Origin: Streptomyces deccanensis
Lineage (GTDB): Bacteria; Actinomycetota; Actinomycetes; Streptomycetales; Streptomycetaceae
NCBI RefSeq assembly: GCF_022385335.1
Contig: NZ_CP092431.1
Coordinates: 8,308,001 to 8,372,000 of the forward strand
Length of the DNA: 64,000 nucleotides
Direction of reading: 5' to 3'
How positions within the stretch are numbered: the first letter of the stretch is position 1; each line of letters starts with the position of its first letter. The position numbers were made by a program, and so were the translations under genes. Below, piece by piece: positions 1 through 64,000 of the stretch. The notes beneath the pieces were generated by a model. It saw nothing but the letters and a program-made list of their open reading frames with translations, did not search any database and was not told where the DNA came from.

Positions 1-62
1 ACATACAGTTGGTCCGCCGACCGCGCCGTGCGGCCGGAGCCCTACCCGAAGGAGCCCCTGAA

Positions 63-1373
63 GTGCGTATAGGAAGACGTGCGGCGGGTGTCGCGCTGGT
101 CTTGGCGACCGCGTCATTAAATCTACTCGGTGCCCCCGGCACGGCAGCGGCACAGTCCCAGGGCGGCATCGTTTTGCCCGTGCGGTCGCACTGGCAGACC
201 CTCGCCGACAGCCGCCACGTATACGTCAGCGCGCCCGGCGACGACGCGGTGCTGGCCACCGACCACGACGGGCAGGTCGTGAAGAAGGTGGAGGGGCTCG
301 ACGGGGCGCGTGGCATGGCCGAGTCGGCCGACGGGTCCACCCTGTACGTGGCACTCCCGAACGCTGACGCGATCTCCGTCATCGACACCGCAACCTTGAC
401 GGAGAAGCGGCGCATCTCTACCGGGGCCGGCACCGAACCGGAGACGCTCGCCCTCGCTGGCGGCCGGCTGTTCTTCGGCTACCAGGCCACCGTCTTCGAC
501 GCCGGCATTGGGTCGGTCGCCATCGCCGAGGCGACCCCGACCGTCAGCCTGGACGACAACCCTGTCTGGTACGGAAAGCCGCGACTCGCCTCGTCGCCGG
601 GCGCGCCCGACCGCCTCGTCGCTGCTGAGAGCCAGGGCGCGCTGGGCATGCGCGTGTACGACGTGGGCTCCGGCACGCTCAAGGAGACCGCCTACAGCGA
701 CGCCGTCGCCGATGTCGAGGACGTCGCGGTGACGCCGGACGGCAGCAGTGTGATCACCGCGAACGGCTCCAATTACTACCACCAGCGGTGGCGCCTGTCG
801 GACCTGACGGAGGAGGCGCAGTACGACACCGGCCCCTACCCCAACTCCGTCGCCGTCGACTCCCACGGCACGGTTGCCGCGGGGATTGTGGCGGGAGGGG
901 AGTGGGACGTCTACCTCTACCGCCTGGGAGAGACCGCCGCGTACCGCACGGTCGCGTTGTCGCCGGGGTACGCGGATCTCCTCGACCGAGGCGTGGCCTG
1001 GGCGCCCGACGGCAACAGACTGTTCACCACCCGCTTCCCCTACTCGGGCGATGTCGTTCTCGACATCGTCACCGACGTCGCCAAGGCATCCAGCACGATC
1101 ACTGTGTCCGCCCCGCCGACGAATCCCGTTGGCACGCCGGTCACCGTGACGGGGAAATTGACCTCGCTGCTCCCCTTCCCTAAGCACAGAGCGGTCACGG
1201 TGACGCGCGACGGTGTGGAACTGCCGGACGTGAAGGTCCGACGGGACGGCACTTTCAGCTTCAGTGACCTCCCGCCCGACTGGAACACCTACCCCCACTA
1301 CACGGTCACCTACGCGGGCGACGCCCGGCATGTGCCCGGCACGGCGACCGCCATGGTCGAGTTCGTCGGCTGA
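63..1373 (+). CDS. Exported beta-propeller protein with C-terminal Ig-like domain
   Basis: The protein starts with a signal peptide: basic residues, a hydrophobic stretch, then an Ala-rich cleavage region ending near AAAQ. The body has YVTN-type propeller repeats (for example STLYVALPNADAISVIDTAT), and the last 90 residues look like a bacterial Ig-like domain (VTVTGKLTS, YTVTYAGD). I chose the GTG at 63 because GAAGGAG lies about 9 bases upstream; the frame opens at a TTG at position 9. It is probably a secreted or surface adhesion or binding protein; no catalytic motif is visible. Residue 19 is encoded by TTA (117-119), a codon that in Streptomyces needs the bldA tRNA, so expression may be tied to development. 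The exact role is unknown. Confidence 0.75.
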   Translation: MRIGRRAAGVALVLATASLNLLGAPGTAAAQSQGGIVLPVRSHWQTLADSRHVYVSAPGDDAVLATDHDGQVVKKVEGLDGARGMAESADGSTLYVALPNADAISVIDTATLTEKRRISTGAGTEPETLALAGGRLFFGYQATVFDAGIGSVAIAEATPTVSLDDNPVWYGKPRLASSPGAPDRLVAAESQGALGMRVYDVGSGTLKETAYSDAVADVEDVAVTPDGSSVITANGSNYYHQRWRLSDLTEEAQYDTGPYPNSVAVDSHGTVAAGIVAGGEWDVYLYRLGETAAYRTVALSPGYADLLDRGVAWAPDGNRLFTTRFPYSGDVVLDIVTDVAKASSTITVSAPPTNPVGTPVTVTGKLTSLLPFPKHRAVTVTRDGVELPDVKVRRDGTFSFSDLPPDWNTYPHYTVTYAGDARHVPGTATAMVEFVG

Positions 1374-1589
1374 CCAGGTCGGGCAGTTCGTCCGAGTCCG
1401 TCGCAACGGGTGGGGCCAGTGTCTCGGAGGACACTGGCCCCACCCCGCGCCGGCGTACCGGATGTATTGGCCCAACGGAACCGGATCCGCGCCCAAGGCC
1501 GGACTCTCCGCCAGCTAGGAACTCGGTATATCGGGATGAATGGATGAACGTCGACCGGGGCGCTGTGCGGGCGACGGAGATGTCGGCGC

Positions 1590-2327
1590 CTAGCTGGGCG
1601 AATCGCCAGTTGGGCGCCCACTCCAAGAGCCCTGGGGCAGCGCTGGGTTCGGAGTGATGAACACCGCGAGGCAGCGGAACTCGCTATTCGGGCCATCCAG
1701 TTGGGTGTATGGACGCCAGGTGAGCATGTAGGCGCCCCGCAGCACTCGGGTGTTGTCCGGGAAGGAACCGCCGGCCCACAGCAAGGTGCCGCTCAGTTCC
1801 CGGCCGTGGTGGATCCGGAACTCCTCGTCCCTGGTGGGCATCCTGCGTTGCCTGGGGCGCCACAGGGCGGTCTCGTTTGTGATGAGTAGGGCCAGCCCGT
1901 TCTGGTCCTCGCGGTCGCAGAAGCGTTCCAGCCTTCCTACGTCCCGCAGGAAGTCCCTACGCGCGACGTCCGGCGCGTTGTGTCCGCGCAAGGCGTACTC
2001 CTCGGGAGGCACCCCGGCGGTACCCGACCACTGCCGGGTCACGTACTTGAATTCGATTGCCGTACGGCCCGCAGGCCCCAGGCACAGTAGGTCCAGGTAC
2101 TCCGAGGCGTCGCTCCCGCGCACCGGGACCTCGAGACGGCACCTGACCTCCGGCGCGACCTCGCCCACGGCGAGGGCGAAACTGTGCTGGAGATCGGCCT
2201 CGGAGTGGAACACCGGCCGCCGTGCGCGCAGACACTCCAGGACTTCGTCCAACGCAGCGCCACCCGCGATCATCTCCAGGGTGGCGGGCAGGGGCGGGGG
2301 CGGGGGTAGTGGTATCGGCGTGGCCAC
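1590..2327 (-). CDS. Uncharacterised protein with a PD-(D/E)XK nuclease-like core
   Basis: I do not recognise a named family. The N-terminal part is proline-rich. The middle has the spacing of a restriction-endonuclease-like fold: a helix with Glu (HSEADLQHSFA), a strand with Asp (EYLDLLCL), then the E-x-K strand (TAIEFKYVT). The C-terminal third is rich in Arg and Trp and has no known motif. The frame stays open to 2438, but the extra residues look non-coding; the GTG at 2327 is the start nearest the conserved part, and no clear ribosome site helps. No partner gene lies beside it. It may be a DNA-processing enzyme or a stand-alone defence or repair protein; the nuclease assignment rests on motif reading only. 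Confidence 0.5.
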   Translation of the reverse strand: MATPIPLPPPPPLPATLEMIAGGAALDEVLECLRARRPVFHSEADLQHSFALAVGEVAPEVRCRLEVPVRGSDASEYLDLLCLGPAGRTAIEFKYVTRQWSGTAGVPPEEYALRGHNAPDVARRDFLRDVGRLERFCDREDQNGLALLITNETALWRPRQRRMPTRDEEFRIHHGRELSGTLLWAGGSFPDNTRVLRGAYMLTWRPYTQLDGPNSEFRCLAVFITPNPALPQGSWSGRPTGDSPS

Positions 2328-2499
2328 ACGCCATTGAAGACTGTGCAGCCTGCCCTTGTCAGCTGAGAGCCCATCACCGTCGACAGAACGTCGGCCACAT
2401 CCCTGGAGGCCGAGGCGTTCACAATCCGCCGAACGCATCTTCGCAGGGGGTCGATGGGTGAGGATGCCGTGGGATGGCAGCGATCTCCCAAAACTGGTT

Positions 2500-2800
2500 G
2501 GTCGGCGGAGCCGGGTTGGCTGCCCGGGTAGGGTTCCAGCGGTTCGAGTCCGGCCGCGTGCATGGTTTCTCCGGCCTTGGGCGCGTTCGTGGCGGCGCGT
2601 TTCGCCTGGGTCGCCTTCGCTCGGCGGATTCGACAGCGCGGGCCCGCGTTACGGACGGCGTTGAGCGTCGAAAAGCCCCGCGTGCCCGCAGGTCATGCAG
2701 CGTGAGGGGCACGTCGCGTTGGTGCGGCGGGGATACGGCACGAGTGGCTCGAATCCGCAGGCCCGCATCTCGGCCGCTGCGGCCTCCGCGTTGATGACGA
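2500..2800 (-). pseudogene. Remnant of a tandem treble-clef zinc protein
   Basis: Two degenerate copies of one module are visible on the minus strand in different frames. The upstream copy reads MRACGFEPLVPYP followed by CPSRCMTCGH. The downstream copy reads MHAAGLEPLEPYPGS after a Lys/Ala-rich helix, and its cysteine part is lost. Streptomyces proteins with repeated (M)RAAGxEPLxPYPG...CxCxxCG modules are familiar to me as zinc-binding proteins of unknown role. Here frameshifts and stops break the frame, so I call it a decayed gene. The boundaries are approximate. Confidence 0.4.
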
Positions 2801-2871
2801 CCGCGGCTCGGGGGCGGGCCGCCGACTCGGGGCGCACAGGGTTCCTCCGCGCTCCGCATTACTCATCGAAC

Positions 2872-3278
2872 ATGGCCCAGACCTTGGCCGCCGTGACGCG
2901 GGCTGCGGAGCAGGTCTCTGTCCAGCCGCTCGGCATGACGTCGCTCGTCGTCCGGCCCGGCCAGGAACAAGCAGCGGCCGGCTTCGCCGACATGTGGACC
3001 GCGATCCAGCACGAGGTCTTCGAGGTGCGCAAGATCCGAGTGACGGTGGACGCGAGCTGCCTGATCAAAGGCAACGGCAGCGGATTCCGAACCGGCCCCA
3101 CGCCGGTGACCAAGCCGCTCTTCGTCAGGGGCGGGGGCGTCTTCATCCTGCGGGGCACCTTCCTCCCGCCATCCGCACGTGCCACGAGATCTGCATCCAG
3201 GACCTCAAGGCCCGCATGGAGTGGACGGAAACCAACGACACCCCCCTGATCAAGGCCGGTACGCTGGGGTGGCCCTGA
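2872..3278 (+). pseudogene. Unrecognised small gene, apparently frameshifted
   Basis: An ATG at 2872 opens a plausible protein (MAQTLAAVTRAAEQV) that runs to about 3160 and then degenerates. From about 3165 the neighbouring frame continues with protein-like sequence (CHEICIQDLKARMEW) to a stop at 3278. One indel near 3160-3175 would join them into about 135 residues. I recognise no family and see no clear ribosome site. Coding potential is modest, so this could also be a chance open frame. Confidence 0.3.
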
Positions 3279-3337
3279 CCCCGAGGAGCGTGCTGCCGGA
3301 GGAGGCGAGTGCCGCAGCCACCCGTGGAAGGGTGTTG

Positions 3338-4072
3338 CTACCACACGTCGAGGGCAGTGCCTGTCTCCTCGGCCAGCGCCTGCAGAAGCCGGTCCTGGAA
3401 CGCCTCATCGTGTACGGCGGGGTGAGGCTGCTGCCGCTCGCGGTGGTACCAGTAGCCCCCGGTCGTGAGCGCCTGGAGATCTTCGCTGGAGGCCAGCCAC
3501 TGCTGTGTCTGGTGACCGAGCTGAAGATCGTCGGGTGCGCCGGGTCCCCCCATCTTCGTGGGCACCCAGCCCGGGTCCACGGCGTTGCTCAGCACGTCGG
3601 GGTACAGGCGGGCCACTGCGGCTGTGAGCGTGGTGACGAACAGCTTGCTGTCCGCGTATGACCCGGGCTTCGTGCCGCGCCAGTCCACGCCGTCCGCTGA
3701 GGGGCGGCCGTCGAAGTGCGAGCCGCTGCTCAGGTACACCAGGCGGCGCGGCCCGCGCACGAGCGCGGTGAGCAGGTACGGGGCGACGATGTTGACCGGC
3801 ATGACCGCAGGCCCGCTCCAGACACCGGCGTTGTGAACGACCGCGTCGAGCGGCGGGGTGTCGTTCAGTTCGGCGGCAATGTGCCGTACGGCGTCACGGT
3901 CGGTGAAGTCGGCTACGACGAGACCCGCTCCGCGGCCGACGAGCAGGTGGAGGGCTCTGGCCCGCTCAGGGGTGCGGGCGTGGACCACGACGTCGTGCCC
4001 GGCGGACTGCAGCGCCTCGGCGGTGGCGTATCCGAGGCCGTCCGTGGAACCGGTGATGAGGATCCGGCTCAT
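3338..4072 (-). CDS. Short-chain dehydrogenase/reductase (SDR family)
   Basis: This is an NAD(P)-dependent oxidoreductase of the classical SDR fold, 244 residues, the usual family length. The nucleotide-binding motif GSTDGLG sits at residues 8-14, the NAG motif at 81-83, a serine in LSSGSH near 115, and the catalytic YADSK (Tyr139, Lys143) follows. The C-terminal part has the family's DPGWVPTKMGG loop. An AGGA-type ribosome site precedes the ATG. The substrate cannot be read from sequence. The broken regulator upstream (4169-4655) is of the MmyB type that often sits beside SDR genes, so the pair may once have formed a regulator and enzyme unit. Confidence 0.88.
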   Translation of the reverse strand: MSRILITGSTDGLGYATAEALQSAGHDVVVHARTPERARALHLLVGRGAGLVVADFTDRDAVRHIAAELNDTPPLDAVVHNAGVWSGPAVMPVNIVAPYLLTALVRGPRRLVYLSSGSHFDGRPSADGVDWRGTKPGSYADSKLFVTTLTAAVARLYPDVLSNAVDPGWVPTKMGGPGAPDDLQLGHQTQQWLASSEDLQALTTGGYWYHRERQQPHPAVHDEAFQDRLLQALAEETGTALDVW

Positions 4073-4168
4073 GCTCGTCCTGTGTGCTTCACGGAGGGGC
4101 TCCCTTGCTACCTGGAGTGGCTGTGCTGAACGGCTTTCAGCGTGCCGGGGACTGCCGGGTGGGTGAGG

Positions 4169-4655
4169 CTAGTGGGTGGCTGCCCAGGATGCGAGCAGGC
4201 GCAGGCTGTCTTCGGAAGCGGAGCCGGGTTCGGCGGTGTAGATGGTGAGGGAGTGCGCCGCGGGCAGGGGGCGGACATGGGCAGATCAGGGGCTGGAAGG
4301 TGACCTCCAGGTCTCCGGCCTCGGGGTGGCGGAAGCGTTTGACGCCGCCGTGAGGGATACGCACGTTGTGAGCCGCCCACCGGGTGCGGAACTCGGGGCT
4401 GAGGGTGGAGAGTGCACCGATGAGCTCGCGCAGGGCCTTGTCGTTGGGGTAACGGCCGGCAGGCGCCGCGCCGCTCTCTCTGCCGCCACCGAGCGCCGAA
4501 CCGCTCTCCCAGATGCGCTGCAGCGCGCACCAGCGGCAGCGGAGCCTCCGCATCCCAGCCGAGAAGTGCCGGGACATCGGCGCCGCGCCGCGCGGGGACC
4601 AGCACGAGGCCGTATCCGGCCAACGCCCGGCCAACGCGTCCTGGTTGGTGGCCAT
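4169..4655 (-). pseudogene. Broken MmyB-like (XRE family) transcriptional regulator, C-terminal half
   Basis: The minus strand encodes the hallmark C-terminal block of MmyB-type regulators: ALSTLSPEFRTRWAAHNVRI, then VKRFRHPEAGDLEVTFQPL. The expected ending (SLTIYTAEPGSASEDSLRLL, stop at 4169-4171) is in a different frame, so there is a frameshift near 4265. Upstream of residue NDKALREL the sequence loses family similarity, and no helix-turn-helix N-terminus is visible between 4655 and 4970. The gene is therefore truncated and frameshifted. Intact relatives bind DNA and are thought to sense a small ligand through this C-terminal domain. Confidence 0.6.
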
Positions 4656-4788
4656 GAGGTGGCAGATCGTGCGCGCTGCTGCGTCCGCCGGGCAGGGCGC
4701 GGCGTCCGTGACCGGCGTCGCCGATGCCGGACCCGGCCATGTCTCGAATGGCGGGCCGGATCATGCGGCCACGGCGCGACGCCCTCGG

Positions 4789-4822
4789 GCACCGGCACCG
4801 GCACCGGCACCGGCGTCGGCGT
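4789..4822. repeat. GGCACC hexamer microsatellite
   Basis: About five units of GGCACC run into GGCGTC units. On the minus strand a short frame starting near 4892 (MTLQPIRSAQRHCPGEPVA) reads through it as an Ala-Gly tail. That frame might be a stub of an oxidoreductase, but I cannot support a gene. Confidence 0.45.
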
Positions 4823-5024
4823 CGGGTTCGTCCACCAGGGCCACCGGCTCTCCGGGGCAGTGCCGCTGCGCCGACCTGATCGGCTGCAGCGTCATGGGTC
4901 TTTCTCGTTGCTCCGCGGCGCGGCCGATGAGTTTGTGGCTCCCGGTCGGTCCAAGCTCGTGACACCCCACGAAAGGATTCCCAATGGAGTTGTCAACCCG
5001 CGTTGGTGACTCGCTGTGAGCGTG

Positions 5025-6236
5025 TCAGCCCAGCATGACGGGGGTCTGCGGTGCCGTGAGTTCGAAGGCGCGGCCGTCGCGTATGAGTGCCCACAGGACG
5101 TTCAGGCGGCGTCGTGCGAGGGCGATGATTGCCTGCTTGTGGCCCTTGCCCTCGGCTCGTTTGCGCTCGTAGAAGGCTTTGGAGACGGGGCAGGAGCGGG
5201 CGGCGACCATGGCGGACATGTAGAAGACCCGCAGCAGGCGTCGGCAGTAGCGGCGTGGGCGGCGCATGTTGCCGCTGATGCGTCCGGAGTCCTTGGGGAC
5301 CGGGGCCAGGCTAGGCGACGCCGGCGAGGCGGTCAGCGCTGGCGAAGACGCTCAGGTCTCCGCCGGTGTGAGCGATGAACTCGGCGCCCAGGACGGGGCC
5401 GAGGCCGGGCATGCTCAGGATGACCTCGGCGTGCGGGTGGTCGCGAAACCGGCCCTCGATCAGGGCGTCGGTCTCGGCGATCTCCTCGTCGAGGGCCATC
5501 ACCTCCTCGCGAGCCTGGCCACCATGGCGGCGGCCAGCTTCTCCCCGGCGACGGCGGTGTGCTGGGCCTCGGCGGCCTCCACCGCGGTGGCCGCAACGAG
5601 CTGATAGTTGCGGACCTTGCGGTTCTTCAGCCAGGTCGCGAGCCGGGTCCTGCCGACGCGCCGGAGGGCGGCCGGGGTCTGGTACTGCGTCAGCAGCACC
5701 AGGGCCGCCTTGGACGTCTTGTAGTCGAAGGCGCGTTCCAGGGCGGGGAAGTACTCCAGCATCTGGGCTCGCAGCCGGTTGATGGTCCTGGTGCGGTCGG
5801 CGGCCAGGTCCAGGCGGCGCGAGGTGAGGATGCGCAGGTCCACGGCGATGTCGTCGCCTCGGTGCACAGGTTCCAGGTCGCGGCGCATGCGGGCCTGGTC
5901 GGCGATGACGAAGGCGTCCTTGGCGTCGCTCTTGCCGTCGCCCCGGTAGGAGCCGGAGGCGTGATGGACGGTGCGGCCGGGGATGTAGAGGACCTGCTGG
6001 CCGTTGTCGGTCAGCAGCGCGATCATCAGCGCGGCCCCGCCGGCGTTGAGGTCGATCGCCCAGGTCACCGGGGCGCCGTCGCTCAGCTCCAGCACATCGG
6101 CGATCAGCTTCAGCAGCGCGGTCTCGTCGTTGTCCACCCGCCGCGACAGCCGGCGCTTGCCGTCCGCGTCGAGCACCACGCAGTGATGCGCGGCCTTGCC
6201 CGCATCCGTACCGGCCCACAGCTCGGGCACGGCCAC
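5025..6236 (-). pseudogene. IS110-family transposase, two frameshifts
   Basis: The N-terminal part (6236 to about 5500) has the DEDD-type domain start (ELWAGTDAGKAAHHCVVLDA) and a conserved GDGKSDAKDAFVIADQAR. The frame then shifts near 5505 to continue EVMALDEEIAETDALIEGRF and the helix-hairpin SMPGLGPVLGAEF. A second indel near 5311 puts a TAG after DRLAGVA, and the end (RRLLRVFYMSAMVAARSCP, KRAEGKGHKQAIIALARRR) is read in a third frame to the stop at 5025. Joined, the three parts give a normal IS110 transposase of about 400 residues. The family has no terminal inverted repeats, so the element ends cannot be fixed. The element is probably inactive unless the indels are sequencing errors. 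Confidence 0.85.
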
Positions 6237-6467
6237 CTCCGAAGTCGTATCCGTTCACAGCCCAGCAGACGACCTCGCCAGCGTGTCCTTACCAAGCGAT
6301 CTTGTGCCGCGCATCCCAATGAGTGGTCGAGTCGTCGCGGGATGCCGAGCGGCCAATCCTTTCAAGCCACCAGTGGGCGGAAACCCATGAGCCACACCCA
6401 GCATCCCCGGGTCTTTCGATCCTACGAGTGACCGAAACCAACCCACCTACAACGTAAGGACACCGCC

Positions 6468-7073
6468 ATGTCGGAGCTTCTCGTCGACTTCATCACCTCC
6501 CTCGACGGCTGCGCATCGGGCGAGGGATGGCCCGGTTTCTGGGGCCTCGAGGGCCCGGAGTACCTCGCGTGGCTCGGCGAGCAGCCCGAGGTCACCTATC
6601 TGATGGGAGCGAACACCTACCGCCTGATGTCGGGTTTCGCCGCGGGCGAGGTCCCGAAGGGCCAGGACGAGTTCCGGCCCGAGGAAGAGGCGTCCGTCGA
6701 CGAGCTCACGCAAGCGTCCAAGGTGGTGTTCTCCTCTTCACTCGAGGAGCCACTGACGTGGGCAAACTCCACGCTCGTCCGCGACGACGCCGTCGAGGCG
6801 GTCCGCGCCATGAAGTCGAGTGGCTCGGGGCTCCTCAGCACGATCGGCAGCCTCAGCCTGAGCCGGTCCCTGCTACGAGCCGGACTCGTCGACCGGTTCC
6901 GGGTCGTGATGTTCCCGGTGATCACGGGGGCCACGGGCGAGGAACGCATCTACGACGGCTATCCGGACGTTGCCCTCGAGATGATCGAGCACCGCACCTT
7001 TGACGGCCGCATCCAGTTGGTCGAGTACAAGCCCCGCGTGCTCGAGCACCCGCTGCTCGCCGTCCCTGCGTGA
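6468..7073 (+). CDS. Dihydrofolate reductase-like (RibD C-terminal domain) protein
   Basis: The 201-residue protein has the features of the stand-alone RibD_C/DHFR-like family: MSELLVDFITSLDG at the start, TYLMGANTYRLM for the pyrimidine and cofactor region, STIGSLSLSRSLL for the nucleotide-binding loop and VDRFRVVMFPVITG near the end. It is probably an NADPH-dependent reductase of unknown substrate. The ATG follows an AAGGACACCGCC leader. It stands alone; the next gene starts about 90 bases later in the same direction. Confidence 0.85.
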   Translation: MSELLVDFITSLDGCASGEGWPGFWGLEGPEYLAWLGEQPEVTYLMGANTYRLMSGFAAGEVPKGQDEFRPEEEASVDELTQASKVVFSSSLEEPLTWANSTLVRDDAVEAVRAMKSSGSGLLSTIGSLSLSRSLLRAGLVDRFRVVMFPVITGATGEERIYDGYPDVALEMIEHRTFDGRIQLVEYKPRVLEHPLLAVPA

Positions 7074-7161
7074 CGTCCCCCCCCCCCGTCCGCCCGTCCG
7101 CCCGTCCGCCAGGCCGGCGCCGGCGGGCGCGGTGCAAGACCGCGTGAGCTATCCTCCGCGC

Positions 7162-7794
7162 ATGCGCGGACAGTTCACCGGCTGGCCGGAGCAGGCCATG
7201 GACGTCTTGTGGCAGCTCCAGGGCGAACCGACCCACGCGACCCGCGAGCGCTACCGCGTGGACCGCGAACGCCTGGTCCGGCAGCCGATGATCGCCCTGC
7301 TCAACGAGGTCGCGGACACCGACCCCCGGTACGAGGACTTCTCCGTCTGGCACTACCGCACCGACTCCTGGTGGTGGCAGCACCAGGGAGCGGTGATCCG
7401 GCTCGGCCGCAAGATCGAGATCGGTCTCCGGTTCGATCTGGACGGCCTGCGGATCCAGGGCGCCTGGTGGTATCCCGATCCCGGCCAGGTGGAGATGTTC
7501 CGCATGGCCGTGGCCTCCGAGGGGAGCGGCCGCGAACTGTCCGCCATCGTCGAGGACGTGCGGAAGAAGGGCTACGACATCTCCGGGGACGTGATGAAAC
7601 GCCCCCCGCGCGGCTATCCGGGGGACCACTCCCGTGCAAACCTGCTGCGCCACCGTTCGCTGATCGCCGCCCGTTCCCTCGGCTGCGAGGAGTGGCTGCA
7701 CACCCCCGAAGTGGTCGACCGGGTCCTCTCGGCCGCCGCCGACCTGGACGCCCTGCTGATGTGGCTGGTCCGCCACGTGAAGCGCGCCACCTGA
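7162..7794 (+). CDS. DUF2461-type uncharacterised protein
   Basis: The frame opens at 7000, but the ATG at 7162 is the natural start ([17 protein letters not shown]). It gives 210 residues, close to the usual DUF2461 length. Family-like features are the N-terminal FTGWPEQA, the aromatic stretch [21 protein letters not shown], and the [15 protein letters not shown] segment ([20 protein letters not shown]) near residue 155. No catalytic function is established for the family, and no neighbour suggests one. A C-tract followed by CGTCCGCC repeats separates it from the reductase upstream. Confidence 0.75.
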
Positions 7795-7924
7795 TATCAC
7801 GACGGCGCTCGCGGCAGAGGAGGAACCGCACCTGGAGGCCTGGGCGTGCAGGGCCTCGTCCGCAGGGAGTCAGCGTTCCGGGTGCCCGAACCACCGGTGC
7901 AGGGAGTCGGCAGTCCGTCCTGGG

Positions 7925-8005
7925 CCGGTAAGAATTCTGTGGGTGCGGCGTCGTTCCGGGCCGCTCGGGCCCAGCAGATGTAGCCGTCGGGGCGTACCAG
8001 GGCGC
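7925..8005 (-). pseudogene. C-terminal stub of an FAD-dependent aromatic monooxygenase
   Basis: Read on the minus strand, 8003-7930 gives [19 protein letters not shown]. This matches the end of PgaE/MhpA-type flavin hydroxylases, where LVRPDGY(V/I)xW precedes the C-terminus. Nothing of the FAD domain remains upstream, because the sequence changes directly to a transaldolase fragment at about 8050. The frame stays open to a stop at 7797. Confidence 0.45.
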
Positions 8006-8059
8006 GTCGACGACGGCTCCGGACACCGTCGGCAGCTCGGACGTCCGGACCGCATTGTC

Positions 8060-8520
8060 ATGGACGCCTACCTCACCGGCCTGGGGAAAGCCCGGGAGCG
8101 AGGACTGGACGTCTCCGCGATCCACTCCGTCGCCTCGTTCTTCGTGTCCCGCGTCGACACCGAGACAGGCCGGCGCCTCGACGCGATCGGCACCCCCGAG
8201 GCACTGCGGGCCCGCGGCAAGGCCGCCCTGGCCAATGCCCGTCTCGGCTACCAGGCATATGAGGAGGTGTTCGGCTCTGCCGACGGATGGAGACAGCCCT
8301 CCGGGCGCTGGGCCGCACTCCACCAGGCCGGGGCAAACACCCAGCGTCCCCTCTGGGCCTCGACGGGCGTCAAGGACCCCTCCCGCCCCGACACGCTGTA
8401 CGTCACCGGGCTGGTGGCACCGGGTACCGTCAACACCATGCCGGAGGCCACCCTCGACGCTGTCGCCGACCACGGCGAGATCACCGGCGACACCGTCTCC
8501 GGCACCTACGAGCTGTCTGG
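8060..8520 (+). pseudogene. tal: Internal fragment of transaldolase
   Basis: The segment [20 protein letters not shown], followed by [20 protein letters not shown] and later [19 protein letters not shown] and [18 protein letters not shown], is unmistakable actinobacterial transaldolase. The active-site lysine region upstream and the C-terminal helices are both missing: similarity stops at GTYELSG near 8520. Both ends are replaced by unrelated sequence, so this is an insertion/deletion relic. Intact transaldolase works in the pentose phosphate pathway; this copy cannot. Confidence 0.8.
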
Positions 8521-8708
8521 GTTTCACGCGGCGGTCCATTGGGACAACGTTTGTTCTGTCCCATCGGGATGGTTGACCGCAGGGGTGTCGACGCCGTCGT
8601 CGGTTTTGGCGTACCTGAAGGGCGTTCCCCCGGAGATGGCCCGTTTGCCGCGTTGCAGGCCGTCGAACTGCAAGCACCGGACATCGTGGGCGCCGGGCGT
8701 CGTGTGCG

Positions 8709-8780
8709 TCAGTAGCCACGGGCCATGGGGATCGGTTCGGCGCCGTGAGGTACGACAAATGCCTGCCCGGTGATCACGGA
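8709..8780 (-). pseudogene. C-terminal stub of a short-chain dehydrogenase
   Basis: The minus strand encodes [19 protein letters not shown] and ends MARGY-stop at 8709. The ITGQ motif followed by a short glycine-containing tail is the normal end of SDR enzymes. No further SDR sequence lies upstream, so it is a relic. Confidence 0.35.
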
Positions 8781-8866
8781 GGTTCGAGTCGGCAGTGTGC
8801 GTGGGATGGGTTCGTGACCGCTGCGAGAGTAAAGGCCGCACAAGATCTGAGCTCGGCAAGAGGGAC

Positions 8867-10045
8867 TCAGAGCCAGTCTCGCCGCTTGAAAATCACGTAC
8901 AGACTGACGCAAACCACCCCCATCAGGCAGATCGCAAAGGGGTATCCGAAGCTCCAGCCCAACTCCGGCATGTGCCTGAAGTTCATCCCGTAGATCGTCC
9001 CGACCAGCGTCGGCGCGAACAGGATCGCCGCCCAGGAGGAGATCTTCTTGATCTCCTCGTTCTGTTCGAAGCCCGCTTCCGCCAGAGCGCGCATCTCCGC
9101 GTTCTGTTGTTGGGTGACGAGGGTGGCGTTGACCGTGAGGATCTCGGTGAGGGCCTGGCGGAAACCGTCGACGCGTTCGCTGGTGTGGGTGACGTGGTCG
9201 GCGACGTCGCGGAGGTAGCGCTGGAGTTCCTCGTCCGTCTCGTACTTGGTGAAGCCGGCCATCAGGCCGTGCAGCATGCCGACGAGCGGCCGCGTGGCCC
9301 GCTGGAACTCGACCATCTCGCGCGAGAGTTCGTAGATGCGGCGGGAGACCTCCGGGTCGCCGCGGAAGACCTCCGTCTCGATCTCGTCGACGTCGTTCTG
9401 CACACCGGCCACGACGGGCGCGTACCCGTCGACCACCGCGTCGAGAATGGCGTAGAGGACCGCCTCGGGCCCCAGCTTCAGCAGTTCCGGGGTCTCCTCC
9501 ATCCGGCGGCGCACGGCCGAGAGATCGGGCGCCGCCCCGTGCCGGACCGTGATGACGAAGTCCGGCCCCACGAAGACGTGCAGCTCGCCGAAGTCGACCT
9601 CCTCCTGCGCGTCGAGGTAGCGCGCGGCGCGCAGCACGACGAAGAGCGTGTCGCCGTAGCGCTCCAGCTTGGGGCGCTGATGCGCCTCCATCGCGTCCTC
9701 GACGGCGAGGGGATGGAGGTCGAACTCGGCTGCCAGGGACAGGAGTTCACCCTCCGTCGGCCGGGCCAGCCCGATCCACGCCATCCCGGACGGCGCCTCC
9801 CGCAGCTCACGGTAGGTCTCCGCCAGCGTGTCGGGGGAGGAGACGCGTACGCCGTCCTGGTACAGGGCCGCCTCGACGACGCTGGCCGCCCGCTCGGCGG
9901 TGTCCCGAGCCGTCGGCTTCGGCGGTGTGGGTCCGGCGGGCGGTGTCGACGGAGGGGGCAGCGCGCGGCGCCAGACGGGCTTTCGGTTGCCCTTCGAGTC
10001 GGGGCCGGCGTCCTTCGGGGCCGGGCGGGCGCGTCGATCGGCCAT
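8867..10045 (-). CDS. corA: CorA-family magnesium/cobalt transporter
   Basis: The 392-residue protein has a long cytoplasmic domain and two C-terminal membrane helices. The signature GMN lies at residues 353-355 (GTIYGMNFRHMPELGW) between helix 1 (ISSWAAILFAPTLVG) and helix 2 (PFAICLMGVVCVSLYVIF). The acidic loop before the second helix and the basic tail KRRDWL are typical. CorA proteins form homopentameric channels for divalent metals in the inner membrane. The N-terminal 50 residues are Pro- and Arg-rich and specific to this lineage. It is monocistronic and divergent from the small gene at 10168. Confidence 0.93.
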   Translation of the reverse strand: MADRRARPAPKDAGPDSKGNRKPVWRRALPPPSTPPAGPTPPKPTARDTAERAASVVEAALYQDGVRVSSPDTLAETYRELREAPSGMAWIGLARPTEGELLSLAAEFDLHPLAVEDAMEAHQRPKLERYGDTLFVVLRAARYLDAQEEVDFGELHVFVGPDFVITVRHGAAPDLSAVRRRMEETPELLKLGPEAVLYAILDAVVDGYAPVVAGVQNDVDEIETEVFRGDPEVSRRIYELSREMVEFQRATRPLVGMLHGLMAGFTKYETDEELQRYLRDVADHVTHTSERVDGFRQALTEILTVNATLVTQQQNAEMRALAEAGFEQNEEIKKISSWAAILFAPTLVGTIYGMNFRHMPELGWSFGYPFAICLMGVVCVSLYVIFKRRDWL

Positions 10046-10167
10046 CGTGGATGCCTCCCGAGTTGCACGTGCGACTATGTGATCAACGAGCAGGATATAC
10101 GGGGCAAACGCCGCGGGAGCCGGTGGGCGCGGGCCGCGCGCGTCGATTGACAGTGGCTGCCGGCAGC

Positions 10168-10461
10168 ATGACCACCATGAGCCGGATCATCTCGTACGAC
10201 ACCGCCACGTACGCCGACGTCCTGGCCTTCCTCGGAGCGGGCGGGAACCTCACCCCCGACCAGCGACGGATCCTCGGCTCGATACGCGAGAGGCCACAGC
10301 AGAGCCAGATCTCCCTCGACCATCAGGGCATCGACTGGGGCCTGTCCATCCCTGACGCGCTGGACCACCTCGTGGCCGGTCACGCGAGTTCGGACGCCGA
10401 GTACGCGGCGGGCGCCTACCGGGCCGTGCTGGACACGATCTTCTTCGCCATCAACGGCTGA
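10168..10461 (+). CDS. Small uncharacterised protein (Streptomyces-type)
   Basis: This 97-residue protein begins MTTMSRIISYDTATYADVLAF and is rich in Asp and Ala, with no membrane segment. A second ATG at 10177 could also be the start; neither has a strong ribosome site. It resembles small conserved actinobacterial proteins without assigned function. It is divergent from corA, with no operon partner. Confidence 0.6.
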   Translation: MTTMSRIISYDTATYADVLAFLGAGGNLTPDQRRILGSIRERPQQSQISLDHQGIDWGLSIPDALDHLVAGHASSDAEYAAGAYRAVLDTIFFAING

Positions 10462-10556
10462 CAGCCGGTAGGAGCGTGATGACGGCAGGGGAAGGCCTGT
10501 GTCGGCCCTCCCCTGCCCTGCCCTCCCTGCCGTGTTCTGCCGTCACGGCTCGCGCC

Positions 10557-11432
10557 TCAGCCGATGCGCGTTCCCGTGCCGCCGACGCGGACTCGCGGGT
10601 CGCCCGCGCGCAGCGTCACCGTGAGCACGCCGGGTCGGCCCAGGTCCTCGCCCTGACGCAGGGTGAGGACGGCGTCCTCGGGGACCAGGCCGAGTTCACG
10701 GGCGTACGCACCGAACGCGGCGGCAGCGGCGCCGGTTGCGGGATCCTCGACGACGCCGCCTACGGGGAACGGGTCACGGACATGGAAGACGGTGGCCGAC
10801 TCCCGCCATACCAACTGGACGGTGGTCAGTTCCAAGCGGTGCATCAGGGCTTCGAGACGGGAGAAGTCGTACGCCAGATCCGCGAGCCGCGCGCGGGTCG
10901 CCGCCCCGAGCACGAGGTGACGGGCACCGGCGAACGCGATACGGGCCGGGAAGGCGGGGTCGAGGTCCGCGGCCGGCCAGTCGAGCGCGGCGAGCGCCTC
11001 CGCGAGGTCGGCGTCGGCGATCTCCTCGATGTGCGGCTCGACACTGGTGAGGGTGGCCCTGACCGTCCCGCCCTCCTCGGTCACCTCCACCGGTACGGTG
11101 CCGGCGCGCGTGGCGAACACCAGTTCCCCGGGGCCCATTTGCTCGGCGAGCGCGACGGCGGTCGCGACGGTGGCGTGTCCGCAGAACGGCACCTCGGCCT
11201 TGGGGCTGAAGTAACGGATGCTGTACGCCCGTCCCGCCTGACCGCCGAGACCCTCCGGCGGCGCGGTCAGGAACGCCGACTCCGAGTATCCGAGGTCGGC
11301 GGCGATGGCCAGCATGTCGCTGTCGTCCAGGGCGGTGGCGTCCAGGACGACACCGGCGGGGTTCCCGCCGTCGGGGGTGCTGGAGAAAGCGGTGTATCGC
11401 AGGACCTCGGGCCGCGGCGCATTCGTCGTCAT
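10557..11432 (-). CDS. PhzF-family isomerase/epimerase
   Basis: Starting at MTTNAPRPEVLRYTAFSS the product is about 291 residues, the normal PhzF length. The active-site region is PDGGNPAGVVLDA, followed by YSESAFLT, the second-domain motif FCGHATVATAVAL, and the C-terminal DPATGAAAAAFGAY. PhzF proteins have a diaminopimelate epimerase-like fold with a catalytic Glu; the Glu in YSESAF fits. The substrate is unknown outside phenazine clusters, and no phenazine genes are near. The ATG at 11432 lacks a ribosome site; the same frame continues upstream to a GTG at 11627 with a strong one (see the next entry). Confidence 0.85.
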   Translation of the reverse strand: MTTNAPRPEVLRYTAFSSTPDGGNPAGVVLDATALDDSDMLAIAADLGYSESAFLTAPPEGLGGQAGRAYSIRYFSPKAEVPFCGHATVATAVALAEQMGPGELVFATRAGTVPVEVTEEGGTVRATLTSVEPHIEEIADADLAEALAALDWPAADLDPAFPARIAFAGARHLVLGAATRARLADLAYDFSRLEALMHRLELTTVQLVWRESATVFHVRDPFPVGGVVEDPATGAAAAAFGAYARELGLVPEDAVLTLRQGEDLGRPGVLTVTLRAGDPRVRVGGTGTRIG

Positions 11433-11627
11433 GATCGCGGCAACGCGGGGCGGGCCTGCGGCTATTCCTGTCCACGCCGGTGACACTCTTGCGACGCCGG
11501 TGATGATGATGTTCCAGTTCGGGCTCAGCTGTCCCTCGGCGAGGCCGGTGAAGAAGCCGTCGCTGTCCAGTCGGCCGGTGGCGATCGCGCCGTTGTCGCT
11601 TCCGTAGAAGTGCAGTTCCCCGGACAC
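11433..11627 (-). other. In-frame N-terminal extension fused to PhzF
   Basis: The frame of the PhzF gene is open for 65 more codons to a GTG at 11627, which has GAGGAG five bases upstream, the best ribosome site here. The encoded segment (MSGELHFYGSDNGAIATG, then LSPNWNIIITG) resembles the first blade of lectin-like or propeller proteins and not PhzF. Either the gene makes a 356-residue fusion, or a truncated second gene has run into PhzF. Confidence 0.45.
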
Positions 11628-11782
11628 GGTGACTCCTCGGGTGCGGGAAAGGTAGGTTCCGCCGCCCGGCCGCCCGACTCACCTTGCACCGCAAGAGCGG
11701 AACGCCGCCCGCCCCCGCCCCGGAGCAGGAACCCGACCATCGAGGACAGCAACTGTCCGCATCCCCCGCTAGCGTGCACCGT

Positions 11783-12901
11783 ATGACGAACAAGGCCTCC
11801 CGGACCGCCGCCCCCCTGCTCGGCACTCGCGCTCTCAACCGTGCGACCCTGGCCCGTCAACTCCTCCTGGACCGGGTGGAGATGACCGCCCACGACGCCG
11901 TCGAGCATCTCCTCGGCCTCCAGGCGCAGAACGTCCAGCCGCCCTACTACGCGCTCGCGGCCCGGCTGGACGGGTTCGTGCCCGAGTGGCTGTCGGCGTT
12001 GATGGCCGAGCGGCGGGTCGTCCGTATCGTCAGCATGCGGTCCACGATCCACACGCACACCGCCGAGGACTGCCTCACCCTGCGGCCGTTGGTGCAGCCG
12101 GCCCGGGAGCGGGAGCTGAACCTGTTCCGCAAGGGGCTGGTCGGCGTCGATCTCGACCGGCTGGAGGCCATCTCCCGCGAACTCGTGGAGACCGAGCCCC
12201 GCACGCTGAAGCAGTTGCGTGAGGCGCTGGCCGTGGAGTGGCCCGACGCCGACCCGTTCGCCCTCGGTCTCGCCGCGCGCTGTCGGCTGCCGCTGGTCCA
12301 GGTCACCCCGCGTGGCCTGTGGGGGAGGAGCGGCCAGGTCGCCCTGACCACCGCCGAGCACTGGCTCGGCCGGCCCGCCGAGGAGGCCCCGCCGGCCGAG
12401 GCCGTCGTCCGGCGCTATCTCGCCGCCTTCGGGCCCGCCTCCGTGAAGGACATGCAGGCCTGGGCCGGACTGACGCGGCTGCGCGAGGCGTTCGAGCGGC
12501 TGCGCCCGGAGCTGGTCACCTTCCGGGACGAGCGCGGCACCGAACTCTTCGACCTCCCCGACGCGCCCCGCCCGGACCCGGAGACCCCGGCGCCGCCCCG
12601 GCTGCTCCCCGAGTTCGACAATCTGCTGCTCTCGCACGCCGACCGTTCCCGGGTGGTCCCGCCCGACCTCAAGGGCCGTTCCTGGCAGGGGAACCAGGCC
12701 TACCGCACGTTCCTCGTCGACGGGTTCCTGGCCGGCATCTGGAAGCTCGACGCCGACTCCGTGACCCTCGAACCCTTCGGGTCCCTCACCGCTCGGCAGC
12801 GGACGGAGCTGGTGGAGGAAGCGGGCCGCCTGCTCGGCACCCTGCACGACGGCCGCTCGTACAAGATCCGCTTCGGCACGGTGGCGGCCACCGGCCGGTG
12901 A
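11783..12901 (+). CDS. AlkZ-like winged-helix DNA glycosylase
   Basis: The start at 11783 gives 372 residues, as expected for the HTH_42/AlkZ family. The family's QxQ catalytic pair is present (Gln47 and Gln49 in LLGLQAQN). SMRSTIHTHTAEDCLTLRPL and the C-terminal WKLDADSVTLEPFG with its winged-helix elements also match. Characterised AlkZ proteins excise crosslinked or bulky adducts made by the host's own DNA-damaging antibiotics, but many Streptomyces have general paralogs. No biosynthetic cluster is adjacent, so a general repair role is more likely. It converges with the protease gene across a strong hairpin. Confidence 0.82.
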   Translation: MTNKASRTAAPLLGTRALNRATLARQLLLDRVEMTAHDAVEHLLGLQAQNVQPPYYALAARLDGFVPEWLSALMAERRVVRIVSMRSTIHTHTAEDCLTLRPLVQPARERELNLFRKGLVGVDLDRLEAISRELVETEPRTLKQLREALAVEWPDADPFALGLAARCRLPLVQVTPRGLWGRSGQVALTTAEHWLGRPAEEAPPAEAVVRRYLAAFGPASVKDMQAWAGLTRLREAFERLRPELVTFRDERGTELFDLPDAPRPDPETPAPPRLLPEFDNLLLSHADRSRVVPPDLKGRSWQGNQAYRTFLVDGFLAGIWKLDADSVTLEPFGSLTARQRTELVEEAGRLLGTLHDGRSYKIRFGTVAATGR

Positions 12902-12943
12902 CCGTCACGACCATCGGCGCCGCGACGCCGTCGCACAGTGGAG

Positions 12944-12987
12944 AGGGGGCGCCCCGAACCGCTCGTGGCAGGTTCGCGGCGCCCCCT
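12944..12987. terminator. Strong hairpin between convergent genes
   Basis: AGGGGGCGCC (12944-12953) pairs with GGCGCCCCCT (12978-12987), with an inner GAACC/GGTTC pairing. It lies between the stops of the AlkZ-like gene and the protease, so it probably terminates both strands. No U-tract is seen. Confidence 0.75.
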
Positions 12988-13042
12988 GGTATCACCTGAG
13001 GCTGTGCCTCAGGAGTCCGTGGGCCGGCTTCTCCCCGTCAGG

Positions 13043-13840
13043 TCAGGAGTTGACCTGCGCGGCGACCGCGCTGGAGAAGGTCGTCAGCCGGGTGTAGATA
13101 CCGGGGTACTGCGCGTCCGCGCAGCCGTAACCCCAGGAGGTGATGCCTGCCAGGACGCCCCCGATGACCAGGGGACCGCCGCTGTCGCCCTGGCAGGTGT
13201 CCACGCCGCCGGACGCGTTGCCGGCGCACACCATGTCGCTCGCGATGAACTCGGAGCCGTAGGAGCTGGAGCTGCCGCAGACCGAGTTGGCGACGATCGG
13301 CACGGTCGCGGTGCGCAGCTGGTTGGAGGAGGAGCCGCCCGAGGACGTCGTGCCCCAGCCGAGGATGCGGGCGGTGGTGCCGGCCGCGTAGACGCCGGTC
13401 TGCGACGACGTGACGTAGGGGAGCGTGGTGTACGGCATCGACGTCGACAGCGTCAGCACGGCCACGTCGGAGCCGGTCTCGGCGGACGAGTAGTTCGGGT
13501 GGATCCAGATGCGGCTGACCTGGCTGACCGTACCGTTGGTGCCGTTGCGGTAGGTGCGGCCGCCGACCACGCGGGTGCTGGAGGTCGTTCTGCCCTCGAC
13601 ACAGTGGGCCGCGGTGATCACCTTCGTGGGGGAGACCAGGGTGCCGCCACAGAACTGGCTCTGCGAGGCGTTGGTGATCTGCATGACGTACGGGTACGCG
13701 CTCGCGGTGGTGGTGGTGCCACCCACGATGGGCTGGGGAGCGGCGACGGCGCCGGGGGCGGCCAGAAGAGCGGCCGCGGAGGCGGCGGCGGTCGCGGCGG
13801 CGGCGACGAGCGTCTTCTTGGCGCGGTTGAACCCGAACAT
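13043..13840 (-). CDS. Secreted trypsin-like serine protease (S1 family)
   Basis: The start at 13840 follows AGGAG at good spacing. Residues 1-33 form a signal peptide and a short propeptide precedes IVGG (Ile38). The catalytic triad is His79 (ITAAHC), Asp125 (GSDVAVL) and Ser220 (GDSGGP). Asp214, six residues before the serine, gives trypsin-type specificity for Lys and Arg. Six cysteines match three disulfides. It resembles Streptomyces trypsins (SprT type) and acts outside the cell. A symmetrical G/C-rich region lies about 170 bases upstream and may be part of its control region. Confidence 0.93.
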   Translation of the reverse strand: MFGFNRAKKTLVAAAATAAASAAALLAAPGAVAAPQPIVGGTTTTASAYPYVMQITNASQSQFCGGTLVSPTKVITAAHCVEGRTTSSTRVVGGRTYRNGTNGTVSQVSRIWIHPNYSSAETGSDVAVLTLSTSMPYTTLPYVTSSQTGVYAAGTTARILGWGTTSSGGSSSNQLRTATVPIVANSVCGSSSSYGSEFIASDMVCAGNASGGVDTCQGDSGGPLVIGGVLAGITSWGYGCADAQYPGIYTRLTTFSSAVAAQVNS

Positions 13841-14002
13841 GGTTCTCCTCATGGGGGGTTGCCGGGGTGGGGGACGCGCGGGTGGGGAGAAGCGGTGCAC
13901 AGATCCCGCGGTGCCGTCCCGCTCGGGGGAGCCGAGCGGGACGGCGGGCCGGACTGTGTGCCCTGGCGTGGGCACGTCACAAAAACTATGAGCCGGAGTG
14001 AT

Positions 14003-14043
14003 CCCCTCCCAAGGGGGGATCCCCCTAAGGGAGTTGGGGAGGG
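14003..14043. repeat. Nested palindrome upstream of the protease gene
   Basis: AGGGGGGATCCCCCT (14012-14026) is a near-perfect palindrome flanked by CCCCTCCCAA and TTGGGGAGGG arms. It sits in the 396-base gap between the protease start and the end of the LuxR-type regulator and could be a regulatory site or a terminator for the latter. Nothing else was seen in the gap. Confidence 0.4.
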
Positions 14044-14236
14044 AAAACCCTCGATGACCCGGGCCGGGGTTTGAGCCTAGGCTGGAGCCGCAAGGTCGCC
14101 GCACGCACGGATGCCATGGATGCGATGTCCGCGTACCGCCACGGATGCCTCCGACGCGCGACAGACGAGGAGCCGACGGGAACGCGACGACAGGGCCCAG
14201 CCCCCGGTGGGGGCTCGTCAGCCGGTCCCGGGGAGG

Positions 14237-17083
14237 TCAGTTCGTACGGTGTCCCGCCGCCAGACGCACGATGTCCACACGCGACCGGATACCCAGCTTC
14301 CGGTAGACGCGCGTGAGCGTCGCCTCGACCGTCTTCACGCTGATGTACAGCCGGCCGGCGATCTCCCGGTTGGTCGCGCCCTCCATGACCAGCTCCGCGA
14401 CCTGGCGTTCCGTCGCCGCGAGCACGGCGAGGGCGTCCAGCGCCGACGGGGCGATCGCGGGCTGCGGCGGGGGCGCCGGAGCGACGGAGACCTCCTCCAC
14501 CTGGCGCAGCCACGGCAGGGCGCGACACCGGCGGAACAGCCGGGACGCCTCGTCGTACGCGCCCGGCGCGGGTGTCCCGGGCCGCGCGGCGAGGCCCTGC
14601 GGGACGGCGCGCAGCCCCGCCAGGGCGTACGCGGCCCGCGCCTCCTCCAGGCCGTAGCCCAGCTTGGCGAGCCGGTCCTGAGCCGACGTCAACTGCCGTA
14701 CCGCGGCGTCCTGTTCGCCCCGTGCCGCACGCACCAGGGCCTCGGCGCGGTCGAGGACGGCGAGCACGCTCTCCCGGCCGAGCCGCAACGCCTGCTGCCG
14801 GGTGACGTCGATGACGTCCTGCGCCTCCGCCAACTCGCCCACCCGCACCAGGGCTTCGGCGAGGTCGCCGTGCCAGCGGCCGCGCGCCGGGTCGTTGATC
14901 CCGAGCCCGTCCTCCAACTCCCGTACGCGACGCAGGGACTGGACCGTCCCCGGCGCGTCCCCGGCCACCAACTGGGCGTGCCCGAGGGCGCCCAGGGCGC
15001 GGGAGAGGTACATGAGGTCGCCGTCCTGCTCCGCGCGGTCGGCGGCCTCGCGGGCGAGAGCCCGGGCCCGCTCCACGTCGCCGCCCGCGGCCTCCGCGAG
15101 GGAGGTGAGCATGGCGGACGCGCCCTCGCCGATGCCGGAGTCCCGGGCCAGGACATAGCCCTCGCGGGCGAGGTCGAGGGCCCGGCCGCAGTGCCCGGAG
15201 CGCAGCTCGGTCTCGGCGAGGAAGCGCACGTAGTGCACCTCGCTCTCGACCATGCCGCGCCGGCGGACCTCCCGCAGCAGCGAGGTGATCGTGGCGCGGG
15301 CCTCGCCGAGCTGGTCGCTCATCAGCAGCCAGCGGAAGCGGGTCGCGCCCGCCCCGTTGTGGTGGCACGCGAGCAGCGGGTCCTGCGGCTCCTTCAGCGC
15401 CCGTTTGATCGTCATGGGCGCGTCCGGGTGGCCCATCAGCATCTCGGTCTGCGCCTGGAAGGCGAGCGCGAGCAGCTCGGTGCGCCGGTCCTCGGCGCGT
15501 CCGGCCAGCTCGGCGGCGCGCGCGGCCTCCTCCCGGCTCTGCGCGAAGTCGCCCTCCAGGACCAGCGCCCGCCAGGCCAGCTGGTAGCGGACCAGCCCGA
15601 GCAGCCGAGGGTCGTCGCCCGCGTCGGCGAGGACCTGCGGATAGACGGCGTCGACCTCGGCGAGGGACTGCCCGGCCGCGTCGATCACCACCATCCAGGC
15701 CCGGACCCGTTCGGCGGGCTCGGTTGCCCGGCTCAGCACTTCACGGGCGATGTCGCGGCCGAGGTCGTTCTCCCCGGCGGTGATCGCGTCCTCCGCCGCC
15801 TGCAGCCGCCGCTCGTCCGGGCCGGGTTTCGCGTCCGCCGGGGTGTGCCGGGCCGAGAGCAGCCCCAGCTCGGCGGCGACCGACGGTGCGCCCCGGTCCC
15901 GGGCGACGGCCGCGGCCTCGCCGAGCCGCGCGGCGACCTGCGGATCGGTGCCCTGGGTGGACAGCGCGAGGTGCCGGGCGCGCTCGATGGGGTCGATGGC
16001 GGCGGTGGACAGCGCAGCGTGGGCGGCCCGCCGCTCCTGCGCGGTGGCCTCGGCGTACAGCGCGGCCGAGACCAGGGGGTGTGCGAACCGCACACCGGGC
16101 CCCTCCCGCTCCGGCGCGAGCAGTCCCAGCTCGACGGCTTGCGCGGTCTCGGCCTCGGCGTTGTCCCGCCCTGCGGCGCGCAGCAGTGCCACCGTGGGCC
16201 GGGCACCGGCGCTGGCGACCAGCAGGGTGCGGCGGGCCTCGGCGGAGAGCATGTCCAGCCGGTTCAGGACCAGGGTCCGCAGCGACGTCGGCACGGGCAG
16301 CGGCTCGCCCGGACGCGGCGGGGTCGAGCTGTCGGCGAGGGCGCGGCCCAGCTCCAGCGCGAACAGCGGGTTGCCGCCGCTGGTGCGGTGGATGTCCCGC
16401 ACGGTCGAGCGCGGCAGACCGGTGTAGCCGCGGTTCTCCAGCAGCTCGGCGACGTGCGTACGGGACAGCGGGGCGACCCGGAGGGCGAGGGTGTCGGGCG
16501 GGGACGCGCGTAGATACCTGTCCTGCTCGTGACCGTGGGGGTCCGTCGAGGTGCGTACGGCGCACAGCATGCGCACCGGCATCTCGCCGAGCCGCCGCGC
16601 GGCGAACCCGAGCAGCTCCACACTGGCCGGATCCAGCCACTGCAGATCGTCGGCGACGATCAGCACCGGGCCCTTGGCGGCCAGCGCGCGCAGCGTCGAC
16701 AGCACGGCCAGCCGCAGGGCCAGCCCGTCACGCTGGAGCGTGGACTCGCCACGGCCGGTGAGCGCGGACTCCAGCGCGGTGCGCTGCGGCGCCGGCAGCT
16801 GGTCGGACACCTCGTCCATGACCAGCCCGAGCAGGTCGGTCAGGGCGAGGAACGGCAGATGGGACTCGGACTCGGTGGCCGAGCAGCGCAGCACCGTCCG
16901 TGCCGATTCGTCGTATTCGGCGGCCAGGGCGCGCAGGACGGTCGATTTTCCGATGCCCGCGGAGCCGTGCACCAGCACGCTGCCGCCGCGCGAAAGCTGT
17001 TCGCGCGCGCCGGCGAACAGCTCCTCCCTGCCGATCACCAGGTCGGGGCGGGGTCTCCCAGGCTCCTTGAACTCCCGTCGCAC
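14237..17083 (-). CDS. Large LuxR-type regulator with AAA ATPase domain (LAL family)
   Basis: This is a 948-residue protein starting at a GTG preceded by GGGGAG. The Walker A motif GSAGIGKST is at residues 40-48 and the Walker B-like VLIVADDLQWLD lies near 135. A long helical (TPR-like) middle region follows, and the last 65 residues form a LuxR helix-turn-helix (LAATERQVAELVMEGATNRE, then RLYISVKTVEATLTRVYRKL). LAL regulators activate transcription in response to ATP and often a small inducer. The target is not evident. It stands upstream of no operon; the neighbouring LuxR gene (17352) is separately transcribed. Confidence 0.92.
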   Translation of the reverse strand: MRREFKEPGRPRPDLVIGREELFAGAREQLSRGGSVLVHGSAGIGKSTVLRALAAEYDESARTVLRCSATESESHLPFLALTDLLGLVMDEVSDQLPAPQRTALESALTGRGESTLQRDGLALRLAVLSTLRALAAKGPVLIVADDLQWLDPASVELLGFAARRLGEMPVRMLCAVRTSTDPHGHEQDRYLRASPPDTLALRVAPLSRTHVAELLENRGYTGLPRSTVRDIHRTSGGNPLFALELGRALADSSTPPRPGEPLPVPTSLRTLVLNRLDMLSAEARRTLLVASAGARPTVALLRAAGRDNAEAETAQAVELGLLAPEREGPGVRFAHPLVSAALYAEATAQERRAAHAALSTAAIDPIERARHLALSTQGTDPQVAARLGEAAAVARDRGAPSVAAELGLLSARHTPADAKPGPDERRLQAAEDAITAGENDLGRDIAREVLSRATEPAERVRAWMVVIDAAGQSLAEVDAVYPQVLADAGDDPRLLGLVRYQLAWRALVLEGDFAQSREEAARAAELAGRAEDRRTELLALAFQAQTEMLMGHPDAPMTIKRALKEPQDPLLACHHNGAGATRFRWLLMSDQLGEARATITSLLREVRRRGMVESEVHYVRFLAETELRSGHCGRALDLAREGYVLARDSGIGEGASAMLTSLAEAAGGDVERARALAREAADRAEQDGDLMYLSRALGALGHAQLVAGDAPGTVQSLRRVRELEDGLGINDPARGRWHGDLAEALVRVGELAEAQDVIDVTRQQALRLGRESVLAVLDRAEALVRAARGEQDAAVRQLTSAQDRLAKLGYGLEEARAAYALAGLRAVPQGLAARPGTPAPGAYDEASRLFRRCRALPWLRQVEEVSVAPAPPPQPAIAPSALDALAVLAATERQVAELVMEGATNREIAGRLYISVKTVEATLTRVYRKLGIRSRVDIVRLAAGHRTN

Positions 17084-17235
17084 GGGCCACCGCTCCCCTC
17101 GAGTGTCGTGTCCGGGCCAATATTAGGCGTCCGGTCTTTGAATTTCGGAACGCGGCCCGGTGTGGGAAATAACAGGAAGGGTACGGCATAGGGAAATTCA
17201 CATGCCGGTTACATGAATGCCCCCGAGGGCCCCGC

Positions 17236-17300
17236 GCCCCGGAGGGCGCGCCCCGTAGGGGCGCGAGGAACTGCGTGAGCAACCACGACGGACCCGCGGT
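17236..17300. repeat. Streptomyces-type intergenic palindromic repeat
   Basis: The segment contains GCGCGCCCCGTAGGGGCGCG followed by AGGAACTGCGTGAGCAACCA. Palindromes of this type (a GCGCCCC/GGGGCGC hairpin followed by GxACTGCGxGA) recur many times between genes in Streptomyces genomes. It lies between two regulator genes and may act as a terminator for the gene at 17352. The repeat assignment is from memory of such genomes. Confidence 0.55.
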
Positions 17301-17351
17301 CCGAACCGGACAGACACCCCAACGACGCGACCGGCCGAACCCAGCGGAGCG

Positions 17352-18224
17352 CTACGGCAACAGTCCGGCCCGCCGAGCAGCCACCACCCCCTCCCACCGC
17401 GTATGCGCGCCGAGCTTCCGCATGGCCGACCGCAGATACGCCTTCACCGTCTCGGGCCGCAGCCCCAGCCGCTCCGCGGCGACCGCGTTGGTCGCACCCG
17501 TCGCGACACAGGCCAGTACATCCGTCTCACGCGGAGTGAGCGTGATCCGGGGCGCCCCCTCCGTCCCGGTGTTCTCCCCGCCCGCCACGCCGACGAGCCG
17601 CCCGCACACCCGCAGCAGCTCCGCCCGCAGCTCCGGATCGTCGACGCGGGGGGCGAGCGCGCGCAGCGCGCCGTGCGCTTCCCGGACCTCCTCCCACGCC
17701 CCGGGCGAGTCACCCTCGGGCGGCGCGGTCGCGGCCAGCAGGCCGCGCGCCTCGTCCCGGACCACCAGGGACTGCTTCAGGTCCCGTGCCGCGTCCAGCG
17801 CGGCGGAGACCGTGCGGTCGCCCAGCGGCTGGGCCGTGCGCAGGGCGCCGTACAGGACCCCGCGCACCTGACGCCGTACGACGACGGGGACCGCGAGGAC
17901 GGAGCGGATGCCCTCGGCGGCGACCGCGGCGTCGTACTCGTGGCTGATACGGCGCGACGCGGAGTAGTCGGTCACCCCGCAGGGGCGGGCCAGGGCCACC
18001 GCCTTGCCGCCGAGGCCGTTCCCGGAGTGCACGGCGAGACCTTGGAGCGAGCTGGTCCGGGTGCCCTGGAGTTCACTGATGCGCAGTTGCCCGGGCCCGG
18101 GCTCGACCAGCCCCGCGAAGGCCAGCGGCAGCCCGGTGGCCTGCCGCAGCCGGTGCAGCGCGGCGCGCAGGTCCGCCCGGCCCGACAGGGCCGTCCCGAC
18201 GGAATCCGAGGGATCCAGTGCCAC
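17352..18224 (-). CDS. LuxR-type regulator with GAF sensor domain
   Basis: The GTG at 18224 has AAGGGG eight bases upstream. The 290-residue protein has a GAF-like domain in the first 160 residues (LPLAFAGLVEPGPGQLRISE, with GLGGKAVALARPCGVTDY) and a C-terminal LuxR helix-turn-helix (LTPRETDVLACVATGATN, then LGLRPETVKAYLRSAMRKLG). GAF domains bind small molecules or sense redox state. It is divergent from the acyl-CoA synthetase operon only about 100 bases away, so it is a good candidate for that operon's regulator. Confidence 0.87.
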   Translation of the reverse strand: MALDPSDSVGTALSGRADLRAALHRLRQATGLPLAFAGLVEPGPGQLRISELQGTRTSSLQGLAVHSGNGLGGKAVALARPCGVTDYSASRRISHEYDAAVAAEGIRSVLAVPVVVRRQVRGVLYGALRTAQPLGDRTVSAALDAARDLKQSLVVRDEARGLLAATAPPEGDSPGAWEEVREAHGALRALAPRVDDPELRAELLRVCGRLVGVAGGENTGTEGAPRITLTPRETDVLACVATGATNAVAAERLGLRPETVKAYLRSAMRKLGAHTRWEGVVAARRAGLLP

Positions 18225-18325
18225 GAACTCGCCCCTTCCGCGCGGCGCACCCCCGTTCGGGGGTGGCGAGACGTGTATCACGCATTACACGATGCCAGGC
18301 AACGGTCCGGCAATGAGGAGGACAC

Positions 18326-20005
18326 ATGTCGGCGAGGACGAGCGCCACGGAGGAGTTCCGGGCGGCCCGGGATTTCCTGCTGGCCCACCGCGAGGACTAC
18401 GCCACGGCCTACAAGGGTTTCGAGTGGCCCCGTCCCGAGTACTTCAACTGGGCGCTCGACTGGTTCGACGTGATCGCACGTGGGAACGACCGCACGGCTC
18501 TGCACATCGTGGAGGAGGACGGCACCGAGACCCGGCTGTCCTTCGCCGAGATGTCCGAACGGTCCTCGCGTGTCGCCAACTGGCTGCGGGACCGGGGTGT
18601 CCGCGCCGACGACCGCATCCTCGTGATGCTCGGCAACCAGGCGGAGTTGTGGGAGACCGCGCTCGCCGCGATGAAGCTGCGCGCCGTCGTCATCCCCGCG
18701 ACCCCGCTGCTCGGCCCCGTCGACCTGCGCGACCGGGTGGAGCGCGGCCGGGTCCGGCATGTGATCGTACGGGCCGAGGAGACGTCCAAGTTCGATGATG
18801 TGCCCGGCCGTTACACCCGCACCACGGTCGGCGGCACGGTCGACGGCTGGCGGCCCTACGAGCAGGCCTACGCGTCGCCCGCCCGCTTCGAGCCGAACGG
18901 CGCGACCAACGCCTCCGACCCGCTGATGCTGTACTTCACCTCCGGCACCACCGCCCGGCCCAAACTGGTCGAGCACACCCATGTGTCGTACCCGATCGGC
19001 CACTTGGCCACCATGTACTGGATCGGTCTGCGCCCCGGCGACGTCCACCTCAACATCTCCTCGCCCGGCTGGGCCAAGCACGCCTGGTCCAACCTCTTCG
19101 CCCCGTGGAACGCGGAGGCGACCGTCTTCCTCCACAACTACACCCGCTTCGACGCGAGCCGGCTGCTCGCGGAGATGGACCGCGCGCGCGTCACCACCTT
19201 CTGCGCCCCGCCCACTGTGTGGCGGATGCTCGTCCAGGCCGACCTGACCCGGCTGCGGACCCCGCCCCGCGAGGTCGTCGCCGCCGGGGAGCCCCTGAAC
19301 CCCGAGGTCATCGAGCAGGTCCGCCGCGCCTGGGGCGTCACCGTCCGGGACGGCTTCGGCCAGACCGAGACCGCCGTCCAGGTCGCCAACAGCCCCGGCC
19401 AGGAGCTGAAGACCGGGTCCATGGGCCGGCCCGGCCCCGGCTACAAGGTCGTCCTCCTCGACCCCGTCACGGGCGCCCCCGACGCCGACGAGGGCGAGAT
19501 CGCCCTCGACCTCTCCAACCGCCCCGTCGGCCTCATGACCGGCTACCACGGAGACCCCGACCGTACGGCGGAGGCCATGGCCGGCGGGTACTACCGCACC
19601 GGCGACATCGGCTCCCGGGACGCGGACGGCTACCTCACCTACGTGGGCCGCGCGGACGACGTGTTCAAGGCCAGCGACTACAAGATCAGCCCGTTCGAGC
19701 TGGAGAGCGCTCTGCTGGAGCACGACGCGGTCGCCGAGGCGGCCGTGGTGCCCGCGCCGGACGAGGTACGGCTCGCCGTGCCGAAGGCGTACATCGTGCT
19801 CGCGGCCGGCTGGGAGCCGGGCCCGGACACCGCGAAGGTGCTCTTCGAGCACTCCCGGACCGTCCTCGCCCCCTACAAGCGCCTGCGCCGCCTGGAGTTC
19901 GGAGACCTCCCGAAGACCGTCTCCGGCAAGATCCGCCGCATCGAGCTGCGCGAGGCCACGGCCGCGGGTTCCGACGCGGAGTACCGCGAGGAGGACTTCC
20001 GGTGA
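18326..20005 (+). CDS. AMP-forming acyl-CoA synthetase
   Basis: The 559-residue enzyme starts at an ATG with GAGGAGGA upstream. The P-loop motif of adenylating enzymes, YFTSGTTARPK, is near residue 205. The second signature DGFGQTET lies near 347, YRTGDIGSRDADGYL carries the conserved Asp, and the C-terminal lysine is in KTVSGKIRR. The layout matches medium-chain or benzoate-type acyl-CoA ligases, which activate a carboxylic acid with ATP and CoA. Its stop overlaps the next gene's start by four bases (GTGA), so the two are translationally coupled. The substrate is not readable. Confidence 0.92.
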   Translation: MSARTSATEEFRAARDFLLAHREDYATAYKGFEWPRPEYFNWALDWFDVIARGNDRTALHIVEEDGTETRLSFAEMSERSSRVANWLRDRGVRADDRILVMLGNQAELWETALAAMKLRAVVIPATPLLGPVDLRDRVERGRVRHVIVRAEETSKFDDVPGRYTRTTVGGTVDGWRPYEQAYASPARFEPNGATNASDPLMLYFTSGTTARPKLVEHTHVSYPIGHLATMYWIGLRPGDVHLNISSPGWAKHAWSNLFAPWNAEATVFLHNYTRFDASRLLAEMDRARVTTFCAPPTVWRMLVQADLTRLRTPPREVVAAGEPLNPEVIEQVRRAWGVTVRDGFGQTETAVQVANSPGQELKTGSMGRPGPGYKVVLLDPVTGAPDADEGEIALDLSNRPVGLMTGYHGDPDRTAEAMAGGYYRTGDIGSRDADGYLTYVGRADDVFKASDYKISPFELESALLEHDAVAEAAVVPAPDEVRLAVPKAYIVLAAGWEPGPDTAKVLFEHSRTVLAPYKRLRRLEFGDLPKTVSGKIRRIELREATAAGSDAEYREEDFR

Positions 20006-21591
20006 CGACCGCTTCGTACGCCCACGGGACCAGCGCGACCCCGCTGCTCGGCGACACCATCGGCGCCAACCTCGACCGGGCCGTCGCCGCCTGGCCGGAC
20101 CGTGAGGCGCTCGTCGACGTGCCGTCCGGGCGGCGCTGGACCTATGCCCAGTTCGCCGCCGACGTCGACCGGTTGGCGTACGCGCTGCTCGCGAGCGGCG
20201 TCGCCAAGGGAGACCGGGTGGGCATCTGGGCGGTCAACTGCCCCGAGTGGGTGCTCGTGCAGTACGCCACCGCCCGTATCGGCGCGATCATGGTGAACAT
20301 CAACCCGGCCTACCGCACCCACGAGGTCGAGTACGTCCTCAAGCAGGCCGGGATCTCGTTCCTGTTCGCTTCCCTCCGCCACAAGACGAGCGACTACCGG
20401 TCCATGATCGAGCAAGTGCGGTCCCGTTGCCCGGAGTTGCGGGAGACCGTCTACTTCGACGACCCCGGCTGGGACGCGCTGCTCGCGCGCGGGACGCCGG
20501 TGCCGTACGAGGACCTGTCCTGCGACGACCCGATCAACATCCAGTACACCTCGGGCACCACGGGCTTCCCCAAGGGGGCGACCCTCTCCCACCACAACAT
20601 CCTCAACAACGGTTATTTCGTAGGGGAGTTGCTCGGCTACGACGAGCAGGACCGGATCTGTGTGCCCGTGCCCTTCTACCACTGTTTCGGCATGGTGATG
20701 GGCAACCTCGCGGCCACCTCGCACGGCGCCTGCGTCGTCATCCCGGCGCCCTCCTTCGACCCGAAGGCCACCCTGGAGGCCGTCCAGCAGGAGCGCTGCA
20801 CCTCCCTGTACGGCGTACCGACCATGTTCATCGCGGAGTTGAACCTCCCCGACTTCGCCGCGTACGACCTCTCCTCCCTGCGCACCGGGATCATGGCCGG
20901 CTCGCCCTGCCCGGTGGAGGTGATGAAGCGGGTGGTCGCCGAGATGCACATGACGGAGGTCTCGATCTGTTACGGCATGACCGAGACCTCGCCCGTGTCC
21001 ACCCAGACCCGGCGCGACGACGACCTGGCCCACCGCACCGGCACCGTCGGACGCGTCCTGCCGCACATCGAGGTGAAGATCGTCGACCCGGCGACGGGAG
21101 TGACACAACCGCGCGGCAGCGCAGGGGAGTTGTGCACCCGCGGCTACAGCGTGATGCTCGGCTACTGGGAGGAGCCGGAGAAGACCGCCGAGGCCGTCGA
21201 CGCGGGGCGGTGGATGCACACCGGGGACCTGGCGACGATGCGCGAGGACGGCTACGTCGAGATCGTCGGCCGGATCAAGGACATGATCATCCGAGGTGGC
21301 GAGAACATCTACCCGCGCGAGATCGAGGAGTTCCTGTACGGCCACCCGAAGATCGCCGACGTCCAGGTGGTGGGCGTGCCGCACGAGCGGTACGGCGAGG
21401 AGGTGCTCGCCTGCGTCATCCCGCGCGAGAGCGCGGAACCGCCCACGCTGGAGGAGCTACGGGCCTACTGCGACGGGCGGTTGGCGCACTACAAGATCCC
21501 GAGCGCGCTGCGCATCCTGGACGCCTTCCCGATGACGGTGTCGGGGAAGGTGCGGAAGATCGAGCTGCGGGAGCGGTACACCGCCGGGTGA
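20002..21591 (+). CDS. AMP-forming fatty acid-CoA ligase (FadD-like)
   Basis: The GTG at 20002 overlaps the upstream stop (GTGA) and is preceded by GAGGAG. The protein has 529 residues. The adenylation motif is YTSGTTGFPKG near residue 183, followed by ICYGMTETSPV near 322, MHTGDLATMREDGYV, the hinge GRIKDMIIRGGENIYP, and the C-terminal catalytic lysine in MTVSGKVRK. Substrate-loading motifs resemble FadD and acyl-CoA synthetases of fatty acid degradation. With the upstream ligase it forms a two-gene operon, presumably handling related carboxylic acids. Confidence 0.92.
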   Translation: MTTASYAHGTSATPLLGDTIGANLDRAVAAWPDREALVDVPSGRRWTYAQFAADVDRLAYALLASGVAKGDRVGIWAVNCPEWVLVQYATARIGAIMVNINPAYRTHEVEYVLKQAGISFLFASLRHKTSDYRSMIEQVRSRCPELRETVYFDDPGWDALLARGTPVPYEDLSCDDPINIQYTSGTTGFPKGATLSHHNILNNGYFVGELLGYDEQDRICVPVPFYHCFGMVMGNLAATSHGACVVIPAPSFDPKATLEAVQQERCTSLYGVPTMFIAELNLPDFAAYDLSSLRTGIMAGSPCPVEVMKRVVAEMHMTEVSICYGMTETSPVSTQTRRDDDLAHRTGTVGRVLPHIEVKIVDPATGVTQPRGSAGELCTRGYSVMLGYWEEPEKTAEAVDAGRWMHTGDLATMREDGYVEIVGRIKDMIIRGGENIYPREIEEFLYGHPKIADVQVVGVPHERYGEEVLACVIPRESAEPPTLEELRAYCDGRLAHYKIPSALRILDAFPMTVSGKVRKIELRERYTAG

Positions 21592-21603
21592 CGGCGAACC
21601 ACA

Positions 21604-22308
21604 TCAGATGCCGGCCCCGGTCGCGACCAGGTCCGTCGCCGCGCGGTTCACCGGCTGCGGGGTGCCCGTGAGATCCAGGACGAACAGGGAGACGCCCAGG
21701 CCGTCGGCGCGGTCGCGGGCGTCGTCCGTGTACCCGGCGAGGGAGAAGTAGACGCAGTCGGTGGACTCCGTCATGGCGGTCAGCCACAGGCACTCGACGT
21801 CGCGCAGCGAGGCCGGGCGCACCGAGGGGTCCACCTGGGCCAGGACGCCCCGCGCGGCGAGCCCGATCCCCGAGGGCTGGCGCTGGTCGGCGCGGCGGAT
21901 GTCGTGGTAGCCCAGCCAGCGCAGATAGAGGGCGACGGCGGTGACCGCGTCGCGGGCCGTGCGGATGGTGACGGGCCGGAAGGTCGCCCGGGGGGCGGTG
22001 GGCGCCCCGGTCGTGCCCACGGCGCCGGCCGGGCCCAGCGGCCGTAGGGAGCCGGCCACCGGCACGCGTAGCACGGTCCCGCAGGAGCAGCCCAGCTCCG
22101 GGTGGGGCCACTGGTCGGCGCGACCGCAGTTCCCGCAGCGGACGGTGACCCAGTCCTCGTCCCAGGTGCGGTGGGTGACCGAGGTGGGGGCGGCGCGGTG
22201 GTTCAGGGCCGGGGCGACCGGGGTGCCGCACACGCAGGGGTAGGCCGGGGCCGCGAACTGATGCTCCCGCCCGCAGTCCGGGCACCGCACCGCCATGCTC
22301 TCGCTCAT
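21604..22308 (-). CDS. Double zinc-ribbon protein with a restriction-endonuclease-like domain
   Basis: The first 80 residues carry two zinc ribbons: CPDCGREHQF...CVCG and CGNCGRADQW...CSCG. After a Pro/Ala linker the C-terminal 110 residues look like the Mrr/PD-(D/E)XK fold (AVALYLRWLGYHDIR, then VLAQVDPSVRPAS, then VYFSLAGYTDDARDRADGLG). In active Mrr-type nucleases the middle strand is QxK; here it is QVD, so catalytic activity is doubtful. It converges on the ligase operon only 12 bases from its end. The assignment rests on motif reading. Confidence 0.6.
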   Translation of the reverse strand: MSESMAVRCPDCGREHQFAAPAYPCVCGTPVAPALNHRAAPTSVTHRTWDEDWVTVRCGNCGRADQWPHPELGCSCGTVLRVPVAGSLRPLGPAGAVGTTGAPTAPRATFRPVTIRTARDAVTAVALYLRWLGYHDIRRADQRQPSGIGLAARGVLAQVDPSVRPASLRDVECLWLTAMTESTDCVYFSLAGYTDDARDRADGLGVSLFVLDLTGTPQPVNRAATDLVATGAGI

Positions 22309-22463
22309 GCTCCCCACCCCACCGCCGTGCCCCGTCGAAAACGCCTCCTCATCGTCCTCCAGGCAGGGCCTCTCCGGCAGGGAAACACCCCGACAGGGCC
22401 CGCTGGATTCCACGGACCACGCCCTTGACGCTCCTGGACCCGCCCCCTACATTGCTTCCAGAT

Positions 22464-22491
22464 AGCAGAAAATACTTTCCGCAATGTGGAA
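22464..22491 (+). promoter_or_regulatory. Bipartite operator upstream of gcl
   Basis: AGCAGAAAATA (22464-22474) is followed after two bases by the near-perfect palindrome TTCCGCAATGTGGAA (22477-22491). The same two-part arrangement with identical spacing lies upstream of hyi (27240-27267, opposite strand). AllR, an IclR-family repressor, is known to control allantoin and glyoxylate genes in S. coelicolor; it is the likely binder here, by inference. Confidence 0.75.
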
Positions 22492-22587
22492 TAGAAGTGG
22501 CTGCGGAAAGCACACTGACGAGATCACGGAAGTGCTCACCGCGGGGCGCCGGTGGCGCGAGTCCGGCAGCTGAAGCAGGAGTACGCA

Positions 22588-24372
<1,785 letters not shown>

Positions 24373-24497
24373 CGGTCGCGAGACGGAAGGAGCCGGCGGT
24401 GGCGCGTGGTCCATCGCCGGCTCCACCGGCGTCAGCGCGTGGTCGACGTCGGCTCCACCGTCGTCGGAGGGGCGGCTCGTCCGAGGGCACGGGAAAG

Positions 24498-24565
24498 GGG
24501 AGGCCCTGCTCCAGCGCGACCTCGCATGATGCGAGCCGCTTTGTCGCGCTGGAGCAGGGCCTCCC
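24498..24565. repeat. Long perfect inverted repeat with a second palindrome in its loop
   Basis: Bases 24498-24520 are perfectly complementary to 24543-24565 (23-bp arms, containing CCCTGCTCCAGCGCGAC). The loop holds its own perfect palindrome, CTCGCATGATGCGAG (24521-24535). It lies 125 bases after gcl. It could be a strong terminator, a protein-binding cruciform or a miniature mobile element; no U-tract follows. Confidence 0.7.
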
Positions 24566-24570
24566 TGCTT

Positions 24571-24701
24571 CCCCGGTTCACCCCCGATCCCCGGGCCCCC
24601 GTTTTCCCCGTTCCCCCGTTCCTGTGCTCCCTTGCTTCCCCCGATGGGTTCCCCCGTTGTTCCCCCGTGCCCCTGTTTCCCCCGTGGGGCTGTTCCCCCG
24701 T
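24571..24701. repeat. Pyrimidine-rich tract with repeated TTCCCCCGT units
   Basis: The top strand is almost entirely C and T, with about seven imperfect copies of TTCCCCCGT spaced 8-20 bases apart. Units are irregular, so it is not a CRISPR or a true tandem array. No convincing gene lies between 24373 and 25346; apart from the listed repeats and hairpins I see nothing in that gap. Confidence 0.5.
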
Positions 24702-24734
24702 CGAGGCCCGCCGCCCCCGTGCCGGCGGGCCTCG
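24702..24734. terminator. GC-rich hairpin
   Basis: CGAGGCCCGCCG (24702-24713) pairs perfectly with CGGCGGGCCTCG (24723-24734) around a nine-base loop. It is typical of Streptomyces terminators, and it follows the pyrimidine tract downstream of gcl. Confidence 0.6.
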
Positions 24735-24817
24735 TGTGACGAGAATGTGCCCTGCCCCAGGGGTAGTTGAAGCCCCCATGCAGGGTTTCAGAGGTTGATT
24801 TGAGGGTTCCGTAGACG

Positions 24818-24839
24818 GCCTACGCACCCTTGCGTAGGC
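24818..24839. repeat. Short perfect hairpin
   Basis: GCCTACGCA pairs with TGCGTAGGC around CCCT. It lies in a non-coding stretch; the role is unknown (terminator or protein-binding site). Confidence 0.4.
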
Positions 24840-25100
24840 AGGGGCGTGGAGTGGACGCGGCCGGGTGATCACTGGGCGTCGACGGGTCGGACCGCGGCGG
24901 CCGCGCGGCACCGGTTCCGTGTCCCTCACGTCGAGACGCGGGCCGGGGCCTTCACCACCGCACTGGCGCGCGACGCCGCCGCGGTCCGTGCCCTGCCCGC
25001 GCGTGACCGACGCTCACCCCTCATCCGGGTCGGTCGGAAACGGTCGCGGGCGGTGCGTCCGGTGGCTGATGGGTGTCCACCAGGGACCGGACGCCGATCG

Positions 25101-25134
25101 GGGGATGGAAGAGGATGGAAGAGGATGGAAGAAG
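25101..25134. repeat. Three-copy 10-bp tandem repeat
   Basis: Units GGGGATGGAA, GAGGATGGAA and GAGGATGGAA follow one another, then a partial copy. It is in non-coding sequence and probably arose by replication slippage. Confidence 0.55.
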
Positions 25135-25346
25135 TCGATCGCCGGGGTGGAGAGGTCGGCACACCCGTCGGCGACGGCCCGAGCTTCACCCACCGTCGAG
25201 AGTCGTACGAACATCGCGAGGGGCCCGCCGACGACCCTGAGGAAGTCGGCGTACCCGGGACGGCGGTTCCGGCCCGCGGCGGCACCTGGGCGCGACAGGA
25301 CAGATGTCGGCGCCGCCGCGGACCGGAAGTTCGGTGAGGTGTCGCC

Positions 25347-26237
25347 TCAGACCTGGGCGCCGGAGAGGCGTTCCACGGCCCGCAGCAGGGCTGAGTGGTC
25401 GAGGCCGGCGTCGCCCTGGGCGCGCAGCGAGCCGACCAGTTGGGCCACCACGGCGCCGACCGGCAGGGCGGCTCCCACGGTGCGGGCGGCGTCGGTGACG
25501 ATGCCCATGTCCTTGTGGTGCAGGTCGATGCGGAAGCCCGGCTCGAAGTCCCGGTTCAGGAAGTTGTCCTTCTTCCGGGTCAGCACGGTCGACCCCGCGA
25601 GGCCGCCGTTCAGCACGTCGAGCGCCGCCCTCAGGTCGACGCCGGACTTCTGCAGGAAGACCACGGCCTCGGCGCACGCCTGGATGTTCACGGCGACGAT
25701 CAGCTGGTTCGCGGCCTTCACGGTCTGCCCCGCGCCGTGCGGACCGCACAGCACGATCGTCCTCCCGAGCGCCTCGAAGAGCGGCTCGGCTTCGTCGAAG
25801 TCGGCTTGCTCGCCGCCGACCATGATGGACAGCACGGCCTCGACGGCGCCCGCCTCTCCTCCGGAGACCGGGGCGTCGAGCACCCGGATGCCCTTCTCCT
25901 TCGCGGCCCTCGCCAGGTCGACGGAGGTCTGCGGGGTGATGGACGACATGTCGATCAGCAGGGCGCCGGGCCGGGCGTGGGCCAGGATGCCGTTGGGGCC
26001 GTACGCGACGGCCTCGACCTGCGGGGAGGCGGGCACCATCGTGATGACGACGTCGGCGTCGCGCACGGCCTCGGCGACCGACGCCGCAGCGGTCCCGCCG
26101 GCGGCGGTCAGCCGGTCCAGCTTGTCCTGCTCCAGCGTGAAGCCCGTGACGTCGTAACCCGCCTTGATCAGGTTCTCGGACATGGGGGAGCCCATGATGC
26201 CGAGGCCTATCCACGCGACCTTGGGGAGATTGCTCAT
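25347..26237 (-). CDS. glxR: Tartronate semialdehyde reductase (2-hydroxy-3-oxopropionate reductase)
   Basis: The 296-residue protein belongs to the 3-hydroxyisobutyrate dehydrogenase family. The N-terminal dinucleotide-binding motif is IGLGIMGSPM (residues 10-19), the substrate-binding DAPVSGGEAGA is near 122, the catalytic lysine is in GAGQTVKAANQ near 175, and DLHHKDMGIV lies near the end. It reduces tartronate semialdehyde to glycerate with NAD(P)H, the step after Gcl. It is transcribed with hyi (about 100 bases between them), which places it in the glyoxylate set; distant 3-hydroxyisobutyrate dehydrogenase activity is less likely in this context. Confidence 0.93.
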   Translation of the reverse strand: MSNLPKVAWIGLGIMGSPMSENLIKAGYDVTGFTLEQDKLDRLTAAGGTAAASVAEAVRDADVVITMVPASPQVEAVAYGPNGILAHARPGALLIDMSSITPQTSVDLARAAKEKGIRVLDAPVSGGEAGAVEAVLSIMVGGEQADFDEAEPLFEALGRTIVLCGPHGAGQTVKAANQLIVAVNIQACAEAVVFLQKSGVDLRAALDVLNGGLAGSTVLTRKKDNFLNRDFEPGFRIDLHHKDMGIVTDAARTVGAALPVGAVVAQLVGSLRAQGDAGLDHSALLRAVERLSGAQV

Positions 26238-26336
26238 GGTGAGGGTGCCTCTCTGACTGCTCTGCTACGGCGGTGGGGTGGGCGCCCGGCGGGGGCGGCG
26301 CGCGGCGGCGGTCGGCGCCCGCCGGCGCGGTGGCGC

Positions 26337-27185
26337 TCAGCGCGCGGTGCTGGTCGCGCGGGCCTCGCGGGGGAGCCAGTCGAAGGCCTCGGCGCTCGGC
26401 CGGTCGCCCGGCTTGTACTCCAGGCCGACCAGACCCTCGTAACCCGCCTTGCCCAACTGGTCGAGGAGGTCCTCCAGCGGGACGGTGCCGGTGCCGGGAG
26501 CGCCGCGGCCTGGGCTGTCGGCGATCTGCACGTGCCCCGTGCCGCCGACGTGGTCGGCGATCACCCGCGGCAGGTCCTCGCCGTTCATGGACAGGTGGTA
26601 AAGGTCCATCAGGAAGCGCGCGTTGCCGAGGCCCGAGGCCTCGTTGACCCGGTCGACGACGGCGACGGCGGCCGGTGCGGACACCAGCGGGTAGAGCGGT
26701 GACTCCACCTCGTTCAGCGCCTCGACCAGCAGGACCGCGCCGATCCGGTCGGCGGCCCGCGCGGCCAGGACCAGGTTGTCCAGGGCGAGCGCGTCCTGCT
26801 CGGCCGGGTCCACGCCGGCGACACGGTTGCCGTACAGGGCGTTGAGTGCCGTGCAGCCGACGGACTCGGCGAACTCCGCGACCACGTCGACGTTGGCGCG
26901 GAAGCGCTCCGCCTCCTCGCCCGGGATCGACAACGCGCCCCGGTCCGGCCCCGGCAGCACTCCCGAGTAGAAGTTCAGCCCGGTCAGCCGGACGCCCGCG
27001 TCCTCCAACGAGGCCCGCAGGGCGTCGAGTTCGGACCGAGGGGGCGTGGGGGAGTCGACCCAGGGCCACCACAGCTCGGCCGCGGTGAAGCCGGCCGCGG
27101 CGGCGGCCGCGGGGCGCTCCAGGAGCGGGAGTTCCGTGAAGAGGATCGACAGGTTGACGGTGTAGCGCTGCTCCGTGAATCCCAT
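26337..27185 (-). CDS. hyi: Hydroxypyruvate isomerase
   Basis: The 282-residue protein has a TIM-barrel fold of the xylose isomerase-like group: MGFTEQRYTVNLSILFTE at the start, AAELWWPW, VLLVEALNEVESPLYP with a metal-binding Glu, FLMDLYHLSMNGEDLP, HVQIADSPGRGAPGTG and GLVGLEYKPG. Hyi interconverts hydroxypyruvate and tartronate semialdehyde. I chose the ATG at 27185, where the conserved start begins; the frame is open to 27239. The operator described at 27240-27267 lies just upstream. It is followed by glxR. Confidence 0.93.
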   Translation of the reverse strand: MGFTEQRYTVNLSILFTELPLLERPAAAAAAGFTAAELWWPWVDSPTPPRSELDALRASLEDAGVRLTGLNFYSGVLPGPDRGALSIPGEEAERFRANVDVVAEFAESVGCTALNALYGNRVAGVDPAEQDALALDNLVLAARAADRIGAVLLVEALNEVESPLYPLVSAPAAVAVVDRVNEASGLGNARFLMDLYHLSMNGEDLPRVIADHVGGTGHVQIADSPGRGAPGTGTVPLEDLLDQLGKAGYEGLVGLEYKPGDRPSAEAFDWLPREARATSTAR

Positions 27186-27239
27186 GGGGCCTCGGACGCT
27201 CCCTTCCGCGCACTCTCCGGATCTCCGGATAGTCATCAA

Positions 27240-27267
27240 TTCCGTATTACGGAATCTATTTTCTGCT
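27240..27267 (-). promoter_or_regulatory. Bipartite operator upstream of hyi-glxR
   Basis: TTCCGTATTACGGAA (27240-27254) is a perfect palindrome. Two bases beyond it, TATTTTCTGCT (27257-27267) is the complement of the AGCAGAAAATA element at gcl. Order and spacing are identical to the gcl site when read towards the gene. This supports shared control by one regulator, probably AllR-like. Confidence 0.78.
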
Positions 27268-27429
27268 TAACGGAAGCCTGCCGCCGGTGGTCGGAGCTTG
27301 TCAAGAGGGCTCGGTGGAAAACGGCGCCGCGCGTCAGGTTGTGCCCGTGCGATTGAGAGTGGAGTGCTGTGACGCGGCTCTGACCTGCGGGAACGCGCCC
27401 TGACCCGTGCTGACCTGCAGAAACGCCCC

Positions 27430-27650
27430 TCACCCGTTCTCGTCACTTCGCAGCGTTTTCCAGGTGTGTGTGCCCTGGATGTGCCCTGTGGGAGGTGGGT
27501 GAGGGGGTGGTCTGTAGGGCCGGAAGCCGTCGGTCGGCAACAGGGGGCCGTCGACTGCGGGCACCGGGTCCTTCGGGTCGTAGGTGAACTCCTCGGGCTG
27601 CTCGGCGGCGGACGGTGGTTCAGGGGTCAGGCGTCCGTCCGAGCGGAGGT
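27430..27650 (-). pseudogene. Possible relic of a CocE/NonD-type hydrolase
   Basis: The minus strand contains DGRLTPEPPSAAEQPEEFTY followed by DPKDPVPAVDGP, a pattern found in CocE/NonD acyl esterases (YDPxDPVP). The flanking sequence on both sides does not fit the family, and the frame ends at 27430. The relic lies just outside the IS21 left end, so insertion or a linked deletion may have removed the rest. Confidence 0.4.
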
Positions 27651-27793
27651 GGACTCCGTGTCGACGGCCCGCGCCAGGGGCCATTGCGTCTCCTTGCGCC
27701 ACTGGGGTGGCCGGCTCGTCCGGTCCTGCTGGGCGTGGTTGCGCGGTTTGGGCCCATGTCTCCACTCCGGCGAGCGTGGTGGAGCTGGATGCG

Positions 27794-27799
27794 GCCGGT
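27794..27799. repeat. Left target-site duplication of the IS21 element
   Basis: GCCGGT directly precedes the left terminal repeat; the same six bases follow the right end at 38467-38472. Confidence 0.75.
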
Positions 27800-27825
27800 T
27801 GTCTGTAAGCACTTGTTTTGGCCCC
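27800..27825. repeat. Left terminal inverted repeat of IS21 element
   Basis: It begins TGTCTGTAAGCACTTG and continues TTTTGGCCCC. It matches the complement of 38441-38466 at most positions. Confidence 0.82.
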
Positions 27826-28105
27826 AGTGGCGGGCTGGAGGGGGCGTGTATTGGTGTGATTCACGCCCGTGTAGCAAGGTGATTTGGCCCCACTTCGATC
27901 GGGTGGTTCCACTGGCCTGGACGGGGGGTGGTCACGGTAGTTTTGAAGCCTCGGTGGACCTCCGTCAGCGCGCCCCCGACAGGTGCGTGGAGGGTTGCCG
28001 ACCCGACTCGACTCAGGCCGCGGACCGCCCAGTGTCCGCGGCGGCTGGACGAGAGCGGGCGATGGTGCGGTCGGCACTGGGACTTGACGGCCGGGCCCGA
28101 AATGG

Positions 28106-28141
28106 CTGCGGCCGGCCTCCCGCAAGGGAGGCCGGCCGCAG
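28106..28141. terminator. 16-bp perfect hairpin after istB
   Basis: CTGCGGCCGGCCTCCC (28106-28121) pairs perfectly with 28126-28141 around GCAA, 14 bases beyond the istB stop on the minus strand. The GNRA-like loop and stem length fit an intrinsic terminator. The rest of 27826-28105 holds no recognisable gene. Confidence 0.75.
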
Positions 28142-28154
28142 TTGTCCAGGCGGG

Positions 28155-28289
28155 TCAGCGACGGCGTTTCCGCTGGCTCTGGGCGAAACGGTAGGACTGG
28201 GTGCCGGTCTCGACGATGTGCGCGTTGAACGTGACCCGGTCGACGATCGCCGTGCAGAGGCGGGGATCGGTGAAGGTCTGCTTCCATTC
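28155..28289 (-). pseudogene. istB: istB, 3' part (separated by insertion)
   Basis: It encodes EWKQTFTDPRLCTAIVDRVT and HIVETGTQSYRFAQSQ, the C-terminal end of the IS21 ATP-binding helper. Joined to the 5' part ending SNAPFS at 31948, it recreates the family's SNAPFSEW junction exactly. It has no start of its own. Confidence 0.85.
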
Positions 28290-28428
28290 ATCTGGGGCTG
28301 GCATTTGTTCCCTCACACGGGTTGCCGCTGCCACCTGGCCGTTTCCCGTTCCTGCGGTCCTCGTTGGTTCTCGCGGTAGCAGCCTGGTTTTCAAGGTGCT
28401 GCCTTGACCGTTCAGGTGCGAGGAAGGT

Positions 28429-29501
28429 GTGCCGGTGGCCGAGGCGAGACTGCAGGTCATCGCGGGCGGGGCCGTCCCGCAGACGCCGCTGACGACGGAT
28501 CCGTGGCAGTTCCAGGCGGCGTGTGTTGACGCGTTCGTCGCTTCGTGGAGGGCCCGCGGGTTCAGCCCGGTGACCATCGACAACGACATCGGGCTGCTGG
28601 AGCGGACGCTCACGGCGCTCGGCCGACCCGCGTGGGACGTGACGCCCGAGGACATCGACCGCGTCGTCGGTGACCTCGCGGTCCAGGGCCGCAAGACCTC
28701 GACCCGGCGGGAGTACGTGCAGATCTTCAAGGGCTTCCACCGGTTCCTGCAGGCCCGTAAGGCGGCCGAGATCGAGGCCGCGTTCGGCGTCCGGCTGGTC
28801 TGCCCGGTCGACGAGTTCAACGCTTCGCGGCATGTCGGCGACGAGTCCCCGGCTCTGCTTCCGCCGCCGACACCCGAAAGGGTGGCCGAGTTCTTCGACT
28901 TCATGAAGCAGCGGATCGCCACCGCCCGGAAGTACGGACCCGCGGCCCGTGACTATGCGATGTTCCGGACGCTGTATCACGCCGGGCTCCGCTCGGAAGA
29001 ACCCTCGCTGCTGGAAAAGCCGGACGCGCACTTCACCCGTGGCCCGTTCGGCAAGCTGCATGTCCGTTTCGTTCAAAGGCGCCCACACCTCCGGGCCTCG
29101 CCCTCGCTGGGTTCCCATGCTCGACGGTCTCGACCTCGTGCTGCGGTGGTTCCTGGAAGACGTACGGCCCAAGTTCCCCAACTCGCCGGTGCTGTTCGCC
29201 GACGAGTCCGGCGGGCCCCCTGCACCGCGGGACGATCCGCAACCGGCTGCGGTATCTCATGCAGTTGGAAGGACGGCCGGCGGACGAGCGGTTCAGCCCG
29301 CATGCGCTGCGGCGGGCCTGCGCGACGCACAACTACGAACGCGGCGTCGACCTGGTGGCGATCCAGCAAATGCTCGGTCACTGGACGGTCAGCTCGACCA
29401 TGCGATATGTCCGGCCCTCCGCGACCTTCATCGAGGACGCGTATCAGCGGGCGGTCGCCAGCACGCTGGCCGAGCTGACGGGGAAGGACACCACGGCATG
29501 A
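28429..29501 (+). pseudogene. Tyrosine recombinase with two frameshifts
   Basis: The first frame (28429 to about 29070) holds the N-terminal SAM-like domain (FVASWRARGFSPVTIDNDIG) and the first catalytic Arg in YHAGLRSEE. The frame shifts near 29072 to read FKGAHTSGPRPRWVPMLDGL, and again near 29213 to read LHRGTIRNRLRYLMQLEGR. The remaining catalytic residues are in SPHALRRACATH and MLGHWTVSSTMRYV, ending at 29501. All active-site residues exist but in three frames. The stop overlaps the next start (ATGA). AGGAAGG precedes the GTG starts at 28429/28435. Confidence 0.8.
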
Positions 29502-29812
29502 AGATCCGATGGCGGCTGCGGATGGCCGCAGCCCAGCGCGAGGTGTGGACCGGAACGGAACTGCGGCGGCTCCTGGCCGAGAAGGCCGGCCTGGAGCTGT
29601 CCTCGGCGTCGGTGTCCGCCCTGTTTACCAAGGAGCCCTCGCAGATGAAGATGACCACGCTGGCCGCGTTGTGCACCGCGCTGGAGTGCACCCCTAACGA
29701 CCTGATCGAGGTCGACACCACCCCCGTCGAGCGACCCATTGCACCACCCCGGCCGGTCGCCGACCTTCCGCCAGCCGCCTCAGCCAGGGGCCGGTCCATG
29801 CCACCCCTGTGA
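29498..29812 (+). CDS. Small Cro/C1-type DNA-binding protein
   Basis: The 104-residue protein has a compact helix-turn-helix of the Cro/HTH_26 type: ELRRLLAEKAGLELSSASVS as the recognition part, then MTTLAALCTALECTPNDLIE. The C-terminal 30 residues are Pro-rich. The ATG overlaps the recombinase stop and the next gene starts 15 bases after its stop, so the three genes are one transcription unit. It probably regulates the element or assists recombination. Confidence 0.82.
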   Translation: MKIRWRLRMAAAQREVWTGTELRRLLAEKAGLELSSASVSALFTKEPSQMKMTTLAALCTALECTPNDLIEVDTTPVERPIAPPRPVADLPPAASARGRSMPPL

Positions 29813-29827
29813 CCAGCGGAGAGCACG

Positions 29828-31450
29828 ATGGGCAAGAGGCAACGAGACTGCGTCACCTGCGGAGCTCCCGTCGGATATCTCGACCGCCTGCACTGTTGCC
29901 GATGCCGGCGCCGGATCGAGGAACAGGCGGCCAAGGCGACATGCCCGGCCTGCGGCAAGGCTCGCGTTCTCCAGCAGGACACCGGCCGGTGCATCACGTG
30001 CTCCCGCGTCTGCGACGAATGCGGCCATCCAGTCCGAGCGTCCCACACCCGGCTGTGCCGGGACTGCCGCCGCAAAGCCGAGCAGATCGCGGCCCAGCAG
30101 GTGTGTCCCCGCTGCGGCAGGCCCGGCTATCTGCGAGAAGACACCGGCTGGTGCGGCCACTGTTCCCGGCCCCGCCAAGACAAACAGCCACCGCGGACCT
30201 GTCGCGAGTGCGGCCAGGTGCGGCGGCATGCCGGACTCGGGCTGTGCTCAGCATGCTGGCAGAAGCATCCCGGCCGCCCCTTCATCCGCGGTGAACACCT
30301 CCGAGACCAACTCGCCGACCCGCCGGAGTGGCTCGATACCTTCATCGCCCATGTTGCGGGCACCCACTGCGTCTCCAGGGCCTGCGGCTTCGTCACCGAC
30401 TTGGGCCGACTCCTGGGAGACGAGCACTCCAACTCGCCCCAGGCGCTGTTGGAGCGGTCCCGCAGGCCAGGGCGGTCGATGGGCTCGTTCGCCCGTGCAC
30501 TCGAGGACTTTTTCACCCTCCATGGCCTGGCCCTGCCCACTGACCAGGCCGAACGACTCGCGGTCGGCCGACGCAGACGCCGCATCGACGCGGTCCCCGA
30601 ACCGCTGCAGCAGGCCGTCATCGCCTTCGACGCCTTCCGGACGCGGGCCCAGCAGCGGGCCCGGCGGGCCGGCACCCGCCCCCGCAGCAACCACACTCTG
30701 GAAACAGCTCTGACCATCCTGCGTGACCTGGCGCTCTTCCTGATCAGCCAGCGGAACAAGAACGACTGGGCCCTCGTCGATGTTCACGACGTCGAAGCGT
30801 TCCTGGCCACCTTGCCCAAAGCACGCAAGCGCCGACTGGTCGTGCTGGGCCAGTTCTTCCGCTTCGCCCGTGCCCAGCACATCGTGCTGATCGATCCGAC
30901 CCGGAACATGACCTCCAAGAGCTCAAAGGGTTTCCGCGGCAGGACCCTCACCCTCGACCAGCAGCGCTGTCTCTTCCGCCGCTGGACGACCAACGAGGAG
31001 GTCCATCCCCACGAGGCAGTCGTGGGGATGCTCGCTCTGCTGCATGGTGCCTCCAGCTCGGAGGCCCGGATGCTGCAGGTCAACGACGTGGACCAGCAGG
31101 CCCAAACGGTCCGGCTCGGCAAGCGGCCCCATCCTGTCCCGCTCGATCCCGCCTCATGGACAGTGCTTCAGCGCTGCCTGGACCATCGCCAGGCATGGCG
31201 GACCGACAACCCACACGTCGTAGTCACCAAAGGGACAAAGGCCGGGCGAAGCCCGGCCTCCACCGCCTACCTCTCCCACGTCCTCGACGACTGCGGCTTC
31301 CCGCCCCGGATGATCCGCAGCACCCGCCTTGTCGACATGGTGAACACGATGGACCCCAAGCTCGTCGCCGCCGCGTTCGGAATGGACCCGCAGGCCACCC
31401 TGATCTATCTCGCCGACCACGTCGACGAGGGCCGTCTGCCGGCACCGTGA
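29828..31450 (+). CDS. Zinc-knuckle integrase-like protein, catalytic residues largely lost
   Basis: This 540-residue protein starts with ten CxxC or CxC knuckles within residues 8-143, enough for about five zinc ribbons. Residues 150-540 follow the tyrosine-recombinase layout: a helical core-binding part (AVIAFDAFRTRAQQRARR to FLATLPKARKRRLVVLGQF) and a C-terminal domain. The expected catalytic positions are poor: GLRxSE is GASSSEA, the HxxR motif is RSTR and LGH is FGM; only the Tyr (ATLIYLADH) remains. It is probably an accessory DNA-binding partner of the upstream recombinase. It converges on the barstar gene with 13 bases between the stops. Confidence 0.72.
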   Translation: MGKRQRDCVTCGAPVGYLDRLHCCRCRRRIEEQAAKATCPACGKARVLQQDTGRCITCSRVCDECGHPVRASHTRLCRDCRRKAEQIAAQQVCPRCGRPGYLREDTGWCGHCSRPRQDKQPPRTCRECGQVRRHAGLGLCSACWQKHPGRPFIRGEHLRDQLADPPEWLDTFIAHVAGTHCVSRACGFVTDLGRLLGDEHSNSPQALLERSRRPGRSMGSFARALEDFFTLHGLALPTDQAERLAVGRRRRRIDAVPEPLQQAVIAFDAFRTRAQQRARRAGTRPRSNHTLETALTILRDLALFLISQRNKNDWALVDVHDVEAFLATLPKARKRRLVVLGQFFRFARAQHIVLIDPTRNMTSKSSKGFRGRTLTLDQQRCLFRRWTTNEEVHPHEAVVGMLALLHGASSSEARMLQVNDVDQQAQTVRLGKRPHPVPLDPASWTVLQRCLDHRQAWRTDNPHVVVTKGTKAGRSPASTAYLSHVLDDCGFPPRMIRSTRLVDMVNTMDPKLVAAAFGMDPQATLIYLADHVDEGRLPAP

Positions 31451-31463
31451 CCAGTCGGCCTGG

Positions 31464-31847
31464 CTAAGAAAGGCGCAGGCCGCCCGGAAGTTCCTCTTCA
31501 ATGATCTCGACCAGCCAGTCGAAGGCGGTCGGGCCACGGCCGGCGCGGGCTTCCGCCAGCCGGGCGGCCATGTGTTCCTTGTTCGTCGGATGACAGCGGG
31601 CGAGCCACATCTCGAGCTGCCGGGCAGTCTCGGGGTGCCCGAGATGCTGGCGGGAGGCTTCGTGGTCACGCCATTCGATCATGAAGTCGCCATCGTCCGG
31701 TGTCCCGAAGCCGCCGCGGAGGCAGTCAGCGAATGCATCGAGGTTCCGGCCGAAGTAACCGCCGCAGCCGATGCTCTCGCCGGCGACCCGCCAGAAGTCC
31801 TCCAGCGACCTGACCTGGCTGCCGTCCAGCACATATCTCACTGTCAC
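31464..31847 (-). CDS. Barstar-family ribonuclease inhibitor
   Basis: The 127-residue product begins MTVRYVLDGSQVRSLEDFW and has the family features GYFGRNLDAFADCLRGGFG and an acidic C-terminal helix region (AFDWLVEIIEEEL). Barstar proteins bind and block barnase-type RNases. No barnase or polymorphic toxin gene is present in the window, so this is a lone immunity gene carried as cargo of the element, on the strand opposite to the recombination genes. It could neutralise toxins of competitors or a chromosomal RNase. The start is GTG with a weak ribosome site. Confidence 0.85.
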   Translation of the reverse strand: MTVRYVLDGSQVRSLEDFWRVAGESIGCGGYFGRNLDAFADCLRGGFGTPDDGDFMIEWRDHEASRQHLGHPETARQLEMWLARCHPTNKEHMAARLAEARAGRGPTAFDWLVEIIEEELPGGLRLS

Positions 31848-31891
31848 AGCCCGCAGAGTACGTCCAACCCGGCGGCCTGCCCATTCGTTTT

Positions 31892-31928
31892 GAACCCGTG
31901 CTGTTCAGGCAGCACCTCGCACGGGTTC
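31892..31928. repeat. Nested inverted repeats at the right end of the istB-inserted element
   Basis: GAACCCGTGC (31892-31901) pairs with GCACGGGTTC (31919-31928), and inside it GTGCTG (31898-31903) pairs with CAGCAC (31910-31915). It lies 20-55 bases from the element end, a suitable place for recombinase arm or core binding sites. Confidence 0.55.
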
Positions 31929-31947
31929 GCCGGAACGTGTGCGCTTT

Positions 31948-32625
31948 CGAGAACGGGGCGTTCGAGGCGATCGCGATGGCCCGTCGTTCCTCTCGCTCCG
32001 TGAAGATCTGGAACAGCAGTTTGGCTCCGGCCTTGTCCAGGTTGAGGTAGCCGAACTCGTCCAGACAGAGCAGGTCGACGCGGCCGTAGCGGGCGAGGAG
32101 ACGGGTCAGCTTCTTCTCGTCCGCGGCTTCCGCTAGTTCGTTGACCAGGTTGACCGTGGTCGTGTAGCGGACTTTGAGCCCGGCCTCGGCCATCGCCGTG
32201 CCGATCCCGATGAGCAGGTGGGACTTACCCGTGCCGGAGTCGCCGATCAGGCAGAGCGGTTGCCCCGCCTTGACCCAGGCAGGGTCGGACAGAGTGCCGA
32301 CGATCTCAGGGGTGACATTCGGATTCTCGGTGAAGTCGAAGTCCTCCAGCCGCTTGGGGCGGGGGAAGTTGGCGTCCCTGACCAGCCGTTGCTTTCGTCG
32401 TTCCTCGCGATCAGCGCACTCGGCTTCCAGCAGGTCGGCGAGGAAGTCCTTGTAGCTGGACCGCTGCCGCATGGCGTCGGCGGCCATCTCCTGGACCCTG
32501 CGGCGGATTGTGGGCAGGTGCAGAGCCCGGCAGGCTTCGTCGATGGCCGTGTCCACGGCCTCCTCCGGTCCCGTGTCCTGGCGGGGCGGAGGAACCTGGG
32601 TGGCCGTGGTGCCGGTCGTGCTCAT
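31948..32625 (-). pseudogene. istB: istB, 5' part (interrupted)
   Basis: It encodes most of the IS21 helper ATPase: Walker A GDSGTGKSHLL, the TTVNLVNELAEA helix, Walker B LLCLDEFGYLNLDKAGAKLL and FQIFTEREERRAIAIASNA. Coding stops at SNAPFS (31948), where the inserted element begins. The ATG overlaps the istA stop (ATGA). Upstream, AAAGG serves as ribosome site inside istA. Confidence 0.88.
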
Positions 32626-33662
32626 GCGGTGCCTTTCGGTTGACGTGTCAGAAGCTGGTCGTAGTGGGCGACGGTCGGCAGCGGTCGTTTGTCCTCGGGC
32701 AGCTGGGCCCGACGGGCCGTCAGCGACACCACGCCGCTGGGCTCGGCCCAGGGCGGCGGGTCACCTTCGTCGTCTGGGTCCTCGGGTGGGGCCGGGGCCA
32801 GGGCAGCTGCTCTGCGGGCCTCGACGGCAACCACGTCCGGGCTGCTGGAACCCGCCCGGATCGCGGCGGCCATGCCTTGTTCGACGGCAGCTGCGGGCAT
32901 CCGCCGGTGCAGCAGCAGAACCTCGATCAGCGCGCGGGTTCCGGCCGCGTCGCCGTGGGCCGCGCGGGCTGCGGCCCAGAACGCTTCGTGGACCTCGGTG
33001 AACGAACCGTTCTGCCGGGCCGTGACCAGCGCGGTCGAGCCGGCCATCGCCCCGGGCTTGGCCAGCAGGATCTCCAGGTAGTGGTCGAGTTCGTCGCGGA
33101 AGTCGCCCCGGCGGGTCAGCCGCGGGTGGCGGGCGACGATCTCCCGCCGCTCGAAGACGAGGAGTTCGTTGCCCCGCAGCAGGACCCGCACGTTCTGGCC
33201 GATGAAACGGGCCGGCACCGAGTAATGGCACTGCCTGACCGTGATCCTGCTGCTGCGGTCGACCTTCGGGGTCATGGTGATGCCGCACTCGAACTCTTCC
33301 AGCGGCAGCGGCGCCAGCTGGTCAGTCTCGGCGACGAAGTTGAAGCCGACAGTGGTCAGCCTGCCCGCGAGGATCCGTTCGTCCTCGGCCGCATCGATCT
33401 CGGCAAGCCGGGGATTGAGCTCTTCCAAGGTGGCGACGTCGGGGACCGGGACCAGATGCGTGCGTCTGAACCGGCCGCCCTCGTGCTCGACCCCGCCCTT
33501 CTCATGGGCGCCGTCCTCGCCGGGGACCCAGTAGAAGGCATCGAAGCCATAGTGGGCCCGGAAGGACAGCCACCGCTCCGACTCGATGCGGCTGCGGCCG
33601 GTGCAGACGCGGTTGACCGCTGGTTTCAGGTTGTCGTAGCGAATGTGCCGGGTCGGGATGCC
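32622..33662 (-). pseudogene. istA: istA, 3' part (separated by insertion)
   Basis: The minus strand reads GIPTRHIRYDNLKPAVNRV, then YGFDAFYWVPGEDGAHEKGG with the last catalytic Glu region of the DDE domain, VPDVATLEELNPRLAEIDA, and a C-terminal SH3-like part (ITVRQCHYSVPARFIGQNV). It ends at TGA 32622, overlapping istB. Coding similarity starts at 33662, where the second inserted element ends. Joining to the 5' part restores VLGGIPTRHIRYDN. Confidence 0.87.
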
Positions 33663-33716
33663 TCTAATATGCGGGTCTCGTTGTCAAGCCATCGTCGATT
33701 CGGAGAGAGTTCGTTG

Positions 33717-34115
33717 GTGAGCACTGAGTCGCATCGCAGCCTGCGCTATGTGGACGACATCACTCGCGATGACGTCCTCGCCCTGGAGGCGTTCATCTAC
33801 TCCCAGCTTCGGCCAGTCCAGGACGCGGCTGGCGAGACCGGGGACACGTTCTGTGCCTTGCGTTCTCTGGAAATCCTGGTCTGTGACTCGGCAGGGCTCC
33901 TGCTGGCGCTCCTCGAACGGGGCGGTCGCGGCCAGGAGGAGCGGTCCGCCATGCTCCGCGAATGGAACCGGCTGCGGACTACCGCCAGCTGGTGGGAGTA
34001 TCGCGACGGATACGACATCGGCCGCTGGAACCGCCTGGAGCATGTGGACGCCGCTGCCGAAGCCCAACACGATGCCGAGATTGCGCGGATCCAAGCAGCT
34101 GCTGGGAATGCGTAG
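33717..34115 (+). CDS. Uncharacterised small protein carried by the istA-inserted element
   Basis: The 132-residue protein starts at a GTG with GGAGAGAG upstream. It is largely helical and acidic (RYVDDITRDDVLALEAFIYS, LEILVCDSAGLLLALLERGG, REWNRLRTTASWWEYRDGYD). I recognise no family or function. It is transcribed away from the element's left end, opposite to the recombinases, and its antisense frame is the overlong tail of the neighbouring recombinase. It is likely cargo or a regulator of the element. Confidence 0.6.
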   Translation: MSTESHRSLRYVDDITRDDVLALEAFIYSQLRPVQDAAGETGDTFCALRSLEILVCDSAGLLLALLERGGRGQEERSAMLREWNRLRTTASWWEYRDGYDIGRWNRLEHVDAAAEAQHDAEIARIQAAAGNA

Positions 34116-35982
34116 TGAGGCGGGCAACCTCGGTGCAGATGCGGCGAGTTGTGGGAGTAAGGAGGCTTCGCCGTCGAGTCGGCTGAGGAGTCCGTCGAAG
34201 ATGTGCTCGCGGGCGACCTGTCCCTTGGCGGCCGCATCATCCCGCTGGCGTTCGAGGGTGGGCCGGAACTCGATCGTGGTGATGAAGAAGGTGCAGGACT
34301 CGCAGATCGACTCGAAGTGGCAGTCCATTTCGACGGGGCGAGCGCAGTAGCCGTTGCCGAGCATCCGGCGGTGCATCTCCCGGCGGAGCTTGGCCATCTC
34401 CGCGCCCTCGGCGTCCGCCGGGAGCTGGCGCGGGGCGTCGTAGAGGGCCTCGACCTTCTCCGAGACGGCGAAGTACTCGTCGGCGACGGTCCGGTCGGCT
34501 ATCCGCGCGTAAACACGTGTCATGGACAACGACCGGTGGCCGAGGAGTGCGGCAATGGCCTCCAGGGACATGCCCCGGTTGATCGCCTGGGTGGCCAGAG
34601 TATGTCTGAGCTGGTGCGGGGTGACCCGGCCCAGACCGGCCCGCTCGGCGGCCTTGCGGACCGCGGCCTCGATGCGGGAGGCATTGACCGGGCGGCCGTG
34701 GTCGGTGAACAGCAGGTTCGAGCGCAGTCCCTCGGGCCGGTGCAGCAGCCAGTCGTCCAGCAGCGTCTTCAGCTGCGGATGCAGGGGAACATAGCGGTCG
34801 GTGTGCATCTTGCCGACCGGGACGCGGAGCCAGTAGGCGGAGCCGATCTGCACGACCGCGTCGATGGTGAGGCCGAGCATCTCGCTGCGGCGCATCCCGG
34901 TGCGGGCGAGGATCTCGATGGCCAGCCGGGCGAACGGATCGCCGGCGGGCGGCGGTCAGTAGCTTGGCGGCCGCGGCGTCGTCGAGGAAGCGGGGCAGCG
35001 GTTCGTCCGCGATCGGGAAGTCGCTGTCGAACACCAACTGGCGGGGCGGCCGGTCGGCGGCATCCCACTCGTCCAGGCGGCGGAAGAAGCCGCAGAGTTT
35101 GCTGAGGCGGTCGCGGACGGTGTGGCGGTGCAGCGGTCCGCCGCGGGCGGCCGGCCGCTCCAGCAGCCACTGCCGGTAGCGTTCGACGTGCCGCCGCTTG
35201 AGCTGGGCGACGCAGGTCACGGCAGGGTCCTCGGTGGTAACCAGCAGGGCGAACTCCCGCAGCGTCAGCTCTGCGTTCTTCACGGTGCCCGGCCGCAGTG
35301 TCCCGGCGATCTGCCGCAGGTAGTGCTGCATCGTTTCCGCCATTCCGGCCGGGTCCCGGGCCCACTCCTGGGCTCGGATGTCGGCCCGGTCCGGGGAACG
35401 GCGGCGGGGAAGCTGGTCGGTCAACTCGCAGTGGAACAGTGTCGCTTCAAGGTTGAACAGGGCGGTGGACAGGGCCTTGACGCCGCGGTTGGGGATGCGG
35501 CGGGCCGCCTCCAGCAGCAGGCGGCGCCCCTCGTCCCAGTCAATCCGCTGCAGCTGGTCAGGCCGTTTCGCGAACAGCGCGATGAAGTGGCCCAGCAGGT
35601 TGAACTGGGTCATCGCCACCGCGTCGCGGAAGCCGAGCGTGTGGGCGGTCTCCATGAACCGCAGATGCAGTTCCGGCTCCGTTCGCGCAAGCACGATGCC
35701 CAGTCGCGGACGGCGGGCGACAAGATAATCGGCGCCGGGCCGCATCCGTCCGGTCACCGCCAGCCAGCTGATGAACCGGTGGGTCTCGTGGTTGAAAGCG
35801 AGCTGCCGGTCCAGCGGCAGCCGGCAGAAGTCAGTCAGGTCGGGCACTGCGGCGAGCAGGGCACGGGCTCCCCAGCGGACCTTGTGGTCGGTGTTCATGC
35901 CCTGCGCGGCCCGGTGGGCGAGGTAGTCCGCGACGAGGTCCGGGCGCACGATCGGCAGGGCCGCGGCGCGGGCCCGGCGCAT
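34116..35982 (-). pseudogene. Tyrosine recombinase, frameshifted in the catalytic domain
   Basis: The N-terminal part (35982 to about 34945) has a long core-binding region and a second SAM-like domain (TVKNAELTLREFALLVTTED). A one-base shift near 34943 moves the rest into another frame: ARTGMRRSEMLGLTIDAV, HQLRHTLATQAINRGMSLEA, LLGHRSLSMTRVYARI and a Cys cluster (CHFESICESCTFF). All catalytic residues are present, so the gene decayed recently or the shift is a sequencing error. The frame stays open to 33684, but that tail is antisense to the plus-strand gene, so I end it near 34116. Its ATG overlaps the upstream stop (TGATG). Confidence 0.72.
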
Positions 35983-37004
35983 CAGCTGTCCGCCCGGTCG
36001 GCGTCGATGGCCGCGCTCGCCTGCAGGTACTGCTCGACGAGCCAGCTGTTCGCCAGGTGGATGTAGACGCGGGTGGATTCGATGGAGCGGTGTCCGGCCT
36101 GGGCCTGTACCGCTTCCAGGGCCATGCCGGCCTCGCGCAGCCGGGTCAGGCAGGTGTGGCGGAGCTGGTGGCAGGTCAGCTTCGGCAGTCCGGTGCGCTT
36201 CCGGACGCCGTCGAGGATCTCGTCGAGGCCGTCGGCGGAGAGCGGCCGACCGCGGGTCGGTCCGCGCAGGACGACGAACAGGTGGTCGTGGTCGACCGGT
36301 GGACGCTCACGGTCCAGGTAGTCGCCGACCGCGGTGAAGAACTGCGCGGAGATGGGTATCAGGCGCTGGTGCCCGCCCTTGCCCTCGCTGATGAAGACCC
36401 GCCGCTCGCCCGGTGACAGGTCGCCCAGTTTCAGGCCGAGGACCTCGCAGCGACGCAGTCCGCCCAGCAGCATCGCGAGGATCATGGCCCGGTCCCGAGC
36501 AGTGTTCACCGCACCGAGCACCGCCTCGACCTCACTCGGCCCGAGGACCCGCGGAAGGGTGCGTGGCGTGCGCAGCAGCGGTGCCCCGCGGTTGCCGCTG
36601 CGACGGCGGTTGGCCAGCCCCGTCGGCACCGGGTTGCGGTCGATAGTCGTGTCGTCGCGGGTCATCAGGTAGCCGAACAGCCCGGAAATACTGGCCAGTC
36701 GGCGCTTGATAGTGCGGGCCGAGAGCCCTGCTTCACCGTCTTCGAGCCGGACGACCTTCGGCCCTCGCCGCGGCTTCTTCTGCGCGGTGATGAACGCGAA
36801 GACGTCCGCGGTGACGACGTCGGCCGGTTCCTTGGGCACGACCGAGAAGAAGACCTTCAGGTCGTAGGCGGTGGCCAGCAAGGTGTTGGGCCGGCAGCGT
36901 GCCGCCACGAACTCCAGGTAGTCGTCTACCAAGGCGTGTCCGAGCGATGCCGTCGGGTTTCCCGCCGCATCGACGCGTCGTACCAACTGCGGTTGCCAGG
37001 CCAT
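35982..37004 (-). CDS. Tyrosine recombinase (site-specific integrase)
   Basis: The ATG at 37004 has GAGGAG five bases upstream and gives 340 residues. The N-terminal SAM-like domain covers residues 20-120 (LVDDYLEFVAARCRPNTLLA). The catalytic set is complete: Arg in LLGGLRRCEVLGLKLGD, Lys region in GKGGHQRLIPI, HxxR in CHQLRHTCLTRLREAG, GH in AQAGHRSIESTRVYIHL with the Tyr nucleophile. It is the only tyrosine recombinase in the island without a frameshift, so it could still move the inner element. It is coupled to the downstream recombinase. Confidence 0.9.
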   Translation of the reverse strand: MAWQPQLVRRVDAAGNPTASLGHALVDDYLEFVAARCRPNTLLATAYDLKVFFSVVPKEPADVVTADVFAFITAQKKPRRGPKVVRLEDGEAGLSARTIKRRLASISGLFGYLMTRDDTTIDRNPVPTGLANRRRSGNRGAPLLRTPRTLPRVLGPSEVEAVLGAVNTARDRAMILAMLLGGLRRCEVLGLKLGDLSPGERRVFISEGKGGHQRLIPISAQFFTAVGDYLDRERPPVDHDHLFVVLRGPTRGRPLSADGLDEILDGVRKRTGLPKLTCHQLRHTCLTRLREAGMALEAVQAQAGHRSIESTRVYIHLANSWLVEQYLQASAAIDADRADS

Positions 37005-37075
37005 CCGAGCTCCTCGGCGGGAGCGACCATCCTGACCGGGAACGTGAGATCGCGGAAGAGTTGTCACCCACATAA

Positions 37076-37671
37076 CCGCCCAGGACGTTGAACGCTTCGA
37101 CATGACCTTCCATGAAGGATTCCTGGGCCTCAGATGCATAGACGCGGTGGACGGCCTTTCCGGAAAACGACAGCCGCAGCGTGAACAGGTGGCACTTGAC
37201 GACCTCGCCCGCCAGGCGAACCCACACATCGGCGAAGTCCACCTCGGCTTCTTCGCCGGGCAGATGGACCTGCGGGACCATGCCCGTCAGATGCCGGCGC
37301 CCTTCCAGGGCCTCCGCCTCGATCTGCGGCCTGCGGATCGCGACGTAGTCGCACACCGTGGAGTACGACGCCTGGTCGAAGCCGTACTCCTGCGCGAGAC
37401 GCTGGTAGATCCTTCGGGCGGTGTGTTTCTGCTTGCGCGGCGCGGTCGTGTCCTCCCGCAGCATCACGTCGATCCACGCCTTGGCCGGGTCCAGGACCGT
37501 GGCCCGCGGCGCCGGTTTCTTCCTCGGCGGCGGGACCGCGGACGTCAGCGCCTGCCGCACCGTCCGCTTGTGGACCCCGTACTTCGCCGCCAGCGCCCGC
37601 TGTGACATTCCCGGATCGAGACGCTTGTCCCTCCGGATCGCGGCGAACAGTTCTGCCCGCGACAAACCCAT
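37076..37671 (-). pseudogene. istA: istA, 5' part (interrupted)
   Basis: It encodes the N-terminal half of the IS21 transposase: a helix-turn-helix (MSQRALAAKYGVHKRTVRQA), an ARRIYQRLAQEYGF linker domain and the first part of the DDE domain (EEAEVDFADVWV with the first Asp, then SEAQESFMEGHVEAFNVLGG). Similarity stops at 37076 where the two-recombinase element begins. GGGAGG precedes the ATG. Confidence 0.87.
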
Positions 37672-37863
37672 CCCGGCCTCCCGACAGGACCGTGATCAAC
37701 CAACACGGCCTCCGACATGACCGTGATCGACACACAAACCCTGCCGTCGTCGGGCGGACGGACCAGCGCATTCACTCCAAAGAGGGCACGTTGCAGACTT
37801 TCCTGGCCGGCCCCCTCACCAACATCGCCCAATGAAGCAAGCCAGGCAGATGGTGATGCTGCC

Positions 37864-38331
37864 TCAGTGCTGGATCAGGCCGCCGACCAGGACAGGAGCG
37901 ACGTGACCGGTTGCCGGAAGGGTCTGTGCCAGCGCGAGGCCGATGTCGACCAGCGATGAACGGCGCAGGCAAGCGACATCGGGGATCGCAGTCCAGACCG
38001 ACTCCGCGATTTCGCCGTTCGGCTCAGGCCGGAGTCGGCCGCCGGTGATGCGGACCCGGTAGAAGATGCCGACATTCTGGTGCTCGACTCCCGCCCGTGC
38101 GACGGCGGCGGGGATCACCCTCGAGTCCACGCCCAGCAGGCGATCGACCACCGCGGCGCAGCCGGTCTCCTCGGCGACCTCCCGGATCACCGCATCGAAT
38201 GGATCCTCCCCGTGCTCGACCCTGCCGCCCGGAAGGGTCCAGCTGCTCTCGCCCTCCGGTGATACGTGACGGGCGAGCAGCACCCGCCCGTCCTCGATGC
38301 ACACGGCGTACGCCGCCAGCCGGAAACTCAT
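37864..38331 (-). CDS. Nudix hydrolase, passenger gene of the IS21 element
   Basis: The 155-residue protein has a full Nudix box: GGRVEHGEDPFDAVIREVAE followed by ETG, with the REVAEE metal-binding core. Nudix enzymes hydrolyse nucleoside diphosphates linked to another group; the substrate is not readable. GGGAGG lies before the ATG. It sits inside the IS21 inverted repeats, between istA and the right end, in the same direction as istA. Passenger genes are uncommon in this family. Confidence 0.88.
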   Translation of the reverse strand: MSFRLAAYAVCIEDGRVLLARHVSPEGESSWTLPGGRVEHGEDPFDAVIREVAEETGCAAVVDRLLGVDSRVIPAAVARAGVEHQNVGIFYRVRITGGRLRPEPNGEIAESVWTAIPDVACLRRSSLVDIGLALAQTLPATGHVAPVLVGGLIQH

Positions 38332-38440
38332 CCCCGCACCTCCCGCAGGACCCTATCCAACGTCCAAGATCTGCGCATCGCTTCGCGGGGTGGAGCCAGA
38401 TCAACTTCTTACGCCTGGAGCCACTTCTGTTCCGAGTGGT

Positions 38441-38466
38441 GGAGCCCAAAGAAGTGCTTACAAACA
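38441..38466. repeat. Right terminal inverted repeat of IS21 element
   Basis: It ends AAGTGCTTACAAACA, the inverted counterpart of the left repeat at 27800. The inward copies of TGGAGCCA at 38416 and 38394 fit IS21-type multiple end repeats. Confidence 0.82.
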
Positions 38467-38472
38467 GCCGGT
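38467..38472. repeat. Right target-site duplication of the IS21 element
   Basis: GCCGGT, identical to 27794-27799. It ends one base before the stop codon triplet of the TetR gene, so that gene escaped disruption. Confidence 0.75.
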
Positions 38473-38473
38473 T

Positions 38474-39064
38474 TCAGGTGGGGCGGCGGATGGCCTGTAC
38501 GGCGCTGTCGTAGAGGTCGAACATGTCGGCCTGTCCGCCCTCGCGTACCCATTCCTCGTTGGCTGCCTGCATGCAGACGATCGCTGCGGCCGCGATCGCG
38601 CGGGCTTGCAGGGTGCGGCGGTCGGAGTCGGGCAGTCGCGGCTCGATGTGCGGTGCGAACAGGTCTTGCCAGCGGGCTTGTTTCTCGGTGTGTCCGGCGC
38701 GCAGGGAGTCGTTGCCGAACAGCAGCGTGATGAACTCCAGGCGGCCTTCGGCTGGTATGTCGATCTCCTCGAGCACCTGGAACGCCGCGCGCAGCGCCGT
38801 CCAGGCGTCCTCATCGGCCGGGCGCTCGGCGAGGCGCGCGGCGATCAGTTCGCCCTGTTCGTCCAGGCCGCTGAGCGCGAGGTCTTCCTTGTTGCGGAAG
38901 TAGTTGAACAGGGTCCGCCGGGAGACGCCCGCGGCGGCGGCGACCTCATCGAGGGTCGTGTTGTCGAAGCCCTTGGCGCCGAACAGCTCGATGGCGGTCC
39001 GGGCGAGCAGGGAGCGGACCACGGTGCGGGTCTGTTCCCGGATGGGGGCTGGTTTCTGAGTCAT
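38474..39064 (-). CDS. TetR-family repressor beside an aldehyde dehydrogenase
   Basis: The 196-residue protein has the TetR DNA-binding head: AIELFGAKGFDNTTLDEVAA followed by AAGVSRRTLFNYFRNKEDLA. The C-terminal ligand domain is unspecific. It is divergent from the aldehyde dehydrogenase at 39194, with a perfect 17-bp palindrome between them that is very probably its operator. The IS21 right end lies immediately after its stop codon. Confidence 0.9.
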   Translation of the reverse strand: MTQKPAPIREQTRTVVRSLLARTAIELFGAKGFDNTTLDEVAAAAGVSRRTLFNYFRNKEDLALSGLDEQGELIAARLAERPADEDAWTALRAAFQVLEEIDIPAEGRLEFITLLFGNDSLRAGHTEKQARWQDLFAPHIEPRLPDSDRRTLQARAIAAAAIVCMQAANEEWVREGGQADMFDLYDSAVQAIRRPT

Positions 39065-39099
39065 GCACCGATGGTACTTCGTCTCACGTCATGCATCTA

Positions 39100-39116
39100 C
39101 TTGCACTCAGTGCAAG
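39100..39116. promoter_or_regulatory. TetR operator palindrome
   Basis: CTTGCACTCAGTGCAAG is a perfect inverted repeat with 8-base arms, midway between the divergent TetR and aldehyde dehydrogenase genes. Confidence 0.8.
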
Positions 39117-39193
39117 GGTGTGCGTAGAGTGAATGCCATGAGCGACGGCCGCCCCCGTCCCGCCGCCCTCATCGACAGCGAAGGAACGCGATC

Positions 39194-40621
39194 ATGACCA
39201 TCACCGACGTCACCGCACGGCTCACCGACGCGGAGCGCTTCCAGCACATCCTGCAGACCCAGCGCGCCGCCTACCTCCGCGACGGAGCGCCTTCACTGGA
39301 GGCGCGGCGCAGCGATCTGGCCAGGTTCAAGAAGGCGCTGATAGCTCGGCGCGGCGCCATCGAGGAGGCGATCGACGCCGACTTCGGGCATCGCTCGCGG
39401 CACGAGAGCGCGTTGATGGAAGTTGTGGGGGTCGTGCAGGGCATCGACTACCTGCACCGCAACCTTCGCCGGTTCATGCGTCCGACCCACCGCCACATCG
39501 AGCTGCTGCTGCGTAACGGCAGCAACCGCATCGAGTACCAGCCGCTGGGCGTGGTCGGCGTCATCTCGCCGTGGAACTATCCGGTCAACCTGTCGCTGAT
39601 GCCCGTGGTCACCGCGATCGCGGCCGGCAACCGCGTCATGCTCAAGCCGTCGAAGCTGACCCCGGCGACGAACGCGGTGCTCGCGCAGATGCTCGGCGAG
39701 CTGTTCCCGCCGGAGCAGGTCACGATGGTGACCGGCGACGGCTCGGCGTTCTCTTCCCTGCCGTTCGACCACCTCGTCTTCACCGGCAGCACCGAGGTCG
39801 GACGGGCGGTGATGAAGGCGGCCAGTGGCCACCTCGTCCCCGTCACGCTGGAACTGGGCGGCAAGTCCCCGACCATCGTGGCCAAGGGACATGTGACCGA
39901 CCGGGCCGTGTCCGACATCGTCTTCGGCAAGCTGCTCAGCGGCGGGCAGACCTGCATCGCCCCCGACTACGCCCTGGTCCACGAATCCGAGATCGACGCC
40001 TTCGTCGCCGCCTACGACCGACTGGTGCAGGCCGCCTACCCCGACGGCCCCACCGGCGAGGACTACACCTCGATCATCGACGACAAGCAGTACCGGCTCC
40101 TGACCGGCCTGATAGAGGACGCCCGTGCCCACGGGGCGCGGATCATCGAGGTCGGACATCGGCCGGAAGAGGCGGCGCTCCGCCCGCACACCCTCGCGCC
40201 GACCGTCGTGCTCGGCGTCACCGACGACATGCGCATCGCCCACGAGGAGATCTTCGGCCCCATCCTGCCGATCTTCGGCTACCGCGACATCGACGACGCC
40301 ATCGACTACGTCAACGCACGGCCCCGGCCGCTGGCCCTGTACTACTTCGGTGACAACGGCCCCGACCGGCGCAAGGTCCTTGACCGCACGACCTCCGGCA
40401 ACGTCACCGTCAACGGCACCATCATGCACGTCGCACAGGACGACCTCCCCTTCGGCGGCGTCGGCGCCAGCGGCATGGGCAAGTACCACGGCATCGAAGG
40501 CTTCCGCACCCTCAGCCACCCCAAGGGCATCTACGTCCAAGGACGCTGGAACGCCACCCGCCTGCTGCGCGCCCCCTTCACCAAGCGCACCGAGACCCTC
40601 CTCAACTTCCTGCTCCGGTAA
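39194..40621 (+). CDS. Coniferyl aldehyde dehydrogenase-like enzyme
   Basis: The 475-residue NAD(P)-dependent aldehyde dehydrogenase starts after GAAGGA. It carries GVVGVISPWNYPVNLSLMPV, VFTGSTEVGRAVM in the nucleotide-binding part, VTLELGGKSPTIV with the general-base Glu, and the catalytic Cys in SGGQTCIAPDYALV. The short C-terminus and overall pattern match the class 3/coniferyl aldehyde group that oxidises fatty or aromatic aldehydes. It is divergent from the TetR gene at 38474 and probably repressed by it. An SDR gene follows about 160 bases later in the same direction, so the two may be co-transcribed. Confidence 0.9.
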   Translation: MTITDVTARLTDAERFQHILQTQRAAYLRDGAPSLEARRSDLARFKKALIARRGAIEEAIDADFGHRSRHESALMEVVGVVQGIDYLHRNLRRFMRPTHRHIELLLRNGSNRIEYQPLGVVGVISPWNYPVNLSLMPVVTAIAAGNRVMLKPSKLTPATNAVLAQMLGELFPPEQVTMVTGDGSAFSSLPFDHLVFTGSTEVGRAVMKAASGHLVPVTLELGGKSPTIVAKGHVTDRAVSDIVFGKLLSGGQTCIAPDYALVHESEIDAFVAAYDRLVQAAYPDGPTGEDYTSIIDDKQYRLLTGLIEDARAHGARIIEVGHRPEEAALRPHTLAPTVVLGVTDDMRIAHEEIFGPILPIFGYRDIDDAIDYVNARPRPLALYYFGDNGPDRRKVLDRTTSGNVTVNGTIMHVAQDDLPFGGVGASGMGKYHGIEGFRTLSHPKGIYVQGRWNATRLLRAPFTKRTETLLNFLLR

Positions 40622-40781
40622 CGGAGCCCTCCCCGGCGCCCGCCGGCCCCGGCCATCGCCCAGGCGGGCTGAGAGCCCGCCCCGGCAACAGACGAACACC
40701 CGATGACGGTCACAGACCGTCGCAAGAATCGAAAGGAGAAGGGGCAGAGGTACCCGCGAGGGCGCCGTGTCCCCGACTGCC

Positions 40782-41591
40782 ATGAACAAGATCGACTACC
40801 GTACCCAGACCACATTGATCACCGGCGCGAGTGCCGGCCTCGGCGCGGAGTTCGCCCGCCAGTTCGCCGAGCGCGGCTCCAACCTCGTACTGGTCGCCCG
40901 CCGCGCGGACCGGCTTCAGGCCCTGGCCGACGAACTGTCCGCGAAGTACCACATCACCGCAACCGTGGTGCCGTTCGACCTCACCGCGCCGGCCGCCGGC
41001 GAAGCGCTCGCCGCGGAGATGACCCGGCGCGGGATCACCGTCACCAGCCTCGTCAACAACGCCGGCTTCGGCACCCACAGCCCCTTCCGCCAGGAGGACC
41101 CGGCACGCGTCCAGCAGGAGATCAACCTGAACGTCGCCAGCCTGGTCGACGTCACCCGGGCCTTCATCGACCAGCTGACCGGCGTCCTGATCAACATCGC
41201 CAGCTCCCTCGGCTACCAGCCCTGGCCCAACGCCGCCGTCTACGGGGCGACCAAGGCCTTCGTACTGAGCTTCACCGAAGCACTGTGGCAGGAATCGCGA
41301 GGAACCGGCCTGCGCGTGCTCGCCCTCTCCCCGGGCCCGACCCGCACCGAGTTCTTCGACACGGCCGGCTCCGACAACATGGCCCGCGGCGTCCGGCTGC
41401 AGACCCCACGCCAGGTCGTCACCACCGCACTGCGCACCCTGGACAAGCGCAACCCCCCACCCAGCGTCGTCTCCGGCACCTTCAACTGGCTGATGACCCT
41501 GACCTCACGCTTCACCACCCGCCGCGCCAACGTTCTCGCCTTCGGCGCGATGACCCAGTGGCAGATGCGCTCGAGCGGGCCCGGCCACTGA
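40782..41591 (+). CDS. Short-chain dehydrogenase/reductase
   Basis: The 269-residue protein has TTLITGASAGLGAEFARQFA for cofactor binding, LVNNAGFG near 90, the catalytic serine in NIASSLGYQP, the YGATK pair (Tyr and Lys) and the family's LSPGPTRTEFF segment. A GTG at 40767 is an alternative start with GAGGG upstream; ATG 40782 fits homologous N-termini better. It follows the aldehyde dehydrogenase and may interconvert the corresponding alcohol or ketone. Confidence 0.87.
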   Translation: MNKIDYRTQTTLITGASAGLGAEFARQFAERGSNLVLVARRADRLQALADELSAKYHITATVVPFDLTAPAAGEALAAEMTRRGITVTSLVNNAGFGTHSPFRQEDPARVQQEINLNVASLVDVTRAFIDQLTGVLINIASSLGYQPWPNAAVYGATKAFVLSFTEALWQESRGTGLRVLALSPGPTRTEFFDTAGSDNMARGVRLQTPRQVVTTALRTLDKRNPPPSVVSGTFNWLMTLTSRFTTRRANVLAFGAMTQWQMRSSGPGH

Positions 41592-41741
41592 CCTGCTCCA
41601 GACCACCGCCAATCGGAGGGCCCCGGCTTCTGCCGCGCCGGCGAGACCACGACCTGACCACAGGCGACGCCGACCGATCGCCTGCGGCGGTGAACTGCCC
41701 ACCGCCGCCCCCTCGGGAGTGCCTCTCGATTTGGTGGCTCG

Positions 41742-41755
41742 AAACCGATCGGTTT
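41742..41755 (+). promoter_or_regulatory. Operator upstream of the DUF3533 gene
   Basis: AAACCGATCGGTTT is a perfect 14-bp palindrome. The core AACCGATCGGTT recurs upstream of the TetR gene at 43312. Apart from this site the 356-base gap 41592-41947 holds no gene; the leader before the DUF3533 ATG is long. Confidence 0.78.
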
Positions 41756-41947
41756 ACGATGGCGGTGAAACCGGCTGGCTTCCCACAGGGGCGGTCACGA
41801 CCGTGCCCAGTGAGGTTGCCGAGCGGTCACCGTGTTCCCCTGCGGTTGTGCAAGCCGAGGGTTGAACCCCCAGAGAACTCCCGGCCTGCAATGGCGCCGT
41901 CCGGTCTCCTCGCTGATGTAACTGTGCTGTCCAGACCGGAGTAAGTC

Positions 41948-43249
41948 ATGAATGGAATTCACCCCTTCCGCGTGCTGCGCGCCAGGCCCCTCTGGATAGC
42001 AGGCGGTGTCATCACAGGCGTCCTCGCGCTCCTGTTCGGCATCTTCTATGTCGGCCCCAATATCGATCCGGCCGGCCATACGAAGAATCTGCCGGTCGGC
42101 CTGGTCAACTCCGACAAGGGGGCCAGTGTCGGCGGCAAGCAGATCAATCTCGGGGCGCAGATCACCGGGTCGATCAAGTCGTCCACCGCGAGTGGCGACA
42201 AGATCGACTGGAAGGTGATGGACGAGAAGCAGGTGAAGGAGGAGCTCGGCAAGGGCAAGCTCTTCGGCGCGCTGGTCGTCCCCGCCGACTTCACCTCCTC
42301 CGTCAGCGCACTGACCGGATCCTCGGCAACCGGTGATCCGGTTCGCCCGCAACTGACGGTGCTGACCAACCAGTCCGCCGGCAGCATAGGCTCCAACATC
42401 GCCCGGCAGGCGGCGACGACGGCGGCCGAGGGCGCCTCGCTCCAGGTGGGCAAGCAGCTGACCGCGCAGGCCCAAGCTCAACAGGCCAAGGTGCCGACGG
42501 CGGCCCGCGTCCTGCTGGCCGATCCGGCCGCGGTGACCGTCAAGGACGGGCATCCACTCGACTCGCACAGCGGCCTGGGCCTGTCGGCGTTCTACTACGC
42601 GCTCGTCCTCGTGGTCTGCGGCATGCTCTCCGCCAACGTCATCAGCGGCCAGGTCGACCACGCCCTCGGTTACACCCACAACGACATGGGCCCGCTGCGC
42701 ATCCACCGCCCGCTGATCAAGGCCACCCGCGTGCAGAGCCTCGCCATGAGCAGCACCCTGATGGTGGCCCTGTCCCTGCTGATGGGCACCCTGGTCATGG
42801 TGGGGACGATCGGCATCATGGGGATGGACGCCTCCCATCTGCCGCTGCTGTGGCTGTACTCGGTGGCCGCCATCGCCGTCTCCGGGATCGGCGCCCTTGC
42901 TCTGCTCGCCGTCTTCGGTACGCCCGGCATGCTGGTGGTCACGCTGGTCTTCATCGCGATGGCCGTGCCGACGGCCGGCGCCACCACCCCGATCGAGTCG
43001 CTGCCCGGTTTCTACCGCTTCCTCGCGGAGTTCGAGCCGCTGCGGCAGATCACCGGCGGCGTCCGCTCGATCCTCTACTACGACGCCCAGGGCGACGCGG
43101 GCCTGACCCGGGGCTGGGTCATGATGGCAGCCGGCCTCGCGGCAGCCGCACTGTTCGGCTTCGGTACGACGAGCTGGTACGACCGCAAGGGGCTGCACCG
43201 CACCACCGCCGCTGAGGCGCAGCCCAAGGGGCCTGCCGTCAAGGCGTAG
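41948..43249 (+). CDS. DUF3533/YhgE-type membrane protein
   Basis: The 433-residue protein has one N-terminal membrane helix (WIAGGVITGVLALLFGIFYV), a large extracytoplasmic domain (residues 40-210, with LPVGLVNSDKGASVGG), and a bundle of five C-terminal helices starting at AFYYALVLVVCGMLSANVIS. This is the layout of the SNG1/DUF3533 and YhgE/Pip proteins, related to ABC-2 permeases and sometimes linked to drug resistance or export. GGAG lies before the ATG. The TetR gene downstream shares its operator, so it is a regulated transport-like function. Confidence 0.82.
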   Translation: MNGIHPFRVLRARPLWIAGGVITGVLALLFGIFYVGPNIDPAGHTKNLPVGLVNSDKGASVGGKQINLGAQITGSIKSSTASGDKIDWKVMDEKQVKEELGKGKLFGALVVPADFTSSVSALTGSSATGDPVRPQLTVLTNQSAGSIGSNIARQAATTAAEGASLQVGKQLTAQAQAQQAKVPTAARVLLADPAAVTVKDGHPLDSHSGLGLSAFYYALVLVVCGMLSANVISGQVDHALGYTHNDMGPLRIHRPLIKATRVQSLAMSSTLMVALSLLMGTLVMVGTIGIMGMDASHLPLLWLYSVAAIAVSGIGALALLAVFGTPGMLVVTLVFIAMAVPTAGATTPIESLPGFYRFLAEFEPLRQITGGVRSILYYDAQGDAGLTRGWVMMAAGLAAAALFGFGTTSWYDRKGLHRTTAAEAQPKGPAVKA

Positions 43250-43268
43250 CGGACCGTACTCCCCTGAA

Positions 43269-43280
43269 AACCGATCGGTT
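43269..43280 (+). promoter_or_regulatory. Operator upstream of the TetR gene
   Basis: AACCGATCGGTT, identical in core to 41744-41753 and neighbouring bases, lies 31 bases before the TetR ATG. This indicates autoregulation. Confidence 0.78.
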
Positions 43281-43311
43281 CTCTTCGATGGAATGGAGTT
43301 GACCTCTCACT

Positions 43312-43881
43312 ATGACAACCCAGGCGAAGGTGACTCCCCGCGAGCGACTGTTGGAGGCAGCCGCCACGCTCACCTACCAAGAAGGCGTGGGCGTCGGTGT
43401 CGACGCGCTGTGCAAGGCCGCAGGGGTGTCGAAGCGGTCCATGTACCAGCTCTTCGAAAGCAAGGACGAACTCCTGACGGCGAGCCTGGAGGAACGCATC
43501 ACTGCCTTCGCGGCGCAACTCCTGCCCGCGGCGGACGATGGTCGTCCGCCGCGCGAGCGGATCCTGCACGTGTTCGAGCAAGTGGGGTCCCAGGCGGGCG
43601 CGCCGGAATTCCGAGGCTGCCGCTACCTCGCCGTACAGATCGAGCTCAAGGACGAGGGCCATCCCGCAAGCCAGGTGGTCCGCCGGGTCAAGGGGAATCT
43701 GACGGCCTTCTTCCGTACCGAGGCCGAACGGGGCGGGGCGAGCGATCCCGACCTGCTGGCCAGGCAGCTCAGCCTCACCTTCGACGGCGCCGTAGCCCGC
43801 GCGAGCGTCAGAGCCGAGAACCTGGCTGGGCTCATCGGGCCCACCGTGGGAGTCCTGCTCGACAGTGCAGGCGTGCGTTGA
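43312..43881 (+). CDS. TetR-family repressor of the DUF3533 gene
   Basis: The 189-residue protein has a TetR head (LLEAAATLTYQEGVGVGVDA, then CKAAGVSKRSMYQLFESKDE) and a C-terminal domain of the TetR_C type found in YcdC-like regulators (FRGCRYLAVQIELKDEGHPA). The shared palindromes before it and before the membrane protein gene make autoregulation and repression of that gene the simplest reading. The gap after it (43882-44148) contains no recognised gene. Confidence 0.9.
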   Translation: MTTQAKVTPRERLLEAAATLTYQEGVGVGVDALCKAAGVSKRSMYQLFESKDELLTASLEERITAFAAQLLPAADDGRPPRERILHVFEQVGSQAGAPEFRGCRYLAVQIELKDEGHPASQVVRRVKGNLTAFFRTEAERGGASDPDLLARQLSLTFDGAVARASVRAENLAGLIGPTVGVLLDSAGVR

Positions 43882-44148
43882 CGCACCTCGTGTCTGATCC
43901 GGCCCACTCGTGACGGCACTTCACGTGCATGCGAGCCGGTGACCTGGGCGCCGGCCCAGGCGATGCCGGGCTTGCCCGCGAGGCCCGCCGGCTGCGCTTC
44001 CCGCATGCTTGCTCGCACGGGATTTCCTCGTAGGTGCCGCAGCGGACGGCCTGCAACAAGCGCCCGCGAGCCCGCTGTTGGCCTGGTCGACGCCCACGGC
44101 ATCCCGTGTCCGTCCGAGCCCCATCTCGGAAGGCGCGGCGCGGTGTGG

Positions 44149-45966
44149 CTACCTCTTCGGCGGCACCGTCGGCATCCCCAGGAAGGGCAACCTCAGGGCG
44201 CCGAAGGCGTCGGAGGGGACTGCCGGGTGACGGGGTTCCACAGGCGTCAGGCGTTTGTAGGTCGTTCCCTGTGCTGGACGAAAGTCTTCCTCGCCTTTGT
44301 TGGGCCAGGCCGACATCGCGCGCTCGGCCTGGGCCGTGATCGTGAGGGACGGGTTGACTCCGAGGTTGGCGGAGATGGCCGCTCCGTCGACGACGGAGAT
44401 GCCAGGGTGTCCGTACAGCCGGTGGTACGGGTCGATGACGCCGGTCTCGGGAGTGTCGCCGATGGGGCAGCCGCCCAGGAAGTGAGCGGTGAGCGGCGTA
44501 CCCATCAGCTCGCCCACATTGCTGCCCGCGAAGCCGTCGACCTCGGCGGCGATGACGGAGGCGGCTTCCGAAGCCGCCTTGATCTGTTTGGGGTTGGGCG
44601 CCCCATGGCCCTGACGGGCCAGCAACAGTCCCTTGCCCACGCCCTTCGGCTTCAGATAGGTCGTGAGGGAGTTGTCCAGCGACTGCATGACCAGACCGAT
44701 GATCGTCCGCTCCGACCAACGGCGGTTGGAGAGGGAGCGGGCCATGAGCACCGGGTGCTTCGCCACGTTGACCAGCCAGCCCAGGAACCTCGACGAGCCC
44801 TCGGCGTACGGGACTTGCAGGACGAACCCGGCGCCCATCGCGTTCGATCCCTTGCCGTAGCGGACGGGCTCGATGTGGGTGTTCTCGTCGGGGTGGATCG
44901 AGGAGGTGATCGCCACACCCCGCGTGAAGTCGATGCTCTGTCCTCCAGCGACTCTGCGGTGCCGCCGGACGTTTGCGTGCACACTCACCAGGGCTTCGGA
45001 GTTGGTGCGGGTCAGATCGCCCAGTCGCTCGGAGAGGTGCGGGAGTTGGCCGCCGGTTCTCATCCGGTGCAGCAACGTCTGCGTACCGTAGGTGCCGGCC
45101 GCCAGGACGACGTTCCGCGCCCTGAACGTGCGGCCGACGCTCCTGCGTTTCCGGTCCGTCGGCCGGGTCCTGACCGTGTACCCGTCCGGCGAGTCGTCCG
45201 TGATCGAGACGACGGTCGTCATGGGGTGGACGACGGCGCCCGCCTGCTCGGCGAGATAGAGGTAGTTCTCGTTGAGGTTGTTCTTCCCGCCGCGGCGACA
45301 GCCCGTCATGCACTCACCGCACTCGACACAGGCCTTGCGGGCCGGGCCGACGCCACCGAAGTAGGGGTCGGCCACCTCCTCTCCCGGCTTTGACTTCGCC
45401 GACCCGTCGGCGTCCTGGCCGTCGCCGAAGAAGACTCCTACGGGGGCCATGTGGAAGGTGTCGCCCACGCCCATCCGTTCGGCGACCGCCTGGAGATGTA
45501 CGTCGGCCTGGGTCGTCGTGGGGTTGAGCCGCACCCCGAGCATCCGCCGGGCCTGGTCGTAATACGGCTTCAACTCCGTTTCCCAGTCCGTGATGTCCTT
45601 CCACTGCGGGTCGTCGAAGAACTGCTTCGGCGGTTCGTACAGGGTGTTGGCGTAGTTGAGGGAGCCACCCCCGACCCCGGCCCCGGCCAGCACCACCACG
45701 TTGCCCAGCGGATGGATGCGCTGGATGCCGTACATGCCGAGCCTGGGTGCCCAGAGATAGTTCCTGACGTCCCAGGAGTTCTTGGGCAGCGAGTCGGGCG
45801 TGAACCTGCGGCCCGCTTCCAGCACGCCCACGCGGTAGCCCTTCTCGGTGAGCCGAAGGGCGGTGACGGAGCCGCCGAAACCGGAACCGACGACGACTAC
45901 GTCGTAGTCGTACGCGGAGTCGTCTCTCTGCTTGTTCGGCTTCGTGGAAGAGTTCTTCCGTGACAC
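44149..45966 (-). CDS. GMC-type oxidoreductase, ChoD (cholesterol oxidase)-like
   Basis: The 605-residue flavoprotein starts at a GTG with GAGGAGA upstream. The FAD motif is VVVVGSGFGGSVTALRL near residue 24, followed by NVVVLAGAGVGGGSLNYANT and a Cys-rich segment CVECGECMTGCRRGGKNN, which is typical of the ChoD-like branch. The C-terminal motif GGCPIGDTPETGVIDP and the active-site His/Asn end (VNPSLTITAQAERAM) are present. This branch includes sterol oxidases and many uncharacterised enzymes, so the substrate is open. There is no export signal. Confidence 0.87.
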   Translation of the reverse strand: MSRKNSSTKPNKQRDDSAYDYDVVVVGSGFGGSVTALRLTEKGYRVGVLEAGRRFTPDSLPKNSWDVRNYLWAPRLGMYGIQRIHPLGNVVVLAGAGVGGGSLNYANTLYEPPKQFFDDPQWKDITDWETELKPYYDQARRMLGVRLNPTTTQADVHLQAVAERMGVGDTFHMAPVGVFFGDGQDADGSAKSKPGEEVADPYFGGVGPARKACVECGECMTGCRRGGKNNLNENYLYLAEQAGAVVHPMTTVVSITDDSPDGYTVRTRPTDRKRRSVGRTFRARNVVLAAGTYGTQTLLHRMRTGGQLPHLSERLGDLTRTNSEALVSVHANVRRHRRVAGGQSIDFTRGVAITSSIHPDENTHIEPVRYGKGSNAMGAGFVLQVPYAEGSSRFLGWLVNVAKHPVLMARSLSNRRWSERTIIGLVMQSLDNSLTTYLKPKGVGKGLLLARQGHGAPNPKQIKAASEAASVIAAEVDGFAGSNVGELMGTPLTAHFLGGCPIGDTPETGVIDPYHRLYGHPGISVVDGAAISANLGVNPSLTITAQAERAMSAWPNKGEEDFRPAQGTTYKRLTPVEPRHPAVPSDAFGALRLPFLGMPTVPPKR

Positions 45967-46199
45967 GTGCTCTCCTCATTGAGAACGGGTGACTCGGAGC
46001 CGTTCTGATGGCGGCTGCGCGGTCGGGCGGGTGAACGGGGCAGTGACGGGCCCTCTGGACCAAACGCTTATGACGTCACGAGCAAGTGAGCGGACGGGTG
46101 CTGGGCGACACACCGCCGGGTCGGCGCGGCCCGGCCTCGCAGTGTCGGACAGACGGTCAGCCGACCCCTGAGGGGTGTCACCACGTCACGTGCCGAAGG

Positions 46200-46916
46200 T
46201 CAGTCGAGCGTGGTGGTGGAGCCCGACGGCGACCAGGCCGGCGTGTCGATCGGCGAGTAGTGCGTGTCCTTGCGATCGAGACGCACCATACGACGACCGG
46301 CGCGCTCCTGGACCACTTCGGCGTCGAGCGGAGTCTCGAACGCGTTGTCCACGACGGTGTATTCGGCGGCGAGTCGTCCCACCGGAGCGATGGCACCGAA
46401 GTCGACCCGGCCGTCCACATAGAGGTCGTCCCGGACGTAGAAGCGCACCACGTTGCCCCAGACGACGTTGTTGAGTCCGTCGGGCGAGGAGAAGATGTGC
46501 TCCACGGTGCACTCGAACGCGATGGGCGCCCCCTTGATACGCGGCGGACGAACGGCCTCGGACGGCACCTTCTCCAGCCCGACCGCGTCGAACTCGTCGA
46601 CATCGGGCTCGAACTCGAAGGCGCTGCGGTTGAGCCCGTTGATCTGCGGCAGGGTGGCCATGTTGGTGACGAACTCGCCGGTGTCCCGGATGTTGACGAA
46701 GCTGTCCTTGAGCGTGGCCCCGTCCGAGCGCGGCTGAATCGACAGCGAGATCCGGGGCGGCTTGCGCCCGACGACCGTGAAGAAGGAGATGGGTGCCAGG
46801 TTGCCCACGCCTTCGGTGGACAGGGTGCTCACCCAGGCGATGGGGCGGGGGATGACGCTGCCGATGAGCAGCTTGTAGGCGGACTTCGCGTCCAGGTCGG
46901 CGGAGTCGATGATCAT
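46200..46916 (-). CDS. Flavin reductase-like FMN-binding protein
   Basis: The 238-residue protein has the flavin-reductase-like fold: LIGSVIPRPIAWVSTLSTEG, LAPISFFTVVGRKPPRISLS and KDSFVNIRDTGEFVTNMAT. The family supplies reduced flavin to two-component monooxygenases or acts directly on flavin substrates. It lies about 40 bases downstream of the enoyl-CoA hydratase gene, so they are probably one operon. Confidence 0.86.
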   Translation of the reverse strand: MIIDSADLDAKSAYKLLIGSVIPRPIAWVSTLSTEGVGNLAPISFFTVVGRKPPRISLSIQPRSDGATLKDSFVNIRDTGEFVTNMATLPQINGLNRSAFEFEPDVDEFDAVGLEKVPSEAVRPPRIKGAPIAFECTVEHIFSSPDGLNNVVWGNVVRFYVRDDLYVDGRVDFGAIAPVGRLAAEYTVVDNAFETPLDAEVVQERAGRRMVRLDRKDTHYSPIDTPAWSPSGSTTTLD

Positions 46917-46955
46917 GTGGTGTCCCTATGGTCGGTGTGGGGGGAGAATTGCGGC

Positions 46956-47744
46956 TCAGCGGCCCTTGAAGGGGAGGACGGGGCGGGGGCGGCCCTCCGC
47001 GAGGGCCTTGGCGGCGGAGGCCAGGCCGTCCTTGACGTCCTCGGTCTCGTAGAGCGGCACGGCGAGGTCGAACAGGTGCTGGTCGGCGGCGGGGATGCCG
47101 CCCGTGGCCCAGGAGCGCAGCAGCGCCTTGTGCACGACGTGTGCCCGGGTGGGGCCTTCGGCGATCTTTTGGGCGAAGGCCTCGGCCTCGGCGCGGAGTT
47201 CGTCGTCCGGGACGACGCGGTTGATGACGCCGACCTGGGCCATGACCGTGGCGGGTACCTGCTCGGAGGTCAGTGCCCATTCGTAGGCGCGGGCCCGGCC
47301 GGCCCGTTCGGCGACACGGTGGATCCCGCCGAGGAGGGTGACGATGCCGAGCGACTGCTCGGGATGGCCGAAGCGGGCGCTCTCTCCGGCGAAGATGATG
47401 TCGGCGCGCAGCGCGAGCTCGAACCCGCCGCCGAAGCACAGTCCCTGGACCGCGGCCACGACCGGGATGGGGAGCTGTTCGAACCGGTTGATCACGCTCA
47501 GGATGTGGTCGAAGTCGGCTCGCAGGCTGGTGCGGTCGGCGTCGAGCCAGGGCCGGAAGTCGCCGCCGTAACTGAAGTCAGGTCCCTCGGCCCGCAGCAC
47601 GACGGCGCGGGCCCGGCTGCGCGTGATGGCGTCGACGGCTTGGCTGAGTTCCTGGGTGAACTCGGGTGCGAAGCGGTTCTGTGGGGGGTTGTCGATGACG
47701 ATCGTGGCGACATCGCCGTCGATGGAGTGGGTGAGAACGGACAT
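46956..47744 (-). CDS. Enoyl-CoA hydratase/isomerase family protein
   Basis: The 262-residue protein has the crotonase core: ARAVVLRAEGPDFSYGGDF for the first oxyanion loop, VVAAVQGLCFGGGFELALRA for the second, and FGHPEQSLGIVTLLGGI following. The usual catalytic glutamates around FGHPE are partly replaced, so hydratase, isomerase or another crotonase activity is possible. It is first in a two-gene operon with the flavin reductase. Confidence 0.87.
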   Translation of the reverse strand: MSVLTHSIDGDVATIVIDNPPQNRFAPEFTQELSQAVDAITRSRARAVVLRAEGPDFSYGGDFRPWLDADRTSLRADFDHILSVINRFEQLPIPVVAAVQGLCFGGGFELALRADIIFAGESARFGHPEQSLGIVTLLGGIHRVAERAGRARAYEWALTSEQVPATVMAQVGVINRVVPDDELRAEAEAFAQKIAEGPTRAHVVHKALLRSWATGGIPAADQHLFDLAVPLYETEDVKDGLASAAKALAEGRPRPVLPFKGR

Positions 47745-47867
47745 GGGACTTCCTTGGCTCGGGACAGTGCGGGCGGGCTCGCCGTCGGTCGGGTGAGTGC
47801 TCGCGGAACCAGTCCGGGGCGGACTGTGCGGATGGGAACTGCGTGCTGTACGGGCCGAGTGCCCGCC

Positions 47868-47960
47868 GCGATGAGCGTCGGCCGCTTGGGGTCCAGGGCT
47901 CGTTCGTGGGCCGCCGGCGCGAGGTCGGTGGGGGTGAGGTGGTCGTCCGGGACTCGCGGA
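47868..47960 (-). pseudogene. C-terminal relic of an alpha/beta hydrolase
   Basis: The minus strand reads VPDDHLTPTDLAPAAHERAL followed by DPKRPTLIAAG. This matches the D-LTP-DLALAAYERALEPKRL-LI-GGH end of many alpha/beta hydrolases. The rest is absent. Otherwise the gap 47745-48329 shows only an AT-richer patch at 48195-48240 (GGACCTTACGCCTTTAGC), perhaps a promoter or operator for the next gene. Confidence 0.4.
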
Positions 47961-48329
47961 CCGCTCCGCCCTAGCCGTGGGTCATGGTGGCGACCGGGTG
48001 TGAGGTGCGCGGCGACCGCTTCAGGGCGCTCCAGGTGCTGCCGGCGGTCTGCCCCGCCCGCGACGACAGCCCGTACGTCGGGAAGCGCGACCGTACGGCA
48101 GCGCCGCCCAGTCCCTCGGCGGCAGGGAGAGCCTCCTGGAGCTCTGGGGCCGGACGAGTTTCATGAACGACACCCTTCGTGTGGCTGCGTTGCCCATCAA
48201 GATGAAAGGACCTTACGCCTTTAGCTACTTTCACTTCAAGGGGGCGGCGGTGCCGTACCCTGAGTCAGTGGCCAAACGGTCACGGTCACGTCGGTAGAGC
48301 CGAACGGCCAGCGAAGGCGAGGCAGGGGC

Positions 48330-48941
48330 ATGGTGTGGTCCGCGTCCACGCGGTACGAGGTCGATCCGGCGCCGCTCGGACTGGCGCTCGTGCACGACCT
48401 GCTCAACACCATCCCCGCCGGCCGGCCCCGGGCGGCGGATCTCCTGGACGGCCTCGGTGACGCGCAGGCCTGGGTCGATCAGGCGCTGGCCTGCTGGGCG
48501 CAGGAGAGGGGGCAGGCTGCCGCACAGGTGCATCTCACCGAGAGCGATCTAGAGGAACTGCGCGGCCTGCGTGCAGAGTTGCGGCGGCTTCTCGCCTCAC
48601 GAAACGACGGCGGCGCGGACGCCGACGACCAGACCGTCGCGCCCACCGTTCATGTCGCGGCGGCGGCCGTGCGGATGGACCGCAACGGACGGGCTGTCCT
48701 GGAGCCTCGCGGCCAGGGCTGGCGGTATGTGGCCGCCCTGGTGCTCCTCGAGGTGTTCCAGGCTCAGCAGGCGGACACCTGGCGCCGACTCAAGATCTGC
48801 CGCAATACGCGCTGCACAACGGCGTTCTTCGACCGCTCCCGCAACAACAGCGGTGTATGGCACTCCACCAAGACCTGCGGCAACCCCGAGAACCTGCGTG
48901 CCCACCGGGCCCGGCAGCGGGTCCGTACCACCGGGTTGTAG
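48330..48941 (+). CDS. CGNR zinc-finger transcriptional regulator (ABATE domain)
   Basis: The 203-residue protein has the N-terminal stress-type ABATE region (LALVHDLLNTIPAGRPRAAD) and the C-terminal zinc finger: CRNTRCTTAFFDRSRNNSG, then CGNPENLRAHRARQR, where CGN(P) stands in place of the classic CGNR. Such proteins are predicted DNA-binding regulators. An AT-rich stretch with repeated AAAGG/CCTTT elements lies about 100 bases upstream. It may control the enoyl-CoA hydratase operon, transcribed away on the other strand. Confidence 0.82.
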   Translation: MVWSASTRYEVDPAPLGLALVHDLLNTIPAGRPRAADLLDGLGDAQAWVDQALACWAQERGQAAAQVHLTESDLEELRGLRAELRRLLASRNDGGADADDQTVAPTVHVAAAAVRMDRNGRAVLEPRGQGWRYVAALVLLEVFQAQQADTWRRLKICRNTRCTTAFFDRSRNNSGVWHSTKTCGNPENLRAHRARQRVRTTGL

Positions 48942-49131
48942 AAGTCCTCCCGGGTCGGTCGCCCGGCCGGGCCTCCAGCGAAATCGGCATGGTGATTCTG
49001 CTCCTTTCGATGTGAGCACGGATTTCTCTTGTGTTGAAATAAGCGAAAGTCATACGGTTGTTGCCTCCTGGGGAGGGCTCCGGCGAAAGGCCGGCCCGCG
49101 ACGCCGCGACAGCGGCCTGGAGGTTGAACGC

Positions 49132-50076
49132 ATGGCACCCGAGACGCAGCGACCGCCGACGCATCCGTCCGGCAAGGAGTCGACGACAGAGGGATTCGCC
49201 GCAGGTGACGGTATCCGCCGTCGGACGATTCAGGCAGGCGGACTGGACGTACCGATCCTGGAGGCAGGGAGCGGGCCGCTCGTCCTGTGCCTCCACGGTT
49301 TCCCCGACCATGCCGGCTCCTGGGCGGGGATGCTCGACCGCCTCGCGAAGGACGGCTACTGGGCGGTCGCTCCCGCGCAGCGCGGATACTGGCCGGACGG
49401 CGCGGCGCCCGACGGCTCCTATCGCGCGTCGGCGACCGGGCAGGACGTCCTGCATCTGGTCGAGGCGCTGGGGCGTGATCGGGCGGATCTCGTCGGTCAC
49501 GACCTCGGCGCCCGGGCGGCGTACGCGGCGGCCGGCCTCGACGCGACACGCGTGCGCAAGCTGGTCGGCATGGCGGTTCCGTACGGGCCGCAACTGCGAA
49601 CCGCCTGGCTCACCGACGGGGACCAGCAGCGACGCAGCTGGTACATGTTCTTCTTCCAGACGGCCCTGGCCGAGCCGGCCGTCGCGCTCGATGACTTCGC
49701 CTTCATCGACCGGCTCTGGCGGGAGTGGTCACCCGGCTACGAGCTGCCGGAGGCGGAACGTGCCGCGCTCAAGGAAACCCTCCGTGCGCCGGGAGTCCTG
49801 ACCGAGATCCTCGGCTACTACCGCCAGCTGTTCTCACCCCCCGCCGATGAGGCGTCGCGAGCCCTGGAGGCCCGGGCGAGCGGTGCCATCACCGTCCCGT
49901 CGCTCTACCTCCACGGGGCCGACGACAACTGCTTCTCCGTGGAGGTGAGCGACGGCATGGACGCCGTGTTCAAGAACGGCCTCGAACGCGTCGTCGTACC
50001 CCGCGCCGGGCACTTCCTCCACCTTGAGCAGCCCAGGACGGTCGCCGATCACATCCTGAGCTTTCTGAACAACTGA
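49132..50076 (+). CDS. Alpha/beta hydrolase (epoxide hydrolase-like)
   Basis: The ATG at 49132 follows GGAGG and gives 314 residues. The oxyanion loop LVLCLHGFPDHAGSW, the nucleophile elbow DLVGHDLGARAAY with Asp as nucleophile (GHDLGA), and the catalytic His near GHFLHLEQP are present. An Asp nucleophile points to epoxide hydrolases or haloalkane dehalogenases. The acid residue is likely in YLHGADDNCF. It converges with the TetR gene at 50146. Confidence 0.88.
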   Translation: MAPETQRPPTHPSGKESTTEGFAAGDGIRRRTIQAGGLDVPILEAGSGPLVLCLHGFPDHAGSWAGMLDRLAKDGYWAVAPAQRGYWPDGAAPDGSYRASATGQDVLHLVEALGRDRADLVGHDLGARAAYAAAGLDATRVRKLVGMAVPYGPQLRTAWLTDGDQQRRSWYMFFFQTALAEPAVALDDFAFIDRLWREWSPGYELPEAERAALKETLRAPGVLTEILGYYRQLFSPPADEASRALEARASGAITVPSLYLHGADDNCFSVEVSDGMDAVFKNGLERVVVPRAGHFLHLEQPRTVADHILSFLNN

Positions 50077-50145
50077 GCCATCACTCATGCTTCTCTGGCC
50101 GAACATGCCCGGCTGATGGACCGCGCCCGCCAGCGCCAGTCGACT

Positions 50146-50811
50146 TCACGGGCCGCTGACCTGGCGGGCGTGCGCGTCACTCGTCCCATGCTCGCCACCG
50201 TGCCCCTGGTGTCCGAAGGCGCGCAGAAGGAAGCGCAGCATGCGGTCGGCGGTCTGCTCCGCGGTGGCGGCGTCGACCTGGCTCGGCGGCAGGGGAGTGA
50301 GGAAGAACCTGCTCATCATGGGACCGATCACCAGATCGCCGAGCAGCTCGGCGTGCTCCACCGGTGGGATCTCACCCCGGTCCACGGCGCGTTGCGTCAT
50401 CTCCTCCATGCGTTGGCGCACGGGCTCCATGAAGGCGTTCGTGAGGGCCTCGGCCAGGGAGGGGCTGTACGCGGCCTCCCCGATCAGGGTGCGCAGCACC
50501 CCTCCCTCGCTGCCGGTCAGCGAAGCTGCCTTGTCCCGGAGCAGGGCACGCAGGTCACCTTCGAGGGTGCCGGTGTCCGGCTGCGCCGTGAGTTCCTTGG
50601 CGTACGCGGCGGCGGCGTCGACGACCATGACCTCCTTGGACGGCCACCGCCGGTAGAGAGTCGCGGTGGACACTCCGGCCCGGGCCGCGACGGCTGCGGT
50701 GGTGAGCCCGCTGTAACCGCTCTCGGTCAGAACGGCCAGAGTCGCGTCCAGCAGCGCACGGTCGAGAGAGGCATCGCGGGGGCGTCCCCGACGGGCCTGG
50801 GCCCCGGTCAT
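50146..50811 (-). CDS. TetR-family repressor
   Basis: The start at 50811 (MTGAQARRGRPRDASLDRAL) gives 221 residues; the frame is open much further upstream, but that sequence is antisense to the aldehyde dehydrogenase. The head is SGYSGLTTAAVAARAGVSTA followed by TLYRRWPSKEVMVVDA, and the C-terminal domain is of the TetR_C_11 kind. It is divergent from the aldehyde dehydrogenase at 50971, with a 25-bp palindrome between them. Confidence 0.9.
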   Translation of the reverse strand: MTGAQARRGRPRDASLDRALLDATLAVLTESGYSGLTTAAVAARAGVSTATLYRRWPSKEVMVVDAAAAYAKELTAQPDTGTLEGDLRALLRDKAASLTGSEGGVLRTLIGEAAYSPSLAEALTNAFMEPVRQRMEEMTQRAVDRGEIPPVEHAELLGDLVIGPMMSRFFLTPLPPSQVDAATAEQTADRMLRFLLRAFGHQGHGGEHGTSDAHARQVSGP

Positions 50812-50931
50812 CGGGCGGCTCCCGAAGAGATCCGGCGGGCCGCGTGGGTGACGGAGCGGACCGGATGGTCGGGCTGCCGTACGGAACGTCGAGTAAGGGT
50901 GCGGTAGGTCACACGACCAGTGTACAAGCAA

Positions 50932-50956
50932 ACGAAACGAAAGCTTTTCGTTTCGT
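50932..50956. promoter_or_regulatory. 25-bp operator between TetR and aldehyde dehydrogenase
   Basis: Perfect 11-base arms, ACGAAACGAAA (50932-50942) and TTTCGTTTCGT (50946-50956), surround GCT. The site ends 14 bases before the dehydrogenase ATG, so a bound repressor would cover its promoter or translation start. Confidence 0.85.
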
Positions 50957-50970
50957 ATATGCTTCTGGGT

Positions 50971-52380
50971 ATGAAGACCAACGCACTCACCGGCGGTCAG
51001 CCGGACATCGCCCCTGCGGCGGACACCGTCGCGCGACTGCGTGCCACGTTCAACACCGGCCGCACCAAGCCCGTCGCCTGGCGCAAGCAGCAACTGCAGG
51101 CGCTGAGGCGGCTGCTGACGGAGCATGAGGACACGTTCGCTCAGGCGCTGCACACCGACCTCGGCAAGAGCGCGACCGAGTCCCACATGGCGGAGATCGG
51201 CTTCCTCGTCAGGGAGATCGACCACACCCTGCGTCATCTCGACCGGTGGCTGCGTCCGAAGAGGGCCTCCGTGCCCCTGTCGCTGATGCCGTCCCGGGCC
51301 TGGACCGTGCGTGAGCCGCTGGGCGTCGTGCTGGTCATCGCCCCCTGGAACTACCCGGTCAACCTGGCGCTCGCGCCGGTCATCGGCGCCCTGGCCGCCG
51401 GCAACGCCGTCATCCTCAAGCCCAGCGAGGTCGCCCCCGCGACCTCGGCCGTGCTCGCCCACTGGCTGCCCCGGGTCCTGGACCCGCAGGCCGTGGCTGT
51501 CGTCGAGGGAGGCGTGGAGGAGACGACCGCCCTGCTGGAACAGCGCTTCGACCACATCTTCTACACCGGCAACGGCGCGGTCGGGCGCATCGTCATGACC
51601 GCCGCGGCCCGCCATCTCACCCCGGTCACCCTGGAGTTGGGCGGCAAGAGCCCCGCCGTCGTCGAACCCGGCACCGACCTCGCCACGGCCGCCCGCCGCA
51701 TCGCCCTGGGCAAGTTCATGAACGCGGGCCAGACCTGCGTCGCACCCGACTACGTGCTGGCGATAGGTGAGGCGGGCGCCGAGATAGAGGCGCACCTGAC
51801 GCAGGCGGTCCACGAGATGTACGGCACCGATCCGGCCCGCAGCAACGACTACGGCCGTATCGTCAACGAGCGCCACTTCGACCGACTGGCCGCGCTGCTG
51901 AACGACGGCCGGACCGTCGTCGGCGGCGACCACGACCGCGACACCCGTTACATCGCCCCGACCGTGCTCGCCGACGTCGACCCCGACTCCCCGGTGATGC
52001 GCGACGAGATCTTCGGCCCCATCCTGCCCATCGTCCGGGTCCCCGACCTGGACGCGGCGATCGCCTTCATCACCGAACGGGACAAGCCGCTGGCCCTGTA
52101 CGCCTTCACCGCCTCCAAGCGCTCCAAGCGGCGCCTGACCGCGGAGACCTCCTCCGGCGGCCTGGTCTTCGGCCTCTCGCTCCTCCAACTCGGCGCGCTC
52201 GACCTGCCCTTCGGCGGCGTCGGCGAGAGCGGCATGGGCCGCTACCACGGCTCGTACTCCCTGGACACCTTCAGCCACATCAAGGCCGTCCTCGACAAGC
52301 CACTCAAGCCCGACACACTGGGCGTGGCCACTCCGCCCTACACCCGCGGCAAGGACCGCATCCTGCGACGCATCACGTGA
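50971..52380 (+). CDS. Aldehyde dehydrogenase (class 3 type)
   Basis: The 469-residue enzyme carries GVVLVIAPWNYPVNLALAPV, FYTGNGAVGRIVM, VTLELGGKSPAVV and the catalytic Cys in NAGQTCVAPDYVLA. It is a paralog of the enzyme at 39194, with very similar layout, and also has a TetR gene divergent to it. The ATG at 50971 has no clear ribosome site, and the operator lies immediately upstream, so translation may be leaderless or weak when repressed. It probably removes fatty or aromatic aldehydes. Confidence 0.9.
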   Translation: MKTNALTGGQPDIAPAADTVARLRATFNTGRTKPVAWRKQQLQALRRLLTEHEDTFAQALHTDLGKSATESHMAEIGFLVREIDHTLRHLDRWLRPKRASVPLSLMPSRAWTVREPLGVVLVIAPWNYPVNLALAPVIGALAAGNAVILKPSEVAPATSAVLAHWLPRVLDPQAVAVVEGGVEETTALLEQRFDHIFYTGNGAVGRIVMTAAARHLTPVTLELGGKSPAVVEPGTDLATAARRIALGKFMNAGQTCVAPDYVLAIGEAGAEIEAHLTQAVHEMYGTDPARSNDYGRIVNERHFDRLAALLNDGRTVVGGDHDRDTRYIAPTVLADVDPDSPVMRDEIFGPILPIVRVPDLDAAIAFITERDKPLALYAFTASKRSKRRLTAETSSGGLVFGLSLLQLGALDLPFGGVGESGMGRYHGSYSLDTFSHIKAVLDKPLKPDTLGVATPPYTRGKDRILRRIT

Positions 52381-52404
52381 GCCGGACCAGCGAGCAAGAG
52401 CGTG

Positions 52405-52569
52405 TCAACAACGCCAGGCCTCGGCGACGTGCTCCAAGAGCACGATGACCCGCCGGGCTCCGTGGACGAGGTCCATGGCGCCGCCCATGCCCTTGACCAG
52501 CTTGCCGGGGATGGCCCAGTTGGCCAAGTCGCCGTTCTGCGCGACCTGGTTCGTGGGCGTGGCGCTCAT
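52405..52569 (-). pseudogene. Internal fragment of a 3-oxoacid CoA-transferase B subunit
   Basis: The minus strand reads [20 protein letters not shown] followed by [20 protein letters not shown]. This is the central motif of ScoB-type subunits (NGDLANWx[13 protein letters not shown]). Both ends of the protein are missing. It lies between the aldehyde dehydrogenase and the XdhC gene. Confidence 0.7.
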
Positions 52570-52598
52570 GGGCCGCTTCGAGGACCGCTGGTCGCGCG

Positions 52599-53732
52599 TC
52601 AGGCAGGGGTGAACACGCTCGCGTCGTGGTGAATCGGGCCGTCCGTACCGGTCAGCGGCATGCCGCTGCCGCCGCGCCGGTCGGCGACGATTTCCGCCGC
52701 GATGGCCAGGGCGGTCTCTTCCGGTGTCCGGGCGCCCAGGTCCAGGCCGATCGGCGAGCGTAGGCGGGCCAGTTGGAGCTCGGTGACTCCGGCCGCACGC
52801 AGGTGTCGTGTGCGGTCCTCGTGGGTGCGGCGTGAACCCATCGCGCCGACGTAGGCGACCGGTAGCCGCAGCGCGATCCGGAGCAGGGGTACGTCGAACT
52901 TGGCGTCGTGGGTCAGCACGCACAGCACGGTTCGGCCGTCGACGTCGGCGGTCTCCAGGAAGCGGTGGGGCCAGTCGACGACGACCTCGTCCGCCTCCGG
53001 GAACCGGGTGGCTGTGGCAAACACGGGGCGGGCGTCGCAGACCGTGACGCGGTAGCCGAGGAACTTGCCGATCCGCACCAGCGCGCCGGCGAAGTCGATC
53101 GCCCCGAAGACGATCATGCGGGGAGGTGGAACGCTCGATTCGACGAGCAACGTGACTGGGCCCTCGCAGTGCGAGCCACCCTCGGCGATGGTCATGGTGC
53201 CGGTCCGGCCTGCGTCAAGCATGGCGCGGGCCGCGGCGGCCGCGGCGGCGTCCAGCGCAGGGCGGCCGCCGAGGGAGCCCTCGTGGGAACCATCAGGCCG
53301 TACGAGAAGGGGCCGCGCTGTCAGCTCGCCGGACCCGTCGACGATGCGGGCCAGCGCCACCGGCGCGCCGGCCGAGGCCTCGGCCAGCGCCGCCGCGACA
53401 ACGTCGGCGTCCGCCGTCCCGGCACGTACCCGGGTGACCAGGATGTCGATGATGCCGCCACAGGTCAGGCCGACGGCGAAGGCGTCCGCATCGCTGTATC
53501 CGAAGCGTTCGAGGACCGGCGCGCCGTCCCGGAGTGCCTGCAGACACAACTCGTACACGGCGCCCTCGACACATCCGCCGGAGACGGAACCGATGACCGT
53601 GCCGTCGCTGGCGACGGCGAGGGTGGCGCCGGCCGGGCGCGGTGCGCTGCCGGTGACGGCCACCACCGTGGCGACGGCGAAATCGCGCCCGCGAGCGGCC
53701 CAGTCGCTGAGCTCTTGGGCGATGTCCAACAT
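52599..53732 (-). CDS. XdhC/PaoD-like molybdenum cofactor chaperone
   Basis: The 377-residue protein has the XdhC/CoxI domain ([47 protein letters not shown]) and a C-terminal Rossmann domain ([36 protein letters not shown]). XdhC proteins bind the molybdenum cofactor, promote its sulfuration and insert it into xanthine dehydrogenase-type enzymes; PaoD is the version serving PaoABC. It follows the three enzyme genes in the same direction after 236 bases, consistent with that role. Confidence 0.9.
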
Positions 53733-53968
53733 GTCGTCTCCTGAACAGGACAGTGCGATCAGGCCTGTTGGCCGACGTGGTGAGCCAAGAGGGGCGTTGT
53801 CGAAAGCTCTCGGCTGAGCACCGCGTCAGAGAGCTGCCGGTCGGCCGGGAAGCGGCATGGTCGCGGCGTCCCGATTCCGTCGTCCGGCTCGAGGCCGCGG
53901 GTCTCGTTCGAGGCGACGACGGCAGTGGTGCGGCGCTCGAGCCGGACGGTGGAGCAAGGCTGCGCCGG

Positions 53969-56212
53969 TCACAGCACCTTGTCCAAGGTGATCGGTAGGT
54001 CCCGTACGCGCCGACCGGTGGCGTGGAAGACGGCGTTCGCGATCGCTGCCGCCACCCCGGTCGTGCCGACCTCGCCCAGCCCGATGATTCCCAGGGGCAT
54101 CGTCCTGTCCGGTTCGTCGAGCCAGTCGACGTCGATCGGGGGGATGTCGGCGTGGACGGGAACGTAGTAGGAGTCGAGTCCGGCGCTCATGGTGCGCCCG
54201 TTGCGGGGATCGATCAGGCTCTGCTCCGACAGCGCCATGCCGATGCCCATGACCACGGCCCCGCGAAGCTGGCTGGCGGCGGTCTTGGGGTTGATGATGT
54301 GGCCGACGTCGAACATGCCGAGCCAGCGCGAGATCCGCAGTTCGCCGGTGTCGGCGTTCACCCGCACCTCACAGAACTGCGCGCCGCGGGCGGCCTTGGA
54401 CCGGCGCTGGTCCTTCAGGAAGGTGGACAGGAAGCGCCCCTGACTCCGCAGCTCGCCCAGCCGGGTCGCCGACCCTACCGAGGCCTCGAGGAACGGGGTG
54501 CCCGCCGCGCGCAGGGCGGCCGCCGGTTCCTGACCAGTCGTGCCCGTACGCCGGGCCAGCGCAGTGATCTTGCGGGTCAGCTCGGCGCACGCGGCGAGGA
54601 CGCTGGTGGCCACGGTCGCCGTCTGGTTGGAGTTGCCTGCCATCGGACCGGACGGCAGGGCCGAGTCTCCGTACTCGACCCGGACCTTCTCGTAGTCGAT
54701 GCCGAGCGCGTCCGCGGCGATCTGTGCCTGGACGGTCGCGGCGCCCATGCCCATCTCGTGGAAACCGCACTGCACGAGCGCGCTGCCGTCGTCGCTCAGC
54801 CGTACCTTGACGTCGGCGACCAGGCGCAGGACCGGGTGGAAGGCGGCGGCCGTGCCCATCCCGACGAGCCACTCGCCGTCCCGCATGGAGCGGGGTTCGG
54901 GGTCGCGGTCCGCCCAGCCGAAGCGTTCGGCACCCCTCTCGAAGGCTTCCCGCTGCATGCGCTGGGAGAACTTCTTGCCCTTGGTCGGGTCGGTCTCGGG
55001 TTCGTTGCGCATCCGTAGGGCGATCGGGTCCATGGACAGCTCGTAGGCGAGTTCGTCCATGGCTGATTCCAGCGCGAAGGTGCCGATCGCCTCGCCGGGG
55101 GCGCGCAGCCAGGTGTTCGGCATCAGATCCATTACGGCGTGGTCCTGCCGGGTCAGCATGTTCTGGGCGCCGTAGAGGTGCCGCGCCGGTGAGCCGGTCG
55201 GCTCGAACTGGCCCCCGGTCGAGCCGATGCGGGTGATGCTGTCCTGGATCAGCGAGGTGAGCCGGCCGTCGCGGGTCGCGCCGAGCGCGATGCGGTTGGT
55301 CGAGGCGGTACGCCCGCCGGTGGCGCGGTTGACGGCCGTGCGGGTCAGCGCCAGGCGCACGGGCCGCCCGACGGCCTTGGCCGCCATCGCCGCGATGACC
55401 GTGCCGGGCCAGACGGCGAACTTCCCGCCGAAGCCGCCTCCCAGGAACTCGGCATGGACGCGGACGTGGGACGCCGGCACACCGAACCGCCAGGCCAGGT
55501 AGCGGCGGCTCTGGGTGATGGACTGGGTGGTGTCGTGCACGGTGAGATGGTCACCGTCCCAGACGGCGACCGTCGCGTGCGGCTCGATCGCGTTGTGCTG
55601 CAGGCCTGGCGTGGTGTAGCGCAGGTCGACCGAGACTTCCGCGGCGGCCAGCGCTGCCTCGGCGTCACCCTTCTTCGCCACCCCGGCGAAGGTGAGGTCG
55701 CCCTTGGCCGGGGTGGCGTCGTTCTGCTCGGTGGCGAAGTCCACCCGCGCGGGCAGCCTGTCGTAGGTCGCTTCGACGAGTGGGGCGGCCTCGTTCGCGG
55801 CGGCCGAGGTCGTGGCGATCACCACGGCGATCGGCTGGCCGTCCCAGAAGACCTGGTCGGTGTTGAGATAGTCGACGTCGGTTCCCGAGACGTCGGGTCC
55901 CAGGTCCCGCACGATGTTGGGTTTCCGAGGTGGTTTGATCCTCGGCGCGTTGAGGTGGGTGAGAACCGCCACGACGCCGGGGACCGCGGCCGCGGCGGCC
56001 GTGTCGATGTGGGTGATCGTGCCGCGGGCGATGGTGGCATGCACCAGCGTGGCGTATGTGAGATCCGGGTAGCGGTGCTCTGCGGAGAACCGCGCCGTGC
56101 CGGTCGCCTTCGCTCGGCCGTCCCGGCGGTCGACGGGGTGGCCGACCGCACCACCGACGGGCACGGACGCGTCCGTGCCGGGGGCGATGTGGGTCTTGGC
56201 GGGGGTGGTCAC
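53969..56212 (-). CDS. Molybdopterin-binding subunit, PaoC-like aldehyde oxidase
   Basis: The 747-residue large subunit starts at a GTG overlapping the stop of the FAD subunit (GTGA). Features include the N-terminal GHPVDRRDGRAKATGTARFS, the cofactor-binding GGGFGGKFAVWPGTV, TWLRAPGEAIGTFALE, and the active-site Glu near GIIGLGEVGTTGVAAAIANA close to the end. The size matches the YagR/PaoC subunit of E. coli and not large fused xanthine dehydrogenases. It binds the Mo cofactor and oxidises aldehydes. Confidence 0.9.
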   Translation of the reverse strand: MTTPAKTHIAPGTDASVPVGGAVGHPVDRRDGRAKATGTARFSAEHRYPDLTYATLVHATIARGTITHIDTAAAAAVPGVVAVLTHLNAPRIKPPRKPNIVRDLGPDVSGTDVDYLNTDQVFWDGQPIAVVIATTSAAANEAAPLVEATYDRLPARVDFATEQNDATPAKGDLTFAGVAKKGDAEAALAAAEVSVDLRYTTPGLQHNAIEPHATVAVWDGDHLTVHDTTQSITQSRRYLAWRFGVPASHVRVHAEFLGGGFGGKFAVWPGTVIAAMAAKAVGRPVRLALTRTAVNRATGGRTASTNRIALGATRDGRLTSLIQDSITRIGSTGGQFEPTGSPARHLYGAQNMLTRQDHAVMDLMPNTWLRAPGEAIGTFALESAMDELAYELSMDPIALRMRNEPETDPTKGKKFSQRMQREAFERGAERFGWADRDPEPRSMRDGEWLVGMGTAAAFHPVLRLVADVKVRLSDDGSALVQCGFHEMGMGAATVQAQIAADALGIDYEKVRVEYGDSALPSGPMAGNSNQTATVATSVLAACAELTRKITALARRTGTTGQEPAAALRAAGTPFLEASVGSATRLGELRSQGRFLSTFLKDQRRSKAARGAQFCEVRVNADTGELRISRWLGMFDVGHIINPKTAASQLRGAVVMGIGMALSEQSLIDPRNGRTMSAGLDSYYVPVHADIPPIDVDWLDEPDRTMPLGIIGLGEVGTTGVAAAIANAVFHATGRRVRDLPITLDKVL

Positions 56213-57207
56213 GATGCGCTCCGATCCGTGGTGAGTTTGCGGAGCACGGCCACGACCGTCCGCTGGGCCAGGTCGATCTTGAACGCGTTCCCGGACAGCG
56301 GTAGAGCGGGGGCGAGTTCGGCGGCGGCGGCCCGGGCGAAGCTCTCGTCGGTCGCTTCGGCGCCGAGCAGCAGCTCTTCCGCGATCCGTGCCCGCCACGG
56401 CTTGGTGGCGACGCCGCCGAGCGCCAGTCGGATCTCCGCGATGCGGCCGTCGGCGGCGACCTGGAGCGCGGCGGCGACCGAGACGAGGGCGAAGGCGTAC
56501 GACGCCCGGTCACGTACCTTGCGGTAGTGCGACCGGGCGGCGATCGGGAGCGGCGGAAGCACGATCGCGGTGATGAGCTCGTCGGGTGCGAGCTCGGACT
56601 CCAGGTGCGGTGTCGTGCCCGGTAGGCGGTGGAACTCGGTCAGCGCGATGCGCCGGGCGCCGCGGCTGCTGCGGACCTCCACGACGGCGTCGATCGCGGC
56701 CAGCGCCACGGCCATGTCCGAGGGATGGGTGGCGACGCAGTCGTCGCTCGTGCCGAGCACCGCGTTGCCACGGTTGAAGCCCTCGCGGGCCGAGCAGCCG
56801 GCGCCGGGCTCACGTTTGTTGCATGCCGAGGCCTCGTCGTAGAAGTAGAGGCAGCGGGTGCGCTGCAGGAGGTTTCCGCCGACCGTGGCCATGTTGCGGA
56901 TCTGTCCGGTGGCCCCCAGCAGGATGGCCTGGGAGAGGAACGGATAGCGACTGCGCACGACCGGGTGGGCGGCCAGGGCGCTGTTGCGTACGAGGGCACC
57001 GATCCGCAGCCCTCCGTCGGGGAGTTCCTCGATGCCGTCGAGCGGCAGCCGGGTGATGTCGATGAGCGTCTCGGGCGCCTCGATGCCTTCACGCATGAGG
57101 TCGACGAGGTTGGTGCCGCCGCCGAGGAACTTGGCGCCGGGTTCGGCGGTGATGCGCTGCAGGGCGGCGTCGACGTCCTGGGCGCTGAGGTAGCTGAATG
57201 TCTTCAT
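56209..57207 (-). CDS. FAD-binding subunit, PaoB-like, with an iron-sulfur insert
   Basis: The 332-residue protein starts MKTFSYLSAQDVDAALQRI and has the FAD motifs KFLGGGTNLVDLM and TVGGNLLQRTRC. The segment RTRCLYFYDEASACNKREPG, followed by AGCSAREGFNRG and SDDCVATHPSDMAVALAA, carries the four cysteines that bind a [4Fe-4S] cluster in E. coli PaoB (YagS). It overlaps its neighbours at both ends by four bases (ATGA and GTGA). Confidence 0.9.
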   Translation of the reverse strand: MKTFSYLSAQDVDAALQRITAEPGAKFLGGGTNLVDLMREGIEAPETLIDITRLPLDGIEELPDGGLRIGALVRNSALAAHPVVRSRYPFLSQAILLGATGQIRNMATVGGNLLQRTRCLYFYDEASACNKREPGAGCSAREGFNRGNAVLGTSDDCVATHPSDMAVALAAIDAVVEVRSSRGARRIALTEFHRLPGTTPHLESELAPDELITAIVLPPLPIAARSHYRKVRDRASYAFALVSVAAALQVAADGRIAEIRLALGGVATKPWRARIAEELLLGAEATDESFARAAAAELAPALPLSGNAFKIDLAQRTVVAVLRKLTTDRSAS

Positions 57208-57695
57208 GACGCGACTTCCTGGATTGCCTCGGCGATGCCGTTGTAGGCCCCGCAGCGGCACAGGTTGCCGCTCATCCGCTCGCGTATCTCCGCGGGCGTC
57301 AGTGTTTCGGCGGTGAGCCCCTCGGTGACAGCGCTCGGTGCGCCGGCGGCGTATTCGCTCATCATCCCGACCGCCGAGCAGATCTGGCCCGGTGTGCAGT
57401 ATCCGCACTGCAGGCCGTCGTGGCGGACGAAGGCTTCTTGCAGTGGATGGCTGACGCCCTCGATCGTGGTGATCTCTTTTCCTTCGTACTGCACCGCCAG
57501 CGCCAGGCAGGAGACGATGCGCGCACCGTCGACCAGCAGCGTGCAGGCGCCGCAGGCTCCCTGGTCACAGCCCTTCTTGGTGCCGGTGAGCCACAGGTGC
57601 TCACGGAGCACGTCGAGCAGGCTGACCTGCGGCGCGACGTCCGCGATGTGGTCTTCGCCGTTGATCCGCAGTCGCAGCTCGGGCAATGGGGTCAC
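57204..57695 (-). CDS. Two [2Fe-2S] cluster subunit, PaoA-like
   Basis: It is the electron-transfer small subunit. The ferredoxin-type cluster is KKGCDQGACGACTLLVDG with an upstream Cys in the same loop; the second cluster is GLQCGYCTPGQICSAVG and SGNLCRCGAYNGI. The GTG at 57695 (VTPLPELRLRINGEDH) fits the family start, giving 163 residues; there is no good ribosome site, and the frame is open to 57824. It is first in the operon and follows a consensus promoter at 57796-57824. There is no Tat signal, so the enzyme is probably cytoplasmic, unlike the periplasmic E. coli enzyme. Confidence 0.9.
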   Translation of the reverse strand: MTPLPELRLRINGEDHIADVAPQVSLLDVLREHLWLTGTKKGCDQGACGACTLLVDGARIVSCLALAVQYEGKEITTIEGVSHPLQEAFVRHDGLQCGYCTPGQICSAVGMMSEYAAGAPSAVTEGLTAETLTPAEIRERMSGNLCRCGAYNGIAEAIQEVAS

Positions 57696-57795
57696 GTCCT
57701 TGGAGGTGAGGATCGATGGCCGACAGCGGGGGGCGCCAGCCCTTGGGTGCCGTTGCGACGCAGGGTCTACGAAGCGGCCACGCCAGTGCTTGACG

Positions 57796-57824
57796 ATTAA
57801 AGGAACCAGCAGTTCCTTTGTCAA
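57796..57824 (-). promoter_or_regulatory. Sigma70-type promoter overlapping a TetR operator
   Basis: On the minus strand TTGACA (57824-57819) is separated by exactly 17 bases from TTTAAT (57801-57796). The spacer and box edges contain the perfect palindrome AAAGGAAC-CAGCA-GTTCCTTT (57799-57819). This places a repressor site across the -35 to -10 region of the oxidase operon, between it and the divergent TetR gene. Confidence 0.82.
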
Positions 57825-57868
57825 TCCCGTGGCTTCCGTGACTCCGGCGGTGTGTCAGTCTTGGAGCC

Positions 57869-58567
57869 ATGTCGACGGAAGAGTCCGCCAACTCGAAACG
57901 GCAACGACCAGCAGGTGTCAGTCCGGGCCGGCCGCCGCAGGCCGCGCTCGCGGCGCGCATGCGCCACCTCATGTCGGTCGCCTGCGACGAGTTCGTCACA
58001 CAGGGGTTCTCCGAGGCCAGGATCTCGCGCATCGCACAGGACGCCGGGGTGTCGAAGAAGACCATCTACGCCCGTTTCCCGACCAAGGACGCACTGCTCG
58101 TCGCCGTGGTCGAGGACCTCGCCGCGCGGACATGCACGGCCATGCTGGACGCCAAGACGACCATGACCGGCGAACCCGAGGAAGTGCTGACCAGGTTCGC
58201 GATGCATATAGCCCGCGACTGGATGACCCCACGCGGAGTGGCCATCTACCGGCTCGTCATCGGCGAGGTCGATCGCCTCCCTCAGCTCGCGGAGATCCCC
58301 AAGACAGCGATGGGGGTGATGCGCTCGACGCTCGAGACATACCTACGCGGGCAGGTCAGGGCCGGCAGGCTGGCGATTCCCGACCCCGAGGTCGCGTGCG
58401 GCCAGTTCAGGATGCTCACCTACGGCGAACTCGGCGAGCGCATGCTGCTCGGCGAGACGATCACCGAAGAGGAGATCGCGGCGACGATCGAGCGCGCGGT
58501 GAAGCTGTTCCTCGACGGCTACGCGGTCGAAAAGCGTGGCGCCGGCGAGGGAGAGCGGAAGTCCTGA
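57869..58567 (+). CDS. TetR-family regulator of the aldehyde oxidase operon
   Basis: The 232-residue protein has a TetR head (CDEFVTQGFSEARISRIAQD, then AGVSKKTIYARFPTKDALLV) and a TetR_C domain of the AefR-like type (EVLTRFAMHIARDWMTPRGV). It is divergent from the Mo enzyme operon. The palindrome at 57799-57819, 50 bases before its start, is the likely operator, so it probably represses both sides. TTGGAG lies before the ATG. Confidence 0.9.
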   Translation: MSTEESANSKRQRPAGVSPGRPPQAALAARMRHLMSVACDEFVTQGFSEARISRIAQDAGVSKKTIYARFPTKDALLVAVVEDLAARTCTAMLDAKTTMTGEPEEVLTRFAMHIARDWMTPRGVAIYRLVIGEVDRLPQLAEIPKTAMGVMRSTLETYLRGQVRAGRLAIPDPEVACGQFRMLTYGELGERMLLGETITEEEIAATIERAVKLFLDGYAVEKRGAGEGERKS

Positions 58568-58631
58568 TCAGCCTCCGTCGAGCCGACAGCCGGGCGGTGG
58601 CTGAGACCCCGCCCGCGCCACCATCTCTGGC

Positions 58632-58708
58632 GCCGGCACGTCACCCGGATCAAGATGCTCAAGCACAAGATGTTCGGCCGGGCCGGCTTCCAGCTACTGC
58701 GAAAGTGA
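58632..58708 (+). pseudogene. C-terminal relic of an ISL3-type transposase
   Basis: The plus strand reads RHVTRIKMLKHKMFGRAGFQ then LLRK and a stop at 58706-58708. This is the characteristic end of ISL3-family transposases (TRIKMLKRQMxGRAGFxLLR). Nothing more of the gene remains. The rest of the gap 58568-59121 shows no gene. Confidence 0.6.
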
Positions 58709-59121
58709 GTCCTGCTCGCAGGTTGCTCTCTTGCGCCGCGCGGTAGATCACGGGCGACACGAGAGAGGAGCCCGCATGGACTCCCGCATCCCGCGGCTGC
58801 GACGCAAGCCGGCACGCACCCCCTGCACGCCCCACCGAAGCCATTCCTTCGGCGAAGAACGACGCTGGTCTCCGACGCGGGTCGGATGAAGTACCCCAGT
58901 TACTGGGATTCGTCGCGTGATGTCGCGTGCCCCAGCCCAGAGCCGCGGCGATGCCTGGGGCAAAGGCGGCTTCGCTCGAAGATCACTTCTTGCCGGGCCT
59001 TCCACGATGCACGCAGCTCAGACGCGGCGCACGTTGAGCCCATGACCCAACGCGCGCTGAAGTGGACGGAATTGGTGCCGTATACCGTTGTCTCGTTACC
59101 CGTCGTTCGTGGAGGCCACCT

Positions 59122-59535
59122 GTGTCAGATGAGTCAGTGGAGACCATGCTCACCCACATTTCGCCAGACGGGGTCGCCTCAGGGAACGGCTATAGCCATG
59201 TGGTTGTGGGCGAAGGCCGACTGGTCGTCATCTCCGGGCAGGTCGCACTGGACGAACAGGGAAATGTGGTCGGGAAAGGCGACGCGGCTACCCAGGCCCG
59301 TCAGGTCTTCGAGAACCTGCGGCGCTGCCTGGCGGCAGGCGGCGCAACGTTCGCCGACGTCGCCAAGTTCACCTACTACGTCACCGACGTCGCCATACTG
59401 CCGGAGGTACGGGCGGCCCGCGACGCGCACATCGACACCGCGCGTCCGCCTGCCAGCACCGCAGTGCAGGTGGCCGCCCTGTACCGGCCGGAGCTCATGC
59501 TGGAGGTGGAAGCCCTCGCCATAATCCCTTGCTGA
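59122..59535 (+). CDS. RidA-family (YjgF) deaminase-like protein
   Basis: The GTG at 59122 has GGAGG seven bases upstream and gives 137 residues. The pattern is standard for RidA: VVISGQVALDEQGNVVGKGD, TQARQVFENLRRCLAAGGAT, VAKFTYYVTDVAILPEVRAA, and the C-terminal RPPASTAVQVAALYRPELMLEVEA where the Arg of RPPASTA binds the substrate acid. RidA proteins hydrolyse reactive enamine/imine intermediates. It is monocistronic. Confidence 0.9.
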   Translation: MSDESVETMLTHISPDGVASGNGYSHVVVGEGRLVVISGQVALDEQGNVVGKGDAATQARQVFENLRRCLAAGGATFADVAKFTYYVTDVAILPEVRAARDAHIDTARPPASTAVQVAALYRPELMLEVEALAIIPC

Positions 59536-59769
59536 CCCGGTGAGGCTGTGGCCGGGCGGTTGGACGGGTTACCACCGCAGGTCAGGGATGGTAACGGGCG
59601 ACATCAAGCGAAGAATCTCAGGAGAGTCGACGCACTGCCGACGTTCCAGCCCGGCCGGCCCCTGTCGCACGGGGCGGCCGCACGGTTGAGGCAGTGGCCA
59701 CGCCGCCCCGGCGGGCGGGCGTGCGCCACCCTCGCGGCCACTCCGCGCGCACCCGTCCGCCGTGCCCGT

Positions 59770-60050
59770 TCAGTGGCTCTGCCCGCGGAAGCGTTCGGGC
59801 CGGATGCCGGACTTGCCGGGGGCGATGACGCCGCGCGGGTCGAGGGCGTCCTTGACGCGCTCGTGGAACTTCAGCAGGGCGCCGTCGCCCCAGTTGTCGC
59901 GGATCAGGAGCCTGGTCAGGTCGAGGGTCTCCTGACGGGAATTCGGGTCGTGGGTGTCGTAGAGGAAGAGGCCGATGTGGTGCATCTCCCGCAGGCCGAT
60001 GGTGAACTGCGCGGCGTAGTCGGTGCCCCACTCGTCGGTGCGCCGGCGAA
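59770..60050 (-). pseudogene. C-terminal relic of a VAO-family flavoprotein oxidase
   Basis: The minus strand reads TDEWGTDYAAQFTIGLREMH, DTHDPNSRQETLDLTRLL and VKDALDPRGVIAPGKSGIRP, then a stop at 59770. IKDALDPxGxxAPGKxGI is the end of 4-cresol dehydrogenase/vanillyl-alcohol oxidase-like enzymes. The N-terminal FAD domain is gone; an AraC relic is fused directly upstream. Confidence 0.75.
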
Positions 60051-60430
60051 CCATCCGAACCGCCGGTCCAGGAAATCGCGTTCGATCCTGAGCCCGAAGG
60101 TCCGGCACGGCCGGTCCCATCCCTGCAACGCGTGCGCCCGGTCCGCGCGGTACACCGCCGCCCGCAGCGGCGAGGCCACCATCCGGTCCTCGCCCGACCA
60201 GGTCAGCACGCTGCCGGTGCAGGCCACGTTGACCTGGTAGGCGGACTCCGGCGCGGTCGCCTCGACCCGGACCTCGGTGTCGTAGGACAGCCACCCCACG
60301 GTGAGCGATCCGACACGGACCGCCTCGAGCCGCAGAGCGAAGCGGCTCCGGTCGCCGAGAACGTCGAGATCATGCGCGTGATACAGATCCGTGCCCACGG
60401 ACCGCGCCTCATCGATGTCGGTGACACACT
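60051..60430 (-). pseudogene. N-terminal relic of an AraC-family regulator
   Basis: The minus strand encodes DLYHAHDLDVLGDRSRFALR, LTVGWLSYDTEVRVEATAPE and VACTGSVLTWSGEDRMVASP, an AraC_binding_2-type sensor domain of about 125 residues. It ends at about 60051 where it joins the flavoprotein relic, with loss of its helix-turn-helix end. The junction marks a deletion between two neighbouring genes. The likely start is near 60430 (VTDIDEARSVGTDL). Confidence 0.65.
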
Positions 60431-60537
60431 GCTCGGCCGCCGCCGTGGCGTACGGCTTTTTATTAGGCCTGCCCGGCGTCAGCCCGAGGTCACGCTCGCG
60501 GGTCGGTCAGCACCTTGTTGGCCAGACCCGAAAAGGA

Positions 60538-61584
60538 TTACGCGTGCCCCGGCGGCACGACCGTCGTCCTGCGGTAGGTGGCGGGGCTGGTCCCGAAGCG
60601 GGACTTGAACGCCCGGGAGAAGTGGGAAGCGTCCTTGAACCCGACGCGCAGCGCGATGCCGCTGATGCTCTGCGCGTCGTGTCCGGCCCCCGACAGCATC
60701 GCGCGGGCGCGGTCGAGTCTCAGGGCGTAGAGCCATGCGCGCGGTGTGGTGTCGGCCTCGCGGAACAGCGCATGCAGATAACGCAGTGAAAAGCCCAGAT
60801 CATGGCTGGCGGCCAGCAGCGTCAGGCCGGGGTCGTGGAGCCGGTCGGCGAGGTGGGCTTTGGCCCGGCGAAGATCACGTCGATGAACGGCCGCACTCGC
60901 TCTCCCTGAGACGTCCGAGCCCAGAGCGTCACACGCGGTGGCCAGGAGATCGAGAAGGTTCCTCATGAAGGACGCGGCCGTCGCCTCACCGAGGTCATGG
61001 CCCTGTTCGGCCAGGGCGCGCAGGACGGGACTGACGAAGGCGCCCGTGCCGCGCGCGGTCCGGAACGGCACGGCGGTGACGTGCTCGGCGACGGCGCAGC
61101 GGGAGGTGAGCATCGCGCGGGGTATCTGAAGGACCACCGAGCGGAACGGGCGATCGAAGCGGAACACGTAGGGGTGGGCACTGTCCACGAGAGCGAAGTC
61201 GCCCGATCCCACCTCGGCGGCGTGGTCGCCTTGCTGGAGCCTGGCCGATCCCTCGGTGAGCAGCGTCAGGAAGAAGTCCTCTCCCGCCGCCCTCCTGACC
61301 AGGTCAGGCGTACGAGCGGCCTCATGCGGATCCGCCCGCATGGTGCTGACCAGCAGCCCGCCCGTCACCTGGGCGACAGCGGATGCGGCGAAGCTGTGCT
61401 TGCCTGGGACGGGGACCGTGTCGGGCAGTGCGGCCGTGCGCATGGCGACGAACGCCGTACGGGTCACCTCGTTCCAGTAGTCCCACGGGTCATGGTCCAG
61501 GCCGAGCGTGGTGAAACGCCGCTCGGCGTCCGCACCGGCGTCGTCGCTGCGCTGTGGTGCCGGAAACGGCGCGCTCCCAGTCAT
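60538..61584 (-). CDS. AraC-family transcriptional regulator
   Basis: The 348-residue protein has an AraC_binding_2 sensor domain (residues 30-220; FFLTLLTEGSARLQQGDHAA, GDFALVDSAHPYVFRFDRPF) and a C-terminal AraC helix-turn-helix pair (LAASHDLGFSLRYLHALFRE, then SISGIALRVGFKDASHFSRA and FKSRFGTSPATYR). It is divergent from the MBL-fold hydrolase gene at 61681 with 96 bases between, so it probably regulates it. Confidence 0.9.
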   Translation of the reverse strand: MTGSAPFPAPQRSDDAGADAERRFTTLGLDHDPWDYWNEVTRTAFVAMRTAALPDTVPVPGKHSFAASAVAQVTGGLLVSTMRADPHEAARTPDLVRRAAGEDFFLTLLTEGSARLQQGDHAAEVGSGDFALVDSAHPYVFRFDRPFRSVVLQIPRAMLTSRCAVAEHVTAVPFRTARGTGAFVSPVLRALAEQGHDLGEATAASFMRNLLDLLATACDALGSDVSGRASAAVHRRDLRRAKAHLADRLHDPGLTLLAASHDLGFSLRYLHALFREADTTPRAWLYALRLDRARAMLSGAGHDAQSISGIALRVGFKDASHFSRAFKSRFGTSPATYRRTTVVPPGHA

Positions 61585-61680
61585 GTCATGGATTCCCAGG
61601 TTTCCTTAGCGTGACCGCACGGCTCAGAGGATGCCACGCAGGGAGTGGCGCGAAAAGGGCCGTTCAGAGAGGAGTGACCG

Positions 61681-62532
61681 ATGATCACCAATATCTTCTC
61701 GGAGCAGCGGAACGGGCTTCGTTTTGATGTGTTCGCGGGTTCGGAGGCGGCTCTGTCGCCGAACTGCGTCCTCATCAGCGGAGAGCACGACGCGATCCTG
61801 ATCGACGTGCAGTTCGTCATCGACGAGGCACGCGAACTCGCCGACCGCGTTCGTGACAGCGGTAAGCAGCTCAAGGCGGCCTTCATCACCCACGCGCACC
61901 CGGACCACTACGGCGGCATGGGCGAGATCGCCTCCGCCTTCCCCGACGCCCGGATCCTGGCCCGGCAGGGCGTCATCGACGGGATCCTGGAGTGGCCGGC
62001 CAAGCGCCTGCACTGGCAGGAAGCATACGGAGACCAGATCCCGGACGAGATGCCGGTGCCCGAGCCGCTGACCGGGGACAGCTATTCCCTGGAGGGGCAC
62101 GCAGTGGTGTTCGTGGACCTCCCGGTGGCCGAGACGGTGCACGCGACCGCCTTCCACGTGCCCGACGCGCAAGCCGTGATCGCCGGGGACCTGCTCAACC
62201 ACCACTCTCACTGCTACATGGCGGACACCAACAACCCCGCGTCCTGGCTCACCGCCCTGGACCAGGTCCAGGCGCTCGGGGAACACCGGATCGTGGTCCC
62301 GGGCCATGGCCCGGTGGGCGGGGAAGAGGTGTTCGACGACACCCGTGCCTGGCTGGAGGACTACCAGGAGGTGGCCAGGCCACGGGTACCCGTCGCCGAC
62401 ATCGCCCGCGAAATGAGCCGCCGACACCCCGACCGTGCCCTGCCCATGCTGCTCTGGCTCACCCGAGGCCCCTCGTTCGGACTCGTCGGACCCAAGGAAC
62501 TCGGAGTGCCGCCGGAGGTGCTCGGAGGCTGA
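61681..62532 (+). CDS. Metallo-beta-lactamase-fold hydrolase
   Basis: The 283-residue protein carries HxHxDH at residues 71-76 (THAHPDHYGGMGEI), the second metal ligand region VIAGDLLNHHSHCYM with Asp, and VVPGHGPVGGEE with the last His. It is a glyoxalase II-like hydrolase without a signal peptide. The GAGAGGAG leader gives good translation. It is a paralog of the truncated gene at 63706. AraC genes flank it on both sides. Confidence 0.88.
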   Translation: MITNIFSEQRNGLRFDVFAGSEAALSPNCVLISGEHDAILIDVQFVIDEARELADRVRDSGKQLKAAFITHAHPDHYGGMGEIASAFPDARILARQGVIDGILEWPAKRLHWQEAYGDQIPDEMPVPEPLTGDSYSLEGHAVVFVDLPVAETVHATAFHVPDAQAVIAGDLLNHHSHCYMADTNNPASWLTALDQVQALGEHRIVVPGHGPVGGEEVFDDTRAWLEDYQEVARPRVPVADIAREMSRRHPDRALPMLLWLTRGPSFGLVGPKELGVPPEVLGG

Positions 62533-62587
62533 GGCCGAGGCACCCCACCTTGCAGCCCCTCGCCTTGCACAGCAGTGGCGTGAGCGG

Positions 62588-63511
62588 CTACGCAGGCGGC
62601 GACGCACGTTGAGAGGCGCGGAATGCCAGGGGGGTCTGGCCGGTGTGGCGCTGGAAGAACTTGCCGAAGTGGGTGGCGCTGGTGAAGCCGAGGTGGGCTG
62701 CGATGGTGGAGGCGGGCTCTGTGCCGTGGGCGAGGAGTCGCTTGGCTTCCAGGACGAGGCGCTGGTCGAGGTAGTCCTTGGCGCTGAGGCCCGCCGCGGC
62801 CTGGGTGGCGCGGGTGAGGGTGCGGGTGGAGTAGCCGAGTTCGCGGGCGTAGTCGTCGATGCGATGGGTGCGGGAGAAACCTCGTTCGACAGCGTCGCGA
62901 AAGCGCAGGAAGGGCTCGGGGACGGATTCCGCGGCCTGGTCGTGCTGCCGCAGGTGGGCCAGGCGCAGCAGCACGACGTCGAGCAGGCGGTGCAACAGGG
63001 CGGTGTGCACCGGCAGCGGATGGCGGTCCCACTGGGAAAAGTCCGCGGCCAGTTGCTCGGCCGCGGCTGCCAGTACGGGGGCCTCCGAAGGATCGGGGCT
63101 GTACAAGGGCATCGGGGCGGAGCCGGTGCCGAGTCCGGCCAGTTCTGCGGTCTCGGGGGCGACGAACTCCTCCTGGAAGAAGATCAGGACGGCCTCGGCC
63201 TGCTCAGGGTTCTGCCACTGGTGCACCTGGCCGGGCCTGATCCACAGCCAGGAACCAGGCGGCAGTACGTATCCGGTGAAGTCGACGCGGTGGCGCAAGG
63301 TGCCGGCGGTGACCAGCATCAGGGTATGGAAGTCCTGCCGGTGCGGGGTGGCGATGTGCCAGGGCCAGTCACGGATGCGGTCGCGGAAGTCGGCCAGGGT
63401 CATGACCTCGATGCCCGCCGGGGTTCCGGCCGGAGGCTGGAAAGCCACCTTCGGCAGGCCCGTCTCCCGTCGACCGGGTTTCTGCCCCGCTTGTCGCCTG
63501 TGGACCATCAC
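62588..63511 (-). CDS. AraC-family transcriptional regulator (cupin sensor)
   Basis: The 307-residue protein begins with a cupin-like AraC-binding domain (HRQDFHTLMLVTAGTLRHRV, VLPPGSWLWIRPGQVHQW) and ends with two helix-turn-helix units (DDYARELGYSTRTLTRATQA; TIAAHLGFTSATHFGKFFQR then HTGQTPLAFR). The second ATG (63508) is an equal start candidate. It is divergent from the MBL-fold gene at 63706, repeating the arrangement seen 2 kb to the left. Confidence 0.9.
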   Translation of the reverse strand: MMVHRRQAGQKPGRRETGLPKVAFQPPAGTPAGIEVMTLADFRDRIRDWPWHIATPHRQDFHTLMLVTAGTLRHRVDFTGYVLPPGSWLWIRPGQVHQWQNPEQAEAVLIFFQEEFVAPETAELAGLGTGSAPMPLYSPDPSEAPVLAAAAEQLAADFSQWDRHPLPVHTALLHRLLDVVLLRLAHLRQHDQAAESVPEPFLRFRDAVERGFSRTHRIDDYARELGYSTRTLTRATQAAAGLSAKDYLDQRLVLEAKRLLAHGTEPASTIAAHLGFTSATHFGKFFQRHTGQTPLAFRASQRASPPA

Positions 63512-63705
63512 GAGACCGCAGCGTACCTCGCACGACCTCCGGTTCCGTCCCAGTATGGAGTTGTTCCAGGGGCGCGGGCCCGTGGGGATGGAAAAGCCGG
63601 CCGTGTCCGTTGCGGCCGATGGTCGGTCGTGAGCCGGCCATCAGCGATCCGCCCTCCCCGCGTCCCCTCATCACCACTCATCCGCAGTCCGACAGGAGCA
63701 CAGTC

Positions 63706-64000
63706 ATGCACGGCACCCTCACGGTCATCGACAAGGGCCAGGTCCGCATCCACAGCTACGTCTCGCCCGAGGACGGCCTGGGCGTCACCACCCAGCTGAT
63801 CGAGACGCCGTCGCGGATCATCGCCGTCGACGCGCAGTTCGTCCTGGCCTACGCCGACGAGGTCGTCGCCTACGCCAAGAGCCTGGGCAAGCCGCTCGAC
63901 CGCCTCGTCATCAGCCACGCGCATCCGGACCACTACCAGGGCGCGGCCCGCTTCGGCGTCCCCGTGCACGCGCTGCCGGAGACCACCGCGGAGATCGTCG
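63706..64000 (+). CDS. Metallo-beta-lactamase-fold hydrolase, N-terminal part (cut by window end)
   Basis: The ATG at 63706 has CAGGAG upstream. The 98 visible residues begin MHGTLTVIDKGQVRIHSYVS and contain HxHxDH at residues 71-76 (SHAHPDHYQGAARF), the same position as in the paralog at 61681. The frame is open to the end of the window, so the gene continues beyond. It is divergent from the AraC gene at 62588. Confidence 0.85.
   Translation, partial: MHGTLTVIDKGQVRIHSYVSPEDGLGVTTQLIETPSRIIAVDAQFVLAYADEVVAYAKSLGKPLDRLVISHAHPDHYQGAARFGVPVHALPETTAEIV

Follow-up and report, generated by a model that had tools for sequence, protein, structure and literature searches.

The analysed DNA, a 64,000-nucleotide stretch of the Streptomyces deccanensis genome (the window), contains an IS21 element in which both istB and istA are interrupted. 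The two inserts, E1 in istB and E2 in istA, are very probably independent site-specific transposons of the tyrosine-recombinase kind, each directed to conserved codons in transposition genes. Inserts occur at these positions in many further genomes, which is more than chance would give. Both elements insert exactly and without duplication at their target codons in several IS21 subfamilies, and each has one recurrent target site, as is expected of a site-specific transposon. E1 and E2 thus resemble parasites that exploit other transposons in a site-specific way.

Outer IS21 element and its uninterrupted relatives

Direct reading of the sequence placed the outer element at 27800-38466, between two copies of the target duplication GCCGGT (27794-27799 and 38467-38472). 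Its termini read TGTCTGTAAGCACTT, starting at 27800, and TGTTTGTAAGCACTT in inverted form, ending at 38466. They give terminal inverted repeats of the form TGT(C/T)TGTAAGCACTT, and these, with the short duplication and the presence of an istA transposase and an istB helper ATPase gene, are the features of an IS21 member. The first-pass annotation, which had described matching terminal repeats, GCCGGT on both sides and an interruption in each ist gene, was borne out here at base resolution. On the reverse strand, the left end (27800-28289) carries the C-terminal part of istB (28155-28289), identified from the IstB frame after the join and by alignment to two relatives (L171 and L172); the N-terminal part, from the Walker motifs to SNAPFS, lies at 31948-32625 on the same strand (ORF 31726-32625; PF01695; NF038214 at 200.9 bits, cut-off 200). 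The C-terminal part of istA (32622-33662, reverse strand) was placed by the frame after the join and by the match to the L171 IstA, and its N-terminal part is at 37078-37671 on the reverse strand (ORF 36733-37671), where the match to NF033546 (140 bits) is that of a fragment, below the cut-off of 160. A NUDIX passenger gene (PF00293; 37864-38331, reverse strand) is carried by the window copy, in a stretch that is missing from both L171 and L172.

Joining 28289 to 31948 gives a single open IstB frame through SNAPFSEW, the motif that removal of 28290-31947 had been predicted to restore. For IstA the earlier proposal, removal of 33663-37075, was only partly correct: its end was 2 bp short, and the IstA frame is lost. 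Joining 33662 to 37078 gives the predicted motif VLGGIPTRH in frame, and E2 hence extends over 33663-37077. The predicted joins can be compared with IS21 relatives that run through them. In L171, from a Streptomyces globisporus plasmid, IstB is 91% identical over 268 aa and IstA 86% over 544 aa, each as one continuous match; L172 is 81.7% identical to the window IS21 at the DNA level and has frame breaks of its own at other points in the ist genes. Both are insert-free and align without a gap through both joins (24 bases either side of each), and L171 and L172 represent empty, uninterrupted insertion sites.

Gene content of E1 and E2

E1 (28290-31947, forward strand) has the ends ATCTGGGGCTGGCA... 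and ...GTGCGCTTT, both common to its relatives, and leaves a gap-free join. Elements of the E1 type have genes for a tyrosine recombinase, a helix-turn-helix (HTH) protein and a recombinase-like protein with a zinc finger, frequently together with a single cargo gene. In the window the tyrosine recombinase gene (28429-29501, forward strand) has a XerA/XerD-type match in its first part, and alignment with L047 showed that its 349-aa frame is open but shifted in the second half; an unbroken relative (L032) matches PF00589. A frame of at least 330 aa was open from the predicted start in 74 of 86 E1 loci, but the window itself and L001, its copy, are counted here with a frame that is open but shifted, so that the figure overstates the number of unbroken genes. 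The HTH protein, of Cro/C1 type, follows on the forward strand at 29498-29812 (PF13443, 42.7 bits, cut-off 22). The third gene (29828-31450, forward strand) encodes E1_B, a 540-aa zinc-finger and tyrosine-recombinase-like protein with cysteine pairs that are conserved in 24 sequences; it matches the phrog_1 integrase (1.2e-12) and its predicted model matches tyrosine recombinases. A profile search against the PDB gave nothing of weight (XerA at E 0.72). A barstar-like cargo gene lies on the reverse strand at 31464-31847 (PF01337, 50.5 bits, cut-off 23.4).

E2 (33663-37077, reverse strand), with the ends TCTAATATGCGGGTCTC... and ...GTTGTCACCCACATAACC, likewise shares its ends with relatives and leaves a gap-free join. 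Its larger tyrosine recombinase gene (34150-35982, reverse strand) is split over two frames in the window, the C-terminal frame (ORF 33684-34895) matching XerC at 7.5e-26, and is in frame in L134 according to the tblastn coordinates. The smaller one (35982-37001, reverse strand; ORF 35982-37229) matches PF00589 at 111.5 bits and XerC at 2.5e-33. Tyrosine recombinases had been proposed for both inner elements, and the genes are present in both. A 132-aa ORF (33717-34115, forward strand), possibly cargo, had no match in Pfam, PHROGs or PADLOC. Because each element has a frameshifted recombinase gene here, the nest in the window is probably frozen.

Two other classes were considered and rejected. 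A composite transposon would be bounded by paired insertion sequences, and none was present at the ends of E1 or E2. As for a prophage, the scanned ORFs included no phage structural gene, and E1 DNA had no match in the phage collection. A search of viral contigs with the E2 protein gave no relative.

Insertion sites of related elements

The host genome has one copy each of E1 and E2, and insertion sites were therefore surveyed in other genomes. For E1, 80 loci were kept from genome contigs, of which 56 were in istB, 41 of these seen on both sides. The remainder comprised five loci in IS256 transposases, three in a TniB-like ATPase gene, five in other genes (a DUF2637 gene, two PLD-like genes, a TraA-like relaxase gene and one without identity), for which a role in transposition was not evident, and 11 without an assigned target. 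No target was assigned at L043, L044, L046, L127, L129, L131 and L170. Among five loci with the TniB-like target, one yielded its second half. The site in istB is typically directly after SN-x-x-(F/P), across IS21 subfamilies and in targets whose IstB identities range from about 24 to 89%. An IstB profile matched 51 of 66 left junctions and none of the control regions displaced by 1.5-2.5 kb (0/59, 0/54 and 0/85); the hits that went into the profiles came from these very loci, which may favour weak members, and the displaced controls remedy this only partly. The element ends are constant and the junctions have the form NNN|NNN. Since CCA, a part of the common core, is missing in some istB subfamilies (L054, L060), the DNA recognised by E1 is only partly defined.

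For E2, a DNA query with a threshold of E 0.001 gave matches in 246 of 286 genomes, mostly short, weak ones that were set aside, and the survey was limited to 19 Streptomyces loci (L132-L150; E 3.5e-19 or better). An element end was visible in 12 of the 19, and 11 of these 12 interrupt istA within the codons for LG|G(V/I)P, the same residue being split in targets with IstA identities of 27-91%. E2-like elements of Rhodococcus were resolved at six loci, all at one motif of an IS3-type orfA. Thus the majority of E1 loci and of end-showing E2 loci are inside ist genes. The idea that these genes are preferred landing sites holds in a sharper form, in that the preference is not for ist genes at large but for one conserved codon motif in each, and sister clades use other transposition genes, namely those for IS256 transposase and a TniB-like ATPase as well as IS3-type orfA, besides a small number of further genes.

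At five E1 loci (L053, L055, L073, L098 and L107) the flanks were mixed, the two halves apparently coming from different transposition genes. These loci were picked out by visual inspection of 49 junction pairs, four of which (L040, L087, L093, L123) are non-istB loci; the automatic chimera flag was noisy, catching L055, L073, L098 and L107, missing L053, and also marking L032, L040, L056, L058, L065, L067 and L123, where frames are broken, targets are not istB or alignments are offset. The same five loci, with L168, whose flanks are likewise mixed, are those cited for the idea that transposase halves are shuffled by recombination between copies.

The survey bears on several other readings of the nest. 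IS21 is dispensable and both window copies, E1 and E2, are decayed, as they might be if a pair of ordinary elements with weak site selectivity had by chance entered a decaying insertion sequence that only tolerates them; but one and the same codon junction recurs across dozens of loci, IS21 subfamilies that have diverged from each other included, with no hit in regions 1.5-2.5 kb off, and we regard chance landing as extremely unlikely. Descent from one ancient IS21-E1 composite, and one IS21-E2 composite, could also give a shared position without homing, and long identity past the element does occur (L033 and L074 are 99.84% identical over 10.6 kb, beyond E1, and L035 and L077 likewise share long identical stretches). 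This is nevertheless very improbable, as near-identical E1 copies occupy different targets within one genome (L065/L066, 99.0%; L082/L083, 98.1%; L103/L111, 94.4%; L097/L102, 98.4%), the first two pairs in different IS21 subfamilies and L097/L102 in istB and a PLD-like gene. Moreover, target choice follows E1 clade, with related clades in IS256 and TniB-like genes.

If the inserts were accessories of IS21 akin to introns or inteins, with splicing to recover the ist product, this would explain the exact, duplication-free position within conserved codons, but the inserts encode tyrosine recombinases, E1 is antisense to its target, and Pfam scans of the insert ORFs revealed no intein or intron; with recombinase genes present and frames broken, this reading was rejected as having almost no chance of being right. 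That homing was selected as a control of transposition, disarming IS21 and similar transposons, and not just as a safe address, is a lesser but real possibility. Most resolved targets are transposition genes struck in conserved parts, and a group II intron in an insertion sequence has been proposed to limit that insertion sequence (PMC4238363); against this, other target genes occur and none of six scanned proteins matched a PADLOC defence family.

Proposed homing and comparison with known systems

Under site-specific homing, the attachment site of E1 would be the short DNA encoding the istB codons right after SN-x-x-(F/P), and that of E2 the istA codons LG|G(V/I)P, immediately before the DN motif. 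Each element would be moved by its own tyrosine recombinases, the integrase cutting out a circle that re-enters through strand exchange within a short core, and the HTH and zinc-finger proteins may assist in recognition of the ends or the target. A gene that is mobile, dispensable and present in many copies would offer a harmless, spreading address, at the cost of a broken host insertion sequence. In the window a single IS21 has received both elements. A wider reading, which we put forward tentatively and think somewhat less likely than not to hold, is that several actinobacterial tyrosine-recombinase transposon lineages form a general class of transposon-hunting transposons, which settled on conserved transposition-gene codons, switch between IS21, IS256, IS3 and TniB-carrying transposons, disarm them, carry exchangeable cargo and shuffle transposase halves. 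These lineages would comprise E1, E2 and the E2-like element of Rhodococcus, and might also take in the Tn554-like element from pBD2.

Site-specific elements are best known for using tRNA and other conserved host genes as addresses. The address proposed here is the conserved core of transposition proteins, which are multicopy, moving and dispensable; no description of homing on transposition-gene codons was found in the open-access literature searched, most subscription journals lying outside that scope. If true, homing would account for nested islands in actinomycete genomes and plasmids, offer a possible natural check on IS21-type transposition and provide site-specific recombinases whose attachment site is widespread. 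The shuffling of transposase halves by element copies becomes testable.

The IS1111-type elements IS4321 and IS5075, which target the ends of Tn21-type transposons, are mobile elements specialised on another transposon, as E1 and E2 seem to be, but they use a DEDD transposase and aim at the transposon's terminal repeats instead of motifs in coding sequence. E2 most resembles Tn554-related elements, and so do the E2-like elements of Rhodococcus. Tn554 and its actinobacterial two- and three-gene relatives have two neighbouring tyrosine recombinases, of which one is extended by a long N-terminal part; TnpC is present in some of them and absent from others. Those listed include pREL1 and pBD2, the sources of L045 and L169 (Van Houdt et al. 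2012, PMC3414803). E2 has two adjacent tyrosine recombinases and no target duplication, its join being gap-free; the sole small ORF examined (33717-34115) matched neither Pfam nor PHROGs, and some Tn554-related elements are without TnpC (PMC3414803). The passages of that paper considered here name no transposase-gene target, whereas E2 sits in istA. The 6-bp one-sided footprint given as a Tn554 trait in PMC10214605 is absent at the istA join, which has no extra bases relative to L171 and L172, and E2 is therefore called Tn554-like and not a Tn554 member.

E1 is like SE, GInt and RIT elements, as outlined in PMC10214605 and PMC5385486, in grouping several recombinase genes, in site preference, in having a cargo region and in the absence of conjugation genes. 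It is set apart by description from SE (intA-tfp-intB-srap, with a 6-bp footprint) by its recombinase, HTH and zinc-finger recombinase-like genes and by the lack of a footprint at the tested junction. Nor is it a GInt, in which imperfect direct repeats flank the four gin genes, ginABCD, for three putative integrases plus a helix-loop-helix protein, as E1 encodes just two recombinase-like proteins along with a single HTH protein, or a RIT, with three adjacent tyrosine recombinases, as its middle gene encodes a Cro/C1-type HTH protein. The group II intron RmInt1 in ISRm2011-2 is, according to PMC4238363, a mobile element at home inside an insertion sequence that it may limit, as E1 and E2 may do; RmInt1, however, relies on RNA-based mobility and splicing, whereas E1 and E2 are DNA elements with recombinases.

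The window IS21 and its two joins

The IS21-family element of the window (27800-38466) has matching ends with GCCGGT on either side, and was described in the first-pass annotation as having both istA and istB split by tyrosine-recombinase elements. For istB, where E1 lies (28290-31947), the proposed join of 28289 to 31948 did indeed give an open IstB frame through SNAPFSEW. For istA, which holds E2 (33663-37077), the split itself was borne out and VLGGIPTRH was regained, but the right end had been placed 2 bases short, and the join that is needed runs from 33662 to 37078. Two IS21 relatives without inserts, L171 (on a S. globisporus plasmid) and L172, aligned free of gaps across both joins, over up to 24 bases on either side, and thus both insertions took place without a duplication and without added bases. 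L171 matched the window without a break in both proteins (IstB, 91% over 268 aa; IstA, 86% over 544 aa); the ist frames of L172 are themselves disrupted, at places other than the joins. A NUDIX gene (37864-38331) was found near the right end of the window IS21, and as the stretch containing it (37789-38387) is missing from both of these relatives, it is a variable passenger of IS21. In a second, decayed IS21 (L164; G123:C45, 4118-6177), an E2 remnant in istA, istB itself and a remnant of E1 at istB are arranged and oriented as in the window.

Gene content of E1 and its cargo slot

The tyrosine recombinase gene of E1 is frameshifted in the window copy, as judged by comparison with the relative L047; in another relative, L032, the recombinase is unbroken and matches PF00589. 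E1 also encodes an HTH protein of the Cro/C1 type (PF13443) and E1_B, a 540-aa zinc-finger and tyrosine-recombinase-like protein (29828..31450, + strand) with conserved cysteine pairs and weak integrase matches (phrog_1 at 1.2e-12). The predicted model of E1_B (mean pLDDT 83.2, pTM 0.41) gave 57 PDB matches at E ≤0.001, headed by lambda integrase (4.3e-7), and the best 50 of the 57 were all tyrosine recombinases or their kin, for example the prophage regulator MrpR. The ends of E1 carry short imperfect inverted repeats, which in their common form, read by eye, are GCACTTGTTC on the left and GAACATGTGC on the right. At one relative, L078, the bases directly left of the element repeat a stretch from inside it, reflecting either a duplication at that spot or an error of assembly.

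The stretch from E1_B to the right end (31451-31947 in the window) is a swappable cargo slot for a single gene. Of 60 loci whose right end was recognised, 37 had it filled (434-1052 bp, containing an ORF of 100-216 aa), and in the remaining 23 it was only 31-173 bp long, or "empty". The cargo is barstar-like in the window and a GNAT protein in L032; a Pfam scan of nine cargo proteins identified DUF6228, HIT and HAD in three and gave no match for the other six.

Insertion sites of E1 and E2 relatives

Matches to E1_B at E ≤1e-20 occurred in 28 of 295 genomes of the genus, counting that of the window, and the profile rule for IstB (a match across the left junction or in the flank on the right) placed 14 of the 30 loci from this search in istB, a set that includes the window itself, some loci from one genome and many with short flanks. 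Scanning one-per-species genomes yielded 93 E1 relatives, of which 80 were kept, and by the same rule istB was the home of 56 (41 on both sides, 9 on the right only, 6 on the left only). The other 24 were classified by flanks and families: an IS256-type transposase gene in five (L096 by profile, as for L040 of the plasmid set; L093, L103, L111 and L123 by reading the flanks), a TniB-like AAA ATPase gene, at DEAQ, in three (L121, L122, L126), other genes in five (DUF2637 in L087, PLD-like in L102 and L112, a TraA-like relaxase in L124, and one with no family name in L109), and no target call in 11. Eleven plasmid loci comprised six in istB, one in IS256, two TniB-like, one PLD-like and one with no call. 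The IstB profiles, which were built from tblastn matches in the same loci as tested, matched 51 of 66 left junctions, and none of the controls displaced by 1500 bp (0/59) or 2500 bp (0/54) outwards or 800 bp inwards (0/85).

The split IstB proteins share about 24% to 89% identity with that of the window. On the strand opposite istB the common site reads CCA-NNN|NNN-GAA, and the element begins A(T/A/C)C... and finishes ...TTT; the CCA is absent in L054 and L060. Insertion falls a few codons past the SN of SN-x-x-(F/P), the asparagine of which is probably that of sensor I, given as Asn199 in IstB of IS5376 (PMC11208146).

The target of E1 goes with clade. In a quickly built tree of 79 E1_B proteins, whose target labels were set by hand, 14 label changes were observed against 25.2 on shuffling (as low in 0/200 shuffles), a count that takes rows without a target call as one group and a clustering that near-copies inflate; the labelled rows alone gave seven changes. 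The IS256 and TniB-like rows formed one supported group, separate from the main istB group, whose 57 rows include L087 and six rows without a call; L095 and L101 (istB) lay outside the latter, as did a mixed Rhodococcus group. Near-identical copies also occur in different targets: in R. koreensis the L097 element is in istB and the 98.4% identical L102 element is in a PLD-like gene, of which L097 provides an uninterrupted homolog in two adjoining stretches that match both L102 flanks. Other pairs at different places of one genome are L065/L066 (99.0%), L082/L083 (98.1%) and L103/L111 (94.4%).

E2 has genes for two tyrosine recombinases as well as a small ORF. In 286 genomes of the genus 19 loci were kept (L132-L150, L132 being the window; E ≤3.5e-19), and the element end was visible in 12, none being found at ≤3 mismatches in the other seven. 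The site was istA at LG|G(V/I)P in 11 of the 12, called by IstA alignment in eight and by reading in three (L138, L139, L142); the twelfth, L145, is degenerate. IstA identity outside the window ranged from 27% to 91%, and in L137 the two sides were unlike (27% and 56%). A right-end match on the other strand of L139 was set aside as spurious.

On Rhodococcus plasmids a 2955-bp E2-like element (L045, L130, L166, L167, L168) interrupts, at ILKxA|..FF..E, what we take to be an IS3-type orfA, a label supported by an IS3-family match next to L130 and by deposited annotation. L045 and L130 agree base for base over 2956 bp; the other three have the length, ends and protein accessions of this element, L166 and L167 at the same site. 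L128 (79% DNA identity) is in a different IS3-type orfA, and the site tally omits the E2-like loci L043, L044, L046, L127, L129 and L131. The L127 recombinase pair, on Nocardioides plasmid pCHL, lies some kilobases from erm and SMR transporter genes. A more distant, Tn554-like three-gene element with DUF6262 (L169, pBD2) is flanked by an annotated IS3 transposase on one side and by QALDNGLMESTIGLYKTEL, taken as IS3 orfB, on the other; it appears to sit within an IS3 transposase gene and is possibly a third lineage with a transposition-gene target. Locus L170 stays outside the target tally.

Proposed integration and benefit, and known systems

The site, the absence of duplication, the ends, the target by clade and the near-identical copies in different targets are established; beyond these, the inner element would be excised as a circle and would integrate through strand exchange at a short core sequence, and the HTH and zinc-finger proteins may assist recognition. 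Of 49 junction pairs, five (L053, L055, L073, L098, L107) have, by eye, IstB halves from different IS21 subfamilies, and L168 fuses the IS3 half at the left of L130 with the IS3 half of L045; recombination between copies of the inner element would be the simplest account of such mixed flanks. As to benefit, an address that is harmless, multicopy and moving seems likeliest; selection for disarming IS21 is a possible alternative.

Tn554-related recombinase pairs were described in Actinobacteria in 2012 in a paper that also allows that multi-copy genomes may hold several similar attachment sites (PMC3414803). The SE, GInt and RIT elements are machines of a comparable kind (PMC10214605, PMC5385486), and RmInt1 is a group II intron whose home is an IS (PMC4238363). 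Our search, which covered an open-access library with few subscription journals, turned up no account of elements with tyrosine recombinases that home on transposition genes. Within that literature, tyrosine-recombinase machines of this sort are known, and what appears to be new is their proposed homing on transposition genes.
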